Assembly: GCA_937868765.1 (NCBI GenBank)
Contig: CALMNL010000009.1
Span: forward strand, 62,001 to 126,000
Length of the DNA: 64,000 nt
Direction: 5' to 3'
From: an uncultured Desulfatitalea sp.
GTDB lineage: Bacteria; Desulfobacterota; Desulfobacteria; Desulfobacterales; Desulfosarcinaceae
Part shown: positions 1 to 64,000 of the stretch, piece after piece
How positions within the stretch are numbered: the stretch's first letter is position 1
Layout of the letters: the number at the start of each line of letters is the position of its first letter
Made by a program: the position numbers and the translations under genes
The notes under the pieces: model-generated
Told to the model about the DNA's origin: nothing
What the model saw: the letters and a program-made list of their open reading frames with translations, nothing else
Databases searched by the model: none

Positions 1-2
1 TC

Positions 3-455
3 GCTGCGAACTTTGATCGATTAGTAATAGATTGCGTAAAAAGCGATTGGGATTCTTTCGAAAGTTCAAGATCTTATTGCCAAAAAGCAATCTGTGAATT
101 GCCAAAGACTCCTTTATCAGCAACGGGGTACAATATTCGATATGAAATCAAGGAACCGCCGCTGGGCTTCCTAGATCTCCTAAATTTACCTCTGGATACT
201 TCAATATCTGATCAGAGGTTGGATATTAAAAAGAAAGAGACTCGAAGATCAATTGCGTGGAAAGACGGTTTTATCAACTTACACATAGTAAAGATAGACT
301 CTGAAACTTATAGCATATTACTTAACTTTGACCGAAAATCGGATGACACAGAGAATCTTTTACAGTGGTTGGGTATTCCGATAGATGAAATAAAACATAT
401 AACAAAAACAATAATGTGTTCAGTTCTTAAAGCATGTAATGAAAGTGAGGTATAA
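3..455 (+). CDS. Hypothetical protein, 5' end outside window (island gene A)
   Basis: The reading frame is already open at the left edge (from base 3), so the true start lies outside; the TTG at 99 is only the first start-like codon inside the window. The visible C-terminal part is about 150 residues, soluble-looking, with no signal peptide or membrane segment. It ends two bases before the next gene, so it is the first visible member of a three-gene unit. I do not recognise the family. Base composition is much more AT-rich than the rest of the window, which fits an acquired element. Confidence 0.6.
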   Translation, partial: AANFDRLVIDCVKSDWDSFESSRSYCQKAICELPKTPLSATGYNIRYEIKEPPLGFLDLLNLPLDTSISDQRLDIKKKETRRSIAWKDGFINLHIVKIDSETYSILLNFDRKSDDTENLLQWLGIPIDEIKHITKTIMCSVLKACNESEV

Positions 456-457
456 TT

Positions 458-679
458 ATGAGTGGTACATGCGGAACCAATAAGAATGAAACATATACTG
501 GGGAATCAAGAGCTGACTACTTTCCTGCAAGAACTGAAAAGGTGACAATCCCTGATAAGACATATCAATATTCAATAAAGGTCCAGACGGCCCCAACAAG
601 CCGTACCAGTGGTGAAGTAAGGATACGTATTGCCTCGCGAGAAATGCCCGAACCTAAACGAATAACTTCAACAAAATAA
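458..679 (+). CDS. Small hypothetical protein, 73 aa (island gene B)
   Basis: A small polar protein with no membrane segment, rich in Thr, Arg and Lys. It starts two bases after gene A stops and ends 12 bases before gene C, so the three are probably co-transcribed and translationally coupled. A GTGAGG stretch just upstream can serve as the ribosome binding site. The middle looks beta-rich (alternating residues around KVTIPDKTYQYSIKV). I do not recognise the family. Confidence 0.55.
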   Translation: MSGTCGTNKNETYTGESRADYFPARTEKVTIPDKTYQYSIKVQTAPTSRTSGEVRIRIASREMPEPKRITSTK

Positions 680-691
680 TGCAAAGTAATT

Positions 692-1630
692 ATGCATTGG
701 ACCTACGAGAAGCCTGAAGAAATTTCTGAACTCCAGCAGGGCGACATATTAGAGCCGTCAGAAGCGTTGTTGAATTTATTCAATGAGGTACACCCATACT
801 TTACACAACCCAAGTATCGTGGTTTCCTCATTTTGACTCAAACTTGCGATCTCCTAAGGAGAGAACGAGCCGGACAGAAATCCTGTAGTGCAACGCATGT
901 ATGCTTATCTGTGATAAGGTCTGTTCAAGACATTATAAGTCAATCTCTTTCAAGTCGTTTTGGATATTTAGCCCCAGGTATATATGCAAGTCATTCCAAA
1001 AAGGCTGTCGAAAATTTGGTTGAACGCCTCGTAAATCAGAACGAAAACGCATTAGGCTTGTTTTATTTACACCGCGATATTGATTCCGGCATTTCGGTAC
1101 ATTCCGTTGCGTTATTGCGAGTTGCGATCTCTGTGAAAGCAGCCGATCATTTTAATACTCTTCTAAAGGCGCGCGTTGGAAGGCTGTCAAAAGAATTTCA
1201 GCCAAAGCTTGGTTGGATGGTAGGAAATTTGTATTCAAGGGTTGGAGTAACGGATTGGAAAGAAAAGTCAGAAATCGAAAAGCAAAATATTGAAGAGGAT
1301 ATTATAAAAGAGATCCTATCATTCACAAGAAGTGAGCCTATTTGGTTAGACCGAAGTCTTTATTCTAAGATTTTGAAAAAGACGCCCGATTTCAATACAT
1401 TGCCAGAGAGCTCGCAGGAAGAAATAATTCGTTCTTCACTACCACCACCGCCGAAAGAAAAAGCTATTGAAATAATAGCTCAAATTGTAAAGACTGTTGT
1501 CCCTAAAATTAAAGACGAAGATATTGAAAAAATAAAAAGTCGCCTTGCTAACAATGATCAATTTGAAGCGCAAATGCGAAAATTCGGCGCAAATAGTAGT
1601 ATACATGATTCAGCTGACCATGTACTTTGA
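692..1630 (+). CDS. Uncharacterised 312-aa protein with QGDI...TQTCDL motifs (island gene C)
   Basis: A cytoplasmic-looking protein without signal peptide or membrane helices. The N-terminal part carries QQGDILEP (about residues 15-22) and ILTQTCDLLRRE (about 49-60). Short 'GDI' and 'xQxCDL' signatures of this kind occur, as far as I recall, in uncharacterised proteins of mobile or accessory regions, but I cannot assign an activity. The C-terminal third is charged and helical (many Lys/Glu/Ile). It is the last gene of the AT-rich three-gene unit and lies about 130 bases from the tRNA-derived attachment site, a typical cargo position at the end of an island. A defence role is possible but unproven. 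Confidence 0.6.
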   Translation: MHWTYEKPEEISELQQGDILEPSEALLNLFNEVHPYFTQPKYRGFLILTQTCDLLRRERAGQKSCSATHVCLSVIRSVQDIISQSLSSRFGYLAPGIYASHSKKAVENLVERLVNQNENALGLFYLHRDIDSGISVHSVALLRVAISVKAADHFNTLLKARVGRLSKEFQPKLGWMVGNLYSRVGVTDWKEKSEIEKQNIEEDIIKEILSFTRSEPIWLDRSLYSKILKKTPDFNTLPESSQEEIIRSSLPPPPKEKAIEIIAQIVKTVVPKIKDEDIEKIKSRLANNDQFEAQMRKFGANSSIHDSADHVL

Positions 1631-1764
1631 GCTCTTTCTTAAATAGGTGTATTAGAATTAAAATAATTACAGAAAATTCTCGATTGCGTTTTGCGCTAAT
1701 TTCTCCAAGATGGCTTTCTCAACAACCATGGAAATTATTCTAAACATCTGTTTTAATTATGAAT

Positions 1765-1809
1765 CTTCGAATCCGTAGGTCGCCCGTTCGAATCGGGCCG
1801 GGCGTGCCA
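1765..1809 (+). repeat. tRNA-Arg 3' fragment: probable att site at the island boundary
   Basis: The 45 bases can be laid out as the 3' half of a tRNA. The anticodon loop is CTTCGAA (anticodon TCG, arginine) at 1765-1771, the 3' anticodon strand 1772-1776 and the variable loop 1777-1781. The T arm is GCCCG-TTCGAAT-CGGGC at 1782-1798, the 3' acceptor strand CGGGCGT at 1799-1805, discriminator G at 1806 and encoded CCA at 1807-1809. The bases before 1765 do not complement the anticodon stem, so the 5' half is absent. A tRNA 3' end beginning at the anticodon loop, with AT-rich foreign genes on one side and chromosomal sequence on the other, is what a tyrosine recombinase leaves at the distal end of an element. 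Confidence 0.8.
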
Positions 1810-1816
1810 ATATTTT

Positions 1817-1855
1817 AAGGGAATCAACTCAACTTGTTGATTCCCTTCGTTTTAT
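1817..1855 (+). terminator. Rho-independent terminator, probably of the original tRNA gene
   Basis: A perfect 12-bp stem (1817-1828 with 1836-1847) closes a 7-base loop and is followed by CGTTTTATT. It lies 8 bases after the tRNA CCA end, so it probably terminated the intact tRNA before integration separated the two parts. Confidence 0.75.
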
Positions 1856-1938
1856 TGTATAACGCGCGGATGGTTCGGGGGCTCTTTCCCCAAAAAAAAG
1901 CGCGCGGGCGGCTTCTCGGCAAAAGGGGCTCAGCGTCC

Positions 1939-2244
1939 TTATCGGTGGCGCTCCCAGATTAGCTCCCCGTTTCTGAAAACCTGTCTGATCCGATGAAGGG
2001 GCAACATGCACGGTTCGCCCTCAGCGTTTATGGCCTCGATGGAAAAATGGTTGCCGGCAGTGAAGCTGACCTGCCGGATGGCGACCTGCACGATCCTGTC
2101 CTTCATGCGGTCATAATAGCCGATCTCGAAGTCGGCCCGGCCGAACGCTGTATCCCAGCGGATGCGGTCCAGCAGTTGGCGGATGGGGATCACGTCGGCG
2201 TTGCCTCCCGGGTGCGATGGGTTGACAACTGGAGCATACACCAC
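1939..2244 (-). CDS. UPF0248 / DUF504 family protein
   Basis: A 101-residue protein matching the DUF504 (UPF0248) pattern: an N-terminal PIRQLLDRIRWD, then ADFEIGYYDR, and the C-terminal PLHRIRQVFRNGELIWER. The family is best known from archaea, where it occurs alone or next to RNA-processing domains; its biochemical role is not settled. No signal peptide or membrane segment. It is a single gene transcribed toward the att site and is the first recognisable chromosomal gene to its right. The length fits the stand-alone form. Confidence 0.8.
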   Translation of the reverse strand: MVYAPVVNPSHPGGNADVIPIRQLLDRIRWDTAFGRADFEIGYYDRMKDRIVQVAIRQVSFTAGNHFSIEAINAEGEPCMLPLHRIRQVFRNGELIWERHR

Positions 2245-2409
2245 AGCGGCGCCATCGAGGAGAACATTTCGCTCGATGAGCGACTCCGGCCGGCAGATCC
2301 CGAGGGGCGTTGCTGTTGGATTTGCAGCCTTTTCAAGGGCTCCCCATTTTTAAATTCCGCCCGCGGGAAACGCAAAATGTGCAGCAACAGGTAATTTTTT
2401 GTTTTGGAC

Positions 2410-2438
2410 TTGACACGGCTACCGATGGAACATATTAA
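2410..2438 (+). promoter_or_regulatory. Candidate sigma70 promoter
   Basis: TTGACA at 2410-2415, a 17-base spacer, and TATTAA at 2433-2438, in an AT-rich stretch just upstream of the decayed DUF429-like gene. Only sequence resemblance supports it. Confidence 0.4.
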
Positions 2439-2469
2439 AATTATTTAAATAATATAAGGATAGCAATAC

Positions 2470-2760
2470 ATGGCGGCGCCTTGGAGCACCTTTTTCATTG
2501 GATTAGACATACAGGTCCGGCGTGCGTGCAGATACGCGGTAGCCGATGATAAGGGGAGCTTCTTGATTCCGGTTGGCGCGAAAATCCCATAGCCGACAGC
2601 ATCGATTCAACAAAAAGGTTCGACAGTCCGTCTTCGGTAGAAATAGGGATCGATGCGCCGAGGATTGCCCTGAGTGACAAACGGATTCGGTATCGGGACG
2701 GTAAACGACGCCAATGGAACCAAAGGAAAGATCAATATGAATACGGCCTCCTCTTGTCTC
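2470..2760 (+). pseudogene. Decayed DUF429-like gene (frameshifted)
   Basis: From the ATG at 2470 the frame reads FFIGLDIQVRRACRYAVADD before a TAG at 2590. A single-base shift at that point opens a second frame that continues into VEIGIDAPRIALSDK and RYRDGKRRQWNQR (about 2637-2715). 'GLD...' near the N-terminus followed by 'GIDAPR...' and a basic stretch resembles the RNase H-fold DUF429 family as I remember it. The remaining two thirds of such a protein are not recognisable in any frame, so I read this as a frameshifted and truncated remnant. AAGGA at 2456-2460 could have been its ribosome binding site. The family assignment comes from memory of the pattern, hence modest confidence. Confidence 0.45.
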
Positions 2761-2927
2761 CTATCGGCGGATCGAGTTGTTCGTCTCAACATGGATTTTT
2801 CCGCTTGTAAACCTTGTTCCAGGGAGATGCTCGATGCCGGAGGTGCCGAGGTGGCCGGCCAAAACCGAATCAAGGAACTGATTTTCCCCTCCAAACCATC
2901 GATGACCCGAAAAAGGCAGGTTTCCCG

Positions 2928-3212
2928 ATGACCCTAACCAAAGCGCAAATAGTCGAAGTGATCACCGAAAAGAATGGATTTTCCAAAAACAAAAGCGCCC
3001 AGATCATCGAAAGGCTGCTCGAACTCATCAAGGGTTCCCTGGCAAACGGTGATGATGTCCTGATCAGCGGCTTCGGCAAATTCTGTGTAAAAAGCAAGGG
3101 AGAGCGACGCGGACGCAACCCGGCGACCGGCGACGATCTGATGTTGGCGGCGCGGAAGGTGGTGACCTTCAAGTGCTCGGGCAAATTGAGGGATCGGTTG
3201 AACGGGGAATGA
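2928..3212 (+). CDS. ihfA: Integration host factor alpha-like DNA-bending protein
   Basis: A 94-residue HU/IHF-family protein. It begins MTLTKAQIVE and carries the family signature LISGFGKFCVK followed by GRNPATGDD, the beta-arm that enters the minor groove with its intercalating Pro. It ends VVTFKCSGKLRDRL. The TLTKA start and ARKVVTF are more like IhfA than HU. An open frame extends upstream to 2814, but the ATG at 2928 matches the family N-terminus and has GGCAGG 7 bases upstream. It is not beside pheT, the common location, so it may be a paralogue. It binds and bends DNA in the nucleoid. Confidence 0.85.
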   Translation: MTLTKAQIVEVITEKNGFSKNKSAQIIERLLELIKGSLANGDDVLISGFGKFCVKSKGERRGRNPATGDDLMLAARKVVTFKCSGKLRDRLNGE

Positions 3213-3360
3213 TCCGAGCCTGGCCGGCAGGGCGGGGGATCAGGTCGGATGCGTCCGAAATTCCGGTTCTCGCGTCTTCCGTCTTGCAAGTTGATGACAA
3301 CTGGGTCATTCTGCGGCCGATTCGCACTCCTGTACAACCACCCTGTAACCAAAGGAGCCA

Positions 3361-3738
3361 ATGACCATGAAAGTGATCGTGTATCTTCTTGGTTTCGGAC
3401 ACATTGCCATCTATTCCTGCCTGATCCTCTATACCAGGGAATCCGTGGATGCGCTGAAGGGATTGTTCCAGAAATTTCAACTCAAACTCCTGTCGGCCAT
3501 TCCCGCAGCGCTCGGGTTGCTTTTTTTAATCTGTGCGCCGGCCACAACCTATCCATGGGTATTGCGCATTGCCGGCCTGCTGGCCATTGGTGAAGCGGCG
3601 TTGGCGTTCACGAACCCGAATAAAATCTACAGCCGGATGCTCGATTGGTATTTTGGAAAGGTTTCCGACCAGGCGCAGCGGCTATTTGGAATCATCGGGA
3701 TCATCTTCGGAACGGTTATCCTTAGCTGGATCAAATAG
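3361..3738 (+). CDS. Small integral membrane protein, unknown function
   Basis: 125 residues with about four hydrophobic segments: near 4-22, 45-62, 65-82 and 108-123 (LFGIIGIIFGTVILSW). A short basic/aromatic stretch (KIYSRMLDWYFGKVSDQAQR) separates the last two. The start is well supported by AAAGGAG at 3350-3356 just before the ATG. No catalytic motif is visible, and I do not recognise the family with certainty. It stands alone, 148 bases after the IHF gene. Confidence 0.65.
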   Translation: MTMKVIVYLLGFGHIAIYSCLILYTRESVDALKGLFQKFQLKLLSAIPAALGLLFLICAPATTYPWVLRIAGLLAIGEAALAFTNPNKIYSRMLDWYFGKVSDQAQRLFGIIGIIFGTVILSWIK

Positions 3739-3896
3739 ATAACAGATCCTAACAGGGCCCTGATGTGATTTAAGGGGGCAAGGAAACGCAGAGGTCCTGT
3801 CTTCGACTCCTTTGGTCACTTTGAAACCCGGTGAAGCAATAGAGCGGCGCCACATACCGGCAGGTATCATATGTCAGGCTTCAAAAATTCTTGCTT

Positions 3897-4148
3897 TTAA
3901 TCAGATGGGTTGTTTTTCCATGGGAGTTCTTCGGGAGATGCATTGCGCCATTCTTTGACGATTTCTTGTGCTTCGGCAAAGTCAGACTCAGCAACGCGAA
4001 TCAGGCCCCAACCATACTGAGATTGGAAAAGGCCATCATATGCAGTGTCATGAAATGATCTTATTTCTGCATATATTCCATGTTCCTCTAAAACCGCTTT
4101 GATGACATTCGCCTCAGCTTCGTTTTCAGGCTTCATTAATGTTTTCAA
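3897..4148 (-). CDS. DUF2007 family small protein (putative signal-transducing)
   Basis: An 83-residue protein of the DUF2007 type: a short alpha/beta protein beginning LKTLMKPENEAEANVIKAVL followed by EEHGIYAEIRS. This is the usual 'feature A versus B across the half-repeat' layout of the family. An open frame reaches back to 4223, but GAGGAG lies 7 bases before a TTG codon at 4148, and the family normally begins a few residues before the EAE motif, so I take the TTG as start. No membrane segment. Its function is unknown; the family name 'putative signal transducing' rests on structural resemblance only. Confidence 0.7.
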   Translation of the reverse strand: MKTLMKPENEAEANVIKAVLEEHGIYAEIRSFHDTAYDGLFQSQYGWGLIRVAESDFAEAQEIVKEWRNASPEELPWKNNPSD

Positions 4149-4246
4149 GGCTTGACTCCTCATACTCTGAATGGAGAACGGGCGCTTCGGCGGGCGCGGA
4201 ACTTTCGCTGAACTTACCCGCAAAAAATGGACCTTTGGCTGCCGGC

Positions 4247-4762
4247 TCAGGTTGCCATTGCTTTATATCGGCTCTCGAGTTTTGGCGGATTGGCCAGCGT
4301 TTGATAAATTACGCAATAGTGTTCCGTGAGCTGAACCAGTTTTTCCAGTTTCTCAGAATCGGCCGGGCTGTCGATCTCAAAGGTCAACCCGACCTGCTTG
4401 AGACCCACCGGCGCGGCGCGGTCTACCCCGAGGGTGCCGCGCGCATCCCATTTCCCCTCGGCAATCACCCGGGCACTATTTAAAGGAAGGCGCATGGCGG
4501 TGGCCACGGCTTTCAAGGTAACGCCGGCACAGGCCACCAACGCTTCCATCAACATGTCTGCCGAGCATGCTTTCGAGCCGTCGCCACCGGCTGCCGGATG
4601 CAGCCCGGCAACGGTAGTCCCGGCCTTGTTTGATATCGCGCAGACAATATCTTCGCCTTTGACGACCCCCTCGGCTCTGGCGGTAATCATGGCGCTCTCG
4701 GGGTCTTGTTTGTAACGTTCTTTCAACGGTGCTTGAAGGGCACGAAGTTCCTTGACGTCCAT
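4247..4762 (-). CDS. OsmC/Ohr family protein
   Basis: A 171-residue OsmC-fold protein. The two family cysteines are visible in VACAGVTLKAVA (about residue 78) and LTEHYCVIYQTL (about residue 151). These are the pair that reduces organic hydroperoxides in OsmC/Ohr, or binds thiols in YhfA-like members. The N-terminal PLKERYKQDPESA helix and GGDGSKACSADMLMEAL segment fit the YhfA-like subgroup. AAAGGA precedes the ATG. Likely a cytoplasmic thiol-dependent peroxidase-like protein; substrate not known. It is a single gene, separated by 98 bases from the DUF2007 gene in the same direction. Confidence 0.85.
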   Translation of the reverse strand: MDVKELRALQAPLKERYKQDPESAMITARAEGVVKGEDIVCAISNKAGTTVAGLHPAAGGDGSKACSADMLMEALVACAGVTLKAVATAMRLPLNSARVIAEGKWDARGTLGVDRAAPVGLKQVGLTFEIDSPADSEKLEKLVQLTEHYCVIYQTLANPPKLESRYKAMAT

Positions 4763-5040
4763 GGCAATATCCTTTCTGCATGCCGGCGCTTACCTCCATG
4801 GTTCGGAGAAAGGGCCTTCATTGGTCTGGAAAAGAGCGAACCGGGGCTGATTTCGGATCGAATTTCAGCTCATTTCCGATTTTTGCAGAATATGGACACG
4901 GCCGGACCCGATACAAGATATCGCGCCTGGGAAAAGTCTGCCTGAGCCGCAAGTGAACGATGCAATAGCCAATATTTATTTCAAAGGTAGGCATCCGGGT
5001 CGCAATTCAGCGGCCAGGCCGGATGGCGGGCCTTGCCGGG

Positions 5041-6024
5041 CTAAACCAGCGTGGCGCCCCGGGCCAATCCGGGGCGCGCGATTTCGTCAATGCGGCCGAG
5101 CACCTCCGGTGCCAGGCGGATCTCCGATGCTTTCGCATTCTCTTCGATTCGCTCCGGGCGCCGGGTTCCTGGAATGGGGAAGATGTCCCGGCCCTGGTGC
5201 AGCAGCCAGGCAAGGGATAGCTGCGCAGGGGAGACGCCGAGTTCCATCGCCATCGACATGAGGGGCGAAAAGTGTTCTCGGTTGGCAGCAAGATTCTCAC
5301 CTGCGTAACGGGGATTGTTCTGACGAAAGTCGTTCTTGTCCAGGCTGCCGACCGAGCCGGTGAGAAATCCGCTGCCCAGGGGCGCCCAACCGACCAGGGC
5401 AATGCCCAGCTCGCGAAGCGTGGGCAGCAGTTCGGTTTCTGCTTCCCGCCGCCAAAGCGAATACTCGAATTGCACGGCCGTAATCGGATGAACGGCGTGG
5501 GCGCGCCTGATCTGCGCCGCGGTCACGTTGCTCAAGCCGATATAGCGCACCTGGCCTGCTCGAACCGCCTCGGCCATCGCCCCGACCGTTTCTTCGATGG
5601 GCGTTGCAGGGTCCGGGTAGTGGGCATACCACAGGTCAATGGTATCCACAGCAAGGCGCTTGAGGCTCGCTGCGAGCGCCTTGCGCACATAAGACGGCCG
5701 GCCGTTGATCTTGAGGGAAAAGCCCCAGCCTGTGGGAAGGTCCGATCCCTTCGCTGCATCATCAAACACAATGCCGAATTTGGTGGCCACGAAGGCATCC
5801 TGGCGCCTGCCGGCAATGGCTTGAGCGAGCAGCGTTTCGTTGTGGCCGTTGCCGTAAGCATCGGCGGTGTCGATCATGTTGAGCCCGAGATCGAGTGCGT
5901 GCCGGATGGTGGCGATGGATTGCCGGTCGTCGGCGGCCCCGTAGTAACCTTCTAGAACCATGGCGCCATAGCCCAGACACCCCACAGCAGGGCCGTTCAT
6001 TCCTAACTGTCTTCTGTCAATCAT
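5041..6024 (-). CDS. Aldo/keto reductase
   Basis: A 327-residue NAD(P)H-dependent TIM-barrel oxidoreductase. The catalytic tetrad is visible: Asp and Tyr in MIDTADAYGNGHNE (about 51-64), Lys in VATKFGI, His in DLWYAHYPDP. The C-terminal cofactor segment IFPIPGTRRPERIEENAKA is typical. The closest textbook group is the AKR13/YajO-like reductases. The ATG at 6024 has GGGAGG upstream. The physiological aldehyde or ketone substrate cannot be read from sequence. Monocistronic as far as can be seen. Confidence 0.9.
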   Translation of the reverse strand: MIDRRQLGMNGPAVGCLGYGAMVLEGYYGAADDRQSIATIRHALDLGLNMIDTADAYGNGHNETLLAQAIAGRRQDAFVATKFGIVFDDAAKGSDLPTGWGFSLKINGRPSYVRKALAASLKRLAVDTIDLWYAHYPDPATPIEETVGAMAEAVRAGQVRYIGLSNVTAAQIRRAHAVHPITAVQFEYSLWRREAETELLPTLRELGIALVGWAPLGSGFLTGSVGSLDKNDFRQNNPRYAGENLAANREHFSPLMSMAMELGVSPAQLSLAWLLHQGRDIFPIPGTRRPERIEENAKASEIRLAPEVLGRIDEIARPGLARGATLV

Positions 6025-6243
6025 GATTTCGCCTCCCGTGATGTTGTCGCATGATGTAAACCATGCTGAGAAAAATCATAACTATCGCCGCAAGATCAGC
6101 AACGCCATCCAACGGTCAGGGGAAGGAATAGCCACAATAGAATTGAAATAGTCACCCCGCCGACACGATCTCATAAACCGAATGTGAAGAAGCGATTCGG
6201 AATGCGTGTGACTAAAAGCGGCAGGATGTACCTCCGCGCCGGA

Positions 6244-7137
6244 TCACAGGCCATCCGCCTTGCGCGCATGGGCGGCCACTGCTTCGACGATGCGGGGCCA
6301 TGCGCCGCCGTGGGGCATGTCGTGGCCCATGCCCTCGATGAGCATCAGTTCGGCACCCGGTATGGCCTCCGCGCTGTCTCTGCCCCCCGACACCAGCACC
6401 AGCGGATCGTCCGTTCCGTGGATCACCAGCGCCGGCGCCGTTATGGAAGCGAGCCTGGGTTTCCGGTTGCCGTGGGCCAGAATCGCCGCGAACTGCCGTG
6501 TTTTGCCCGGGCCGTAGAATGCCCGGTCGTAGCTGCGTTCGGCCAGATGCTTGTGCCACGGCGCATCGAAGGGGAAGCCGGGACCGGCGATGGTACGATA
6601 TAACGTCAGCATGTAGTCGATATACGCTTCGCGCTCGGTGGGCGCGGGTGTCAGCAGCAGGGACATGATCTCGGGTTTCGGCTTGGGAAGTTGGGGATTG
6701 CCCGTGGTGGCATAGACCTGGGTCAGGCTGCGGACGCGCGAAGGGTGCCGGTACGCCACCGTCTGCGCGATCGCCCCGCCCATGGAGATGCCGCAGATGT
6801 GGGCTTTGTCTATGCCGAGCGCGCCCAGCAGCCCGGCCGCGTCGTCGGCCATGTCGTCGAGGGTATAAGGCGCATCGATTTTTTCACCCTTCATCAGGGA
6901 CGCCATCACCGCCGTCAGGTCGGGCACGCCGGCCGCTTCCATTTTCGAGGAGAGCCCCACATCGCGGTTGTCGAAACGGATGACATAAAGGCCTTTTCCC
7001 GCCCACGCGTTGCAGATCTTCTCGTCCCACCCGATCATTTGGCCGCCGATGCCCGCGATCAGCAGCAGCGGCGGGGAGGAAGGGGCTCCGAAGGTCTCAT
7101 ATTCGATCCGAATTCCGTTCGCTGAAACATTGGGCAT
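6244..7137 (-). CDS. Alpha/beta hydrolase
   Basis: A 297-residue alpha/beta-hydrolase. The nucleophile elbow is CGISMGGAIAQ, the acid lies in VIHGTDDPLV and the histidine in EGMGHDMP; the oxyanion-hole strand is LLLIAGIGGQ. It is similar to aromatic-ring-fission hydrolases and esterases, without a clear substrate. The frame stays open upstream as far as 7875, but GGAGG sits 7 bases before the ATG at 7137 and the protein then starts MPNVSANGIRIEYETFG as expected. It is divergent from the MerB-like gene, with 165 bases between them. Confidence 0.88.
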   Translation of the reverse strand: MPNVSANGIRIEYETFGAPSSPPLLLIAGIGGQMIGWDEKICNAWAGKGLYVIRFDNRDVGLSSKMEAAGVPDLTAVMASLMKGEKIDAPYTLDDMADDAAGLLGALGIDKAHICGISMGGAIAQTVAYRHPSRVRSLTQVYATTGNPQLPKPKPEIMSLLLTPAPTEREAYIDYMLTLYRTIAGPGFPFDAPWHKHLAERSYDRAFYGPGKTRQFAAILAHGNRKPRLASITAPALVIHGTDDPLVLVSGGRDSAEAIPGAELMLIEGMGHDMPHGGAWPRIVEAVAAHARKADGL

Positions 7138-7302
7138 TGCAATTCCTCCATTCGCACTGGATTTGCATATCCGAAGCCGATTGCCTTGACTTTCGATCCG
7201 GTTGCCCGGGTTCGTTTGGTCAAAAAAAATGGCTGTTCCAACTGCGATCAAAACACTATACACAGATAAAAGGAAGCTTTTTAACGGCGAAAGGAGTCGT
7301 AT

Positions 7303-8007
7303 ATGAAGGAACCCGGCAAAATGGATCAGGTTTTTCATGTCATCATGAAGCGGCTGGTAGAGACCGGGCAGGCACCGCACTACACCGAGGTGGCCGCCGC
7401 GTTGGGAGTGCCTGCGGAGGAAGGCCGCAATTCCGTGCACGCGCTGTTTGCGCTGCCGAAGTTTCCGGGGTGGCTGTTTCCCAATACCGATTACATTACT
7501 TCTTTTCCTCCCTTCAACAACCTGCCCACCCAATACCGCATCACCGTTTCCGGCCGGCAAAAATGGTTCGCCCAGTGAGGGTTCGAAGCGCTGGCGGTCA
7601 GCTGGCTTTTCCCCGGCAGGCAGGTGCGGATCGATGCCCCCTGCCTCGATTGCGGCGCGCCGATGCACATCGAGATGACGGATGGCGTGCTTGAAAGCCC
7701 GGCAACGGCGGATATGGTGGCCTACACCTGCATCCCTTTCCGTGAATGGTACAAAGACATACCCTATTCCTGAAGCACCATGAATCTCTTCCGGTCGGAA
7801 GAGCATGCGCGCCGGTGGAGCGGGTTCAAGCCTGGCACCGAAGAAGGCATCGTCCCCGTGCCGGACATGGCCCAAATTTTTTCCGGCAATTTCTTCAGGC
7901 GGCGCCTGGACCCGGATTATCTATCCCGCATGCGCGAATATGCCGCGGAAATGGTGGGCGCATTGCAAGCCAGGGGCAGTTTCTGGCAGCTGCCCCGCAA
8001 ACGATAA
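7303..8007 (+). CDS. MerB-like (organomercurial lyase family) selenoprotein with two predicted selenocysteines
   Basis: A single frame runs 7303-8007 (234 residues, stop TAA) if UGA at 7576 and 7771 are read as selenocysteine (residues 92 and 157). The N-terminus is a MerB-type winged-helix-like region (VFHVIMKRLVETG, YTEVAAALGVP). Around the first UGA the sequence reads QKWFAQ-U-GFEALAVSW, matching MerB YAWC96ALD99 with Sec for Cys96 and Glu for Asp99. It continues into VRIDAPCLDCGAP, where MerB has its structural Cys117 region. The second UGA, IPYS-U-STMNLFRSEEHARRW, aligns without gaps with MerB C159-CHVHFFAS...A..W. Spacing between the two is 65 residues, against 63 in MerB. Coding signal continues through both UGAs. 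GGAG (AAAGGAG) precedes the ATG. No merA, merR or merT is in the window, so mercury detoxification is an assumption. The alternative is a decayed gene, which the exact placement of both UGAs makes unlikely. Confidence 0.87.
7586..7608 (+). promoter_or_regulatory. Candidate bacterial SECIS element for the first UGA
   Basis: Downstream of UGA 7576-7578, AAGCGCTG (7586-7593) pairs with CAGC (7599-7602) and, after a 2-base bulge, GCTT (7605-7608). The apical loop is GCGGT. The loop starts 15 bases after the UGA and GGTC begins after 17. GGUC at this distance is the SelB-contact feature of the E. coli fdhF SECIS, where it begins about 18 bases after UGA. Confidence 0.7.
7786..7803 (+). promoter_or_regulatory. 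Candidate bacterial SECIS element for the second UGA
   Basis: After UGA 7771-7773, CTCTTCC (7786-7792) pairs perfectly with GGAAGAG (7797-7803), closing the tetraloop GGTC at 7793-7796, 19 bases after the UGA. A 7-bp perfect stem with a GGUC loop at this distance closely resembles the fdhF SECIS. Confidence 0.8.
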
Positions 8008-8036
8008 GTCGGGTGAAACAGGAAGGAGGAACGCCC

Positions 8037-9602
8037 ATGCAGGTACCCATGACCCCCAGTCGCATCCTGAAGCGCGCGGTCAAGTTGTATGCCGACAAGA
8101 CGGCCGTGGTCGACGGAGCGGTGCGCTTGACCTATGCCGAGGTCGACGAGCGCGTCCGGCGGGTGTATCACGCCGTGAACGAGGCCGGCATCGCCGCCGA
8201 CGGGCGCATCGCGGTGCTGGATTTCAACACCTACCGCTACCTGGAGCTCTATTTCGGCATGTCCCTCACGGCAAGGGTGATGCTGCCCCTCAACATCCGC
8301 CTTTCGCCGGCCGAATACACCTACATCCTGAACGACGCCGAGGCCGAGGCGATCATCTTTCACGCGGACTTCAAGCCGGTGATCGAAAAGATCCGCGGCG
8401 ACCTGCGCACCGTCCGATCCTTCTATGTCGCCGAGGGCGCGGCCGACGCCCCCTGGATCACGGACACCTACGAGAACCTCATCGCCCGGGCGGCGAGCGA
8501 TCCGGCGGCCTCGGCCGTCGAAGACGAAAACGCCGTGTTGAACCTCTATTACACCAGCGGGACCACCGGCAAGCCCAAGGGGGTGATGCTGACCCACCGC
8601 AACATCTACGCCAACGCCCTGACCACCATCATCGCCTTCAAGCTCGAGGATGGGACCGTGTGGCACCATATCGCCCCGCTGTTCCATCTGGCCGACGCCT
8701 TTTTCATCTGGTCGGTGACCTACCAGGGCGGGCGGCATGTCATGCAGCGCCAGTTCGTGCCCCAGCAGGTGCTGCAGACCATGCAGGCCGAAGGCGTCAC
8801 CGCCGCCATGATGGTGCCCACCATGATCAATTTTCTGCTCAACGTGCCGGACCTGGCGAGCTATGACCTCTCGGCCCTGCAGTGGGTCATGGTGGGCGGC
8901 GCCCCCATGTCGCCCGCCAACGCCCTGCGCATGATGAAGCAACTGGGCTGCCGCTACATCTCCGGATACGGCCTCACCGAAACCTGCCCGCTGCTGACGG
9001 TGGGCAATATCAAAGACACCCTGCGGCACCTGCCCGAAGAAGAGCAGGTCAAATATCTCACGCGCACGGGCCTGGAGGTGCCGGGGGTGGATCTGAAGGT
9101 GGTCGATGCCGAAGGCGCGCAGGTGCCCTGGGACGGCGTGAGCGTCGGCGAGATCGCCGTGCGCGGCGACAATGTGATGAAAGGCTACTGGAAACTGCCC
9201 GGCGAGACCGAGCAGGCGATCCGCGGCGGATACTTTCATACCGGAGACCTGGCCACGGTGGATCCCCAAGGGTATGTGCTCATCGTGGACCGGGCCAAGG
9301 ACATCATCATCAGCGGCGGGGAGAATATCTCCTCGGTGGAGGTGGAGAACATCCTCTACATGCACCCGGCCGTGCTGGAGTGCGCCGTCATCGCCATGCC
9401 GGACGAGAAGTGGGGCGAGGTTCCCAGGGCCATCGTGGCGCTGAAGCCGGGCGCCTCGGCCACGGAGGCGGAGCTGGTGGCCTTCGCCCGCGAACGGCTG
9501 GCCGGCTTCAAGACCCCCAAAACCATCGTGTTCGTCAAAGAGCTGCCCAAGACCGGCTCGGGCAAGATTCTCAAGACCGAACTGCGGGCGCGTTTCCGAT
9601 AG
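8037..9602 (+). CDS. AMP-forming acyl-CoA synthetase (long-chain fatty acid-CoA ligase type)
   Basis: 521 residues of the adenylate-forming ANL superfamily: P-loop YYTSGTTGKPKGVMLTHRN, A5 motif GYGLTET, hinge and A8 YFHTGDLATVDPQGYVLIVDR followed by KDIIISGGENISS, and the C-terminal catalytic Lys in PKTGSGKILK. It activates a carboxylic acid to its CoA thioester with ATP; the chain length cannot be told from sequence. An open frame extends upstream to 7746, but GGAAGGAGG lies 6 bases before the ATG at 8037. It begins 29 bases after the MerB-like gene, so the two are probably one transcript. Confidence 0.92.
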   Translation: MQVPMTPSRILKRAVKLYADKTAVVDGAVRLTYAEVDERVRRVYHAVNEAGIAADGRIAVLDFNTYRYLELYFGMSLTARVMLPLNIRLSPAEYTYILNDAEAEAIIFHADFKPVIEKIRGDLRTVRSFYVAEGAADAPWITDTYENLIARAASDPAASAVEDENAVLNLYYTSGTTGKPKGVMLTHRNIYANALTTIIAFKLEDGTVWHHIAPLFHLADAFFIWSVTYQGGRHVMQRQFVPQQVLQTMQAEGVTAAMMVPTMINFLLNVPDLASYDLSALQWVMVGGAPMSPANALRMMKQLGCRYISGYGLTETCPLLTVGNIKDTLRHLPEEEQVKYLTRTGLEVPGVDLKVVDAEGAQVPWDGVSVGEIAVRGDNVMKGYWKLPGETEQAIRGGYFHTGDLATVDPQGYVLIVDRAKDIIISGGENISSVEVENILYMHPAVLECAVIAMPDEKWGEVPRAIVALKPGASATEAELVAFARERLAGFKTPKTIVFVKELPKTGSGKILKTELRARFR

Positions 9603-9632
9603 GGCCAAGAACAGCGATTTGGGAGAATCCCC

Positions 9633-10745
9633 ATGGGGTTTCAACTACCGGTCTATCGGATGCCCGACTTTACCCGGCCGCCCTTGGCGGGCGCCCCCCT
9701 GGTCCGATTCAAACGGGTCCGCAAAGCCGGGGTGGCCCCGGACGATTATCACGGCACCTCGATCTATCCGGAGTACTTCCAGGTGGAGAAGGGCCGATGG
9801 TCGCTTCTGGAAGAGTCCCGCATGGATTGCGTGGTGGTGAAAACAGAGGCAGGGGCTCTGGTCGTCAAGGAGTTCCGCCACCTGGCGCGCGGCGACCGGG
9901 TGGCCTGCGGCCGGGGGGAGGACGGCGAGGACGGCATCTACGTGCACGCCGAGCCTTTCGAGCCGCCCGCGGAGGCTTCCCAGAAATTTGCGTTCCGCAC
10001 CCGAATCAGCCGGGAGACCTCTTTTTCCATCGACTACGATCAGCTCTACGATCTTCTCGAGTTCGAGCGCCAAAACGGTTTTGTCGTGTGGGTGCTGGGA
10101 CCGGCGGTGGTGTTCGACCGCGATGCCCGCGAGGCTTTCGCCAACCTGGTCGCCGAGGGCTATGTCCATGCCCTGCTGGCCGGCAACGCCCTGGCCGCGC
10201 ACGATGTGGAGGCGGCCCTGTTTTCGACGGCCCTCGGCCAGGAGATCTATTCCAAGAAGAGCGCCAGACTGGGGCACTACAACCACCTGGACGCCATCAA
10301 CCGGGTCAGGGGCATCGGCTCCCTCCAGAAGGCCATCGAGACCGGGGTCATCGACAACGGCGTCATGAAAGCCGTCGTCGAGCGCAAGATCCCCTGCGTG
10401 CTGGCCGGCTCCATCCGCGACGACGGGCCGCTGCCCGGGGTGGTCGGCGACGCCTATCAAGCCCAGGACCGCATGCGGGCCATCGTGCGGCGGGCGACCA
10501 CCGTCATCGGCATGGCCACCTTGCTGCACACCATTGCCACCGGCAACCTGGTCCCGTCCTACCGGGTGGTGGCGAGCCATGGGGTCCGGCCAGTCTATTT
10601 CTACGCGGTGGACATGTCCGAGTTCGTGGTGAGCAAACTGGCCAATCGCGGCTCGCTCGCGGCGCATGCCATTCTGACCAACGTGCAGGATTTCGTGGTG
10701 ACCGTGGCGCGGGGGCTGCGCAGAAGAAAGATCAGGAAGGGATGA
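9633..10745 (+). CDS. TIGR00300 (LOR/SDH-like) protein, probable ornithine cyclodeaminase
   Basis: 370 residues of the TIGR00300 'LOR/SDH bifunctional enzyme conserved domain' family. Signature segments are visible: DVEAALFSTALGQE, NHLDAINRVRGIGS, CVLAGSIRDDGPLPGVVGDA and MATLLHTIATGNLVPSY. Archaeal members have been reported to act as NAD-dependent ornithine cyclodeaminases (ornithine to proline plus ammonia), and the domain also forms the C-terminal part of cyanobacterial ArgZ/AgrE. It lacks the N-terminal arginine dihydrolase (guanidino-group) domain of ArgZ. It converges on the carbamate kinase gene and overlaps its 3' end by 14 bases. GGGAG precedes the ATG. Function is inferred from the family. 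Confidence 0.8.
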   Translation: MGFQLPVYRMPDFTRPPLAGAPLVRFKRVRKAGVAPDDYHGTSIYPEYFQVEKGRWSLLEESRMDCVVVKTEAGALVVKEFRHLARGDRVACGRGEDGEDGIYVHAEPFEPPAEASQKFAFRTRISRETSFSIDYDQLYDLLEFERQNGFVVWVLGPAVVFDRDAREAFANLVAEGYVHALLAGNALAAHDVEAALFSTALGQEIYSKKSARLGHYNHLDAINRVRGIGSLQKAIETGVIDNGVMKAVVERKIPCVLAGSIRDDGPLPGVVGDAYQAQDRMRAIVRRATTVIGMATLLHTIATGNLVPSYRVVASHGVRPVYFYAVDMSEFVVSKLANRGSLAAHAILTNVQDFVVTVARGLRRRKIRKG

Positions 10746-11673
10746 TGCGCGTTCCGGCCTTGCCGAAAACGGCCGCCTCGATCTCGTCGATGGCGCAGAT
10801 CGACGCCGCCTGCCCGCCGTCGCCCAGAAACTGCATACCGGCTTCGATCTTGGGCCAGATGGAGCCCTCGGGGAAATGGCCCTGGTTCCGGTAATTCAGG
10901 GCCTCTTCGAAGGATAGGGTTCGAAGGTATTGCTGGTCCGGCTGGCCGTAATGGAGCGCGACCCCTTTTACATCCGTGGCGATCACGAAAATATCGACGC
11001 CCACTTCCCGGGCCAGTCTGGCGCTGGCCAGGTCCTTGTCGATCACCGCGTCCACGCCGCAGAAGGACCGTCCTTCGCGGATCACCGGGATGCCCCCGCC
11101 GCCGCAGCAGATGACGATGAAGTCCCTTTTGATGAGTTCCCGGATTTCACGTTTCTCCACGATGGTGAGCGGCCGCGGGGAGGCCACCACCCGGCGGTAG
11201 CCTTTGGCGGTCCGGCGGGTGGGATAGGGCAGGGCGGCGGCCTGCTCCTCGGAATAGACGGGGCCGATGGGTTTGGTCGGGTTTTGAAAGGCCGGATCGT
11301 TCTCGTCCACCACGACGTAGCTGATCAGGCTCACGATATACTTCTGGGTCACGATGCCCAGCGCCATCAGCTCGCTGTCCAGGGTGGATTCGATCATATA
11401 CCCGATCTGCCCCTGGGTCTGCGCCACCAGGATCTCCAGGGGCATCCGCGGAACGGCGGCACAAGACTCCTGCTGCAGCTGCAGATTGCCCACCTGCGGG
11501 CCGTTGCCGTGGGTGATGATGATGCGGTACTCCCTGGAGAGCCGGGCAATCTCCCGGATGGGCACCTTCAGATTCTCCAGCTGTTCCGCCAGCGTGCCGG
11601 TCTGGTTCCCGCGGATCAAGGCATTCCCGCCCAGAGCGATCAGCAGTATCTTTTTGCGCTTGTCTGCTCTCAT
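10732..11673 (-). CDS. arcC: Carbamate kinase
   Basis: 313 residues of the amino-acid kinase fold. Landmarks are LLIALGGNALIRGNQ near the N-terminus, ITHGNGPQVGNLQLQQ, VVASPRP, CCGGGGIPVI, VDAVIDKDLASARLA and the C-terminal FPEGSIWPKIEAGMQF. It transfers phosphate between carbamoyl phosphate and ADP, the ATP-yielding last step of arginine/citrulline or other ureide breakdown. The ATG at 11673 overlaps the TGA of the upstream gene (ATGA), indicating translational coupling; the longer open frame to 11823 is therefore not used. No arginine deiminase or ornithine carbamoyltransferase is in the window. Confidence 0.92.
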   Translation of the reverse strand: MRADKRKKILLIALGGNALIRGNQTGTLAEQLENLKVPIREIARLSREYRIIITHGNGPQVGNLQLQQESCAAVPRMPLEILVAQTQGQIGYMIESTLDSELMALGIVTQKYIVSLISYVVVDENDPAFQNPTKPIGPVYSEEQAAALPYPTRRTAKGYRRVVASPRPLTIVEKREIRELIKRDFIVICCGGGGIPVIREGRSFCGVDAVIDKDLASARLAREVGVDIFVIATDVKGVALHYGQPDQQYLRTLSFEEALNYRNQGHFPEGSIWPKIEAGMQFLGDGGQAASICAIDEIEAAVFGKAGTRIIPS

Positions 11674-12995
11674 GGCCTGTGGAAGTTGAGTTTGTCGAGC
11701 AAGACATCCTTGAGCAACGGCTGCCCATGATCTTTGTATTCGTATCGCACCCGGATGGAGGGTTTTTCGATTTTCAGAATGCGTTTGAGCTGGATGGGGG
11801 TGGAAAAAAGCACCAGGTCGCATTCGACCCGGTTGATGGTCTGCTCCAGGTCCCGGATCTGTTCCCGGCTGTATCCCATGGCCGGGAGGGCCGGGCCGGT
11901 GTTGGCGTACGTTTCGAAGGTCTTTTTCAGGCTGCCCACGGCATAGGGGCGCGGATCGACGATCTGCCCCGCCTCGAACTTTCGCGCCGCGATGACCCCG
12001 GCCCCATAGGGCATTTCGCCGTGGGTCAGCGTGGGCCCGTCTTCGACCACCAGCACCCGCTTGCCCTTTATTCTTTCCGGTCGATTGACCAGCACGGGCG
12101 AGGCCGCCAGCACGATTTCGGCTCTGGGCGCGTGTTTGCGGATGTTTTCACGGGACCGGGCGACATTCTGCGGGTCGGCCGTATCCACTTTGTTGATCAC
12201 CGCGATGTCCGCCATGAGCAGGTTGGTTTCGCCCGGGTAGTAAAGCAGCTCGTGGCCGACCCGATGGGGATCGAGCAGCACGATATGCACGTCGGGTTTG
12301 TAAAAGGGGGTATCGTTGTTGCCGCCGTCCCAGACGATGACGTCCGCTTCCTTTTCGGCCGCTGCGAGAATTTTGCCGTAGTCCACACCGGCATATACCG
12401 TAATTCCCTGGTCTACCAGCGGTTCGTACTCTTCCCTTTCTTCCAGCGTGCATCCATGGGTTTCAAAATCCTCGTAGGAAGAAAATCGCTGGACCTCCTG
12501 CTTTCTCAAATCGCCATACGGCATGGGATGGCGCACCGCCACCACCTGTCGGCCCCATTTTTGCAGAAGGGAACACACCTTGCGGGTGGTCTGGGATTTG
12601 CCGCATCCGGTGCGAACGGCACAGACCGAGACGACCGGTCTGCGTGATTTCAACATGGTGTAGGTGGCGCCGATCAGGATGAAGTCGGCCCCTTCGGCCA
12701 TGGCGATGGCGGCCTTGTGCATCACCTGCACATGGGGAACATCGCTGTAGGCGAAGGCGACCAGGTCCACCTGGTGTTTCCGGATCAGATCGGCCAGTTC
12801 CGTCTCCGCATGGATGGGGATTCCGGCCGGGTAATCTTTCCCCGCCAGTTCCGCCGGGTAGGTGCGGCCCTCGATATCCGGAATTTGGGCGGCCGTGAAG
12901 GCGATGACGCGATACCGGGGGTTGCCTTTGAAGTAGACGTTGAAATTGTGGAAATCGCGTCCGGCGGCCCCCATGATGATCACTTTTTCAACCAT
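11670..12995 (-). CDS. Cyclic 2,3-diphosphoglycerate synthase-like P-loop protein
   Basis: 441 residues. The N-terminal domain is Rossmann-like (VIIMGAAGRDFHNFNVYF), followed by a P-loop in VCAVRTGCGKSQTTRKV (about residues 143-159). Later come a VIWDGGNNDTPFYKPD segment and NKVD (a G4-like NKxD motif) in VINKVDTAD. The layout fits bacterial proteins annotated as cyclic-2,3-diphosphoglycerate synthase-like GTPases, related to the methanogen enzyme. Whether this bacterium makes cyclic diphosphoglycerate is unknown. It is coupled to carbamate kinase by a 4-base overlap, and the pair sits against the TIGR00300 gene. The start at 12995 is the first Met before the Rossmann strand. Confidence 0.75.
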   Translation of the reverse strand: MVEKVIIMGAAGRDFHNFNVYFKGNPRYRVIAFTAAQIPDIEGRTYPAELAGKDYPAGIPIHAETELADLIRKHQVDLVAFAYSDVPHVQVMHKAAIAMAEGADFILIGATYTMLKSRRPVVSVCAVRTGCGKSQTTRKVCSLLQKWGRQVVAVRHPMPYGDLRKQEVQRFSSYEDFETHGCTLEEREEYEPLVDQGITVYAGVDYGKILAAAEKEADVIVWDGGNNDTPFYKPDVHIVLLDPHRVGHELLYYPGETNLLMADIAVINKVDTADPQNVARSRENIRKHAPRAEIVLAASPVLVNRPERIKGKRVLVVEDGPTLTHGEMPYGAGVIAARKFEAGQIVDPRPYAVGSLKKTFETYANTGPALPAMGYSREQIRDLEQTINRVECDLVLFSTPIQLKRILKIEKPSIRVRYEYKDHGQPLLKDVLLDKLNFHRP

Positions 12996-13301
12996 ATCGG
13001 ATCTCCGGTCTCCGGGTCGGCAACGATGGACTGCCTGAAGGTCAAAATCGCGCCGGCAATGGGGCAAAGTCAAGCATATTATTCCTTGCGCAGCCCATGG
13101 GCGCGCGGCCCGTTCGGGGCATGGTCCGGCCGGTCGAGCAGGGGTGATTTCTTTCGGCCTGGTTTATTTGCCATAAAGTTTTCAGACCATCGAACGATAT
13201 ATTCTCAGGAATGGGGCGCAACCGGGATTGAAGGGGATCACCGCACCGTTTCCGATGCATCGAACCCGGCTCGTTGAGCCTTCAATGATTCGCAACTGGA
13301 T
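12996..13301. other. Divergent intergenic region, no gene seen
   Basis: 306 bases between the leftward P-loop protein gene and the rightward FHA-EAL gene. It must hold both promoters. I looked for sigma70 and sigma54 elements and saw nothing convincing. Short open frames here lack coding character. Confidence 0.6.
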
Positions 13302-14495
13302 ATGTCTAATAAGGTTCTCCACCTATCAAGCCGATTCGACGAAGCGAAAAGTAAGGCAAAGGTGCCGGGCGATGTCAGAATCGGCGAGCAGATCCAATGG
13401 TACTTGGAGGCTGTGGCCGATGCGAACCGGGAATGGATGGCGACCATAGAATGTGTTCCTTTCATCATCGGCCGCGAAGACGATTGCCATCTGAAACTGA
13501 TCGACAAGTGGATATCGCGGCGGCACGCCGAGATCCGCATCAGCGGCAACCATATCTGGATCCGGGACCTGGGAAGCACCAACGGCACCTTCGTCAACAA
13601 CAAGAAAATCGCACTGTCGGAACTGCTCAACCCCGGCGACATCATTTCCATCGGAACCTTCAAATTCTGTTTGAAACGCAAGCAGCGCAGCACCATCCGC
13701 ATGGCGGAAGAGACCTGTGCCATGGACATCAAAGATGATGTCAATTGCCTATCGTCCTCTGGCCCCCGGCTGCGGGCGTTGCTTCAAAGTCGCAATGTGA
13801 CGACCCTTTATCAGCCGATCTTGCGATTCTCGGACATGGCCGTGGTGGCTTACGAAATTTTAGGAAGAACGGGCGACAGGGAATTGCCGGCGGATACGGG
13901 CAAGCTTTTCGAAATGGCCGAGTGGCTGGGCTGTGCCCCCGAACTGAGCTCTCTGTTTCGTGAGGTCGGGGTGCAGACCGGCAAGGATTTGCCCGGGTCT
14001 CCGCTGCTGTTCGTCAACACCACGCCGTTGGAGATTTACCAGACAGAGGATTTCCTCGTATCCCTGGAAAAGCTCCATGCGATAGCGCCCTTGAACCGAA
14101 TCGTGGTCGAGCTGAATGAGAAGGCTGCCGCGGTTGCCAGTGATCTGATAAGAATCCGGAATGCCTTGAAAAAACTGAATATGGGCCTGGCGTTCGATGA
14201 TTTCGGCGCAGGGCAGGCGCGGTTGGCGGAGTTGGCCAAGGCCCCCCCGGATTATCTCAAGTTCGACATCTCCCTGATCCGTCAAATCCATCTGGCTCCG
14301 AAAGAGCTGCACAAGATGGTTTCGACTTTCGTAAAGGCCACCCAGGAGCTGGGTATCGCCGCGCTCGCCGAAGGGATCGAATCACCTGAAGAGGCCGAGA
14401 CATGCATGCGGCTCGGCTTCGATTTCGCCCAGGGATTTCTCTATGGAAGACCCTTGCCCATCACGGAAGTCACGGCCGATAGGTCATCACCATGA
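13302..14495 (+). CDS. FHA domain - EAL domain protein (cyclic-di-GMP phosphodiesterase type)
   Basis: 397 residues with two domains. The FHA domain spans about 48-125: FIIGREDDCHLKL, SRRHAEI, and DLGSTNGTFVNN are the classic phosphothreonine-binding motifs. The EAL domain spans about 158-395. The metal and catalytic residues all appear present: Glu of YEILGR, Asn of LFVNTTP, Glu of VVELNE, Asp-Asp of DDFGAG, Lys of LKFD, Glu of AEGIES and Gln of AQGFLYG. It is probably a hydrolase of cyclic-di-GMP whose activity or location depends on binding a phosphorylated partner. There is no membrane segment. A TGA blocks the frame 36 bases upstream, so the ATG at 13302 is the only good start, though its ribosome site is weak. 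Confidence 0.85.
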   Translation: MSNKVLHLSSRFDEAKSKAKVPGDVRIGEQIQWYLEAVADANREWMATIECVPFIIGREDDCHLKLIDKWISRRHAEIRISGNHIWIRDLGSTNGTFVNNKKIALSELLNPGDIISIGTFKFCLKRKQRSTIRMAEETCAMDIKDDVNCLSSSGPRLRALLQSRNVTTLYQPILRFSDMAVVAYEILGRTGDRELPADTGKLFEMAEWLGCAPELSSLFREVGVQTGKDLPGSPLLFVNTTPLEIYQTEDFLVSLEKLHAIAPLNRIVVELNEKAAAVASDLIRIRNALKKLNMGLAFDDFGAGQARLAELAKAPPDYLKFDISLIRQIHLAPKELHKMVSTFVKATQELGIAALAEGIESPEEAETCMRLGFDFAQGFLYGRPLPITEVTADRSSP

Positions 14496-14664
14496 CCCGT
14501 GCCGCGCCAACATCGTTTCCTGATCTGGTCTGAATCCGCATCCGCTTTCCGGGCTCGGTTCATGTCGTCTCCGTCACCGGTCGATATCAGAGAGACGGGG
14601 CGATAAGGCGAAGGCTCACGACTTTGGCTGGCGGATGGCAAGAATTTATCGTAATTAAAACCAT

Positions 14665-17600
14665 ATGAGACTGAATGTCAAAGTGGCCCTCCTGGGGGCG
14701 AGCAGCGTGCTGATTACGGCCGCGGCGCTGGTCCTGATCGCCGTGTGGCAAAGCGGCCAATACAATCAGCTGGCCCAGCGAGAGGCGGACATTCTGATCG
14801 ACGCCGACCTCGACCATATCACCCAGGGGGTCTATAACCTGGTCCGGACCGAGAATGATGCGGTCCAGCTGCAGGTGGACTACAACCTCAACGTGGCCCG
14901 GCATATTCTGGCCGCCGCCGGTGAAGTCCGTCTATCCCCCGAGACCGTCTCATGGCAGGCTTTGAACCAGTTCACCAAAGAGTCCCATGAACTGAAACTG
15001 CCCAAACTTTTCGCCGGCAAGACCTGGCTGGGGAAAAACAGCAACCTGGCCACGGAAACCCCCATCGTGGATGAAGTCACCCGGCTGGTGGGCGAAACCG
15101 CCACCATCTTCCAGCGAATGAATGCCGACGGCGACATGCTGCGGGTCGCCACCACGGTCCGCACGGCCTCAAACCAGAGGGCCATCGGGACCTATATCCC
15201 GGCCGTCAATCCGGACGGCGCCGATAATCCCGTAATTTCATCCGTTCTCAAAGGCGACACCTACCACGGACGCGCTTATGTGGTGAATGCCTGGTATCTT
15301 ACCGCCTATGAACCGATCTATGACGGCGCGGGCAGCCTGGTGGGCATGCTTTACGTCGGCATCAAGCAGGAGGTCGCCGAGTCCCGGGTAAGAGAGGCCA
15401 TCCTGCAGACCAAGGTGGGCCGCACCGGCTATGTCTATGTCCTCAGCGGCAATGGCCAAGACCACGGCCGGTACGTGATCTCGCAGAACGGCGAGCGGGA
15501 CGGCGAGGATGTCTGGATGAGCCGGGACAGCGACGGCCGCAATGTCATCCAGGAGATCATCCGCAAGGCCGTCGTCCTCAGACCTGGAGAAATGACCACC
15601 ATCCGCTACCGCTGGCAGAACCCGGGCGAAGGGGAGCCCCGCTGGAAAATCGCCCGCCTGGCCTATTATGCACCCTGGAACTGGGTCATCGGCACCAGCG
15701 TGCACGCAGATGAGCTGGCCACCTACCACAACTTGCTCGTGGCGGGGCGTGAGCGGATGACCCGCGTCATGGGGCTGGCGGGCATCGTCATTATCCTCAT
15801 CATCGGGGTGATCGGCATCATCATCGCTTGGACGATCACGCGGCCGGTGCGTCATATGACCCAAGTGGCGGAAAAGATCATCCAGGGGGACCTGAACCAG
15901 CTCGTGGCGGTGACCTCCGGTGACGAGATCGGCCGCCTGGCCGATACCTTCAATCTCATGACCGCCAAGCTGCGGCAATCCATCGAGGAGTTGCGCGACA
16001 GCGAGGAAAAGTACCGGGGGATATTCGAAAATGCCATCGAGGGGGTATTCCAGATTACGCTCGCAGGCCGCATCCTCAGCGCCAACCCGGCCTTGGCGCA
16101 CATCTTGGGGTATGCATCGGCCGAAGCGCTTTTATCCGGTATCCCGAGGGTGGCGCCGAAGCTTTTTGTCGACGCGCAGGACTGGGATCGGCTGATCGAC
16201 AGCATCGTGAAGAACCACACCGTTTTGCGTTTCGAAATCCAGATGTACCGCCAAGACGGCGAGAAGATGTGGGGCGCCGTCAGCGCCCGCATGGTCTATG
16301 GGCACGACGGTCGGCCGGTCTGGGTCGAGGGCTTCCTCATGGATGTCAGCGACCGCAAACGGGCCGAGGAGGCCCTGGCCGAGTCGCGCAATTACCTGGC
16401 CGAGGTCATCAATGCCGTTGCCGATCCCATGTTCGTCAAGGACCGGCACCATCGCTGGGTGCTGGTCAACAACGCATTGTGCGCTTTCACCGGTCATGCC
16501 CGCGAAGAATTGCTGGGGAAAACCGATTACGACTACTTTACCAAAAGTGAGGCGGATGTCTTCTGGGACAAGGACGAGCTCGTCTTCAACACCGGAAAAG
16601 AGAACATCAACGAAGAATGCTTTACCGACCCTCAAGGCTTGGCCCACACCATCGTGACCAAGAAGACCCGCTACACGGATAAAAAAGGCGAGCAGTTCAT
16701 CGTGGGCATCCTGCGTGACATCACCGAACAGAAGCGGGCTGCGGAAGAAAAACTGCGGCTGGAGGCCCGTCTCATCCAGTCCCAGAAGATGGAAGCCATC
16801 GGCGCTTTGGCCGGCGGCATCGCCCACGACTTCAACAACATTCTCCATCCCATGCTGGGGTATGGTGAATTGCTCGGTCAGGACCTGCCCAAGGGAAGCC
16901 CCCAGAGACAGTATGTCGATGAAATCATTTCGTCGGGTTTGCGGGCAAAGGATCTCGTCAACCAGATCCTCGCCTTCAGCCGGCAATCGGCCCAAAAAGC
17001 GATGCCGGTAAGAATGCAGCCGATCCTCAAGGAGGTGATCAAGTTAAGCCGGTCCACCATTCCGGCGAACATCGAGATCGTCCACGACCTTCAAAACAGC
17101 TGCGGCCATGTGATGGCCGATCCCATCCAACTTCACCAGATCGCCATGAATTTGATCATCAACGCCTTTCACGCCATGGAGAAGAGCGGCGGCCGCATCG
17201 TGATCGAGTTGAGAGAGGAAACGTTACCGCACGATGGGGCGGGGGGGACCGCTCTCGCGCCGGGCCGCTACGCCAGGCTGTCGGTGTCCGATACGGGCTG
17301 CGGCATCGATCCGTCCCACATGGGCAAGATATTCGAACCCTATTTTACTACCAAGGCGCAGGGCAAAGGCACCGGCCTCGGCCTGGCCGTCGTGTATGGG
17401 ATCGTCAAGGAGCACCACGGCGATATCAAGGTGTCCAGCGAAGTGGGGAAAGGGACGACGTTCCATATTTACTTGCCGCTGACCGACGGTGCCGCGCAAT
17501 CGATTACTTCCGCAAGCACTGAAAGCTTCCCGACCGGCAGTGAACGAATTCTGCTGGTGGACGACGAGCAGGCGATTGCCAGGATGGAAGCGCAGATGTT

Positions 17601-17925
17601 CACCCGCCTCGGCTACCAGGTGACCACCCGATGCAGCAGTGTGGATGCGCTGGAGACCTTCAAGGCCCAACCGGGCGCTTACGATCTGGTGATCACCGAC
17701 ATGACCATGCCGAACATGACCGGCGAGCAGTTGGCCCGAGAACTGCTCGCGATCCAGCCGCTGCTGCCCATCCTTATTTGCACGGGTTTCAGCGAACGGA
17801 TAGACCAGGACAAGGCCGCTTCGATCGGCGTCAAGGCGTTATTGATGAAGCCGATCAGTTTGGCTGAAATATCGCGTACCGTGCGAAAGGTCCTCAATGA
17901 ATCAGCCCTGCACAAGGTGATGTGA
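14665..17925 (+). CDS. Cache-HAMP-PAS-PAS hybrid sensor histidine kinase
   Basis: 1086 residues. Order: membrane helix about 7-28, large periplasmic Cache-type sensor about 30-360 (with two YVG/YVLSG-type segments), second helix about 369-391, HAMP 392-445, PAS 450-570, and PAS 577-700. Then follow HisKA with the phospho-acceptor His721 in GGIAHDFNN, the HATPase domain ([20 protein letters not shown]) and a C-terminal receiver with phospho-acceptor Asp1012 in VITDMTMPN. It senses an extracytoplasmic small molecule and relays phosphate internally. No output response regulator is adjacent. The [11 protein letters not shown] type of HisKA recurs in two other kinases of this window. Confidence 0.93.
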
Positions 17926-18124
17926 CCGTCCCATGCTTCGGCCCGCCTGGATTGCAATCTCACCGTTCTGAAAATCCTTGCCTTGACAGTCTGCCAGATT
18001 CACGCCGCCCCCGCCCCCGTTCGGGTCAAAGGCAGGAAGAACGGTTGAAAGTCGTGGATATCTGTGAAATATTCAGTCCCATCCACAAACCGTCAACGGG
18101 TATGAAAGGCGGCTCAGTAAACCC

Positions 18125-19183
18125 ATGAAACGCAAACTGAGAATCATTCTCCCGATTCTGGTGCTGATCGCCGGCGGCGCGCTGCTCTACCGGTACATTC
18201 TGAACGTCGAAGAAAAAGAGGCCCAAACCCATTTGAACCTTTACGGCAACGTGGACCTGCGCACCGCCCAGCTGGCCTTCATCGAACAGGAACGTATCAC
18301 CGAGGTACTGGTGGAAGAGGGCCAGACCATAACGGCCGGCCAGACCCTGGCCACCCTGCAGACCCAACGCCTGCAGGCCCAGCTGGACCAGGCCCGCGCC
18401 CAGACGAATGCGTTGCAGGAGGTGGTCAATCGCCTGGAGGCCGGGACCCGCGTCCAGCAGATCGACCAGGCCAGGGCCGAGGTCGAAGCGGCCAAGACCC
18501 GGGTCGCCTTCGCCGAACAGACTTACCGGCGCCTGCAGAAGACCTCCGACGGCGGCGTCACCAGCGAGCAGGATCTGGACAACGCCCGCACCCAGTTCGA
18601 CGTGGCCAAAGCCCAGCTCGAGGTGCGGAAAAAGGATCTCAACCTGGCCCTGGAAGGCCCCCGCAAGGAAGATATCGCCGAGGCCCGCAACCAGTTGCAG
18701 GCGGCCAATGCCGGCCTCGATCTTTTGAAAATCCGCATGAACGATATGGTCTTGAAGGCTCCGGCGAACGGTGTGATCCAGAATCGGATCCTGGAGCCCG
18801 GCGAGATGGCCGGGCCGACGCGCCCGGTGTTCACCCTGGCCCTCACCGATCCCAAATGGGTCCGGGCCTATGTGCCGGAACCCGATCTGGGCCGGATCGC
18901 GCTGGGAATGAAAGCCGAGATCCACAGCGACTCGTTTCCGGGGCAAACCTTCGCAGGCTGGATCGGTTTCATCTCGCCGGTGGCCGAATTCACTCCCAAG
19001 AGCGTGGAGACCACGGATCTGCGCACCAAACTGGTCTACGAAGTAAGAGTATTTGCCCGCGATCCCCAAGACCGGTTGCGCCTGGGCATGCCCGTGACCG
19101 TTATCGTGGACCTGGCTGCCGCACCGGTGGCCGTCGACGGCGCGACGACCGCGCCCAAAGGCGCCGCGTCGGTCAAGGAGTAA
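18125..19183 (+). CDS. HlyD-family membrane fusion protein of an ABC exporter
   Basis: 352 residues: an N-terminal anchor helix (about 7-24), a lipoyl-like beta segment (LYGNVDLRTAQLAF), a long coiled-coil rich in Gln/Ala/Arg (about 75-200), the second lipoyl half (LKAPANGVIQNRILEPGE) and a beta-barrel C-terminus. This matches the YbhG/HlyD periplasmic adaptor. It begins a four-gene operon: the next gene, with two fused ATPases, starts 5 bases after its stop, and two permeases follow. The adaptor probably links the inner-membrane ABC permeases to an outer-membrane channel encoded elsewhere. Confidence 0.9.
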   Translation: MKRKLRIILPILVLIAGGALLYRYILNVEEKEAQTHLNLYGNVDLRTAQLAFIEQERITEVLVEEGQTITAGQTLATLQTQRLQAQLDQARAQTNALQEVVNRLEAGTRVQQIDQARAEVEAAKTRVAFAEQTYRRLQKTSDGGVTSEQDLDNARTQFDVAKAQLEVRKKDLNLALEGPRKEDIAEARNQLQAANAGLDLLKIRMNDMVLKAPANGVIQNRILEPGEMAGPTRPVFTLALTDPKWVRAYVPEPDLGRIALGMKAEIHSDSFPGQTFAGWIGFISPVAEFTPKSVETTDLRTKLVYEVRVFARDPQDRLRLGMPVTVIVDLAAAPVAVDGATTAPKGAASVKE

Positions 19184-19188
19184 TCGGC

Positions 19189-21003
19189 ATGGGCCTCGGG
19201 ACGGCGGAAGATACGGCGACGGAAGGCGCCCCGGTGCTGGTGGTCCAGCATCTGAGCAAGTCCTTTGTCACCAAAAAGGGCGCGCCGGCCCTGCTGGCCC
19301 TGGACGATGTGAGCCTTGCGGCCCACCGCGGCCGGGTCACCGGACTGGTCGGTGCGGACGGTGCCGGCAAGACCACGCTGATCCGCACGGCGGCCGGCCT
19401 GCTGGCCCCCACCGGCGGCACGGTGACGGTGTTGGGGCTGGACACCTTCCGGGATGCCATCGAAATCCAGCGCCAGGTGGGCTACATGCCCCAGAAGTTC
19501 GGCTTGTACCAGGATTTGAGCGTGGCCGAGAACATGACGCTCTATGCCGAGCTGCAGGGAGTTCCCATGGCCCAGCGGCCGGAGCGTTTCCAAAAACTGT
19601 TGCGCATGACCGATCTTACGGCCTTTACCCGGCGCAGGGCCGGCGCACTCTCCGGCGGCATGAAGCAGAAGTTGGGACTGGCCTGCGCCCTGATCAAGTC
19701 GCCGCGGATGCTGCTGCTGGACGAACCCACGGTGGGGGTCGATCCGGTGTCGCGTCGCGAACTGTGGAAAATCGTCTACGAGCTGGTGGAAAAAGAGGGT
19801 ATCGGCGTGCTGCTCTCCACCGCCTACCTGGATGAAGCCGAACGCTGCCATCACGTGGTGTTGCTGCATGACGGCAAGAAACTCGATGAAGGCCCGCCCC
19901 GGAAGTTCAAGGATCAAATCCGCGGGCGCGTGGCGCTGGTCACGCCGCCCGCGCAGATCAAGCCTCGGCAGATCCAGAACCGGCTGGCCGGCCGCAAGGG
20001 CATCGTGGACGCCACCATCCGCTCCGGCCGGGTGCGCGTGGTCATGGCCCAGGAAGGGGTGCAGTCCCTGGCCCGGGCCATGCCGGATGCCTGGCAGCCC
20101 ACCATCCAGGAGGCCGCGCCCCAGTTCGAAGATGCCTTCATGGCCCTGATTCCCCATCGGGAAGGGCACTTTCAGATCGCTTCGCGTTCCACGGCCGGCC
20201 CAGGCGCCGACCAGGACGAAGTGGTGGTACGGACCCGCGACCTGCAGAAGTGGTTCGGCGATTTCGAAGCGGTCAAGCATCTCTCGTTCGAAGTGCGGCG
20301 TGGCGAAATCTTCGGGTTGCTGGGCCCCAACGGCGCCGGCAAAAGCACCACCTTCCGCATGCTGTGCGGTCTGCTCAGCGCCAGCGGCGGCGAAATCCAG
20401 GTGGCTGGTCACGATCTGCGCCGCGCCGGGGCCCGGGCCCGGGCACGCCTGGGCTATATGGCCCAACAGTTTTCCCTCTACGGCCAGCTCAGCGTCGCGG
20501 AAAACCTGACCTTTTACGGCCGGGCCTACGGCCTGGCCAATTCCAGGCTGCAGGAGCGGCTGGCCTGGGCCGACGCGGAATTCGACCTGGCGCGCTGGCG
20601 GAACACCCCGGCCGGGCAACTGCCAGGCGGCTACAAGCAACGCCTGGCCATGGCCGCGGCGCTCCTGCACGAGCCGGATATCATCTTCCTCGACGAACCC
20701 ACCTCCGGTGTGGACCCGCTGGCCCGGCGGGAATTCTGGCTGCGCATCAACGGTTTTGCCGAACAGGGGGTCACGGTGGTGGTCACCACCCATTTCATGG
20801 AAGAGTCGGAATATTGTGACCGGATGCTGATCATGTCCCAGGGGGCCAGCCTGGCCATGGGCACCCCGGCCGAGATTCGCGAACTGGCGCGCACCCCCGA
20901 GCGGCCCGACCCGACCATCGAGGATGCCTTCGTCGCCCTGGCCCTGGGAGAGGTCGCGCCCCGGGGCCGGGCCACGGACGCCGGAAAGGCAGGCCCCCCA
21001 TGA
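19189..21003 (+). CDS. ABC transporter ATP-binding protein with two fused nucleotide-binding domains (YbhF-like)
   Basis: 604 residues with two complete ABC domains. Domain 1 has Walker A GADGAGKTTL, signature LSGGMKQKLGLA and Walker B MLLLDEPTVGVD. Domain 2 starts about residue 345 with Walker A GPNGAGKSTT, a degenerate signature LPGGYKQRLAMA and Walker B IIFLDEPTSGVD. This is the YbhF/RbbA-like arrangement, driving ABC-2 permeases of the drug or lipid export type. The stop overlaps the next start (ATGA). An open frame extends upstream to 18856, but the adaptor gene occupies that stretch, so the ATG at 19189 is the start. Confidence 0.92.
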   Translation: MGLGTAEDTATEGAPVLVVQHLSKSFVTKKGAPALLALDDVSLAAHRGRVTGLVGADGAGKTTLIRTAAGLLAPTGGTVTVLGLDTFRDAIEIQRQVGYMPQKFGLYQDLSVAENMTLYAELQGVPMAQRPERFQKLLRMTDLTAFTRRRAGALSGGMKQKLGLACALIKSPRMLLLDEPTVGVDPVSRRELWKIVYELVEKEGIGVLLSTAYLDEAERCHHVVLLHDGKKLDEGPPRKFKDQIRGRVALVTPPAQIKPRQIQNRLAGRKGIVDATIRSGRVRVVMAQEGVQSLARAMPDAWQPTIQEAAPQFEDAFMALIPHREGHFQIASRSTAGPGADQDEVVVRTRDLQKWFGDFEAVKHLSFEVRRGEIFGLLGPNGAGKSTTFRMLCGLLSASGGEIQVAGHDLRRAGARARARLGYMAQQFSLYGQLSVAENLTFYGRAYGLANSRLQERLAWADAEFDLARWRNTPAGQLPGGYKQRLAMAAALLHEPDIIFLDEPTSGVDPLARREFWLRINGFAEQGVTVVVTTHFMEESEYCDRMLIMSQGASLAMGTPAEIRELARTPERPDPTIEDAFVALALGEVAPRGRATDAGKAGPP

Positions 21004-22133
21004 GCCGAGCAGCCCTCTTTTTCATGCGCATGCGCGGATTCCTGCGCAAGGAGATGCTGCAGATCTACCGCGATCCCAGCAGCATCGCCCTGGCCATCAT
21101 CCTGCCCATGGTACTGCTGTTTATCTTCGGCTATGGGGTGTCGCTGGATGCCGAGGATGTGCCTCTGGCCGTGGTGCTGGACGATCCCGGCCCCGAGGCC
21201 CGGGACCTTTCGTCCCGCTTCGATCTGTCGATCTACTTTCACACCCACTATGCCACGTCGATCACCGAGGCCGAAGCGTGGCTGACCCGACGGCAGGTGG
21301 AAGGCATCGTGCATGTTCCGGAAGGTTTCGCCGCCGATCTGCTCAACGGTCGCGAGGCCAGGGTGCAGGTCATCATCAACGGGGTGGATGCCAATCGGGC
21401 GCGCCTCATCCAGGGGTACTCCCATGGCATACTGCAAAAATGGATCGAGGCGCGCCAGGCCCGGGGCGAGCCCGCCCTCCGCCCGCCCGTGACCGTGGCC
21501 CAGCGGGTCTGGTTCAACGAATCCTCGGTCAGCCGCAATTTCCTCGTGCCGGGCCTGATCACCCTGATCATGACGCTGACGGGCACCCTGCTCACCGCCC
21601 TGGTGGTGGCCCGGGAGTGGGAGCGCGGCACCATGGAGGCGATCCTGGTGACACCGCTGCGCCGTGTCGACCTGCTGCTGGGCAAGGTGCTGCCGTACTA
21701 CGTGCTGGGCATGATGGGCATGGTGCTTTCCGTGGTGATCGGCATCTTCCTGTTCGGCGTCCCGTTTCGCGGATCGATCGGCGCCCTGTTCATCTTGAGT
21801 TCGCTCTTCATGCTGGCCTCGCTGGGATTCGGATTGCTGATATCGGCCGTGATCCGTGTCCAGTTCGTGGCGGCCCAGATCTCCATCGTGGCCGGATATC
21901 TGCCGGCGCTCTTTCTCTCCGGGCTGCTGTTCGACCTGGACAGCACGCCCCGGTTCATCCAAATCGTCAGCTACGTGCTGCCGGCCAAGTATTTCGTCAC
22001 CATCAGCCACACCCTGTTCATGACCGGCAACGTGTGGCCGTTGCTGCTGCCCAACGCCCTGGCCCTGGCCTTCATGGCGGCGCTTTTCATCGGCCTGGCC
22101 TACCGCAAAATCACCAAACGGCTGGATGGTTGA
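21000..22133 (+). CDS. ABC-2 type permease (YbhS-like)
   Basis: 377 residues. One N-terminal helix (about 30-50, SIALAIILPMVLLFIFGYGV) is followed by a large extracytoplasmic loop, then about five helices from residue 175 on, with the ABC-2 motif VAREWERGTMEAILVTPLRR before helix 3. It pairs with the next gene to form a heterodimeric pore for the fused ATPase. The start overlaps the upstream stop by 4 bases. Substrate unknown; related systems export cationic drugs or act on membrane lipids. Confidence 0.92.
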   Translation: MSRAALFFMRMRGFLRKEMLQIYRDPSSIALAIILPMVLLFIFGYGVSLDAEDVPLAVVLDDPGPEARDLSSRFDLSIYFHTHYATSITEAEAWLTRRQVEGIVHVPEGFAADLLNGREARVQVIINGVDANRARLIQGYSHGILQKWIEARQARGEPALRPPVTVAQRVWFNESSVSRNFLVPGLITLIMTLTGTLLTALVVAREWERGTMEAILVTPLRRVDLLLGKVLPYYVLGMMGMVLSVVIGIFLFGVPFRGSIGALFILSSLFMLASLGFGLLISAVIRVQFVAAQISIVAGYLPALFLSGLLFDLDSTPRFIQIVSYVLPAKYFVTISHTLFMTGNVWPLLLPNALALAFMAALFIGLAYRKITKRLDG

Positions 22134-23250
22134 AATGGTTGGCACGCTGCGACGCATTCTGGCGTTGATCCGCAAGGAGTTCGCCTCGATCTTCAAGGAC
22201 CCCCGGAGCCGCCTGGTCCTGGTCGGCCCGCCCCTGATCCAGTTCTTCATCTTCGGCTATGCCGCCACCTTCGATGTGAAGAATGTCCGCTACGCGGTGC
22301 TGGACGAAGACCGTTCCAGCGAGTCCCGGGCGCTGCTCGCCCGCCTGCAGGGGTCGGAGAATTTCGAACTGGTGCAAACGCTCTCCTCGGACCGGGATAT
22401 CGATACCGTCGTCAATCTTCAGCGGGCACGCCTGGTGGTGCACATCGGCCCCGACTTCAGCCGCGCCCTTCATAATGGGATTCCCACCACCATCCAGGTG
22501 ATTCTCGACGGCCGTAACTCCAACGTGGCCCTCATCGCGCTGGGATATCTCGGCAATATCGTGGAGCAATTCAACCGCGACCTGGCCGCGCGCGGCCAGA
22601 CCGGCGGCGGCATCCTGCTCGAAGAGCGGGCCTGGTACAACGCCAACCTGCAGAGCCGCTGGTTCATTGTGTCCGGCCTGGGCGGGGTCATCAGCATGGT
22701 GATCGTCATGATCGTCACCGGCCTGTCCATCGCGCGGGAACGGGAGTTCGGCACCTTCGACCAATTGCTGGTGGCGCCGTTCCGGCCCGGGGAGATCCTT
22801 ATCGGCAAATCGGTCCCCGGCATGCTCTTCGGGCTCCTCGATGCCCTGCTCTTCTCGGTGGGCGCGGTCCTGTGGTTCGAGGTTCCCTTCAGGGGCACCC
22901 TCACGGCCCTGATCCTCTCCCTGACCTGTTTCATCATCACCATCGTGGGGGTCGGCCTGCTGGTCTCGTCCCTCTCGATGACCATGCAACAGGCCCTGCT
23001 GGGATCGTTCGTCTTCATGATGCCGGCGATCATTCTCTCGGGGTTCACCACCCCCATCGAGAACATGCCCCAGTGGCTCCAGATCGGTACCCATATCAAT
23101 CCGGTGCGCTACATCATCCGGGCTTTGCGGGAGATTTTTCTCGAAGGCGCCGGCGTTCCCATGGTCTGGCCCCAGCTATGGCCCCTGTTGCTCATGGCCT
23201 GTGTGACCCTGCCCGCGGCGGCCTGGATGTTCCGGCACCGGTCGCAATGA
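22126..23250 (+). CDS. ABC-2 type permease (YbhR-like)
   Basis: 374 residues with the same topology as the preceding permease: a first helix around 27-47 (LVGPPLIQFFIFGYAATF), a large loop, and five more helices. The motif AREREFGTFDQLLVAPFRPGE corresponds to the ABC-2 signature. It overlaps the upstream gene by 8 bases; an alternative ATG 9 bases further in would give nearly the same protein. It is the last gene of the exporter operon; no clear terminator follows. Confidence 0.92.
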   Translation: MVEMVGTLRRILALIRKEFASIFKDPRSRLVLVGPPLIQFFIFGYAATFDVKNVRYAVLDEDRSSESRALLARLQGSENFELVQTLSSDRDIDTVVNLQRARLVVHIGPDFSRALHNGIPTTIQVILDGRNSNVALIALGYLGNIVEQFNRDLAARGQTGGGILLEERAWYNANLQSRWFIVSGLGGVISMVIVMIVTGLSIAREREFGTFDQLLVAPFRPGEILIGKSVPGMLFGLLDALLFSVGAVLWFEVPFRGTLTALILSLTCFIITIVGVGLLVSSLSMTMQQALLGSFVFMMPAIILSGFTTPIENMPQWLQIGTHINPVRYIIRALREIFLEGAGVPMVWPQLWPLLLMACVTLPAAAWMFRHRSQ

Positions 23251-23351
23251 GGCCGACCTCCCGGTCTGCCCTTTTCCCATCTGTAAAATAACCTGACACC
23301 AGGTGGCGGCATCCGCCGAACCTTCCGATGGGTTTAGCAGTACTGAATTTT

Positions 23352-23365
23352 TGCTGAATTCAGCA
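23352..23365. promoter_or_regulatory. Perfect 14-base palindrome, possible operator
   Basis: TGCTGAATTCAGCA lies about 95 bases upstream of the STAS gene, in an AT-rich patch between the exporter operon and the STAS gene. Only the symmetry supports a regulatory role. Confidence 0.3.
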
Positions 23366-23460
23366 TGTTCGAACTTTTCCAGGCGCAGGTGGAAATCGGG
23401 TCCGGAATTTGCTCTTGGAATTCATCTTGCGAAACGATTTTCCAAAGCAAGGAGGGAACG

Positions 23461-23739
23461 ATGGCCAAGAACTTCAGGATTCTTTCCAGGCAGGAAAGCA
23501 ATCGTTCGATCCGAATCCAATTGAGGGGGGACTTCGACGGCACCTCAGCCCACGAGCTGGCCAACGTGCTCAACAAATACGGCGCCAGTTATCCCAAGGT
23601 GGAAATCGATACCGAAGGCTTGAGAAGCATCGATGGGTTCGGCCTGGATGTGATCATCGTCCGGCTCAAGTCGCTGCCCCGCGCCCATGCCAGAATCATT
23701 TTTACCGGCAGGTTCAAATCCAACTTCATCGGAAGCTGA
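23461..23739 (+). CDS. STAS-domain protein (anti-sigma antagonist-like)
   Basis: 92 residues, a single STAS fold: a beta strand IRIQLRGDFDGTSAHELANVL, then VEIDTEGLRSIDGFGLDVI. In typical antagonists the second segment carries a phosphorylatable Ser/Thr at the 'DSSG' position; here it reads IDGFG, so phosphorylation control at the usual site is unlikely. AAGGAGGG sits directly before the ATG, so the longer open frame from 23365 is not favoured. It is followed by a receiver protein and a PilZ-like protein in the same direction. Confidence 0.8.
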   Translation: MAKNFRILSRQESNRSIRIQLRGDFDGTSAHELANVLNKYGASYPKVEIDTEGLRSIDGFGLDVIIVRLKSLPRAHARIIFTGRFKSNFIGS

Positions 23740-23808
23740 AGCTAAGCGGCACGCCATGCGACAGGTCGTCTTTGCCTGAGATGGCTTGTAAACCATAATG
23801 CAAAGGAC

Positions 23809-24318
23809 ATGAAGATGATCGGCTGCTTTTCTCTCTCCCATAGCACCGGCGCCACAGGTTCCAAGCCCGCGATGTCGGCACCGGTCTGCGCGCCGGTATT
23901 GCCGAACGAATTTACGGCCCTGGTGGTCGATGACAACCCGATCGTGCTTAAATGCACGGCCGAAATGCTCCAGGAGTTGGGTTACCGCATCCACACGGCC
24001 GGCGAAGGCGGTGAAGCACTGGCACGCCTGCGGCAATGGCCTTGCCATCTGCTCCTGACCGACTACGAAATGCCGGGAATCAATGGCTGGGAACTGGCGC
24101 AAGCGGCCAAGTCCCATTCAATCGGCTTGCGGACAGTGATCATGACCGGTAACTGTCAGGCCGATGTGGCCCATCTGATGAGCGATCGGCACATCGATGG
24201 ATGGTTGTTCAAACCCTTCCGCATGGAGCACCTCGAGGAGATGCTGGCCTCCATCGGTCTACCGCTCTGTTCTGCCAGAAGAACCAGGGTTGTGAAAGAA
24301 TTTAAGAATAACGCTTAA
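23809..24318 (+). CDS. Single-domain response regulator
   Basis: 169 residues. A 35-residue leader of low complexity precedes a CheY-like receiver: acidic pocket VVDDNP, phospho-acceptor Asp in LLLTDYEMPG, Thr/Ser in VIMTGN and Lys in LFKPFR. No output domain follows. Such proteins act in phosphorelays or on protein partners. The neighbouring STAS and PilZ-like genes suggest a small signalling unit, and the nearby hybrid kinases are possible phosphodonors. Confidence 0.88.
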   Translation: MKMIGCFSLSHSTGATGSKPAMSAPVCAPVLPNEFTALVVDDNPIVLKCTAEMLQELGYRIHTAGEGGEALARLRQWPCHLLLTDYEMPGINGWELAQAAKSHSIGLRTVIMTGNCQADVAHLMSDRHIDGWLFKPFRMEHLEEMLASIGLPLCSARRTRVVKEFKNNA

Positions 24319-24337
24319 CAGCCGATAGGATCGACTC

Positions 24338-24652
24338 ATGGAACAAACACTTACACGGCGGCATTGCGCCGATATATCCGTAGTCTGCAGGCATTTGACC
24401 GCCAACAGTCCGGTTTTGAAAGGCAAGATGCTGGATTGTTCCTGCAAGGGCACCTGCATCGAACTGGATCAAAAGATTCAGGAAGGCAGCATCGTGATGA
24501 TCGCGGCCACGGTCAGGGGCCGGGAAGAAGATTTGCCGACCCTGCCCGAAGGTTTCCGTTCGTTCACCCTGGCCGAGGTCCAATGGGCGAAACCCATTGA
24601 AGATGACGGCCTCCACATTTACGCCATCGGACTAAGATACCTGTCTAATTAA
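24338..24652 (+). CDS. PilZ-like domain protein
   Basis: 104 residues. The DCSCKG segment (33-38) fits the PilZ [D/N]xSxxG motif, and the protein ends in the usual AEVQWAKP...YAIGLRY strand pair. The arginine motif near the N-terminus is TRRHCAD rather than RxxxR, so cyclic-di-GMP binding is uncertain. It starts 19 bases after the receiver gene and belongs to the same probable transcript. Confidence 0.65.
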   Translation: MEQTLTRRHCADISVVCRHLTANSPVLKGKMLDCSCKGTCIELDQKIQEGSIVMIAATVRGREEDLPTLPEGFRSFTLAEVQWAKPIEDDGLHIYAIGLRYLSN

Positions 24653-24666
24653 AGCCCCTCCTCAAT

Positions 24667-24704
24667 GTTTCCCGCCATGCTATTCTGCCGGCATGGCGGG
24701 AAAC
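24667..24704. terminator. Stem-loop between convergent genes
   Basis: A perfect 14-bp stem (24667-24680 with 24691-24704) with a 10-base loop lies between the rightward PilZ-like gene and the leftward DsrE-like gene. No U-run follows on either strand, so it may be a bidirectional but weak terminator. Confidence 0.55.
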
Positions 24705-24732
24705 GCTTCCTTCCGCTTGGCGCACCTTCCCT

Positions 24733-25248
24733 TCAGTTCAAGGTCACTACCGAATATCCCTGCGCCTGGTACCCGGCGATGGAGATGAAGCCGTTGCCCA
24801 CTCGATCCACTTCCGGCAGGAGGGTGGCGGGATCGACGCCCTGCACCTTCACGGCGAACAAGCAGACTTCCAGCTTCACGCCGTCTTTCTTCATTTGTCG
24901 GATCTTGTCGGCGAACTGTTCCAACGCTTCGAGGTCGGCGCCCTTGAAACCGGCATGGGCGGTGGAAATCAGTTTGACCGCAGGTCCGCGAAACACGATC
25001 ACTACCTGGGGCGGTTGCGGCAGCGAGCGCACGTTTTCATCTTCATATACGTTTTTCACCGCCCAGAAAACGCTGTTGGCTTTCCCGGGCATCCCCAGGC
25101 CCATATCGAACACCACCTTGACGCCCTTGACCCCAGTGAGGGCCGCATACTCCCCGGGCAGCGCGGGTGAGGCAACGAGCATAACGATGCAGGCCGCGAA
25201 AACGGCGGTGAAAGAATGTCGAAAAAGAGCATGGTGTCTCGGTTTCAT
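24733..25248 (-). CDS. Exported DsrE-like protein
   Basis: 171 residues with a signal peptide (basic start MKPRHHALFRH, hydrophobic core to about residue 32, ending ASPALPG). The mature part has the DsrE/F-like fold pattern: VKVVFDMGLG, VVIVFRGPAVKLIS, and KKDGVKLEVCLFAVKVQGV with one cysteine in the position often used for sulfur transfer. Members take part in sulfur trafficking or are of unknown role. GGAGGAG precedes the ATG at 25248. It lies downstream of parC with 48 bases between them. Confidence 0.75.
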   Translation of the reverse strand: MKPRHHALFRHSFTAVFAACIVMLVASPALPGEYAALTGVKGVKVVFDMGLGMPGKANSVFWAVKNVYEDENVRSLPQPPQVVIVFRGPAVKLISTAHAGFKGADLEALEQFADKIRQMKKDGVKLEVCLFAVKVQGVDPATLLPEVDRVGNGFISIAGYQAQGYSVVTLN

Positions 25249-25296
25249 GGCACTCCTCCTGGCTTTTGCCATACAGCAGATGGCTGCGGGCGGGCT

Positions 25297-27573
<2,277 letters not shown>

Positions 27574-27594
27574 GGGGGGTTCTCGCCTTTGCTT

Positions 27595-29559
<1,965 letters not shown>

Positions 29560-29680
29560 TCACCGGTTGCCGAAGGCACCTGCCTCCGTACTAATTCAGC
29601 GGCTCATAAGCCGCACGCCGGACGCCACGCTCTATACCATAAGCATGTCGTCCGGCAAGCTTTTAGCGCCGCCGCTCCGG

Positions 29681-31336
29681 CTACCCTTTGAACAGCCCCT
29701 GGTAACTCTGGCGCATGTCGCGTTTGAGGATCTTGCCCGTGGGGGTCTTGGGCAGGGCCTCGACGAAGAGCACCTTCTTGGGCACCTTGAACGGGGCGAG
29801 TTCCTTCTGGCACAGGGCCAGGATCTCCTGCTCGGTGATAGTCTCACCGGCCCGCGGCACCACCACGGCGGTGACGGCCTCCACCCACTTGGGATGGGGC
29901 ACCCCCACCACGGCCACTTCCTGGACGCGCTTGTCGAGATAGATGGCCTCCTCGACTTCACGGGTGGCCACGTTTTCGCCGCCGGTCTTGATCATGTCCT
30001 TCTTGCGGTCCACCACGGTGATGTAACGGTCCGGGTCCATGACGCCGATGTCGCCGGAATGGAACCAGCCGCCGAGCATGGCCGCCTCGGTTTTATCCGG
30101 GTCCTTGAAGTACATGATCATGGCATGGGGCCCTTTGCCGCAGATCTCGCCGGGCATTCCCGGGTCGGCGATGGGCCGGTTTTCCACATCCTCCAGGCGG
30201 GTTTCCATGTTCAGGCCGCCCATGCCGGCCGAGCCCAGCTTGGCCAGGGCGTCTTCGGCCTTGAGGATGGTGTGGTAGGGGGCCAGTTCGGTCTGTCCGT
30301 AGTAGTTGTAGACCTTGCAGCCGGGCAGGCGCGCCATGAGCTCTTTGAGTACCTCCACGGGCATGATCGAAGCGCCGTAGTAGCATTTGGTCAGGCAGGA
30401 GAGGTCGTGGCGGTCGAACTCGGGATGGCGCAGGATGCCGATCCACACCGTGGGCGGCGCGAAGAACATGTTGGCCCGGTAGCGATCGATGGTGGCCAGG
30501 ATCTGCCCGATGTCCGGGGTCATGAGGATATTGGTGCCGCCGGAAAGAAAAATGGGGTTCATGAAGACGTCGCGCTGGGCGCAGTGGTAGATGGGCAGGG
30601 CATTGACGTTGATGTCGGCGGCGGCATACCCGCCGTCGATGATGGCGCCCATGTACTGGGCCAGCAGGGCCTGGTTGCTGATGATCACGCCCTTGGGCAG
30701 GGACTCGGTGCCGCTGGTGTAGGTCATCTGGCAGGGGTCTTCGATGTGCAGCAGCACGTCCGGTTCGCTGGCCGGGGCTTTCTCCATCCAGGTATCGAAG
30801 GCCAGGAAGCGGCCGTCCTTCGGCGGCTGTCCCGCGCCCTGGTCGGACCACACCAAAGCCTTGACCGTGGGCATTTCACCCAGCACCTCGGCCACCAGGG
30901 GATAGAGGGCATCCTCGACGATGAAGACTTTGCTCTCCGAGTGGTTGATGCAGTAGGTGATATCCTTGCCGCGCAGCAGGTAGTTGATGGCCAGGTAGAC
31001 CGCGCCCAGCTTGCAGCAGCCCAGCCAGGTGAGCACGTGGTGGAGGGTGTTGTGGGCCAGGATGGCCACGCGATCGTACTTTTGCACGCCCAGCCCGGCC
31101 AGGGCATTGGCCGTGCGGTTGGCGGCCGCTTCCAGCTGGGCGTAGGTCAGGGTCCGATCGCCGAAGATCAGCGCCGGCTTGTCCGGATAATGGTAGGCGC
31201 TGCGGCGCACCATGTCGGCGATCACCCAGCGGTTGACCCGGTTGTAACGGTTCATCAAAAACGCTAGGTTTTCCTGGTTCAGGAAATTGAAGCGTTCGCG
31301 CTCCTCCTGGTTCAACGGTCGCATAGGGCCCGGCAT
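29681..31336 (-). CDS. AMP-forming acyl-CoA synthetase with altered P-loop
   Basis: 551 residues of the ANL superfamily. The phosphate-binding loop reads MTYTSGTESLPKGVIISN instead of the usual YTSGTTGxPKG; this keeps the Ser/Thr-rich part and the Lys, so activity is likely. Other motifs are intact: YNYYGQTELAP, GGWFHSGDIGVMD, VDRKKDMIKTGGENV and PKTPTGKILKRDM. AAGGAGG precedes the ATG. It probably activates a fatty or aromatic acid. It follows parE in the same direction but is 344 bases upstream of nothing related, so it is likely its own unit. Confidence 0.9.
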   Translation of the reverse strand: MPGPMRPLNQEERERFNFLNQENLAFLMNRYNRVNRWVIADMVRRSAYHYPDKPALIFGDRTLTYAQLEAAANRTANALAGLGVQKYDRVAILAHNTLHHVLTWLGCCKLGAVYLAINYLLRGKDITYCINHSESKVFIVEDALYPLVAEVLGEMPTVKALVWSDQGAGQPPKDGRFLAFDTWMEKAPASEPDVLLHIEDPCQMTYTSGTESLPKGVIISNQALLAQYMGAIIDGGYAAADINVNALPIYHCAQRDVFMNPIFLSGGTNILMTPDIGQILATIDRYRANMFFAPPTVWIGILRHPEFDRHDLSCLTKCYYGASIMPVEVLKELMARLPGCKVYNYYGQTELAPYHTILKAEDALAKLGSAGMGGLNMETRLEDVENRPIADPGMPGEICGKGPHAMIMYFKDPDKTEAAMLGGWFHSGDIGVMDPDRYITVVDRKKDMIKTGGENVATREVEEAIYLDKRVQEVAVVGVPHPKWVEAVTAVVVPRAGETITEQEILALCQKELAPFKVPKKVLFVEALPKTPTGKILKRDMRQSYQGLFKG

Positions 31337-31494
31337 GATTGCCTCCTTGGTTGGGGGTTGGCGGGGATGGACGTTTTTGATCGAATGTAGCCCTACCGAT
31401 GGCCGGGGTCAACCGCTTCCAAGGCCCCCCGGGCTTTGGGCTTGTATTTGTGATATCCTGGATATACGCTCGATGAAAATTTAAGGTGGCAGCC

Positions 31495-34400
31495 ATGATG
31501 CGAGGATGGTTCGAAACTGAGAGGGCGGGAAAACGCGGGGTTCACGGCCTCTGTTTCCTGGTGGTGCTTCTGGCCGCGCTCCTCGGGACGGCAGCTTCCG
31601 CCGGGGCTGAATACCTGCCCATCAAAATCGGCGTTCTGGCCATCCGGGGACCGGAGCAGTGCCTGAAGAGCTGGTCGCCCACGGCGGAATATCTCGCCCA
31701 ACAGCTCGGCGGCCGGCCGGTGGTCATCGTGCCCCTGACCCACGAGCGGATCTATCCTGCGGCCAAAAACGGCGAGGTCGATTTTATTCTGGCCAACTCC
31801 GCCTTTTACGTCGGGCTGGAACACTGGTTCCAGGCCAAACGCATCGTGACGCTCAAAGAACGGCGGGCCGGCGGGGTCTACACCCAGTACGGCGGCGTCA
31901 TTTTCTGCCGCAACGATCGCGCCGATATCCGCTCTTTGAAGGATCTCGAGGGCAAATCGTTCATGGCCGTTTCCGAAAACTCACTGGGCGGCTGGTACAT
32001 GGCCTGGCGCGAATTCAAGGAACACGGCCTGGATCCCTATCGTGATTTCAAGTCGCTGCAGTTCATGGGAACCCATGATGAGGTCGTATTTGCGGTGCGC
32101 GACCGGCGGGTGGACGCGGGCACGGTGCGCACCGGCACCCTGGAAGAACTCTCCGCCGAAGGCAAGATCGACCCGGCCGAATTTTATGTGTTTCCCAGCC
32201 TCCATCCCCGGGATGAGGCTTCGCATTATTACATCACCACGCGGGAGTACCCGGGCTGGCCCATGGCCGCCTTGAAACACATCCCCGACGACCTGGCCAA
32301 AGAGGTGGCCGTGGCCCTCATGCAGATGCCGGCCGATGCGCCGGCCGCCAGAGCGGCGGAGTGCGCCGGCTGGACCATCCCGCTCAACTACCAGCCGGTC
32401 CACGACTGCCTGAAGGTTCTGATGGTCGGTCCCTACGCGGCGTTGGCGCAGATCACTTTCAAGGACGTGCTGCAGAAATACGGGCATTGGATTTTTTTCG
32501 CGGTGGCCGCCTTCTGCTCCCTGGCCGCCTTTACCGGTGTCATCCTGCGCCTGAACAGCCGCATCCGAAGCGTCAACGCGCGCCTGAAAACCGAGATAAA
32601 TCTGCGCAAACAGAAGGACCGGGAGCTGCAAGCGGCCAAAGAAGTGGCCGAAGCAGCCACCCGGGCCAAGAGCGAATTTCTGGCCAACATGAGCCATGAG
32701 ATCCGCACGCCCATGAACGGCGTGATCGCCGCCAGCGACCTGGCGCTGGCCGAAGCGCTGCCCCCCAAGATCGAGAACTATCTGAAAATCATCCATAGCT
32801 CCGCCTACTCGCTGCTGGGCATCATCAACGACATCCTCGATTTTTCCAAGATCGAAGCCGGCAAGTTCGAATTCATCGAGCGGACATTCGGGTTGCACGA
32901 GGTTTTCGACCGGGTCATGGAGCTGTTTTTCAGCAAGGCGGCCGAAAAGGGGATCGAACTGCTGGTGGATTGCCATCCGGATACGCCCAAGGTTTTCAAG
33001 GGCGATCCGCTGCGTCTGCAGCAGATCTTGACCAACCTGGTGAGCAACGCCGTCAAGTTCACCGACGAGGGCGTGATCGTGGTGAGCGTCAAACCGGCCC
33101 AGTCCCCGGCGGACGAGGCCAAGCTTGACTTTTCCGTGAAAGACACGGGCGTGGGGATCGCTGCCGAATACCGGGATCGGCTCTTCCAGCCTTTCAGCCA
33201 GGCCGATACGTCGTCCACCCGCCGATATGAGGGCACCGGCCTGGGGTTGAGCATCTGCAAGCAGCTGGTGAGTCTGATGGGCGGCGAGATCGGGGTGGAG
33301 AGCGAGCCGGGCGGAGGCAGTACTTTCTTCTTCTCGGTGCGGCTCAAGCGAGCGCCCGACAAGCGCGTCGAAAGGCAGTTGGTGCCCCCGGACATCGAGG
33401 GCTTGAACGTCCTGGTGGTCGACGACCTGGCCGACAGCCGCATCGTCATGCGCAAGATGCTCGAGTCCATGGGCTTCCGAGTGGAGACCTTGGAATCCGG
33501 CGAGCAGGCCCTGGACCGGCTGGAAGACAACATGCTGCGCAACAATCCCATCGAGCTGATCATGATGGACTGGAAGATGACCGGGATGGACGGGATCGAG
33601 ACCGCCCGAAAGATCCGCCAGGAGCTGAAGTTGACCATGCCCATCATCATGATGACCGCCTTCGGCAGGGACGAACAGCGCATGCAGGCCGAAAAGACAG
33701 GCATCAACGGATTCTTGGTCAAGCCGATCTATCCCTCGACCCTGTTCGACGCCATCATGGATGGCTTCGGCAAGGAGGGCCTCAGGAGCGGCGCGCGCAA
33801 GCAGCAATTCACCACCCGGGCTTCGATGTACCGCAAACCGTTGAAGGGCGCGCGCATTCTTGTGGCCGAAGACAACCCCACCAACCAGCAGGTGGCCCGG
33901 GCGATCCTGGAAGGGGCCGGCCTCCAGGTGACCATCGTCAACAATGGCGAGGCGGCCGTCGAGGCGGTCCGCAACGCGGCGTTCGACGCCGTGCTGATGG
34001 ATATCCAGATGCCGAAAATGAACGGCTACGAAGCCACGCGTCTGATCCGCCAATCGCCCCGGGGCCGCACGATTCCCATCGCCGCCATGACGGCCCACGC
34101 CATGAAAGGCGACGAGGAAAAGTGCCTGGAAGCCGGCATGGACGGCTACATCGCCAAGCCCATCCAGCAGGATCGCCTGTTCCAGACCCTGTGGCGGATG
34201 TTGCGGCCCCGCACGGAGGGGGCCTCGCTTGTTTCCGACAAAGACGACGCCCCACCCGATGCCGACACCGGCATGCTTCCGGACCGGCTTCCCGGCATCG
34301 ATATTGCCGCGACCCTGGCGAGTTCGGGTATCGATCCGGCCACATTTGCCCGAATCCTTTCAGGCTTTCTGGCCGATAACCGCAATACGGCCGGCGCCTT

Positions 34401-34887
34401 CGAGCGCGCCCTGGCCGACGGAGACCTTGACACCCTGCGCCGGTTGGCCCACAGTCTCAAGGGCAGCGCGGGGAACATCGGCGCCGACGATCTGCGCGCT
34501 GCGGCCGACGCCCTCGAAGATGCCGGCCGGCAGAGCGCCGCAGCACAGATGGATCGCGCCCGAATGGAAGATCTGGTCCGGAAGGTGACCGATGCCCTTC
34601 AACAGCTGCTGCACTCCCTGCAATCCCTGGAAACGCCCGAGCCGGAGGCACCCGCGGCCGACGCCGCCGGGCAGGGCGGCCCCTGCTTCGCAGAGCTGCT
34701 GGCGCGGCTGACCGGTGCCGTGGACCGCGCCGACCCGGAACAGATCGCGGCGGTCATGCCGGATTTCCGCCGGCAGGCGATCGCATCCGGGCGGATGGAC
34801 CGTGCCGCGCTGGCATCCCTGGAAGAGAAGATCGGCCGCTATGACTACGACCCGGCGCTGGAACTGCTTCGAAAGATAAGCCCATGA
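31495..34887 (+). CDS. PhnD-like sensor hybrid histidine kinase with two receivers and Hpt
   Basis: 1130 residues. Signal peptide/anchor about 14-35, then a PhnD-type periplasmic binding domain (about 38-290; [29 protein letters not shown]). A membrane helix lies near 331-352, HisKA with His401 in [12 protein letters not shown], then HATPase to about 620. REC1 has Asp692 in [11 protein letters not shown]2 Asp836 in LMDIQMPK, and Hpt His986 in [11 protein letters not shown]. This is a BarA/EvgS-type phosphorelay with an oxyanion/phosphonate-like ligand domain as input. A GTG at 31486 could also start it; AAGGTGG favours the ATG at 31495. The stop overlaps the next gene by 4 bases. Confidence 0.93.
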
Positions 34888-35951
34888 CGGAAAATGTTTC
34901 AAAAGATACCCGGCCCCTGATTCTGATAGTCGACGACAATGCCACCAATATCGACCTGCTGGTCAACACCCTCAAGGCCGAGCACCGCCTGGGCATCGCC
35001 AAGAACGGTCCCAAGGCACTGGAGATCGCGGCCAGGCAACAACCGGACCTGGTGCTGCTGGATATCATGATGCCGGAGATGGACGGCTACGAAGTGTGCC
35101 GGCGGCTGAAAGCCGACCCGCAAACCGCCGCCGTTCCCGTGATCTTCATCACCGCCTTGAGCGAGACCGGCGACAAGACCCGCGGCTTTGCGCTGGGCGC
35201 GGTGGATTACATCACCAAGCCGTTTCAGGCCGCGGAAGTCATGGCCCGCGTGCGCACGCATCTTTCCCTGGCGGAGATGCGCCGGCAGTTGGCCGCATAT
35301 AATGTGGTTCTCGAAGAGAAAGTCGAGCGCAAAACGGCCGAGATCCGCAGCATTCTCGAAGCCAGCATCCGGGCCATGACTTTCATGGTGGAGATCCGCG
35401 ACCCTTACACGGCCGGTCACCAGCAGCGGGTGGCGCAGCTGGCCTGCGCCATCGCCCGGAAGATGAGGCTTTCGCCGGACGCCATCAAAGGGATTCGCAT
35501 CGCCGCGCTGCTGCACGACGTGGGCAAGATCCGCATCCCCGTCTCCATCCTCAGCCGCTCCGGCCAGCTCCTGGACGCCGAGTTTCAAATGCTCAAGATT
35601 CATCCCCAGGTGAGTTACGAGATTTTGAAAACCATTCCCTTCCCCTGGCCGGTGGCCCAGATGGCCTATCAGCACCATGAACGGCTGGACGGCTCCGGTT
35701 ATCCCCTGGGGTTGACTGCCGCGCAAATACTGCCGGAGGCCAAGATCCTGGCCGTGGCCGACACCACCGAAGCCAACAGCTCCTACCGCCCCTATCGGCC
35801 GGCCCACGGCATCGAAGCGGCCTTGCTGCTGATCGAGGAGCAGAAGGGAACGCGGTACGACGCCGACGTGGTGGCGGCGTGTCTGGAACTGTTCCGGCAT
35901 GAAAATTTCACATTCGATTACGGCGCGGGAAACAAGGCGCCTTCGACGTAA
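34884..35951 (+). CDS. Response regulator with HD-GYP domain (cyclic-di-GMP phosphodiesterase)
   Basis: 355 residues. The receiver domain has LIVDDN and phospho-acceptor Asp60 in [11 protein letters not shown] linker helix ([18 protein letters not shown]) leads into an HD-GYP domain with [11 protein letters not shown] and [14 protein letters not shown]. The start overlaps the stop of the PhnD-sensor kinase (ATGA), so the two are translated together and almost certainly form one phosphorelay: ligand sensing at the membrane controlling cyclic-di-GMP breakdown. Confidence 0.93.
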
Positions 35952-35982
35952 AAGGATAGATGGGCAACCCAGATTGGGAGGC

Positions 35983-36606
35983 ATGGACACGATGGTACCC
36001 TTGATCTTCTTTACCGTGATTTTGATCTTCGCAGCGATCGGCTGGCTGTTGGGCACCTACAACCGCTTCATCAAGTACAGGAACAAGATCGAGGAAACCT
36101 GGAGCGCCATCGATGTGGCCTTGAAGCGCCGTCATAATCTGATCCCCAATTTGATCGGCGCCATCGAAGGATACAGCCAGCACGAAGCCAGATTGCTCGG
36201 CGCCGGAAAGGCTTACGCGCCGCGTGCCGGCACGCCCGCCAGCCGCATGGAAGCGGAGAGCCAGGTCTCCATGTCCCTGACCGGGCTCCTGGCTCTGGCC
36301 GAGGCCTATCCGGACTTGAAGGCCAGCGCCAATTTCATCGCCCTGCAGAACAGTCTGAACGAGGTCGAAGAAGATATCCAGAAGGCCCGGAATCGCTACA
36401 ACAGTTTCGTGGGCCGGTTCAACACCCTGGTGGAATCCTTCCCGGCCCGGCTGATCGCACGCAAGGCAGGATTCGAAAAGCAGAACTATTTCACGCTGGA
36501 CCTGGCGACCCAACGGGAACTGCCGCCGGTGGACTTCTCCACTGCGCGCGCCGTCGCCGGTCCTTCGCCGGAATCGAACAAGAACCAGAAAGCGGATTTG
36601 GGTTGA
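35983..36606 (+). CDS. LemA family protein
   Basis: 207 residues. One N-terminal helix (about 4-22, VPLIFFTVILIFAAIGWLLG), then the long helical bundle with the family pattern IEETWSAIDVALKRRHNLIPNL and NSLNEVEEDIQKARNRYNS. GGGAGG lies just upstream of the ATG. LemA proteins are membrane-anchored, of unclear role. The usual TPM-domain partner is absent; the next gene starts inside its stop codon (TTGA). Confidence 0.9.
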   Translation: MDTMVPLIFFTVILIFAAIGWLLGTYNRFIKYRNKIEETWSAIDVALKRRHNLIPNLIGAIEGYSQHEARLLGAGKAYAPRAGTPASRMEAESQVSMSLTGLLALAEAYPDLKASANFIALQNSLNEVEEDIQKARNRYNSFVGRFNTLVESFPARLIARKAGFEKQNYFTLDLATQRELPPVDFSTARAVAGPSPESNKNQKADLG

Positions 36607-37547
36607 ATTCGGCCGCACGCCCATATCTTTTCCCCCTGCAAACCGATCAGGTCGACTGTTACGACCAGGACGGCATTTTCGTTACCTGCCGCGATACCGG
36701 GCAGGATGCCGCAATGCCCAAGAAGCGTTTGCCGCCATCCCGACAACGTTTTCAGATTTTCGGCCAGGTCGTCGAAGACACATTCACCGGCGCCATCTGG
36801 ACCAAGAATGCCAACCCGGCCGAGTTTCCCCTGAGCTGGCATGAGGCCCGGCGCTTCGCAGCCGATCTGCGCTCAAGCCGCGCCTTCGGCCGCAGCGATT
36901 GGCAGCTTCCCTCCCGCCGGCTGCTCTTTGCGTTGATCAGCCATCAGCAGGTCAACCCGGCCCTCGGCGAGGGTCACCCTTTCGAAGCGGTCTTCCCCGG
37001 CTATTACTGGACCGGGGAAAGCTGCCATCGGCTAGCAAACCAGGCGTGGTATATCCATCTGGGGGGTGGGCGGGTGCACCGGGGCATGAAGCAGGGCGCC
37101 TACCTGGTTTGGCCGGTCGCCATGCCCGAGGCCGCCGGCATCATGGAAACGGGTGAAGGGCCGGCGCGTTTTGCCGTCCAAAAGGCGGGTATCTTCGATT
37201 CCCACACCGGATTGACCTGGAGCCGGGATGCCGATCCGGCCGGCGGTCCTTCGACCTGGCAGCAGGCCCTGTCCGCGGTGCAGGCGCTCAATCAAGCCGG
37301 CTGGCAGGGACACACCGACTGGCGCATGCCCAATATCAGGGAGTTGGAAAGCCTGGTCTGTCTTCGATCCCATTCACCGGCATTGCCCGCGGACCATCCC
37401 TTCGTCCGTGTCCGCGACGCCTACTGGTCGTCGACCACCAGCGTATACGAGCCGCGTTATGCCTGGGCCCTCTACATTCAAGACGGCATTGTGGGCGTGG
37501 CGTTCAAGCCCAGCGTCGAGTTCCATCTCTGGCCGGTGTATGGATGA
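36603..37547 (+). CDS. Lcl/DUF1566 domain protein
   Basis: 314 residues with two copies of a DUF1566 (Lcl C-terminal) type repeat. Copy 1 runs from DTFTGAIWTKNA to GYYWTGE; copy 2 runs from DSHTGLTWSRDAD to DAYWSSTTSVYE. Shared elements are WHEA/WQQA, SDWQLPS/TDWRMPN and a final W-P. The fold occurs in surface adhesins and lectin-like proteins, but there is no signal peptide here, so its location is uncertain. It starts at a TTG overlapping the LemA stop (TTGA). Confidence 0.8.
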   Translation: MNSAARPYLFPLQTDQVDCYDQDGIFVTCRDTGQDAAMPKKRLPPSRQRFQIFGQVVEDTFTGAIWTKNANPAEFPLSWHEARRFAADLRSSRAFGRSDWQLPSRRLLFALISHQQVNPALGEGHPFEAVFPGYYWTGESCHRLANQAWYIHLGGGRVHRGMKQGAYLVWPVAMPEAAGIMETGEGPARFAVQKAGIFDSHTGLTWSRDADPAGGPSTWQQALSAVQALNQAGWQGHTDWRMPNIRELESLVCLRSHSPALPADHPFVRVRDAYWSSTTSVYEPRYAWALYIQDGIVGVAFKPSVEFHLWPVYG

Positions 37548-37581
37548 CGGCCGCACCCGGTCGATGTGGCCGTATCTTCCG

Positions 37582-38406
37582 TTAGTCGGCCTTGGCGTGC
37601 TGGTAAACATGCACATCCCGCTGGGGGTAGGGGATGGTGATGGCGTTGGCATCGAAGGCCTTCTTGACCTTCTCGGTAATATCGAAATAGACTGACCAGT
37701 AATCTTGCGCGGTGGTCCACGGCCGGACCACGAAATCGACACTGCTTTCACCCAGCCCCGCCAGGGCGATCTGGGGCGGGGGGTCCTTGAGGATGCGGCT
37801 GTCGTTGGCCAGAACCTCGGCGATGACTTTCTTGGCTTTGTCGATGTCATCCTGGTAGCCGATGCCGAAGGTCAGGTCCACGCGGCGGGTTCCCTTGGCG
37901 GTGTAATTGACGATGTTGTCGCTGGTCAATTTGGCATTGGGGACGATGACGGTCTTGTTGTCGGGTGTTTTGAGAGTGGTGGTGAAGATATGAATCTCTT
38001 CCACCGTGCCCCCCACGCCGGCGCCTTCGATATAGTCGTTCACCCGGAACGGCTTGAAAATGATCATCAGAAATCCTGCGGCGAAATTGGCCAGCGACCC
38101 CTGGAGGGCGAGGCCGATGGCCAGGCCGGCGGCGCCCAGCACGGCGATGAAGGAAGTGGTTTGAATCCCCAACTGGCTCAGGGCGGCCAGCACCACGAAT
38201 ACGAGCAAGGCGATGTAGACCAGGCTCCCGGTGAAACTGCTGACCGTGGGGTCGATATCGGCCTTGCCCATGAGACGTCGGGTAATGCTGCTGATCAGCC
38301 TGGCCACCCAGCGCCCCACGACCAGAATGGCGATGGCGGCAATCACCTTGAGTCCGTAAAACGTCATGACCTCCCACATCTTCGGCAACAGTTGATTCAG
38401 ATCCAT
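37582..38406 (-). CDS. mscS: Small-conductance mechanosensitive channel
   Basis: 274 residues, the E. coli MscS size. Three helices lie at about 17-35, 58-80 and 85-108; the pore-lining helix includes VLGAAGLAIGLALQGSLANFAAG, and the beta domain FKPFRVNDYIEGAGVGGTVEEI follows. The C-terminal alpha/beta domain ends QRDVHVYQ. AGGAGAAA precedes the ATG at 38406. It releases solutes on hypo-osmotic shock. It converges on the DUF1566 gene, 34 bases away. Confidence 0.93.
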   Translation of the reverse strand: MDLNQLLPKMWEVMTFYGLKVIAAIAILVVGRWVARLISSITRRLMGKADIDPTVSSFTGSLVYIALLVFVVLAALSQLGIQTTSFIAVLGAAGLAIGLALQGSLANFAAGFLMIIFKPFRVNDYIEGAGVGGTVEEIHIFTTTLKTPDNKTVIVPNAKLTSDNIVNYTAKGTRRVDLTFGIGYQDDIDKAKKVIAEVLANDSRILKDPPPQIALAGLGESSVDFVVRPWTTAQDYWSVYFDITEKVKKAFDANAITIPYPQRDVHVYQHAKAD

Positions 38407-38738
38407 GCTTGTTTCTCCTGTCTTGAAAGGGTTTGCGGGTCCATGCCCAAACATGATGGTCCAACGGTCCGTCCGGCTGCCGGGGTGAAGGTCAAGGCCG
38501 TCAGGGGCGTCACTTGGACGTCGGCTGCGGTTTCGTACCGTTTAAGGCATCGTTCAAGGGGCATCGGGTTCACCTGGTTGAGATTTGGATTGCATATGCC
38601 GGAAGGCATCGCGGTGACGGTCAGACATAACCGCGCCCCAGGATATTTAACAACCCTTTTTTTTCGGGCCATCTTGGATTAAGGTGTTGCGTGGGTACTG
38701 TTCTGAGACTGGCAAGCAAATCGAGAGGAGCGCTAAAG

Positions 38739-41192
38739 GTGACCGAAGCAATCCCCCCCGCCACCGCCGTTCAGGCAGTGGAGCAAGAGTTGCGGCGCAG
38801 GCTGCGCCTGGAGAAGATGCTGACGGACATATCCACCCGGGCCATCGCGCCTCAGAATCCTTCCCAATTTCTATCGGATTGCCTTCAGACCGTGGGCCGC
38901 GCCATGGATGTCAGCCGCAGTTACATTTTCGAATACCATCCGGCCGCCGATACCATGGACAACACCTTCGAATGGTGTGCCGAGGGGGTACCGCCCCAGA
39001 AGGAAGCGCTGCAGGGGGTTCCTTGCGGGCAGATGCAGTGGTGGATGGAGCGGATGCGGCGCGACGAAGTCATCGATTTCAGCGATATCGAGGCGATCCC
39101 CGCCGAGCCGGAGCGGACGCTGTTGCGGCCCCAGGGCATCCGGTCGATCCTGGCAGTCCCCCTTTTCGTGGACAAAGTCTTTTTCGGATTCATGGGCTTC
39201 GACGAGTGCCACCACCACCGGCAGTGGCAGGAAGAAGACATCGGCCTGCTCAAGACCGTGGCCCAGATTCTCAGCGGCTGGATCAGCCGCACCCGCGCCA
39301 GCGAAGCCCTGTTGTCCGAGCGCCGCCAGCTCATTTCGATTTTCGAGAGCATCGATCAGGTCATCTACGTCGCCGACCCGTACACTTACGAAATCCTGTT
39401 CGTCAACGCCGTGGCCCGGCGCATGGCCCGCCGCGATGTGGTCGGCGGCCTTTGCTACCGGGAGTTCCAGGGCAAGTCGGCGCCTTGCGAATTTTGCACC
39501 AACCCCATCATCCTCAAGCAGAAGTACCTGCCGTACAAATGGGAGTACTACAATCCCTTTCTCAAGAAGAATTTCATCGTCACCGACCAGATCATCATGT
39601 GGCCGGACGGCCGCGACGTGCGTTTCGAGCTGGCCATGGACATCACCGATCGCAAAAAAGCCGAGCAGGCCCTGGCCGAGAGCGAAGAGAAATACCGCCA
39701 GCTCTTCGATATGGAATCCGACGCCATTTTCATGATCGACAATGAAACCGGCCGCCTGCTGGAGGTCAACGCTGCCTGCGAGTCGATGTACGGTTTCAGC
39801 CGCGAAGCGCTGCTGGAGATGAAGAACACCGATTTGTCCGCCGAGCCGGAGGCCACCTCCCAGGCGACCAGGGCCGGGCTGACCAGCGTGCCGGTGCGCT
39901 ATCACAAAAACAAGTGTGGCAAAGTCTTTCCCGTGGAGATCGCGGCACGCCATTTCTCCTGGAAGGGCCGCAACGTGCATGTGGCGGCCATCCGGGACAT
40001 CTCCGCCCGCATCACGGCGGATGCCGAAAAGACCCGCCTTGAAACCCAATTGCGCCAGGCCCAGAAAATGGAGTCCATCGGGACCCTGGCCGGCGGCATC
40101 GCCCACGACTTCAACAACATCCTGTCGGCTATCATCGGCTATACCGAAATCGCGCGCATGGCCACCGACTTCAACAGCAAGGTGCACAAGAATCTGGGGG
40201 ACGTCTTGAAAGCCTCCCAGCGCGCCAAAAATCTGGTGGGCCAGATTCTGGCCTTCAGCCGCCAGACCCGGTCCGAGTTCGGCCCGGTCCAGGTACGCCT
40301 CATCGCCCTGGAAGTGATCAAGATGCTGCGGGCCACGCTGCCGGCTTCCATCGAAGTGATTTCGGAACTGATGACCCAGGCCATGGTACTGGCCGATGCC
40401 AACCAGCTGCATCAAGTCTTGATGAATCTGTGCACCAACGCCTTTCACGCCATGCGCGAAGAGGGCGGCCGGTTGCGCCTGGACCTGTGCGAAGTGCGCC
40501 TGGACGAAGCGACGGCCGCTGGGATGGACAACCTTAAACCCGGCGATTACCTCAAGCTGATGGTCTCCGATACCGGCATCGGCATGGACCGGGAGACCCT
40601 GGCGCGCATCTTCGATCCTTACTTCACCACCAAGGCCAAGGGAGAAGGTACCGGCCTCGGGCTCTCCATGACCTACGGCATCATCAAGGCTCACCAGGGG
40701 GCCATCGTCGCCGACAGCCGGCCGGGCGAGGGCTCGATCTTCACCATTTACCTGCCCAAATTCGTGAGCCAGGCCAAGGTCCGCAGCGCCGAAGCCAATC
40801 CCCAGATGCCCCAGGGCAGTGAACGCATCCTGTGCGTGGACGACCAGCCCGAGCTGGTAAGCATTCTCAAGGCCATGCTCAAGACGCTGGGGTACCGGGT
40901 CACTACCCGCAGCAGCAGCCTGGAGGCACTGGAGCTCTTCGCCCAGGAGCCGGAAAAATTCGATCTGGTGGTCACCGACCTGAACATGCCGCACATGCAG
41001 GGGGACCGGCTGGCCCAGGAGCTCATCAAGATTCGACCGGGCGTGCCCATCGTGCTGTGCACCGGCTACAGCGACCAGGTCAAAGGCAAAGATCTATCGA
41101 CCGCAGGCATCCGCGCCGTGGCCCACAAGCCGATCCTCATGGCCGATCTGGCCAAGCTGGTGCGCGGGGTTCTGGACCATGCGGACAATTAG
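38739..41192 (+). CDS. GAF-PAS hybrid sensor histidine kinase
   Basis: 817 residues, cytoplasmic: GAF about 20-185, PAS about 205-320 (with a CxxC-type pair in APCEFCTNP), PAS about 330-440. HisKA has His456 in GGIAHDFNN, then HATPase (DTGIGMD, GTGLGLSMTYGII) and a receiver with Asp747 in VVTDLNMPH. GAGAGGAG lies 8 bases before the GTG at 38739; an in-frame GTG at 38691 would add 16 residues. It overlaps the next gene by 14 bases. Ligand unknown; the cysteine pair in the first PAS could be redox- or metal-related. Confidence 0.9.
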   Translation: MTEAIPPATAVQAVEQELRRRLRLEKMLTDISTRAIAPQNPSQFLSDCLQTVGRAMDVSRSYIFEYHPAADTMDNTFEWCAEGVPPQKEALQGVPCGQMQWWMERMRRDEVIDFSDIEAIPAEPERTLLRPQGIRSILAVPLFVDKVFFGFMGFDECHHHRQWQEEDIGLLKTVAQILSGWISRTRASEALLSERRQLISIFESIDQVIYVADPYTYEILFVNAVARRMARRDVVGGLCYREFQGKSAPCEFCTNPIILKQKYLPYKWEYYNPFLKKNFIVTDQIIMWPDGRDVRFELAMDITDRKKAEQALAESEEKYRQLFDMESDAIFMIDNETGRLLEVNAACESMYGFSREALLEMKNTDLSAEPEATSQATRAGLTSVPVRYHKNKCGKVFPVEIAARHFSWKGRNVHVAAIRDISARITADAEKTRLETQLRQAQKMESIGTLAGGIAHDFNNILSAIIGYTEIARMATDFNSKVHKNLGDVLKASQRAKNLVGQILAFSRQTRSEFGPVQVRLIALEVIKMLRATLPASIEVISELMTQAMVLADANQLHQVLMNLCTNAFHAMREEGGRLRLDLCEVRLDEATAAGMDNLKPGDYLKLMVSDTGIGMDRETLARIFDPYFTTKAKGEGTGLGLSMTYGIIKAHQGAIVADSRPGEGSIFTIYLPKFVSQAKVRSAEANPQMPQGSERILCVDDQPELVSILKAMLKTLGYRVTTRSSSLEALELFAQEPEKFDLVVTDLNMPHMQGDRLAQELIKIRPGVPIVLCTGYSDQVKGKDLSTAGIRAVAHKPILMADLAKLVRGVLDHADN

Positions 41193-43386
41193 GACACCCT
41201 CCACCGGTGCCCTGGTCATCGTCTTGTGCTCCCTTTGTTTTTTGCTCCTGTTCGCCCTCAACAGCTTCACCCCCTTGTGGGGCGACGACTGGTGGCGGGC
41301 GGTTCCGGCCCACGATTTTACGGACATTTTCCGTCGTATCGGCGAAGAGTACCAGACCTGGGGCGGTCGGCTCTGGGTGTTGCTGCTCACCTTTCTTTTC
41401 CTGCTGAAATACCCGGCAAGCCAGGTGCTCTTCAATCTGGTCAACAGCGCGGCGTTCTGCCTGCTGCTGGCGGGGATCTTTCGGGGGGCCGTGGGCCGCT
41501 GCCCCGGGCGCGAGCGCACCGACCCGATCCTGTTGTCGTTCGCTTTTTTTTCGGTCTGGTTCTTCACCCAGGCCATGGGCGAGACCGTTCTGTGGAAGAC
41601 CGGCGCCATCGGCTACCTGTGGGTGCTCACGGCGGCTGTCCATGTGCTCACGCCTTTCATTGACCTGCTGGCCGACGAGGCGCCGGCGGCCGATTCGCGC
41701 TGGCGGCTGTGGGGTCTGCCGGTATTTGCGGCTGTTTGGGCCACGGGTCTCGAGACCGTTTCGCTCTCCTTGACGCTTTTCATGCTTTACGCCCTGCTGG
41801 CGGCGTGCCTTCAGAAGATTACGCCGAAGCGCTGGTACTGGCATGTGTTCAGCGGTCAACTGGTTGGCACCCTGGCACTGGTCACCTCGCCGGGCAACTG
41901 GGTGCGGGCCGTGCGATCCGACGACGGCATGGGCGTCGCGTACCGGGTCGGCGCCCTCGTCCGAACGCTATGGCAGCATGTGACGGTCGAGGTGCCGATC
42001 CTGTATGCCCTGGCCGCGGCTCTGGTTTTCCTGTTGCTCACCCGGCGGCGCGCGGCGCTGCAGCGGTTTTATTTCTGGCTCATGCTGGGCCTGATGATGG
42101 CTCTCGCCATGGCCGGGTCGTCGGGCGCCAGCTTCGGGCAGCGCACCGCTTTTCCCGCTGAAATCTGCTTCATCACGGCTCTGGTTGCCCTGGGCGGCCA
42201 ACTGCTGACACTGCCACGGATTCAAACCCTGCGTGCCCAGCTCCTGCTGCTGCCGCTGTATGGCGCCCTTGCGGGCGTGTTGGGCGCGGACATGGTGAAG
42301 ACCTTTGAACAATACCTTGCGGTCCGGCAGCAGACCGGGAGGCGCCAGGAACTCATGGCCGAGTACAAGGCGCTGGGAGTGCGGAGAATTCTGCTGCCCT
42401 CGATGCGCATTCCTTATATCGAGGGTCTGAAAGACGATATCGTCGCCGGCCGTTTTTTCCTGCGCGATTTGCATCCCGACATGCCGGGCAACGCGTGGCG
42501 CAACAGCACCTATGCGCAGTATTACGGCTTTGCCTTCGCCAACCGGCTGGGGGTGCCGCACGTGATCTGCGCCCCCGAGCTTGTGGACGGCCGGCGCTTC
42601 ACGCCGCTGGGAAGCATCGGGGGGCTCTGTGTCTACCTGCGCAGGGAATCTTATGGATGGCGAACCCGCGATGTGCTCTATTGCATCAGCGACCGGCGGC
42701 CTCTGGTCGACCTCCGGGAGCTCCGCGTGGTGCCGGTAGATTACCGTCAGCTGAACTTCGACGACCGGGAGCAGGGATACCACAAGGTCACGGCCCAGGT
42801 GGATGCCGTGGCCCTGGTGGCGGCGGACGGCACCCAGATGGCCGACCGTTTCATCGCGCGCTTCGAACTGCCCGACATGACCGTCGAGCGCATCGACATC
42901 GAGCACCCCCGGCTGCCCGGGCCGCACAAGGCCTCCCTTCGCATGGATCGCAACACCATTTCCCAGCAAGACGCCATCACCCAGAGCATGCGCTGGAAAG
43001 GGGTCGAGTTGCGCCACAGCCCCGATGCGACGTTGGACCCGCGCACCGGAAGCATCGCTTCGCCGGCCGGAAAGTCCATGCGCGGCTTTTTAAATTGGGG
43101 GCCTTATGTGACGCTGTCGGCGGGGCGCTATGCTTTCGAGGCCGAATACTCGACGGCCGCGCCGGGCTCGCGCTGGGAAATCATCGCGCAACCCCAAACC
43201 GGGCCGCGCAGCCTGATCTCCGGAATCCTGACGCCGGACAACGCCATGCCGCAGGTACTGCGCGCAGAATTCACCATCACGCCGGAGCTGGAGACGGCCC
43301 CCATCGAATTTCGCATCGCCCCGGCCGAGGGGCAACGGGTCGAACTCTTCCGGTTCTCGATTTCTGTTGAAACGACGGCTCGCTGA
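41179..43386 (+). CDS. DUF6056-like polytopic membrane protein
   Basis: 735 residues. About nine to ten hydrophobic helices occupy residues 10-400, starting with ALVIVLCSLCFLLLFAL and followed by a periplasmic LWGDDWWRAV loop with the acidic-aromatic motif seen in GT-C-like membrane proteins. Residues 400-735 form a soluble C-terminal part of beta character. The N-terminal half fits the DUF6056 family, often found with surface polysaccharide genes. Its start lies inside the end of the kinase gene (14-base overlap), so the two are translationally coupled. A glycosyl-transfer role is possible but unproven. Confidence 0.7.
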   Translation: MRTIRTPSTGALVIVLCSLCFLLLFALNSFTPLWGDDWWRAVPAHDFTDIFRRIGEEYQTWGGRLWVLLLTFLFLLKYPASQVLFNLVNSAAFCLLLAGIFRGAVGRCPGRERTDPILLSFAFFSVWFFTQAMGETVLWKTGAIGYLWVLTAAVHVLTPFIDLLADEAPAADSRWRLWGLPVFAAVWATGLETVSLSLTLFMLYALLAACLQKITPKRWYWHVFSGQLVGTLALVTSPGNWVRAVRSDDGMGVAYRVGALVRTLWQHVTVEVPILYALAAALVFLLLTRRRAALQRFYFWLMLGLMMALAMAGSSGASFGQRTAFPAEICFITALVALGGQLLTLPRIQTLRAQLLLLPLYGALAGVLGADMVKTFEQYLAVRQQTGRRQELMAEYKALGVRRILLPSMRIPYIEGLKDDIVAGRFFLRDLHPDMPGNAWRNSTYAQYYGFAFANRLGVPHVICAPELVDGRRFTPLGSIGGLCVYLRRESYGWRTRDVLYCISDRRPLVDLRELRVVPVDYRQLNFDDREQGYHKVTAQVDAVALVAADGTQMADRFIARFELPDMTVERIDIEHPRLPGPHKASLRMDRNTISQQDAITQSMRWKGVELRHSPDATLDPRTGSIASPAGKSMRGFLNWGPYVTLSAGRYAFEAEYSTAAPGSRWEIIAQPQTGPRSLISGILTPDNAMPQVLRAEFTITPELETAPIEFRIAPAEGQRVELFRFSISVETTAR

Positions 43387-43576
43387 ATCGGATCGGCATG
43401 CACACGGTGGGTCGATGCGATGCCTTCCTTTATATTATTTCTTATTGTAAAAATTGGTTACATTAACTAAGAGTGCATATTCATTCTTGTATCGAAATGC
43501 AGAGAGGGTATACATGGGGTTCCCCCGCATTCGCGTGGGAATGGAATATTAATGAAATTGAATAGGAGCGGGGAAT
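43387..43576 (+). promoter_or_regulatory. AT-rich leader of the acyl-CoA dehydrogenase gene
   Basis: This stretch is clearly AT-rich around 43428-43495 and contains TTGGTT ... TATTCA with 18 bases between, a possible weak sigma70 promoter, followed by AGGAGCGGGG before the ATG at 43577. No gene is visible. Confidence 0.35.
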
Positions 43577-45391
43577 ATGGCGCAAGAGTTGGCGGACAGA
43601 AGAGATTTGGATTTCGTCATCTGGGAACAGTTCGAGGCGGAGGATTACCTGGATCTTCCGATTTTCGACGGATTCAACAGGAAAACATGCGACATGATGA
43701 TCAACGAGGCACGCACGCTGGCCATCAAGGAGCTCCTGCCCACCATGTCCGAAGGCGACAGGGAGGGGGTCCGGTACGAAAACGGGCAGGTCAAGGTGCC
43801 GGATTGCTTCAAGCGGCCGCATCGCCTGCTGCTGGATGGCGAGTGGGGCTGCCTGTTGACCGAACCGGAGATGGGTGGCCAGGGGGCACCGCCCTTTGCG
43901 GCCACCGCGGCCATCGAATATTTCATGGGTGGCAACTGGGCGCTCTACAGTTATGCCGCCATGGGCAACAGCACCGCCGGCATGATCCAGAATTACGGCA
44001 CTCCGGAACTGAAACAGACCTACGTGAAAAAGATCGTATCCGGCAAGTGGGGCGGCACCATGCTGCTCACCGAACCTTCGGCGGGGTCGGACGTGGGGGC
44101 CCTGGAAACCAGCGCCGTCAAGAACCCGGACGGCACCTATTCCTTGACCGGCAACAAGATCTTCATCACCAACGGTGAGCACGACCTGTGCGAGAACATC
44201 GTCCACCCAGTGCTGGCGCGCATCGAAGGCCATGAGCCCGGCACCAAGGGGATTTCCATATTCGTGGTCCCCAAGTTCCTGGTCAACAAAGACGGCAGCC
44301 TGGGCGAACGCAACGACATCGTCTGTACCGGTGTGGAAGAAAAGCACGGGATTCACGGCAGCGCCACCTGCAGCATGAGCCTGGGCTCGAAGGGTAAGTG
44401 CATCGGTTATCTGCTGGGCGAAGAAAAGCAGGGCATGAAGATCATGTTCAACATGATGAACGAAGCCCGCATGGCCACCGGGTTGCAAGGCCTTTCCTAT
44501 GCTTCCGCCGCCTACCTGCTGGCGCTGAATTACGCGAGGGGACGCATCCAGGGTAAGGATGTGGAGAGCTTCTTCAATGCCGGAGCCCCGTCGGTTCCCA
44601 TCATCAAGCATCCGGACGTGCGCCGTAACCTGCTGTGGATGAAATCCCTGGTGGACGGCATGCGCAGCTTCTTCTACTACACCACCATCGTGGGGCTCAA
44701 AGCCCATGCGGCCGAAGATGAAAAAATTCGGGAAAAATTTTCAGGGCTCTTCGAACTGCTCACCCCCCTGATCAAGGAGTATCTGGCCGTCAAAGGCCAC
44801 GACGTGTGTGTCCAGGCCATGCAAGTCTACGGCGGCGCCGGCTACACCCAGGATTATCCGGTGGAGCAGTACACCCGCGACTGCAAGATCGCTTCCATCT
44901 ACGAAGGCACCAGTGGCATTCAGGCCCTGGACCTCATGGGCCGCAAACTGCCCATGAAGAAAGGCCAGGTCTTCATGGATTTCATCGGGGAAATCCAGGC
45001 CACCATCGCCAAGGCCAGGGAAATGGACGAAGTCCGGGAGCTGGCCGAACGTCTGGGAAAAACCGTGGGCTTCATGGGCGATGCGGCCATGCACCTGGGC
45101 GCCATGGCCATGGAAGGCAAGATCAAGCCGGCCCTGGCCCATTCGCTGCCTTTCCTGCACGCCATGGGTGACGTGATCATGGCCTGGATGCTGGTGTGGC
45201 GGGCGGCGGTGGCTACCCGCAGGATGGAAAAGGCCTCCAACAAAGACAAGGCCTTCTACGCCGGCCAGGTGAAAACGGCCGAATTCTACATCAAGACCGT
45301 TCTGCACGAAACCGCCGGCCGCTTCAAGTCCATCAAGGAAACCTGCGATGCCGCCATCACGATTCCCGATGAAGGCTTTGGCGGCCTGTAA
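43577..45391 (+). CDS. Acyl-CoA dehydrogenase (600-residue type)
   Basis: 604 residues. Family motifs are MLLTEPSAGSDVGALETSA (FAD/substrate contact), NKIFITNGEHD, and QVYGGAGYTQDYPVEQYTRD followed by IYEGTSGIQALDLMGRK, whose Glu is the usual catalytic base. A C-terminal extension after about residue 470 marks the larger subfamily related to AidB- and DmdC-like proteins. It takes electrons from an acyl-CoA and passes them to ETF. A strong terminator follows, so it is monocistronic, opposite an acyl-CoA synthetase that may feed it. Confidence 0.92.
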   Translation: MAQELADRRDLDFVIWEQFEAEDYLDLPIFDGFNRKTCDMMINEARTLAIKELLPTMSEGDREGVRYENGQVKVPDCFKRPHRLLLDGEWGCLLTEPEMGGQGAPPFAATAAIEYFMGGNWALYSYAAMGNSTAGMIQNYGTPELKQTYVKKIVSGKWGGTMLLTEPSAGSDVGALETSAVKNPDGTYSLTGNKIFITNGEHDLCENIVHPVLARIEGHEPGTKGISIFVVPKFLVNKDGSLGERNDIVCTGVEEKHGIHGSATCSMSLGSKGKCIGYLLGEEKQGMKIMFNMMNEARMATGLQGLSYASAAYLLALNYARGRIQGKDVESFFNAGAPSVPIIKHPDVRRNLLWMKSLVDGMRSFFYYTTIVGLKAHAAEDEKIREKFSGLFELLTPLIKEYLAVKGHDVCVQAMQVYGGAGYTQDYPVEQYTRDCKIASIYEGTSGIQALDLMGRKLPMKKGQVFMDFIGEIQATIAKAREMDEVRELAERLGKTVGFMGDAAMHLGAMAMEGKIKPALAHSLPFLHAMGDVIMAWMLVWRAAVATRRMEKASNKDKAFYAGQVKTAEFYIKTVLHETAGRFKSIKETCDAAITIPDEGFGGL

Positions 45392-45423
45392 AACAGGAAC
45401 CCCACTTTCAACGGCTTAAAAAC

Positions 45424-45462
45424 GCAGATCGCATCTTTTCAGAAAGATGCGATCTGCTTTTT
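45424..45462 (+). terminator. Strong rho-independent terminator of the acyl-CoA dehydrogenase gene
   Basis: A perfect 15-bp stem (45424-45438 with 45443-45457), a TCAG loop, and TTTTT at 45458-45462. It lies between two convergent genes and may also help stop the leftward gene. Confidence 0.93.
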
Positions 45463-45475
45463 GCAGCTATCCGCT

Positions 45476-47242
45476 TCAGCTCCGCCTGGCGCTCAGTTCA
45501 GGAAAATCCTTGTAGAAATATTCGGTCGCTTTGGGCGCTTCGTGCTTGTTCTTGCGGATGATCTCGTCCTCGCGCAGTTCGATGCGCCGGATCTTGCCGG
45601 AGATCGTCTTGGGCAGAACCTCCACGAATTCGATGATGCGCGGCATCTTGAACTTGGCCAGGATGCGCGTGCTGTGCTGGAACAGCTCGAGAGCCAGTTC
45701 CCGCGAGGGTTTGAACCCTTTGTTGAGAATGACGAAGGCCTTGACCAGCTGGTAGCGGTTGGGATCGGGGCTGCCCACCACGGCCGTTTCCAGCACTGCC
45801 GGGTGTTCGATCAGGGCGCTTTCGACTTCGAACGGGCCCACCCGGTAATCCGAGGATTTGATCACGTCGTCGGCCCGGCCCACGAACCACCAGTAGCCGT
45901 CGGCGTCGAAATAGGCCCGGTCGCCGGTGTAGTAGTAATTGCCGTTGAAGACGGCCGCCATCTTCTGCGGGTCGCCGATGTATTCGCGGAACAACCCGAT
46001 GGCGCGCCAGCGGTCCAGGCGTACGGCGATGTGGCCGGTCTGCTCCGGACGGCCGACTTCGGCACCCTCCTCGTCGATCAGCACCACATCGTACATCCCC
46101 GAGGGCCGGCCGAACGAGCCGTAGCGCATGCGGCCGTTCATCCAGGGCGGATTGCCGATCATGGCCGTGGACTCGGTCTGGCCGTAAAAATCGCGAATCT
46201 CGGTGCCCGTATGTTGTTTCCACATTTCGATGATTTCGGGGTTCAGTGGTTCGCCGGCGCTGACCGACATCTTCAAGCGGCTGAAATCGAAGCGGGCGAG
46301 GTCGAGGCGCACGAACATGCGCCAGGCCGTGGGCGGTGCGCAGAAGGTGTTCACGCCCACACGCGCGACGGCGTCCAGGTATTTTTCGCCGTCGAGCGCC
46401 TTGAAGGCGAACCCGGTGGCCGTGGCCCCCACGTTCAGGGGCGCGAAAAAGCTGCTCCAGGCCCACTTGGCCCAGCCCGGCGCGCTGAGGTTGTGGTGGA
46501 TGTCGCCCGGCTGCATGCCGATGAGAATCGCGGTGGATAGATGGCCCAGCGGATAGGAAACGGCCGTGTGGCCGACCCGCTTGGGCTGGCCCGTGGTGCC
46601 GGAGGTGAAAAAGCAGAACAGCATATCGTCGCTGCGGGTGTCGGCCGGCGCGGCCTGTCGGCCTTCGGCGGCGACAGCCGCAAACGGGGTCCAGCCCTGC
46701 CGATCGCCCAGGACCAGCTTGACCTTGGGTGCGGTGCCGGCGGCTGCCAGGGCCTGGTCGAGCACTTCCGCGGTGCCTTCGTCGGCCAGGATCACGTCTG
46801 GTGCATAGGCCTTGAAGCGATATTCGAGCTCTCGCACGGTCATGTTGGTGGCCGTGGGCACGGTGACCAGCCCCCCCTTGACGGCGGCCAGGCTGGCAAC
46901 CCACGTCTCGGGAACGATCGAAACCATCATGTAGAGGTTGTCCCGATGGTTCACACCGTGCCGGCGGAGGTAGTTGAGCAGCTGGTTACATCTGGCCGCC
47001 AGCTCGGCATAGGTCAAGCGTGCTTCGGCCCCGGTGGCGAGATCGGTCCAGATCAAGGCCGCCTGATCGCCGCGTTCGGCTACGTGCATCCCCTCGAAGA
47101 TCTCCGCCGCCCAGTTGAATTTTTCCGGTATCCGGGCGCGCCGGAGCCTGCCGAAGAAATCCTCCGCCTCGGCCTGCCTGCGCGCATTGTCCACGATGCC
47201 GTTGATTGCCATGGTTTCACGGTAAAACTGCCCCAGACTCAT
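45476..47242 (-). CDS. Acyl-CoA synthetase (medium-chain / ACSM-like)
   Basis: 588 residues of the ANL superfamily. P-loop CFFTSGTTGQPKRVGHTAVS; note the Lys-Arg where most have Lys-Gly. Further motifs are DFYGQTEST, YYYTGDRAYFDADGYWWFVGR with DDVIKSSDYRVG, and the catalytic Lys in PKTISGKIRRIEL. The SDYRVGPFEVES form is typical of the acetyl/medium-chain group. GGAAGGAG lies upstream of the ATG. It converges on the acyl-CoA dehydrogenase gene. Confidence 0.92.
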   Translation of the reverse strand: MSLGQFYRETMAINGIVDNARRQAEAEDFFGRLRRARIPEKFNWAAEIFEGMHVAERGDQAALIWTDLATGAEARLTYAELAARCNQLLNYLRRHGVNHRDNLYMMVSIVPETWVASLAAVKGGLVTVPTATNMTVRELEYRFKAYAPDVILADEGTAEVLDQALAAAGTAPKVKLVLGDRQGWTPFAAVAAEGRQAAPADTRSDDMLFCFFTSGTTGQPKRVGHTAVSYPLGHLSTAILIGMQPGDIHHNLSAPGWAKWAWSSFFAPLNVGATATGFAFKALDGEKYLDAVARVGVNTFCAPPTAWRMFVRLDLARFDFSRLKMSVSAGEPLNPEIIEMWKQHTGTEIRDFYGQTESTAMIGNPPWMNGRMRYGSFGRPSGMYDVVLIDEEGAEVGRPEQTGHIAVRLDRWRAIGLFREYIGDPQKMAAVFNGNYYYTGDRAYFDADGYWWFVGRADDVIKSSDYRVGPFEVESALIEHPAVLETAVVGSPDPNRYQLVKAFVILNKGFKPSRELALELFQHSTRILAKFKMPRIIEFVEVLPKTISGKIRRIELREDEIIRKNKHEAPKATEYFYKDFPELSARRS

Positions 47243-47295
47243 TACGATCGCTCCTTCCCTTCATTGCAATGTCCGACTATCAATGGTGCTCAGTC

Positions 47296-47346
47296 AAAAA
47301 AAGGTCGCGGCCGGGCAGCATTGGCACCCTGCCCGGCCGCGACCTT
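47296..47346 (-). terminator. Strong terminator for the leftward hydrolase gene
   Basis: An 18-bp perfect stem (47301-47318 with 47329-47346) and a 10-base loop. On the minus strand it is followed by a run of seven T (complement of 47296-47302), the right polarity to end the gene at 47422-48108. Confidence 0.9.
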
Positions 47347-47421
47347 AGTAAAACCGATATCCCCGGTGGCCGTCAATCCGCAAAATACGGGCCTTGGAAA
47401 TCCTCTTGAGATTTCAAGTTT

Positions 47422-48108
47422 TCAAAGCGACGCCAGAAATGCCGCAATGGCGCGGTTGACCTCCCCGGGCTTTTCCAGCGCCACATAGTGCGTGCCGCCG
47501 GGGATTATTTCGACCCGGCACGCCGGCATGCTTTTCCCGAGAAAATGCGAGTATTTGGGCGGGGTCATGACATCCTGGTCGCCGCACAGGGCGAGCGTGG
47601 GCACGGGGACCTCCCCCAGCCGGTCCATGATGTCGAAGCCGTCGCAGGCCCGAAAATCGTTGAGCATCGCCGCGGGACCGTTTTCCTGCATCCTCCTGGA
47701 TAAGACTTGCCGCAGTTGCGGATCCACGCCGGTTAGCCCGGGACCGAAGAAGTCGGGAAAACGCCCGGGTTCGGGGATGATCTTTTCCAGCTCTTCCAAG
47801 ATCATCGGGTGGACCCTGAGGCGTCCACCGCTGCCCACGGTGACCACCGCCTTCATTTCCTCCGGGTGTTTCCAGGCATAGCACAGGGCGATGGCCCCCC
47901 CCAGCGAATGGCCTACCAGCACCAGTTCCTTGGGCGCCACAGGCCGCAGCACGCCGCGCAGCCACTCCACGTAACCGTCCACCGTGGGGCACAGCTGCCC
48001 ATGCGGGTGGCCGGGAAGGTCGACGGCTTCCGCCTCTTCGAAATGAGCCATTTGATGGGTCCACACCTCTCTGCAGCCGCCCGATCCATGGATGAATATC
48101 AATCTCAC
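47422..48108 (-). CDS. Alpha/beta hydrolase
   Basis: 228 residues. Oxyanion strand RLIFIHGSGGCREVW, nucleophile elbow LVGHSLGGAIALCYA, acid in CGDQDVMTPPK and His in IPGGTHYVALEK. The frame is open to 48168, but GGAGG lies 7 bases before a GTG at 48108 and the protein then starts directly at the first core strand, so the GTG is preferred. Substrate unknown. It ends at a strong terminator and is monocistronic. Confidence 0.88.
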   Translation of the reverse strand: MRLIFIHGSGGCREVWTHQMAHFEEAEAVDLPGHPHGQLCPTVDGYVEWLRGVLRPVAPKELVLVGHSLGGAIALCYAWKHPEEMKAVVTVGSGGRLRVHPMILEELEKIIPEPGRFPDFFGPGLTGVDPQLRQVLSRRMQENGPAAMLNDFRACDGFDIMDRLGEVPVPTLALCGDQDVMTPPKYSHFLGKSMPACRVEIIPGGTHYVALEKPGEVNRAIAAFLASL

Positions 48109-48294
48109 GTTCAATCCTCCAATTCCGATGGTGCCCTTACCGGGGCCGTTTTTCGACAGACAACTCAACCTTTATTGCGCCATCGGCCGTTATGCAAGGG
48201 CATAATGCGTCCAAATTCGAAGGGGTCTGAAAGCAGGGATTATCGAGATTTTCCAAGCCTCGTCCATCTTCCTGTCAGGTGCGTGGGGGAGGCT

Positions 48295-48936
48295 TCAACC
48301 GTTCAGGGCCCACCCGAAAATGTGGGGTGCGAAGGGGAGCCAGGAGGATTGCAGGGTAAAGCAATCCATATCCACCCTGGCGAAGCCGGCATGCTGGATC
48401 GCCAGGTGGGTGTCGCGGTTCAGGTGGCAGCCGTCGAAAAGCCAGCGCCATAGTGTCCGCAACTGTTGCTGGATGCCCCGCAGCGGGGTGCCCGGCATCG
48501 CCGCCACATGCTCTATAAACAGGTAGCGGCCGCCGGGGGCGAGGATGCGCCGCACTTCGGACAGGACCCGGTCCGGATCGGACACGCTGCACAGCACCAG
48601 CGAACCGACCACGGCCGGGGCGCTCTGGTCCGGCAGGTCGATGTTTTCGCCTCGGATGGGATGGATCTCCAGATCGAGGCCATAACGCCGCGCCCGTTCG
48701 GTGAGCGCCGGATGCAAGGCCCGATTGGGTTCGATGGCGATTACTCTGGTGCGGGGAGCATAATAGCGCAGGTTGGCGCCGGCACCGGGGCCGATCTCCA
48801 CCACGGTTTGCGGCAATTGGCTGAAAATGGCACGCTTGCGCGCGCCATACACGCGATCCATGATCCGGTCGGCCTGGTTCAGGAGCCAGGCGTTCATACG
48901 CTGACGGATGTTTCGGTTTTTCGTTGGGCTATTCAT
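48295..48936 (-). CDS. SAM-dependent methyltransferase
   Basis: 213 residues, class I methyltransferase: motif I VVEIGPGAGANLRYY, motif II VIAIEPN, post-motif GSLVLCSVSDPDRVL and ILAPGGRYLFIEHV. It is most like the METTL7/UbiE-type group with a hydrophobic C-terminal half. GGAGG precedes the ATG. The acceptor substrate cannot be told. Confidence 0.88.
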   Translation of the reverse strand: MNSPTKNRNIRQRMNAWLLNQADRIMDRVYGARKRAIFSQLPQTVVEIGPGAGANLRYYAPRTRVIAIEPNRALHPALTERARRYGLDLEIHPIRGENIDLPDQSAPAVVGSLVLCSVSDPDRVLSEVRRILAPGGRYLFIEHVAAMPGTPLRGIQQQLRTLWRWLFDGCHLNRDTHLAIQHAGFARVDMDCFTLQSSWLPFAPHIFGWALNG

Positions 48937-49102
48937 GGCCGCCTCCGGTTTCTAAACAAATTCCGAGTGCAGTCGGAAAAATAGCGACGATGACCTGGAT
49001 TGCAACCCCGAACTCCCGACCGTGCACTTCGGTTGCAGGATTGCATCGTTCGAGGCAGCGCTTATCCTCACTCGAGTGATCGCAATACAAAAGGAGTGGA
49101 CT

Positions 49103-49315
49103 ATGAACGATCCCCTGCTTGAACAGATGCACCGGTTGCTGCCTGAGCTTTTCAGGCCGGCCGGAAAAACGCCTGCCCCCGGCGGCATGTGCACCCCCGA
49201 ATCGGGATGCCCGCCGGCCGCCGACCACCCGGGAACCGATATTTTGGAAGGATTGCGTAAATCAGTGCAATTGGATTCGGAAGAACCCGACGGGGGACCG
49301 GGGGAGAGGGGCTGA
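49103..49315 (+). CDS. Small hypothetical protein, 70 aa
   Basis: It begins MNDPLLEQMHRLLPELFR after AAGGAG placed 6 bases upstream of the ATG, then becomes Pro/Gly-rich with two cysteines (GGMCTPESGC). No homology recognised. The good ribosome site is the main support. It is divergent from the methyltransferase gene and followed by the NmrA-like gene after 85 bases. Confidence 0.45.
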   Translation: MNDPLLEQMHRLLPELFRPAGKTPAPGGMCTPESGCPPAADHPGTDILEGLRKSVQLDSEEPDGGPGERG

Positions 49316-49400
49316 ACCCCAAGTGCCGTCCATCCTGGCACGCGACGAACCAGCTCAGCCCCGGATGGACACTGAGTAAATTGAATGAAAGGAAATCACC

Positions 49401-50282
49401 ATGATTGCCATTACAGGTGCAACCGGAAACATCGGCAGCAAAATCGCGGAGACCCTGCTCTCCGAGGGGCAGCGCGTGCGCTGCATCGCCAGATCCCGGG
49501 AGAAGTTGGCCGCCCTGGCCGATCGGGGGGCCGAGGTACAATCCCTTTCCCTGGCCGACACCAAGGCCTTGACCCAGGCGCTTTCGGGCGTCGAGGCACT
49601 CTTTGCCATGATCCCACCCAACTACCAGGCACCCGATTTTCTGGCTTACCAGGAGATGGTCGGCACCAGCCTGGTGCGGGCCATCCAGGCCGCAGGCGTC
49701 CGGTATGTGGTCAACCTGAGCAGCATCGGTGCCCACCTGCCCGACAAGACCGGCCCGATCAGGGGGTTGCATGCCCAGGAGCAGCGGCTGAACCAGGTGG
49801 AAGGTCTCCACCTGGTTCATCTGCGGCCCACTTATTTCATGGAGAACCTGCTGGCCAGCGTTCCGTTGATCCAGTCCATGAACATCATGGGGTCTGCCAT
49901 CCGGGCCGATTTGCCCATGCCCATGATCGCCACCCGCGACATCGCCGCGGTTGCCGCCCGACGCCTGGCGCAAAATGATTTCAGCGGACAGACGGTGGTC
50001 GAACTGCTCGGCCAGCGGGATCTGACCATGGCGGAAGTGGCGCGCATCGTGGGTCGCAAGATCGACCGGCCCGATCTGAATTATGTGCAGTTCTCCTATG
50101 CCGATACGCGCAAGGCCCTGGTGGACATGGGGTTCAGCGACGATGTGGCCGATCTGTTCGTCGAGATGAGCCGGGCGTTCAACGAGGAGTTGATCCAGGG
50201 CCATCGCACGCCCAGGAACACCACCGAAACCTCATTCGAAGATTTCGCGCCGGTATTCGTGCGGTTGCTTCACGGCCGATAG
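49401..50282 (+). CDS. NmrA-like NAD(P)-binding protein
   Basis: 293 residues of the atypical short-chain dehydrogenase group. The nucleotide loop is ITGATGNIGSKIAE (4-17), followed by VRCIARSREKLAAL. There is no classical YxxxK pair: the central strand reads VVNLSSIGAHLPDKTG. These are features of the NmrA/QOR2/azoreductase-like proteins, which act as quinone or azo reductases or as redox sensors. AAAGGAAA precedes the ATG. Monocistronic. Confidence 0.88.
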   Translation: MIAITGATGNIGSKIAETLLSEGQRVRCIARSREKLAALADRGAEVQSLSLADTKALTQALSGVEALFAMIPPNYQAPDFLAYQEMVGTSLVRAIQAAGVRYVVNLSSIGAHLPDKTGPIRGLHAQEQRLNQVEGLHLVHLRPTYFMENLLASVPLIQSMNIMGSAIRADLPMPMIATRDIAAVAARRLAQNDFSGQTVVELLGQRDLTMAEVARIVGRKIDRPDLNYVQFSYADTRKALVDMGFSDDVADLFVEMSRAFNEELIQGHRTPRNTTETSFEDFAPVFVRLLHGR

Positions 50283-50287
50283 AAAGT

Positions 50288-50320
50288 GTCCATCCGGGAA
50301 TATCTCTTCCCCGAATGGAC
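50288..50320. terminator. Possible bidirectional terminator
   Basis: GTCCAT (50288-50293) pairs with ATGGAC (50315-50320), with an additional inner CGGG/CCCG pair, directly between the convergent NmrA-like and DEAD-box genes. There is no clear U-run. Confidence 0.45.
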
Positions 50321-50338
50321 TCTAGGCAGATCAATTGT

Positions 50339-51979
50339 TCAGGCGCGCTGGACCGTGACGCGTCGCCGGCCGATCTGGCAGGTGCCGCTCTTGGCCAGGA
50401 CCCGGGCCACGACCGCTTCGGGCACGTCGACGAAGGTCGCGTCGTTTTCGATCCGGATTTTGCCGATGCAGTGCCCCGGGATGTCGGCGTGGTGGGCCAG
50501 GCTGCCTAAGATGTGGCGGACGTCCAGGCCGTCGGCCTTGCCGCCGCTCAGGGTGAGGCGCACCATGCCTTTTTCATGGGAGACGCGGCGCTGATCGCCG
50601 TTGTCCCTGGTCCGTCCCGGACCCTGGACCATGGCGGGCGGGCGCCTCGGGCGCTCCGCAGGCAGTTCCGAGACGGGCATGATGGGCCGTTGCTTGTCCT
50701 CGGCCCGGACCAGCTTGAGCGCTGCGGCGGCGATATCGGCTGCTTCGTGACCCTCGGCCGCCAGGGTCTGCACCAGTTCCCGCTCGTGCTGACAACGGCC
50801 GCGGCGCAGCCAGACCATGATCTGCTCCACCAGCCGGCGGTCGCGTTGCGCCTGAATCTGGGCTTCCGTGGGCAGTTGGGCCGGGGTCATCTTCTGCTTG
50901 GTGTAGGCTTCGATCTTGCGCAGGAACCAGCGCTCCTTGGGGGAGAGCAGGGATATGGCGACCCCCGATTTGCCGGCACGCCCCGTGCGGCCGATACGGT
51001 GCACATACACTTCGGGGTCGCCGGGCAGATCGTAGTTGAAGACATGGGTCACATGGTCGATATCCAGCCCCCGGGCCGCCACGTCGGTGGCCACCAGCAC
51101 CTTGATCTGGTTGTTGCGGAAGCGCTGCAGCACCCGCTCCCGGGCCTCCTGGCTCAGGTCGCCGTTGAGCAGTTCGGCGGTGAAGCCCCGGCCCACCAGT
51201 TCATTGACCAGTTCACCGGTGCCCACCCGCGTGCGGGCGAAGACCAGAGCACTGCCGATGGGTTCCACCTCGAAAAGCCGGGTCAGGGCCGCCAGGCGGT
51301 CGGCTTCGTTGATCAGGTAGTAGCGCTGTTCCACCGTATCGACGGTGCGCTGGCGACCGCCCACCGTAAAGGATTGCGGTTCATTCAGGTAGCGCCGGGC
51401 CAGGTCGCGGATGGGCGTGGGCAGCGTGGCCGAAAAGAGGCCGGTCTGCCGGTCGGCCGGCGTTTCCTGCAGGATGGCTTCGATATCCGCGATGAAGCCC
51501 ATGCTGAGCATCTCGTCGGCTTCGTCCAGGATCGCACAATCCACAAATTGCAGGTCCAGGGCCTGCTTTTCGATGAGATCCAGCAGGCGGCCGGGCGTTC
51601 CCACCACCACATCGACCCCCTTCTTCAGACGGCCGATCTGTTCGCTGTACGGCTGGCCGCCGTAGACGGCCAGGGTCCGCACCCCGAGGGCCTGCCCATA
51701 TAGTTCGATGGCCGCGGTCACTTGCAGGGCCAACTCGCGGGTGGGGGCCAGCACCAGGGCTTGCACATGGCGCTGTCCGGGAATCAGGCGCTCCAGGATG
51801 GGCAGGGCGAACGCCGCGGTCTTGCCCGAACCGGTCTGGGATTGGCCGATGACATCCTGGCCGGCCAGCATGGCCGGGATGATCTCCGCTTGAATGGCGG
51901 TGGGGGTGGTGTAGCCTTTGTCGATGAGGGTCTGCGCCAACTCAGAACGCAGACCGAGCGCAGTGAATGCGTGGGTCAT
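50339..51979 (-). CDS. DEAD-box RNA helicase with DbpA-type RNA-binding domain
   Basis: 546 residues. Motifs in order: Q motif YTTPTAIQAEIIP, I SQTGSGKTAAFA, Ia PTRELALQV, II DEADEM, III SAT, V TDVAARGLDID, VI HRIGRTGRAGKSG. The C-terminal about 75 residues (VRLTLSGGKADGLDVRHILG) form the DbpA RNA-binding domain. It fits the CsdA/DeaD-like class that remodels RNA in ribosome assembly and cold adaptation. AGGAG precedes the ATG. The 165-base leader upstream could be a regulatory 5' region. Confidence 0.92.
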   Translation of the reverse strand: MTHAFTALGLRSELAQTLIDKGYTTPTAIQAEIIPAMLAGQDVIGQSQTGSGKTAAFALPILERLIPGQRHVQALVLAPTRELALQVTAAIELYGQALGVRTLAVYGGQPYSEQIGRLKKGVDVVVGTPGRLLDLIEKQALDLQFVDCAILDEADEMLSMGFIADIEAILQETPADRQTGLFSATLPTPIRDLARRYLNEPQSFTVGGRQRTVDTVEQRYYLINEADRLAALTRLFEVEPIGSALVFARTRVGTGELVNELVGRGFTAELLNGDLSQEARERVLQRFRNNQIKVLVATDVAARGLDIDHVTHVFNYDLPGDPEVYVHRIGRTGRAGKSGVAISLLSPKERWFLRKIEAYTKQKMTPAQLPTEAQIQAQRDRRLVEQIMVWLRRGRCQHERELVQTLAAEGHEAADIAAAALKLVRAEDKQRPIMPVSELPAERPRRPPAMVQGPGRTRDNGDQRRVSHEKGMVRLTLSGGKADGLDVRHILGSLAHHADIPGHCIGKIRIENDATFVDVPEAVVARVLAKSGTCQIGRRRVTVQRA

Positions 51980-52144
51980 GATAGTCTCCTGAAACGTTTT
52001 TTCGGGTTCCGCAGGCCGTCCCTCGCGGGATCGAGCCCGATGTCAGCCAACAGCCGACTCGTCCCAAACGCCAAGAGCCTATCTGTTGCCGCATAAAATC
52101 CAGAGCGCTTCTATCACCTTTCATCGCGAAAAGCGAACGGCATT

Positions 52145-55100
52145 TTAAATTCTTTCCAGAATCACGGCGCCGATGGGCGGCAGTTGCACCACCCGGTCGG
52201 CGCTCAGCTTCGCCGCATACCCGCCGTTGTCCCCCGGCGAATCGCTGGCCACCCGGTAACTGTCCCAGGTGGAGTTGAAGATCTCCTTGTAGCCGGCCCC
52301 GCCCGGCAGCCCCAGCCAGCCGAGATTCTGCCGGGTGTCCGGGGTGCCGAAGGTGGCGATCACGAAATACTTGCCGCCGGCGCGGGTGAAAGCCAGGGTC
52401 TTGTATCCGCGCCCCACCACGGGCTGGTCCTCCCAGGCGAATCCGTTGGCCGGATTGCGCCGCAGGCCGATGAGATGCCGAAACCACTGCAGCACCTTGA
52501 AGTTGGCGCTGTTCGGGTCCAGGTAGCGATCGAGATCGAGGTAGGCGCGCGGGTCCTCCACGGATGGCATGCTGAATTGGAACGGCTGGTGTTCCGCGGC
52601 CTCTTCCCCCATGAACAACATCGGCACCCCTTCGGCCAGGAGCGCCGTGGCCCCCACGGCCTTGGCCATGCTCAGGCCATTGCCCCAGGCCTCGCGCTGG
52701 ACCATGCGTTGTTTCCAACCCTCCTGGGCGCTCACGGCATCGTGGGATTCGGCATAGCGCACCACCTGGTAGAGGCCCCGGTCGCTCTGGAGCACGCCCA
52801 TGAGGTCGGGGGTCTTGTCTTCCCGGTTGATGGCGGCCTCGCCCAGGGGGTATTGGAGCCGAAAGTCCCATTGGCCGTCCATGCATGGTCCGAGCAGGCC
52901 GTCGTTGCAGGGATCGTTTTCGCAGGCCAGGTAGGGCCAGCGGCGGCCGCAGGCATCGGCGGCCGTTGCCACCGAATGCTTAAGATCCACCAGGAACTCG
53001 AACCCGCCGCCGCTGCCGGTCCGGTGGTTGTTGATGATATAGCCGTTGTCGATGTGGCCGTTGACGATGGCCTCGGTGGCGTCGAAACGAAAACCATCCA
53101 GCCGGAAGGTGTCCCACAGGTAGAGCAACGCCTGCCGGAAGAACTCCCGGCACATCGGATGATCGTAGTTGACCATATCGCCCCACTGGGTTTCGCCGTC
53201 GACGAAGACATCCGCCGCCACCTCCTGCAGCGGTGATTCCACCAGATGGTTGTAGACCAGGTCGAGCATCACCGCCTGGCCCTGGCGGTGGCAGGCCGCC
53301 ACCAGGCGTGCGAGGCCTTGCGGTCCGCCGTAACTCTGTTCGATGGCGAAAAAGCAGCTCGGGTTGTAGCCCCAGGAGATATCCTTGGGAAATTCGTGGA
53401 TCGGCAGCAGCTCCAGAACATTGACCCCCAGGGCCGCGAGATAGCCGTCGGCGCCCGCTTCGCGGGCCAGCCGCTCGAAAGCCGTGGCCTCGGGATGTCG
53501 ATGGGTGAAGCGCAGGGGGTGCAGTTCGTAGATGATCAAATCGTTGAATTCGGGGGTCTGCCAGCCATCCGCGGTCTCGCCCCGCAAGGCGTCTGTGTCG
53601 ACGGCCAGGGACCACGGACCCTCGGCCCCTTCGCCGGCGGCGGCCCACAGCCAGGGGGCCGGCGAGACCCGGCGGGAAGCGGGATCGATCACCTCCTGGG
53701 AACCGTTCAACAGGAACCGATAGCGGATCTCCTCCGGCACCGGCAGGGCGGAGACGGGCACCCGGCACCACCAATAGCGCAGGTCAGGGGTGAGCCGCAT
53801 GGGGATCGTTCTGGTGCGGCGCGGGGATTTTCTGCGAGACTTTTCCAGGAGCAGCAGATCGACGCTGACCGCGTGGGGCGCGAACAGCACGAAGCCCCAC
53901 TCCCCGTCGCTCCGGGTGGCGCCGTGGGGCAACTCGCGGGGGGAAAAAGCGCCATCGACCAGGTCCGAGGTAAAGGCCCGCTGCATCCAGCGTCGGCGCT
54001 CGGCCGGGTCCAGATCCTGGAACTTGGGCGGCCGGTCCCCCAGGCCGCCGATGCCGTCGCCCGTGTGCAACCTGCGGGTTTCGCCGGGCGCGAGTTCGAA
54101 GGTGCGCTTGGAGCGAGTGGGGCCGTCCGGCCGGCATTCGATCAAGCCGTCGGGGGATGTCAGCGTGTCGATCCAGTGGGGAATCTGGGAAAAGACCGGG
54201 ATCTTGACCTTCCAGGTGCGGCCGCTTTTACGCCTGGCCAAGGCTGTCAGTGCAGCGGGGGCAACGGTGTCGCGAGCGGTCCGCGGGCCGGTGCCGGGTC
54301 GCCACGCCACCTGGATGGCAGCGCCGAACCTGCTGTCGGGATTGGGGTGGATCTCCAGGGCCAGCGTGGCGTCGCGCCTGGGCCGGCGGGCCAGCCATTG
54401 GTAGACCCCGGCGACGGCCCGGGAAGGGGTTCGCGCCTGTCCCGAACGCAGGGTGTAGGGCAGGTTCAGGCACTCCAGATCCTGGGCGAACGCCGTGATG
54501 CGATAGGCGGCGTCCGGGTAGAAGGCGGCGCTGTATTTGCTGAAAGCGAAATCGGCGTCGTACGGCGTCTCTTTTTCGAGCGTCAGCGGGCCTTGAAAAT
54601 CCTGGACGCTATCGGCCATCCAGAGGCGCGGCGGCCCCTGGGCGCGGATAAAGAAAATCTCGAAGAATGCCTTGGTGAGCTTGGGACGTTCGGCATACAG
54701 CTCCACCAGTCCGCTTTTGATCCAGACCGCCTTGCCGTCGGCCGGCCGCCACACCCGCGAGCTCGTGTCCGGTTCCCAGCAGCCGTCGGCCGACACGAGC
54801 TTGAAATGGAAACCGACCTTCATCCAGGGCTCCACCGGAATCGAGAAGAGGGAGCGTTCGGACGCGTCGTCCCGGCTGGTCTCGGCAATGCTCTGACGCT
54901 CGTCGCCGCCCGGCCTCCACAGGTACAGCCGGCCGCCCCTGAACCGGGCCCGGGTGAGGGCGTTGATGGCAACTCGCTTCGGGGCCCGTCCCTGTCCGGG
55001 CGCTCGGGTCATGCACCGGGCACTGTAGTCGAAGGTCCAGATCTCCCGGGCTCTGGCCGGCATGTGGCGGGTGTAGTCATCCGGTTCCCACACCGGCGTT

Positions 55101-55288
55101 TGCCTGGGGAACCAGAATTTGAAGGCGATGTTCCGTGGGTCAACCGTATCCATCTCGAGGTCGAACCGGAAATGGCGATGGTCATCGGTCACACCCGCGA
55201 TGTCGCGGATGTCCCCGCCCGGGTCCCAGGCGTGCAGCACGACCTGCTCGCGCAGGTGGGCCGATTCGAAATGAACGATACATCTCAT
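52145..55288 (-). CDS. Large GH13 enzyme (branching/debranching-like) with N-terminal carbohydrate-binding modules
   Basis: 1047 residues. The first about 260 residues look like one or two starch-binding-type beta modules (MRCIVHFESAHLREQVVLHA; RLYLWRPGGDE). A CBM48-like module follows around 500-600 (WGFVLFAPHAVSVDLLLLEK), then the GH13 barrel. Catalytic residues are visible: nucleophile Asp736 in DGFRFDATEAI, acid/base Glu790 in YLACEND, and third Asp850 in ESHD. LVYNH gives conserved region I. It acts on alpha-glucan (glycogen), but branching, debranching or transferase activity cannot be told. GGAGG precedes the ATG at 55288. No glgA/C/P genes are nearby. Confidence 0.85.
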   Translation of the reverse strand: MRCIVHFESAHLREQVVLHAWDPGGDIRDIAGVTDDHRHFRFDLEMDTVDPRNIAFKFWFPRQTPVWEPDDYTRHMPARAREIWTFDYSARCMTRAPGQGRAPKRVAINALTRARFRGGRLYLWRPGGDERQSIAETSRDDASERSLFSIPVEPWMKVGFHFKLVSADGCWEPDTSSRVWRPADGKAVWIKSGLVELYAERPKLTKAFFEIFFIRAQGPPRLWMADSVQDFQGPLTLEKETPYDADFAFSKYSAAFYPDAAYRITAFAQDLECLNLPYTLRSGQARTPSRAVAGVYQWLARRPRRDATLALEIHPNPDSRFGAAIQVAWRPGTGPRTARDTVAPAALTALARRKSGRTWKVKIPVFSQIPHWIDTLTSPDGLIECRPDGPTRSKRTFELAPGETRRLHTGDGIGGLGDRPPKFQDLDPAERRRWMQRAFTSDLVDGAFSPRELPHGATRSDGEWGFVLFAPHAVSVDLLLLEKSRRKSPRRTRTIPMRLTPDLRYWWCRVPVSALPVPEEIRYRFLLNGSQEVIDPASRRVSPAPWLWAAAGEGAEGPWSLAVDTDALRGETADGWQTPEFNDLIIYELHPLRFTHRHPEATAFERLAREAGADGYLAALGVNVLELLPIHEFPKDISWGYNPSCFFAIEQSYGGPQGLARLVAACHRQGQAVMLDLVYNHLVESPLQEVAADVFVDGETQWGDMVNYDHPMCREFFRQALLYLWDTFRLDGFRFDATEAIVNGHIDNGYIINNHRTGSGGGFEFLVDLKHSVATAADACGRRWPYLACENDPCNDGLLGPCMDGQWDFRLQYPLGEAAINREDKTPDLMGVLQSDRGLYQVVRYAESHDAVSAQEGWKQRMVQREAWGNGLSMAKAVGATALLAEGVPMLFMGEEAAEHQPFQFSMPSVEDPRAYLDLDRYLDPNSANFKVLQWFRHLIGLRRNPANGFAWEDQPVVGRGYKTLAFTRAGGKYFVIATFGTPDTRQNLGWLGLPGGAGYKEIFNSTWDSYRVASDSPGDNGGYAAKLSADRVVQLPPIGAVILERI

Positions 55289-55688
55289 GGTCGCCGCCTC
55301 CTTTGCTTCGCCTGCTCCACTGCGGAAGCAGTGCTCCCGGACCATGAAGCAGGCATGATCGAATGGTCATCGTTTTTTCGGAAAACAGGCGTTGCAGCTG
55401 AGATGGGGATGGGAAAGGCCGCCGCAATTCGGAACCAGGCGCGTGATGCGGATTCACCGGCGTAGATCAGGAATCAATATGGATTTCCTACGCCGGCAGG
55501 TGAAAAATGTCAAAGCCCAATTATCGGAAGGGAGAAAGCCCGACCGTCGCAACCCTTCGAGGCTTGAATCGACGAGGTGCCCTATTTGACACCTAAAACT
55601 TAAAACCTAAAACCAGTTTTACCCCTCGAAGCATTCGCCCCATGAGAAGAAATCTTAATGTATGCAGCAGTCTTGACGCACACGCGTC
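55289..55688. other. Intergenic stretch, no gene seen
   Basis: 400 bases between two leftward genes. It contains a short A-rich direct repeat (TAAAACTTAAAACCTAAAAC near 55596) with an upstream TTGACA, but no convincing promoter spacing, RNA gene or coding frame. Confidence 0.6.
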
Positions 55689-57128
55689 TCAGAAGAGCAG
55701 CTTCAGCTTGGCATAGATGCAGTCCCGATCGTCGTACTGGCCGAAATAGGCCGTGTCGTCGGTGCCGTCGAACACCACGGCGCCCAGGCCCACCTGGGCC
55801 CAGACGGCGAGTTTGTAGTCGATTTCGGCGTGGTGGCGCTGGTCGCTGTTTTCGAAGAGGATGATGTAGCGGTACCAGGCGGTTACCTTGGAATCCAGGA
55901 ACGAATAGCGCACCGTGGCGGTCATGCCGGTCTGATCTTTCTCGGCCGTCATCCGCGGGTCGTGGTCGTAGATGTGGCTGCCCAGCAATTGCAGGTTGAC
56001 AAAGAGATTGCGCACGAGAAAGTCATTCTTGTCCATGCCGAACACATACTGCAGCTGGCGCTTTTCGACCAGTCCGTCGGGCTCCGTCAGCAGCAGCGAC
56101 AGATCCCGGGACCAGTCCAGGTTGAACAGGGCGCCGTCGGGCTGGTAGGCCGCTTCGGCCCGCAGCACGAAGGGTCCCACGGTGCGCTCGATGTCCGCGC
56201 CGTACAAGGTCATGCGCGGATGGGTGGCGGCCACGGACAAGGGGATGATGGGCAGGCCGTTGAAGGTGCCCAGCCGGTCGACGCCATAGGTGGGATTGGG
56301 ATCATAGCCCTGGAAGGCGTACAACGCCAGATCGGCCTTGAACACGGAGAAGATCAAGCGGGCGCCGTAGCCGGCATCGGCGGACCATGTGTCCGGCTCG
56401 CGGGGTTCGCCGATGGCGATACCGTTGTCGGCCAGGCGGCGCAGCAGCGTGGGCTCGAAGAAATCTCCCAGGCCGGGGGTGTCGCTGGCTTCGAAGTAGG
56501 GGGACCAGAAACCTTCGAAACGCAGTCGGCCGGTCATCTGGAGATCGGCGAAGGCGCCAACGCGGCCGGTTTTGCGTTCGTTGAGGTCGTAGAAGAGAAA
56601 GGCGCTCAGATCCTGGGGCGACACCCGGTCGATGGGGCGTACTTCGTCCCCCTTGCCCCAGTAGATCATCTTCTTGCCCAGGCTCACGTCCAGGCGGCGG
56701 CCGGCGGCTGAGTGTACCGGATAGCGGGCGTAGAGTTCGCGCAGTTCCGCGTCGGCCTTGTCCTCATCCTCGATGTCCTGGTAGTCGATCTTGAGGCGGC
56801 CGGCGACATCGATCGCTCCGATCCGGCCCCAACCATTGAGGTCCATGCGGTCGATGGTGTGCCACTGGTCGTCATAGTCGCTGGGGCTCCAGAGGTAGCC
56901 CCGCACTTCTCCTTCGTAGCGCAGCGGCAGGCGGTTCGGCTTTGCGCCGGATGGGGGCGTCGTCGGGGCCGGCGCGGACGGCTCGTTCAGCAGGTTGCCC
57001 AGATCGGCATCTTCTTCGTCTTCCACCGCCGGATCTTCATCGGCCGCCGCGGCGAAAGCAGCGGGCACGGCGCAGGCCCCGAATCCCAGCCATACGATCA
57101 GCCAGAGCGTTAGAAGTCTTCTTTCCAT
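55689..57128 (-). CDS. Outer-membrane beta-barrel protein of DUF1302 type
   Basis: 479 residues. A signal peptide (to about residue 29, AVPAAFAAA) and an acidic/Pro-rich linker (30-63) precede many amphipathic beta strands with aromatic girdles, ending KLKLLF with a C-terminal Phe as in outer-membrane barrels. GKKMIYWGKGDEVRPIDRVSPQDLS is characteristic of the DUF1302-like group. It overlaps the upstream LolA-like gene by 19 bases. In this operon it probably provides the outer-membrane end of a lipid/hydrophobic compound route. Confidence 0.82.
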   Translation of the reverse strand: MERRLLTLWLIVWLGFGACAVPAAFAAAADEDPAVEDEEDADLGNLLNEPSAPAPTTPPSGAKPNRLPLRYEGEVRGYLWSPSDYDDQWHTIDRMDLNGWGRIGAIDVAGRLKIDYQDIEDEDKADAELRELYARYPVHSAAGRRLDVSLGKKMIYWGKGDEVRPIDRVSPQDLSAFLFYDLNERKTGRVGAFADLQMTGRLRFEGFWSPYFEASDTPGLGDFFEPTLLRRLADNGIAIGEPREPDTWSADAGYGARLIFSVFKADLALYAFQGYDPNPTYGVDRLGTFNGLPIIPLSVAATHPRMTLYGADIERTVGPFVLRAEAAYQPDGALFNLDWSRDLSLLLTEPDGLVEKRQLQYVFGMDKNDFLVRNLFVNLQLLGSHIYDHDPRMTAEKDQTGMTATVRYSFLDSKVTAWYRYIILFENSDQRHHAEIDYKLAVWAQVGLGAVVFDGTDDTAYFGQYDDRDCIYAKLKLLF

Positions 57129-57922
57129 GCGGCCCCCATGCTATCCTTGTCGAACGCTTGGGCATCCAGGCCGGTGTCGGCTGCGGCCTTGACCACCTCC
57201 AGGATGGTGGTGTGGTCGGCCGCCAGATCCTTGGCCACGGTCTTGAAGGGCAGATGAAGGGTGCCCACCGGTCGGATATCGCCGGCCACCAGCACGCGGG
57301 CGAGCTTGTTGTCCTGGTTGTAGATCTTGACCTGCAACGGGATGAAGGTCTGCTGATCGATCCAGCTGATGCGCTTGGGAAAGCGCGCATCGGCCGTCGT
57401 GGCCGTGACCGTGACCTTGTAACAGACGCGGCCTTCGATGGTGGCGTCATTGCCGCGCAGGTAGGTATAATCTTCCAGCTTCAAACCGCCCATGTCTTCG
57501 TTGGTGAAGTCGGTATCCTCGAAGTTGTTCTGCCGGTCCTGGGAAGCGATCTGGCGCGGGCGGCCGATGGCCGGGGCATACAGGTACTGATCATTATTGG
57601 GGCCATGGGTTTCGATGGTCAGGAAGGTCAGCCCCCGCTTCATGGAGTCGATGAAGCGGAAAGCGGCCCGGCTCAAGTCTTCGTAACTTTTCTGCTTGAT
57701 GATCACTTTGCGCGTATCGCGGACGGTATCCCCGGCCTTGAGGGTCATGCGCGCAAAGACCACCAGATCCTGTTTGGGCCGGTTGAAATCCTCGGCGATG
57801 TCGAAAATGCGCCGGCCGTCACCGGCGGCGGTTTCCTTGGCATACGGGCCGATCTCGGCGGCCGCGGCGGGCAGGGCCAGGATCAAGGTGAGGAGGGTAA
57901 GCACCATTGTTCTTGTTCGCAT
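57110..57922 (-). CDS. Outer membrane lipoprotein-sorting (LolA-like) protein
   Basis: 270 residues. A signal peptide (cleavage near LPAAAAEIG) is followed by a LolA/LolB-type half-barrel with the family segments KQKSYEDLSRAAFRF, QYLYAPAIGRPRQI and ISWIDQQTFIPLQVKIYNQD. AAGGAG lies before the ATG, inside the end of the MMPL gene region; only 3 bases separate the two. MMPL exporter plus LolA-like plus DUF1302-like is a recurrent lipid or sterol-type trafficking set. Periplasmic. Confidence 0.88.
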   Translation of the reverse strand: MRTRTMVLTLLTLILALPAAAAEIGPYAKETAAGDGRRIFDIAEDFNRPKQDLVVFARMTLKAGDTVRDTRKVIIKQKSYEDLSRAAFRFIDSMKRGLTFLTIETHGPNNDQYLYAPAIGRPRQIASQDRQNNFEDTDFTNEDMGGLKLEDYTYLRGNDATIEGRVCYKVTVTATTADARFPKRISWIDQQTFIPLQVKIYNQDNKLARVLVAGDIRPVGTLHLPFKTVAKDLAADHTTILEVVKAAADTGLDAQAFDKDSMGAAWKEDF

Positions 57923-57925
57923 GAT

Positions 57926-60898
57926 TTACTCCTTTTCTGCGTGAGCGGATTTGGAAGGTATATGCAGCAACGAAAGCACGGCCGGCAGCAGGAACAGCGC
58001 CCCGGTGGCCGAGGTGAGCATGGTCAGGGCGATCAGGAAGCCCAGGTGGGTCAGGGGCACGAAGGCCGAGCAGAGCAGCACGGCAAAGCCCGCGGCCACG
58101 GCCAGGGCGTTAATGAGGATGGCCCCGCCGGTGGTCTGGGCGGTGAGGACGGCGGCCTCGCCATGGGCCCGGCCCTCGGCCCGCAGGATGCGGTAACGGT
58201 TGAGGTAGTGCAGGCCGTAATCGATGCCGATGCCGATGGCCACGCAGGCCGAGATGGCCGTGGCCGCATCCAGGGGGATGTCCAGCATCCCCATGATGCC
58301 GAAGTTGATGCCGATGGCCACGCATAGCGGCACGATGGAGAGCAGTCCGTAGGGCAGCGAGCGCATGATCAGGGCCACCAGCACGAGCACGATGAGGATC
58401 GATCCGGCGATGGAGAGCATCTGGCCGTTGACGATCATGTGCTCGGCTTCCAGGTAGAGCGCGCCGATTCCGGTGCAGTGCACCCGCACGCTTTTTTGTC
58501 GCAGCACTTCTCCGGTGGGGCCGGCGAGCAGTTCCCGGACCGAACCCAGGATTTTTTTGGATACCGCGCTGGAGGCTGTGTTGAGTTGAAGGATCAGCAC
58601 GGCCTCTTTTTTGGCCGGGTCGATGAAGGGGCGGGTGTCCGAGCGCTGGAACTTGTCGATGTACGAAGCCAGATGGGCCTTGAGTGCTTCAGGACTCTGG
58701 TCGCCGGCCAGGTCCGCCCGCGTGGGCAGGCGATAATAGCTGGGATCGTTGAAGTAAAAAGCCTGGTTCATCTTGCGGATCAGATCGACCACCGACAGGG
58801 TTTTGCCGATCTCTGCATGGCGCGCCTGAAGCGCCCGGCCGATGGCCGTCATGGCGTCGAGCACCACGGGATCGATGACCCCGTTTTCTGCGGCGGCCGT
58901 AAAGACCATGCGGATATCCACCGTGCCGGCGAAATTGCGGTTGATGAACGCATCGGCCCGGCGGATCTCCGAACCCTCCTTGAAAAAGGCCACATTGTTC
59001 ATCTCCACGCGAACGTCGGAGAAGCGCAGGGCCGCGCCCAGCAGGAGAACGGCGGCCAGCAGCAGGACGGTCTTGGGACGGGCGGTCGCAAAACGGGCGA
59101 TGGCGCCGAGCAAACCGTGGGAAATCCGGTGCAGCAGCGCGGCGCTCCGGCTGGGGTGACGGCCCGGCGCCGGTGCCTTGACCCCGAAGCGCAACAGCAG
59201 GGCCGGTATCAGGAGCAGCGATACCAGCAGCGCCAGCAGGACGCCCAGGGCCGTGAAAAGACCGAAATTGCGCAGGGGCACGATGCTGTTGAAAGCCAGG
59301 GAAGCAAAACCGGCCACGGTGGTCAGGCCGGCCATGACCACGCCCCAGCCGGTGCCGTTCAAGGTGTCGCTCACGGCGCTATACCGATCGGCGGTGCCCC
59401 CATGGTGCAGGGCGAAGTAATGCACCAGGTGGATGCCGTAAGCCGAGCCTACCGCCACCAGCAGCACCGGCATGGCCGTGCCCACGGCCGACAGGGGGAT
59501 ATTCAGCAGGGCCATGGCGGCAATGGTCCAGGCCACGGCTATCAGGACCGTGAGCAGGGGATAGAGCACGCCCGCCAGGTTGCGGAACGAAAAGAAGAGA
59601 AAAAGGAGCACCACGCCGATGACCAGGGGAAACAGGCGCGCCACATCCTGCACCATGAGCCGGGCCACGGCTTCATCCACCACCCCATAGCCGGCCATGT
59701 GGATCGCATAGCGACCGTCGCCGAACAAACGGTTTACTGCGTCCTTCACGACCTCCTGGAGCAGCGCCCGATTGGGCTGATCGAGGTTGGGCGCCGTGCG
59801 TAACACCACCAGCAGGCTCTTTTCGTCCCGGGAGTAGATGCCCTTTTCCAGAAAAGGCCAGGCGTGCAACCGGGCGCGGATGGCGTCCATCGCTTCGGCC
59901 GTGATCTCCCGCGGCGTCAGGTCGGCCACGCGAATCTGCTTGGGCGCGTCGGCCATGGCCCGGGCCAGGGCGTCGGCCGCATCGGCGCTGAGCCGCGAGG
60001 ATAATGCGGTCAGGAAAGACTCCGGCAGGCCGGCCTGTTGCAGCCGGGAATTCGGGAAAGTCTGGATTGCGGCAGGGGCGGTGGCGCCGGCTTCCAACAG
60101 AATGTCCGCCCAGCGCGCCAGGGCCGGGCCGTCGGAAAAGCCGAAGGGCGCCATGGCGGCGACGATGGGCGCATGGTCGGTGAATTCGGGCCACACGGAA
60201 TCGGTTTCGGTCAGGGCGATCACCTGGTCGACCCAGGTATTGCGCACATGGCCGAGCAGATCGGTGGTTCGCACGGCAAAGGCAGAGAGCGCCTGGGCCA
60301 GCGAGGCGTCGGCGGCGGCCAGGGACGTCAATCGGTCGGCCAGTCCCCGGGAAAACGCTTCCCCGTCTTCGATTTCGAGAAAGGCCGGCAGCGCGTCGGA
60401 AATCGCCTCGGCCAGCGACTCTTGGGAGGCCATGGTCTCGGCCAGCATGCGGGCATTGAATTCGGGATCGGTCGACAGGCTTTGCAGCAGGCTGGCCAGG
60501 GCCAGCCCCTGTTCGGCCGAAAGGTGCAATTGCGCAGCCAGTTCCATGGCCGGAATGCGGATGTTGAGCTCCCGGCAGAGCGTGGCGAGTTGCCGCACCC
60601 GTTGGAGCAGATCCGGCTGATAAATACCTTCCGGGGTGTAGATGGCGATGGCGATGCCGCCCGAGTTGCCGAAGCGCTCCTCGGCGGCCCGGAAATCCAG
60701 CTTGGCGCGGTTGTCATCCGGCAGCATGAACGATAGGTCGTTTTGAATGGCGATTCCAGGCAGGGCCCAGGCCGCCAACACCGATATCGCGCCCACCACC
60801 AGCACCACGGTCCAGAACCGGGAAACGACGGGCATGAGCCAACCGGCGATGCCTCCGGTTCCGCGGGTATTCATCCCCTTTATTTCGTTTGCGTCCAC
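57926..60898 (-). CDS. MMPL/RND family exporter (HAE3 type)
   Basis: 990 residues, about 12 membrane helices in two halves. Helix 1 is at about 26-46, a large periplasmic loop spans about 50-415, helices 2-6 follow, a second loop spans about 610-800, then helices 8-12. The first loop contains IQNDLSFMLPDD and the hydrophobic cores include FPLVIGVVLLFLFFSF and GIDYGLHYLNRYR. It exports hydrophobic compounds or lipids by proton motive force. The start is a GTG with GGAGG upstream. A palindromic operator sits 30 bases upstream. Confidence 0.92.
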   Translation of the reverse strand: MDANEIKGMNTRGTGGIAGWLMPVVSRFWTVVLVVGAISVLAAWALPGIAIQNDLSFMLPDDNRAKLDFRAAEERFGNSGGIAIAIYTPEGIYQPDLLQRVRQLATLCRELNIRIPAMELAAQLHLSAEQGLALASLLQSLSTDPEFNARMLAETMASQESLAEAISDALPAFLEIEDGEAFSRGLADRLTSLAAADASLAQALSAFAVRTTDLLGHVRNTWVDQVIALTETDSVWPEFTDHAPIVAAMAPFGFSDGPALARWADILLEAGATAPAAIQTFPNSRLQQAGLPESFLTALSSRLSADAADALARAMADAPKQIRVADLTPREITAEAMDAIRARLHAWPFLEKGIYSRDEKSLLVVLRTAPNLDQPNRALLQEVVKDAVNRLFGDGRYAIHMAGYGVVDEAVARLMVQDVARLFPLVIGVVLLFLFFSFRNLAGVLYPLLTVLIAVAWTIAAMALLNIPLSAVGTAMPVLLVAVGSAYGIHLVHYFALHHGGTADRYSAVSDTLNGTGWGVVMAGLTTVAGFASLAFNSIVPLRNFGLFTALGVLLALLVSLLLIPALLLRFGVKAPAPGRHPSRSAALLHRISHGLLGAIARFATARPKTVLLLAAVLLLGAALRFSDVRVEMNNVAFFKEGSEIRRADAFINRNFAGTVDIRMVFTAAAENGVIDPVVLDAMTAIGRALQARHAEIGKTLSVVDLIRKMNQAFYFNDPSYYRLPTRADLAGDQSPEALKAHLASYIDKFQRSDTRPFIDPAKKEAVLILQLNTASSAVSKKILGSVRELLAGPTGEVLRQKSVRVHCTGIGALYLEAEHMIVNGQMLSIAGSILIVLVLVALIMRSLPYGLLSIVPLCVAIGINFGIMGMLDIPLDAATAISACVAIGIGIDYGLHYLNRYRILRAEGRAHGEAAVLTAQTTGGAILINALAVAAGFAVLLCSAFVPLTHLGFLIALTMLTSATGALFLLPAVLSLLHIPSKSAHAEKE

Positions 60899-60927
60899 TG
60901 CGCCTCCAAAGAGATCAAGTTGCCCCC

Positions 60928-60943
60928 GACTGACGAATCAGTC
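60928..60943. promoter_or_regulatory. Operator 1 for the TetR regulator
   Basis: GACTGACGAATCAGTC is a perfect 6-bp inverted repeat with a 4-base spacer, lying between the TetR gene and the MMPL operon, just upstream of the latter. It matches operator 2 at 13 of 16 positions. Confidence 0.75.
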
Positions 60944-61001
60944 ATTTTTAGTGCAAAAAAATGCCGGCGACGTATGACCTTCGCCGGATGCATTCAGGCC
61001 C

Positions 61002-61616
61002 CTATCGCGACTTGGGTATGTGCTTGGACAGTCCTCCCATGATGAAGTCGGTCATGCGGCGGCTGAGGGCCTCGACATCGACATGCTTTTTCACATCCAT
61101 GAAATAGAAGAGGCTCCGGTCGAACAATCCGATCAAAAAGGAGGCCTCGGTTTCGGCATCTTCGAAGGTCACATGCCCGGTGGCGCGGTTTTGTTCGAGA
61201 CGGTTGCGCACGATCTCGATGAACTGGGTGTAAATGCCATGAAATACCGATTTGAAAGGGCCTCCCTGGCTGGCCCCCTCGCGGAAGAGGATCCGGGCTG
61301 TTTTACCGTTGGCGGTATACAACTCGATCAAACGATGGTTGAAATCGAGTACGTTGCGGCGCACTTCGTCAAAGGAATCACCGGCAAAGAGGTCGCTGGC
61401 ATCTTCCAGAAACGAGGCGAACAAGGTGGTGAACTCCTTGATCACATCCAGGAAAATCTCTTCCTTGGATCTGTAATAGAGGTAGAAGGTGCCCTGGGCC
61501 ACCCCGGCTCTGGCCACGATGTCGGAAATACGGGTCTTCTGGAAACCGACCGCTTCGAACAGGTCGATGGCCGCGTTGAGCAGCTGTTTTTTGGTGCGTT
61601 CCTGTCGTTCGATCAT
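61002..61616 (-). CDS. TetR family transcriptional regulator
   Basis: 204 residues. The N-terminal helix-turn-helix is classic: KKQLLNAAIDLFEAVGF then TRISDIVARAGVAQGTFYLYYRSKEEIF. The C-terminal ligand domain is unique. AGGAA precedes the ATG. It is divergent from nothing but lies directly upstream of the MMPL/LolA-like/DUF1302-like operon in the same direction. Palindromes before its own start and before the operon suggest it represses both until a hydrophobic ligand binds. Confidence 0.92.
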   Translation of the reverse strand: MIERQERTKKQLLNAAIDLFEAVGFQKTRISDIVARAGVAQGTFYLYYRSKEEIFLDVIKEFTTLFASFLEDASDLFAGDSFDEVRRNVLDFNHRLIELYTANGKTARILFREGASQGGPFKSVFHGIYTQFIEIVRNRLEQNRATGHVTFEDAETEASFLIGLFDRSLFYFMDVKKHVDVEALSRRMTDFIMGGLSKHIPKSR

Positions 61617-61967
61617 TGCGCGGTTCCTGACAGCTCTCTGAAATTATGGGACGAACACGGGTGATGAAAAATGACTGACGCGTCATTCATATATTCTGTG
61701 ATGCTGTGACGTCAAGGGGATTTTTCAGGTTCGCCCCAGGCGGACCGGCAACCCTCTGCGCTCAAACTGTCCGGGTCGCCGACAAAAAAATTGCAATTTG
61801 TCGGTGCGTTGATTAAAGTATTTTTAATTCGCGACAGCTCATTTCTCCTTTTTCCCATCGCCGCAATTCTCTGTTTTGTGTTTCTGCTGGCCGCCCGTGG
61901 GCAATGCTTCAGCCATTTTTCCGGCAGCCGACGGCCAGGCCCGAACAGACCTGAAAAAGGAGGGGCG
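61617..61967. other. Intergenic region between TetR and MEDS genes
   Basis: 351 bases. It holds operator 2 at 61673-61688 and an AT-rich part at 61780-61860. The open frame that crosses it in front of the MEDS gene has poor coding character. No other gene is seen. Confidence 0.6.
61673..61688. promoter_or_regulatory. Operator 2 for the TetR regulator
   Basis: GACTGACGCGTCATTC lies 57 bases upstream of the TetR start codon, inside a larger near-palindrome (ATGACTGACGCGTCAT at 61671-61686). It shares GACTGACGxxTCAxTC with operator 1, consistent with autoregulation. Confidence 0.7.
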
Positions 61968-62642
61968 ATGCACATCCAGACATCCGACCAGGAGCGCCTG
62001 GCCATGGGCTTCGGCGGGTATACCTGCAACTGGGGCACCCACATGTGCGGCCTGTACGAAACCGAGCAGGAACGGGATGAGATCATCTTCGGTTTCCTGC
62101 TTCAGGGGGACCTGCAAGGGGATCAACTGCTTTATTGCCCTTCGGAACGCAGCGCCGAAAATTTCAAATCAGATTGGGCGCAAGCCTATCCCGAGTTCGC
62201 CGGACACCCGGACGATCCGGCACGGTTCACCCTTCAGGAGCCGCGGACGCTCTACTTTCCCGACGGTGTGTTCAGTCCCTGGAAGATGGATGCGGGGCTG
62301 GACCAATTCTACCGCCAGAGCCAGCAAGGCGGGCCGCGAAACATCCGTGCCACGGCCGAGATGGTGTGGGCCCTGTCGGCGATTCCGGGGGTGGAGCATC
62401 TGATGGCTTACGAATCGCGCCTGAACTACTTCATCCCCGGCAAGCCCTGGATCAGCATTTGCCTCTACAATGTCTGCCGTTTTTCGGGCGCCACGGTGAT
62501 GAATGTCCTGCGCACCCATCCCTTTGTGATCAGCCAGGGGGTGATCTCCAAGAATCCCTATTTCCAGAATCCGGACGATTGGCTGCGCCGCAACGCCCCC
62601 GAGTTCCTCCCGCCGGGCGTCGAACGAGGGAAAGATGGATGA
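61968..62642 (+). CDS. MEDS (DcmR-type sensory) domain protein
   Basis: 224 residues, a stand-alone MEDS domain: GTHMCGLYETEQERDEIIFGFLLQGDLQGDQLLYC in its first third, then ENFKSDW, DAGLDQFYRQSQQGG, EMVWALSAIPGVEHLMAYES and CLYNVCRFSGATVMNVLRTHP. The domain is known from DcmR of methylotrophs and from methanogen kinases, and is thought to bind small molecules. GGAGGGG lies just before the ATG. It overlaps the next kinase gene by 8 bases. Confidence 0.85.
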   Translation: MHIQTSDQERLAMGFGGYTCNWGTHMCGLYETEQERDEIIFGFLLQGDLQGDQLLYCPSERSAENFKSDWAQAYPEFAGHPDDPARFTLQEPRTLYFPDGVFSPWKMDAGLDQFYRQSQQGGPRNIRATAEMVWALSAIPGVEHLMAYESRLNYFIPGKPWISICLYNVCRFSGATVMNVLRTHPFVISQGVISKNPYFQNPDDWLRRNAPEFLPPGVERGKDG

Positions 62643-64000
62643 AAGCCGTGCAGCCCATGATCTGTTCCTGCTGATGCTGAACCTGGCCCAATGGGACGAT
62701 CCGGAGCGGATCACAAGCCAATTCATCGACGCTTTAAACACCTTCTGGTCCGACGTTCGGTTCCAATTCCTGACGGACGCCGACCCGGGGGACGAATCGC
62801 TCGTGGCCGTGGCCACCCGCCGTCAACGGTTCGGAGGTGTCGCGATCACCCGGGGGCGGTCTGCCCTGAGCGAACCATCTCTCGCCCTGATTCACAACGC
62901 CGCTTGTCTGCTGGCCCTGATCCTGGAAAACCGGCACCAGGCCCAGCATCTGGCCGATGAAAACATACGGCTGGACATAGCCGTCCAGGCCAGCATCGCC
63001 GACCTGCTGGGGGTGAACGCGCAGCTGCGGGCTGAAATCAAACAGCGTCTGAAGGCCGAGCGTCAGTTTTCGAATTTTTTCGATCTCTCCCCCGACCTGA
63101 TGTGCATCGCCGATCTGCAAGGAGTCCTGCAGCGCGTCAATCCGGCATTTTGCGCGGCATTGGGATTTGATCAAAAGGAGCTGATATCCAGGTCCTTCAC
63201 CGATTGGGTCGATCCGCAGGATCGGGCCAAGACCCTGGCGGCCGCCGCGCGCCTGGCCAAAGGCAAGTCCCTGGCCAACTTCACCAACCGTTATCGAACC
63301 AAGCAGGGCGGCTATCGCTGGCTCGCCTGGAGTTCCCGGCCCGATCCCGAGCGGGGTGTCGTCTATTCGGTGGCCCGGGATATCACCGAGGAGATCAAGG
63401 CCCAGCAGGAGCGCAAAATTCTGGAAGAGCAGCTTCTGCAGGCCCAGAAAATGCAGGCCATCGGTACTTTGGCGGGGGGTATCGCCCATGATTTCAACAA
63501 TATTTTGAGTATCGTACTGGGAAACGCGGAACTGGCCGCCGATTTTGTCCAGGAGGGGACGCCCCTGCGCAAGCATTTCGACGAGATACAAACCGCCTGC
63601 CTGCGGGCCAAGGAGATGGTCCGGCAGCTGCTCAGCTTCAGCCGTAAGTCCAACCATATTCGCCAGCCGATCGAGCTCGCGCCCGTGGTCATGGAGGCGG
63701 TCTCACTGATCCGCTCGTCGATTCCGGCCGGCATCGAGATCCGGTCGCGGATCGCCGGAGAGCCATGCACCATCCTGGGCAACGCCACCGAGATTCACCA
63801 GGTGCTGCTGAACCTTTGCGTCAACGCCGCCCAATCTTTGGAGGCGAAGCAAGGGGTGATCGAGGTGGTCTTGTCCCCTGTCCGGCTGGATCGCAAGGGC
63901 AGCGAACGCTTTCTCGGCCTGATGCCGGGAAGTTACGTCCAACTGGAGGTGCGCGATACGGGGGGCGGCATTCCGGCACATCTGCTCGACCGGATTTTCG
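62635..64000 (+). CDS. PAS sensor histidine kinase, 3' end outside window
   Basis: 455 residues visible. The N-terminal about 110 residues are of unknown type, followed by a short coiled coil (about 100-140). A PAS domain spans about 143-260 (FFDLSPDLMCIADLQGVLQRV), then HisKA with His285 in GGIAHDFNN and the beginning of the HATPase domain (LNLCVNAAQSLE, RDTGGGIP) at the right edge. The ATG lies within the stop region of the MEDS gene, so the two are coupled: the MEDS protein is probably a separate sensory subunit of this kinase. No membrane helix is seen. Confidence 0.88.
   Translation, partial: MDESRAAHDLFLLMLNLAQWDDPERITSQFIDALNTFWSDVRFQFLTDADPGDESLVAVATRRQRFGGVAITRGRSALSEPSLALIHNAACLLALILENRHQAQHLADENIRLDIAVQASIADLLGVNAQLRAEIKQRLKAERQFSNFFDLSPDLMCIADLQGVLQRVNPAFCAALGFDQKELISRSFTDWVDPQDRAKTLAAAARLAKGKSLANFTNRYRTKQGGYRWLAWSSRPDPERGVVYSVARDITEEIKAQQERKILEEQLLQAQKMQAIGTLAGGIAHDFNNILSIVLGNAELAADFVQEGTPLRKHFDEIQTACLRAKEMVRQLLSFSRKSNHIRQPIELAPVVMEAVSLIRSSIPAGIEIRSRIAGEPCTILGNATEIHQVLLNLCVNAAQSLEAKQGVIEVVLSPVRLDRKGSERFLGLMPGSYVQLEVRDTGGGIPAHLLDRIF

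Follow-up and report, generated by a model that had tools for sequence, protein, structure and literature searches.

A gene on the forward strand of the window (by which we mean the whole 64,000-nucleotide stretch of uncultured Desulfatitalea DNA that was analysed) almost certainly encodes an intact protein with the fold of the organomercurial lyase MerB and with two selenocysteine (Sec) residues; from sequence and a structure model, we give a probability of roughly 0.62 to the reading that it is such a selenoprotein and likely performs a MerB-like cleavage, with methylmercury as the presumed substrate. Its frame runs from ATG to TAA through 234 codons and is interrupted solely by two in-frame TGA codons that lie 65 codons apart, as the earlier note on this DNA had described. 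The parts of the gene are these:

7303..8007, + strand, double-Sec MerB-family gene; 234 residues with Sec92 and Sec157, stop TAA
7292..7296, + strand, AGGAG, a likely ribosome-binding site judging by its sequence
7576..7578, + strand, UGA 1, codon 92, at the position of MerB Cys96
7585..7587, + strand, Glu95 codon, at the position of MerB Asp99
7642..7644, + strand, Cys114 codon, invariant in the 68-row alignment; we take this column to be the structural Cys117 of MerB
7771..7773, + strand, UGA 2, codon 157, at the position of MerB Cys159

With translation table 11 the open reading frame ends after 91 codons. That two random nonsense mutations should strike exactly these two of 234 codons has a probability of 3.7e-5, in keeping with the earlier note's argument from chance; recurrence of both UGAs in relatives, described below, is a stronger test than this calculation.

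The membership of the read-through protein in the MerB family was assessed by profile, alignment and structure. With U entered as C it scores 71.8 bits against PF03243 (gathering cut-off 27), and all 68 members of the alignment match that profile at E<=0.001. A HMMER alignment to the MerB structure 3f2g (a C160S entry) sets U92 on C96, E95 on D99 and U157 on C159. The first UGA thus falls where the earlier note had placed it, with Glu in place of Asp99, and so does the second; the note's statement that the second region aligns without gaps is slightly inexact, as a one-residue gap lies directly before U157. Invariant columns of the 68-row alignment are P70, C/U92, C114 and C/U157. A structure model built from this alignment has a mean pLDDT of 96.5, and Foldseek gives it 11 PDB matches at E<=0.001, every one of them a MerB or MerB2 structure (query TM-score 0.49-0.65), with a listed identity to solved MerB of just 18-22%. 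A MerB fold is therefore well supported for the modelled protein. In MerB itself Cys96 and Cys159 bind mercury and Asp99 participates in proton transfer (PMC4525700). Under strict criteria that ask for these three residues the window protein is not a canonical MerB, since it has Sec codons at both Cys positions and Glu95 at that of Asp99 (subfamilies B and C, below, have Asp), and we infer from its sequence that it is MerB-like in function. It falls short of the NCBI equivalog PRK13239 (33.1 bits, cut-off 193), and no model of NCBIfam 20.0 reaches its cut-off with this protein.

The two UGAs recur in relatives. PF03243 finds 63 matches in 55 of the 389 genomes of the class, 49 of them with two internal TGA codons; of the rest, 9 lack a stop, 4 contain a single TGA and 1 contains TAG. 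Together with 26 loci from a scan of GTDB contigs, these gave 85 distinct copies (91 domain hits, less five identical cores and one second domain), which comprise 54 Sec/Sec, 19 Cys/Sec and 9 Cys/Cys copies and three fragments that show the second UGA only; the combination of Sec at the first site with Cys at the second is absent from the 85. The contig-scan patterns wrote Cys in place of Sec and so favour Cys at the first site, and all 18 Cys/Sec copies of the window's own subfamily (A) come from that scan, which biases their proportion; the class and phylum profile searches are free of this bias. These 18 copies come from metagenome-assembled genomes named as Nitrospinae, Tectomicrobia, Alphaproteobacteria, Proteobacteria, Rokubacteria, Burkholderiales, Chloroflexota, Actinomycetes, Acidimicrobiaceae, Deltaproteobacteria and one unplaced bacterium. 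Among 395 genomes drawn from the phylum, 50 hold a total of 61 matches, of which 36 have two TGA codons (the window copy included). In all 35 double-TGA copies from other classes of the phylum, that is, from genomes whose label places them in the same phylum as the window's genome and no closer, both UGAs lie at the same two columns; two of the 35 coincide with L054 and L073 of the first set and 33 are new. The same phylum set holds 6 Cys/Cys copies, 5 Cys/Sec copies and one (L206) with the first UGA and a frame that cannot be aligned at the second site; 47 of its 58 new matches were aligned, the 11 left out including 9 without an internal stop, 1 with TAA and 1 partial. Wherever the residue is readable in either set, both sites hold Cys or Sec and nothing else, although related copies are not independent observations. 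The earlier note had proposed looking among PF03243 members for Cys or UGA at these positions and for degeneracy, and the region is as a rule not degenerate, three broken relatives aside (G351 with TAG, G603 with TAA, and L206). Three Cys/Sec relatives without a Cys-Sec motif at the second site (L164, L202 and L204) perhaps represent other single-Sec groups.

In a midpoint-rooted FastTree phylogeny the Sec/Sec copies form three groups, A (which contains the window gene), B (motif AAU) and C (mostly motif GNU), which makes at least three double-Sec subfamilies. Subfamily B (L084, L086, L088-L098, L100-L104, L190, L193-L195, L197-L201) and subfamily C (L039, L045, L076, L082, L085, L087) are double-Sec with Asp at the Asp99 position. 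Cys/Cys groups lie between the Sec/Sec groups, and two Sec/Sec copies fall in with Cys/Sec sequences; this scatter of the three combinations indicates that Sec was probably gained or lost more than once. Since no Sec/Cys copy was seen, the sequences further suggest that the second site may have acquired Sec first.

Each UGA of the window gene is followed by a stem-loop:

7590..7606, + strand, SECIS-like stem-loop 1; 6-bp stem, loop GGUCA at 7596-7600
7786..7803, + strand, SECIS-like stem-loop 2; 7-bp stem, GGUC tetraloop at 7793-7796

Such SECIS-like elements are present at both sites in the window gene and in subfamily A. After UGA 2, 68 of 76 Sec copies have a GGUC loop at +20 to +23 and none of the 9 Cys copies does; the loop returns in all 35 additional Sec/Sec copies of the phylum. 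Depending on the copy, Arg or Trp codons supply the GG of this loop, with TCG or TCA next, which means that the RNA is conserved where the protein differs; in addition, three pairs of the stem switch between C-G and U-A across copies. Several second-site stem pairs form in Cys copies too (two of them in 9 of 9), and it is thus the loop and not the stem that separates Sec from Cys copies. At the first site, subfamily A has a 6-bp stem-loop in 28 of 28 Sec copies, with the loop GGUC in 20 and AGUC or AGUU in 8; each stem pair forms in 27 or 28 of the 28 Sec copies versus 12 to 22 of 23 Cys copies. The pattern is less uniform elsewhere: a GGUC loop is absent at site 1 of subfamilies B and C, a hairpin of another kind follows the first UGA of subfamily B, and subfamily C has a GGUC loop at the second site in 3 of 7 copies, with two stem pairs that form in 1 and 2 of the 7. 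The five Cys/Sec copies of the phylum set have no GGUC at the second-site offset, and the UGA in the host genome's own selD is followed by a hairpin without GGUC. Mean folding z-scores are modest, at -0.69 over 54 copies and -1.29 over 76; the corresponding means of Cys copies are -0.21 and -0.34, and positions offset from the sites give values from +0.29 to -0.48. Rfam at gathering scores finds nothing in the 64-kb window.

The host genome (5.36 Mb in 18 contigs) contains the Sec pathway that the earlier note had made a condition of its proposal, with matches to tRNA-Sec (selC; 72.4 bits), SelB (360.6), SelA (614.5) and SelD (386.1), the last from a gene with one in-frame TGA of its own. Across the class 385 of 389 genomes match tRNA-Sec, 307 of them over the cut-off, and weak matches also occur in 13 of 14 control genomes, so that a tRNA-Sec match tells little at the level of the class. 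In none of the three segments that the UGAs delimit does dN/dS reach 0.5, and most values are 0.05-0.3 (25 pairs listed of 55 computed). Because the UGAs recur at the same columns, Cys is the sole alternative there, GGUC loops follow, dN/dS is low and selA, selB, selC and selD are present, the comparisons give good support to the view that both UGAs are read as Sec and that the whole protein is under selection.

Two other explanations of the UGAs have to be set against this one. A dead merB with two nonsense changes, or a sequencing error, would account for the table-11 frame that stops after 91 codons and would have company in the three broken relatives; we regard it as highly improbable, and the recurrence of both UGA positions across many genomes, the GGUC loops and the low dN/dS reject it as far as sequence can. 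Variants of tRNA-Sec that deliver Cys exist, and decoding of the UGAs as Cys or some other residue is conceivable on that ground; with a complete selA, selB, selC and selD set in the genome, and SECIS-like loops weakened or missing where a copy already has a Cys codon, there is very little to recommend this explanation either.

The closest described proteins are MerB and a MerB-like organometallic lyase, SaoL (NF040728). The window protein resembles MerB (PF03243/PRK13239; PDB 1s6l, 3f0o and 3f2f, and MerB2 5c17) in fold and retains the positions of Cys96, Cys117 and Cys159; it differs in having Sec at both the Cys96 and Cys159 positions, Glu at Asp99 and no mer neighbours among those found. 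SaoL is likewise a MerB-type selenoprotein with Sec at the Cys159 position, but it has Cys at the Cys96 position and a CU motif, whereas the window protein has Sec at the first site and Ser-Sec at the second; its score against the SaoL model (34.2 bits, cut-off 140) and its motif rule out membership. The host does have a true SaoL as a second MerB homologue (L147:5764-6459(-), contig C6; 164.8 bits against the same cut-off of 140); it is of the Cys/Sec type and lies about 3 kb from selD. In a 2026 review, which counts 119 prokaryotic selenoprotein families or subfamilies, by far the most of them with a single Sec and a few with two or three, SaoL is listed as a MerB-like selenoprotein with motif CU and one Sec (PMC13188914). 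An 'Alkylmercury lyase MerB-like protein' is entered as a selenoprotein without a motif (PMC9312934), and 'Organic mercuric lyase MerB2' stands among predicted selenoproteins in a table entry without sequence, motif or Sec number, so that it can be compared by name alone, the name suggesting a Sec-containing MerB relative (PMC7435645). A term look-up for MerB in three selenoproteome papers (PMC5029168, PMC12013277, PMC2398784) found no occurrence. In a literature search by titles and abstracts, with full texts in part and coverage incomplete, we found no description of a double-Sec MerB, as the earlier note had supposed; its claim of novelty has to be narrowed, as single-Sec relatives (SaoL, 'MerB2') are already in print. 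Within the literature searched, then, what is new here is Sec at both sites of a MerB relative.

The surroundings of the gene give little guidance as to function. Its neighbours are:

6244..7140, - strand, alpha/beta hydrolase (profile match), divergent, upstream
8037..9602, + strand, acyl-CoA ligase (AMP-binding enzyme), beginning 29 bases downstream of the merB-like gene

Co-transcription with the ligase is possible; the adjacency is not conserved among relatives. The best NCBIfam scores of the hydrolase are to macrolide-esterase models, far under their cut-offs (189 of 420 bits). An antisense reading was considered and rejected: a 543-codon minus-strand frame over the gene is an open extension upstream of the hydrolase gene, and the alpha/beta-hydrolase match falls within the shorter gene and not in the extension. 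Among 66 loci placed of 67 (some contigs duplicated) no conserved neighbour was found, the largest protein cluster covering 9 loci, and none of 10 neighbour proteins scanned belongs to mer or hgc families; neighbour calling was crude for GC-rich DNA, which makes this a weak negative.

The host has HgcA (G000:C2:14013-14996; 426.4 bits, cut-off 275) and is thus a predicted mercury methylator; no MerA in the host genome is over the cut-off (best 384 of 454 bits). HgcA is over its cut-off in 164 of the 389 genomes of the class, made up of 29 of 46 double-Sec genomes versus 135 of 343 others (Fisher p 0.004, uncorrected for kinship, genome size and completeness). For three of the 29 (G062, G086, G268) this status was taken from the E-value, and three further genomes of the 46 have intermediate HgcA scores. 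In G367 and G383 the gene is represented by just a fragment that includes the second UGA, and G351 (TAG) is excluded. Subfamily A alone gives 18 of 26 genomes (p 0.006, kinship likewise uncorrected). In the window's genus hgcA is strong in four of four genomes with the gene and weak in six of seven without it, with an intermediate score in the remaining one (G180); two genera, g35 and g53, run counter to the link. The double-Sec gene thus co-occurs weakly with hgcA.

SelB, directed by one stem-loop per UGA, very probably inserts Sec92 and Sec157 at the two mercury-binding Cys positions of MerB. Selenolates are deprotonated at neutral pH and are better nucleophiles and tighter mercury ligands than thiolates. 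If the protein works as a lyase, the two selenolates would capture R-Hg+, a carboxylate (Glu95 for Asp99) would aid protonation of the carbon, as in the familiar carbon-cleavage step of MerB, and the hydrocarbon would leave; Hg(II) would then be held between the two seleniums until thiols or sulfide take it. Compared with MerB, capture and protonolysis would be expected to be faster and product release slower, with thiols or sulfide as acceptors, and an unusual affinity of the diselenol site for mercury is plausible chemistry. Methylmercury, in preference to another organometal, is the most likely substrate, with carbon-metal cleavage at the diselenolate site. The limits on this reading are the lack of a conserved mer or hgc neighbour, the lack of a MerA over the cut-off, Glu for Asp99 and the 18-22% identity to solved MerB.

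The main competitor, which we judge clearly less probable though far from negligible, is a double-Sec MerB-fold protein whose substrate is some other organometal or metalloid (tin, lead, arsenic, tellurium), or which only binds or carries a soft metal. It would fit neighbours that are not conserved and of which none indicates mercury, the existence of several subfamilies, one copy family that adjoins ordinary housekeeping genes, and the name 'organometallic lyase' that NCBI gives to the model of the single-Sec relative; the MerB fold with all three mercury-site positions retained, and some co-occurrence with hgcA, speak for the methylmercury lyase.

Whatever its substrate, the gene has both metal ligands of one active site as Sec, and many related genomes have such double-Sec genes, which ordinary gene finding would truncate. 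One survey screened MerB homologues for Cys96, Asp99, Cys159 and Cys117 and lists MerB in 10 Deltaproteobacteria genomes (PMC8261052), and another validates 'cysteine and aspartic acid signatures' of MerB (PMC12997803); double-Sec demethylases would be missed by merB surveys because gene calling ends at residue 91 and checks for Cys96 and Cys159 reject them. We offer only tentatively, as somewhat doubtful, the broader proposal that these proteins may be methylmercury demethylases with a Sec-Hg-Sec site, forming a class that is widespread but unannotated and that would shield hgcA-bearing methylating anaerobes from their own product. If they are demethylases, MerB-type activity has gone uncounted in a group where hgcA is common, and the question of which organisms degrade methylmercury in anoxic sediment could be put to a direct test. 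The CC, CU and UU forms found in nature, in turn, make up a series for asking why enzymes use selenium.
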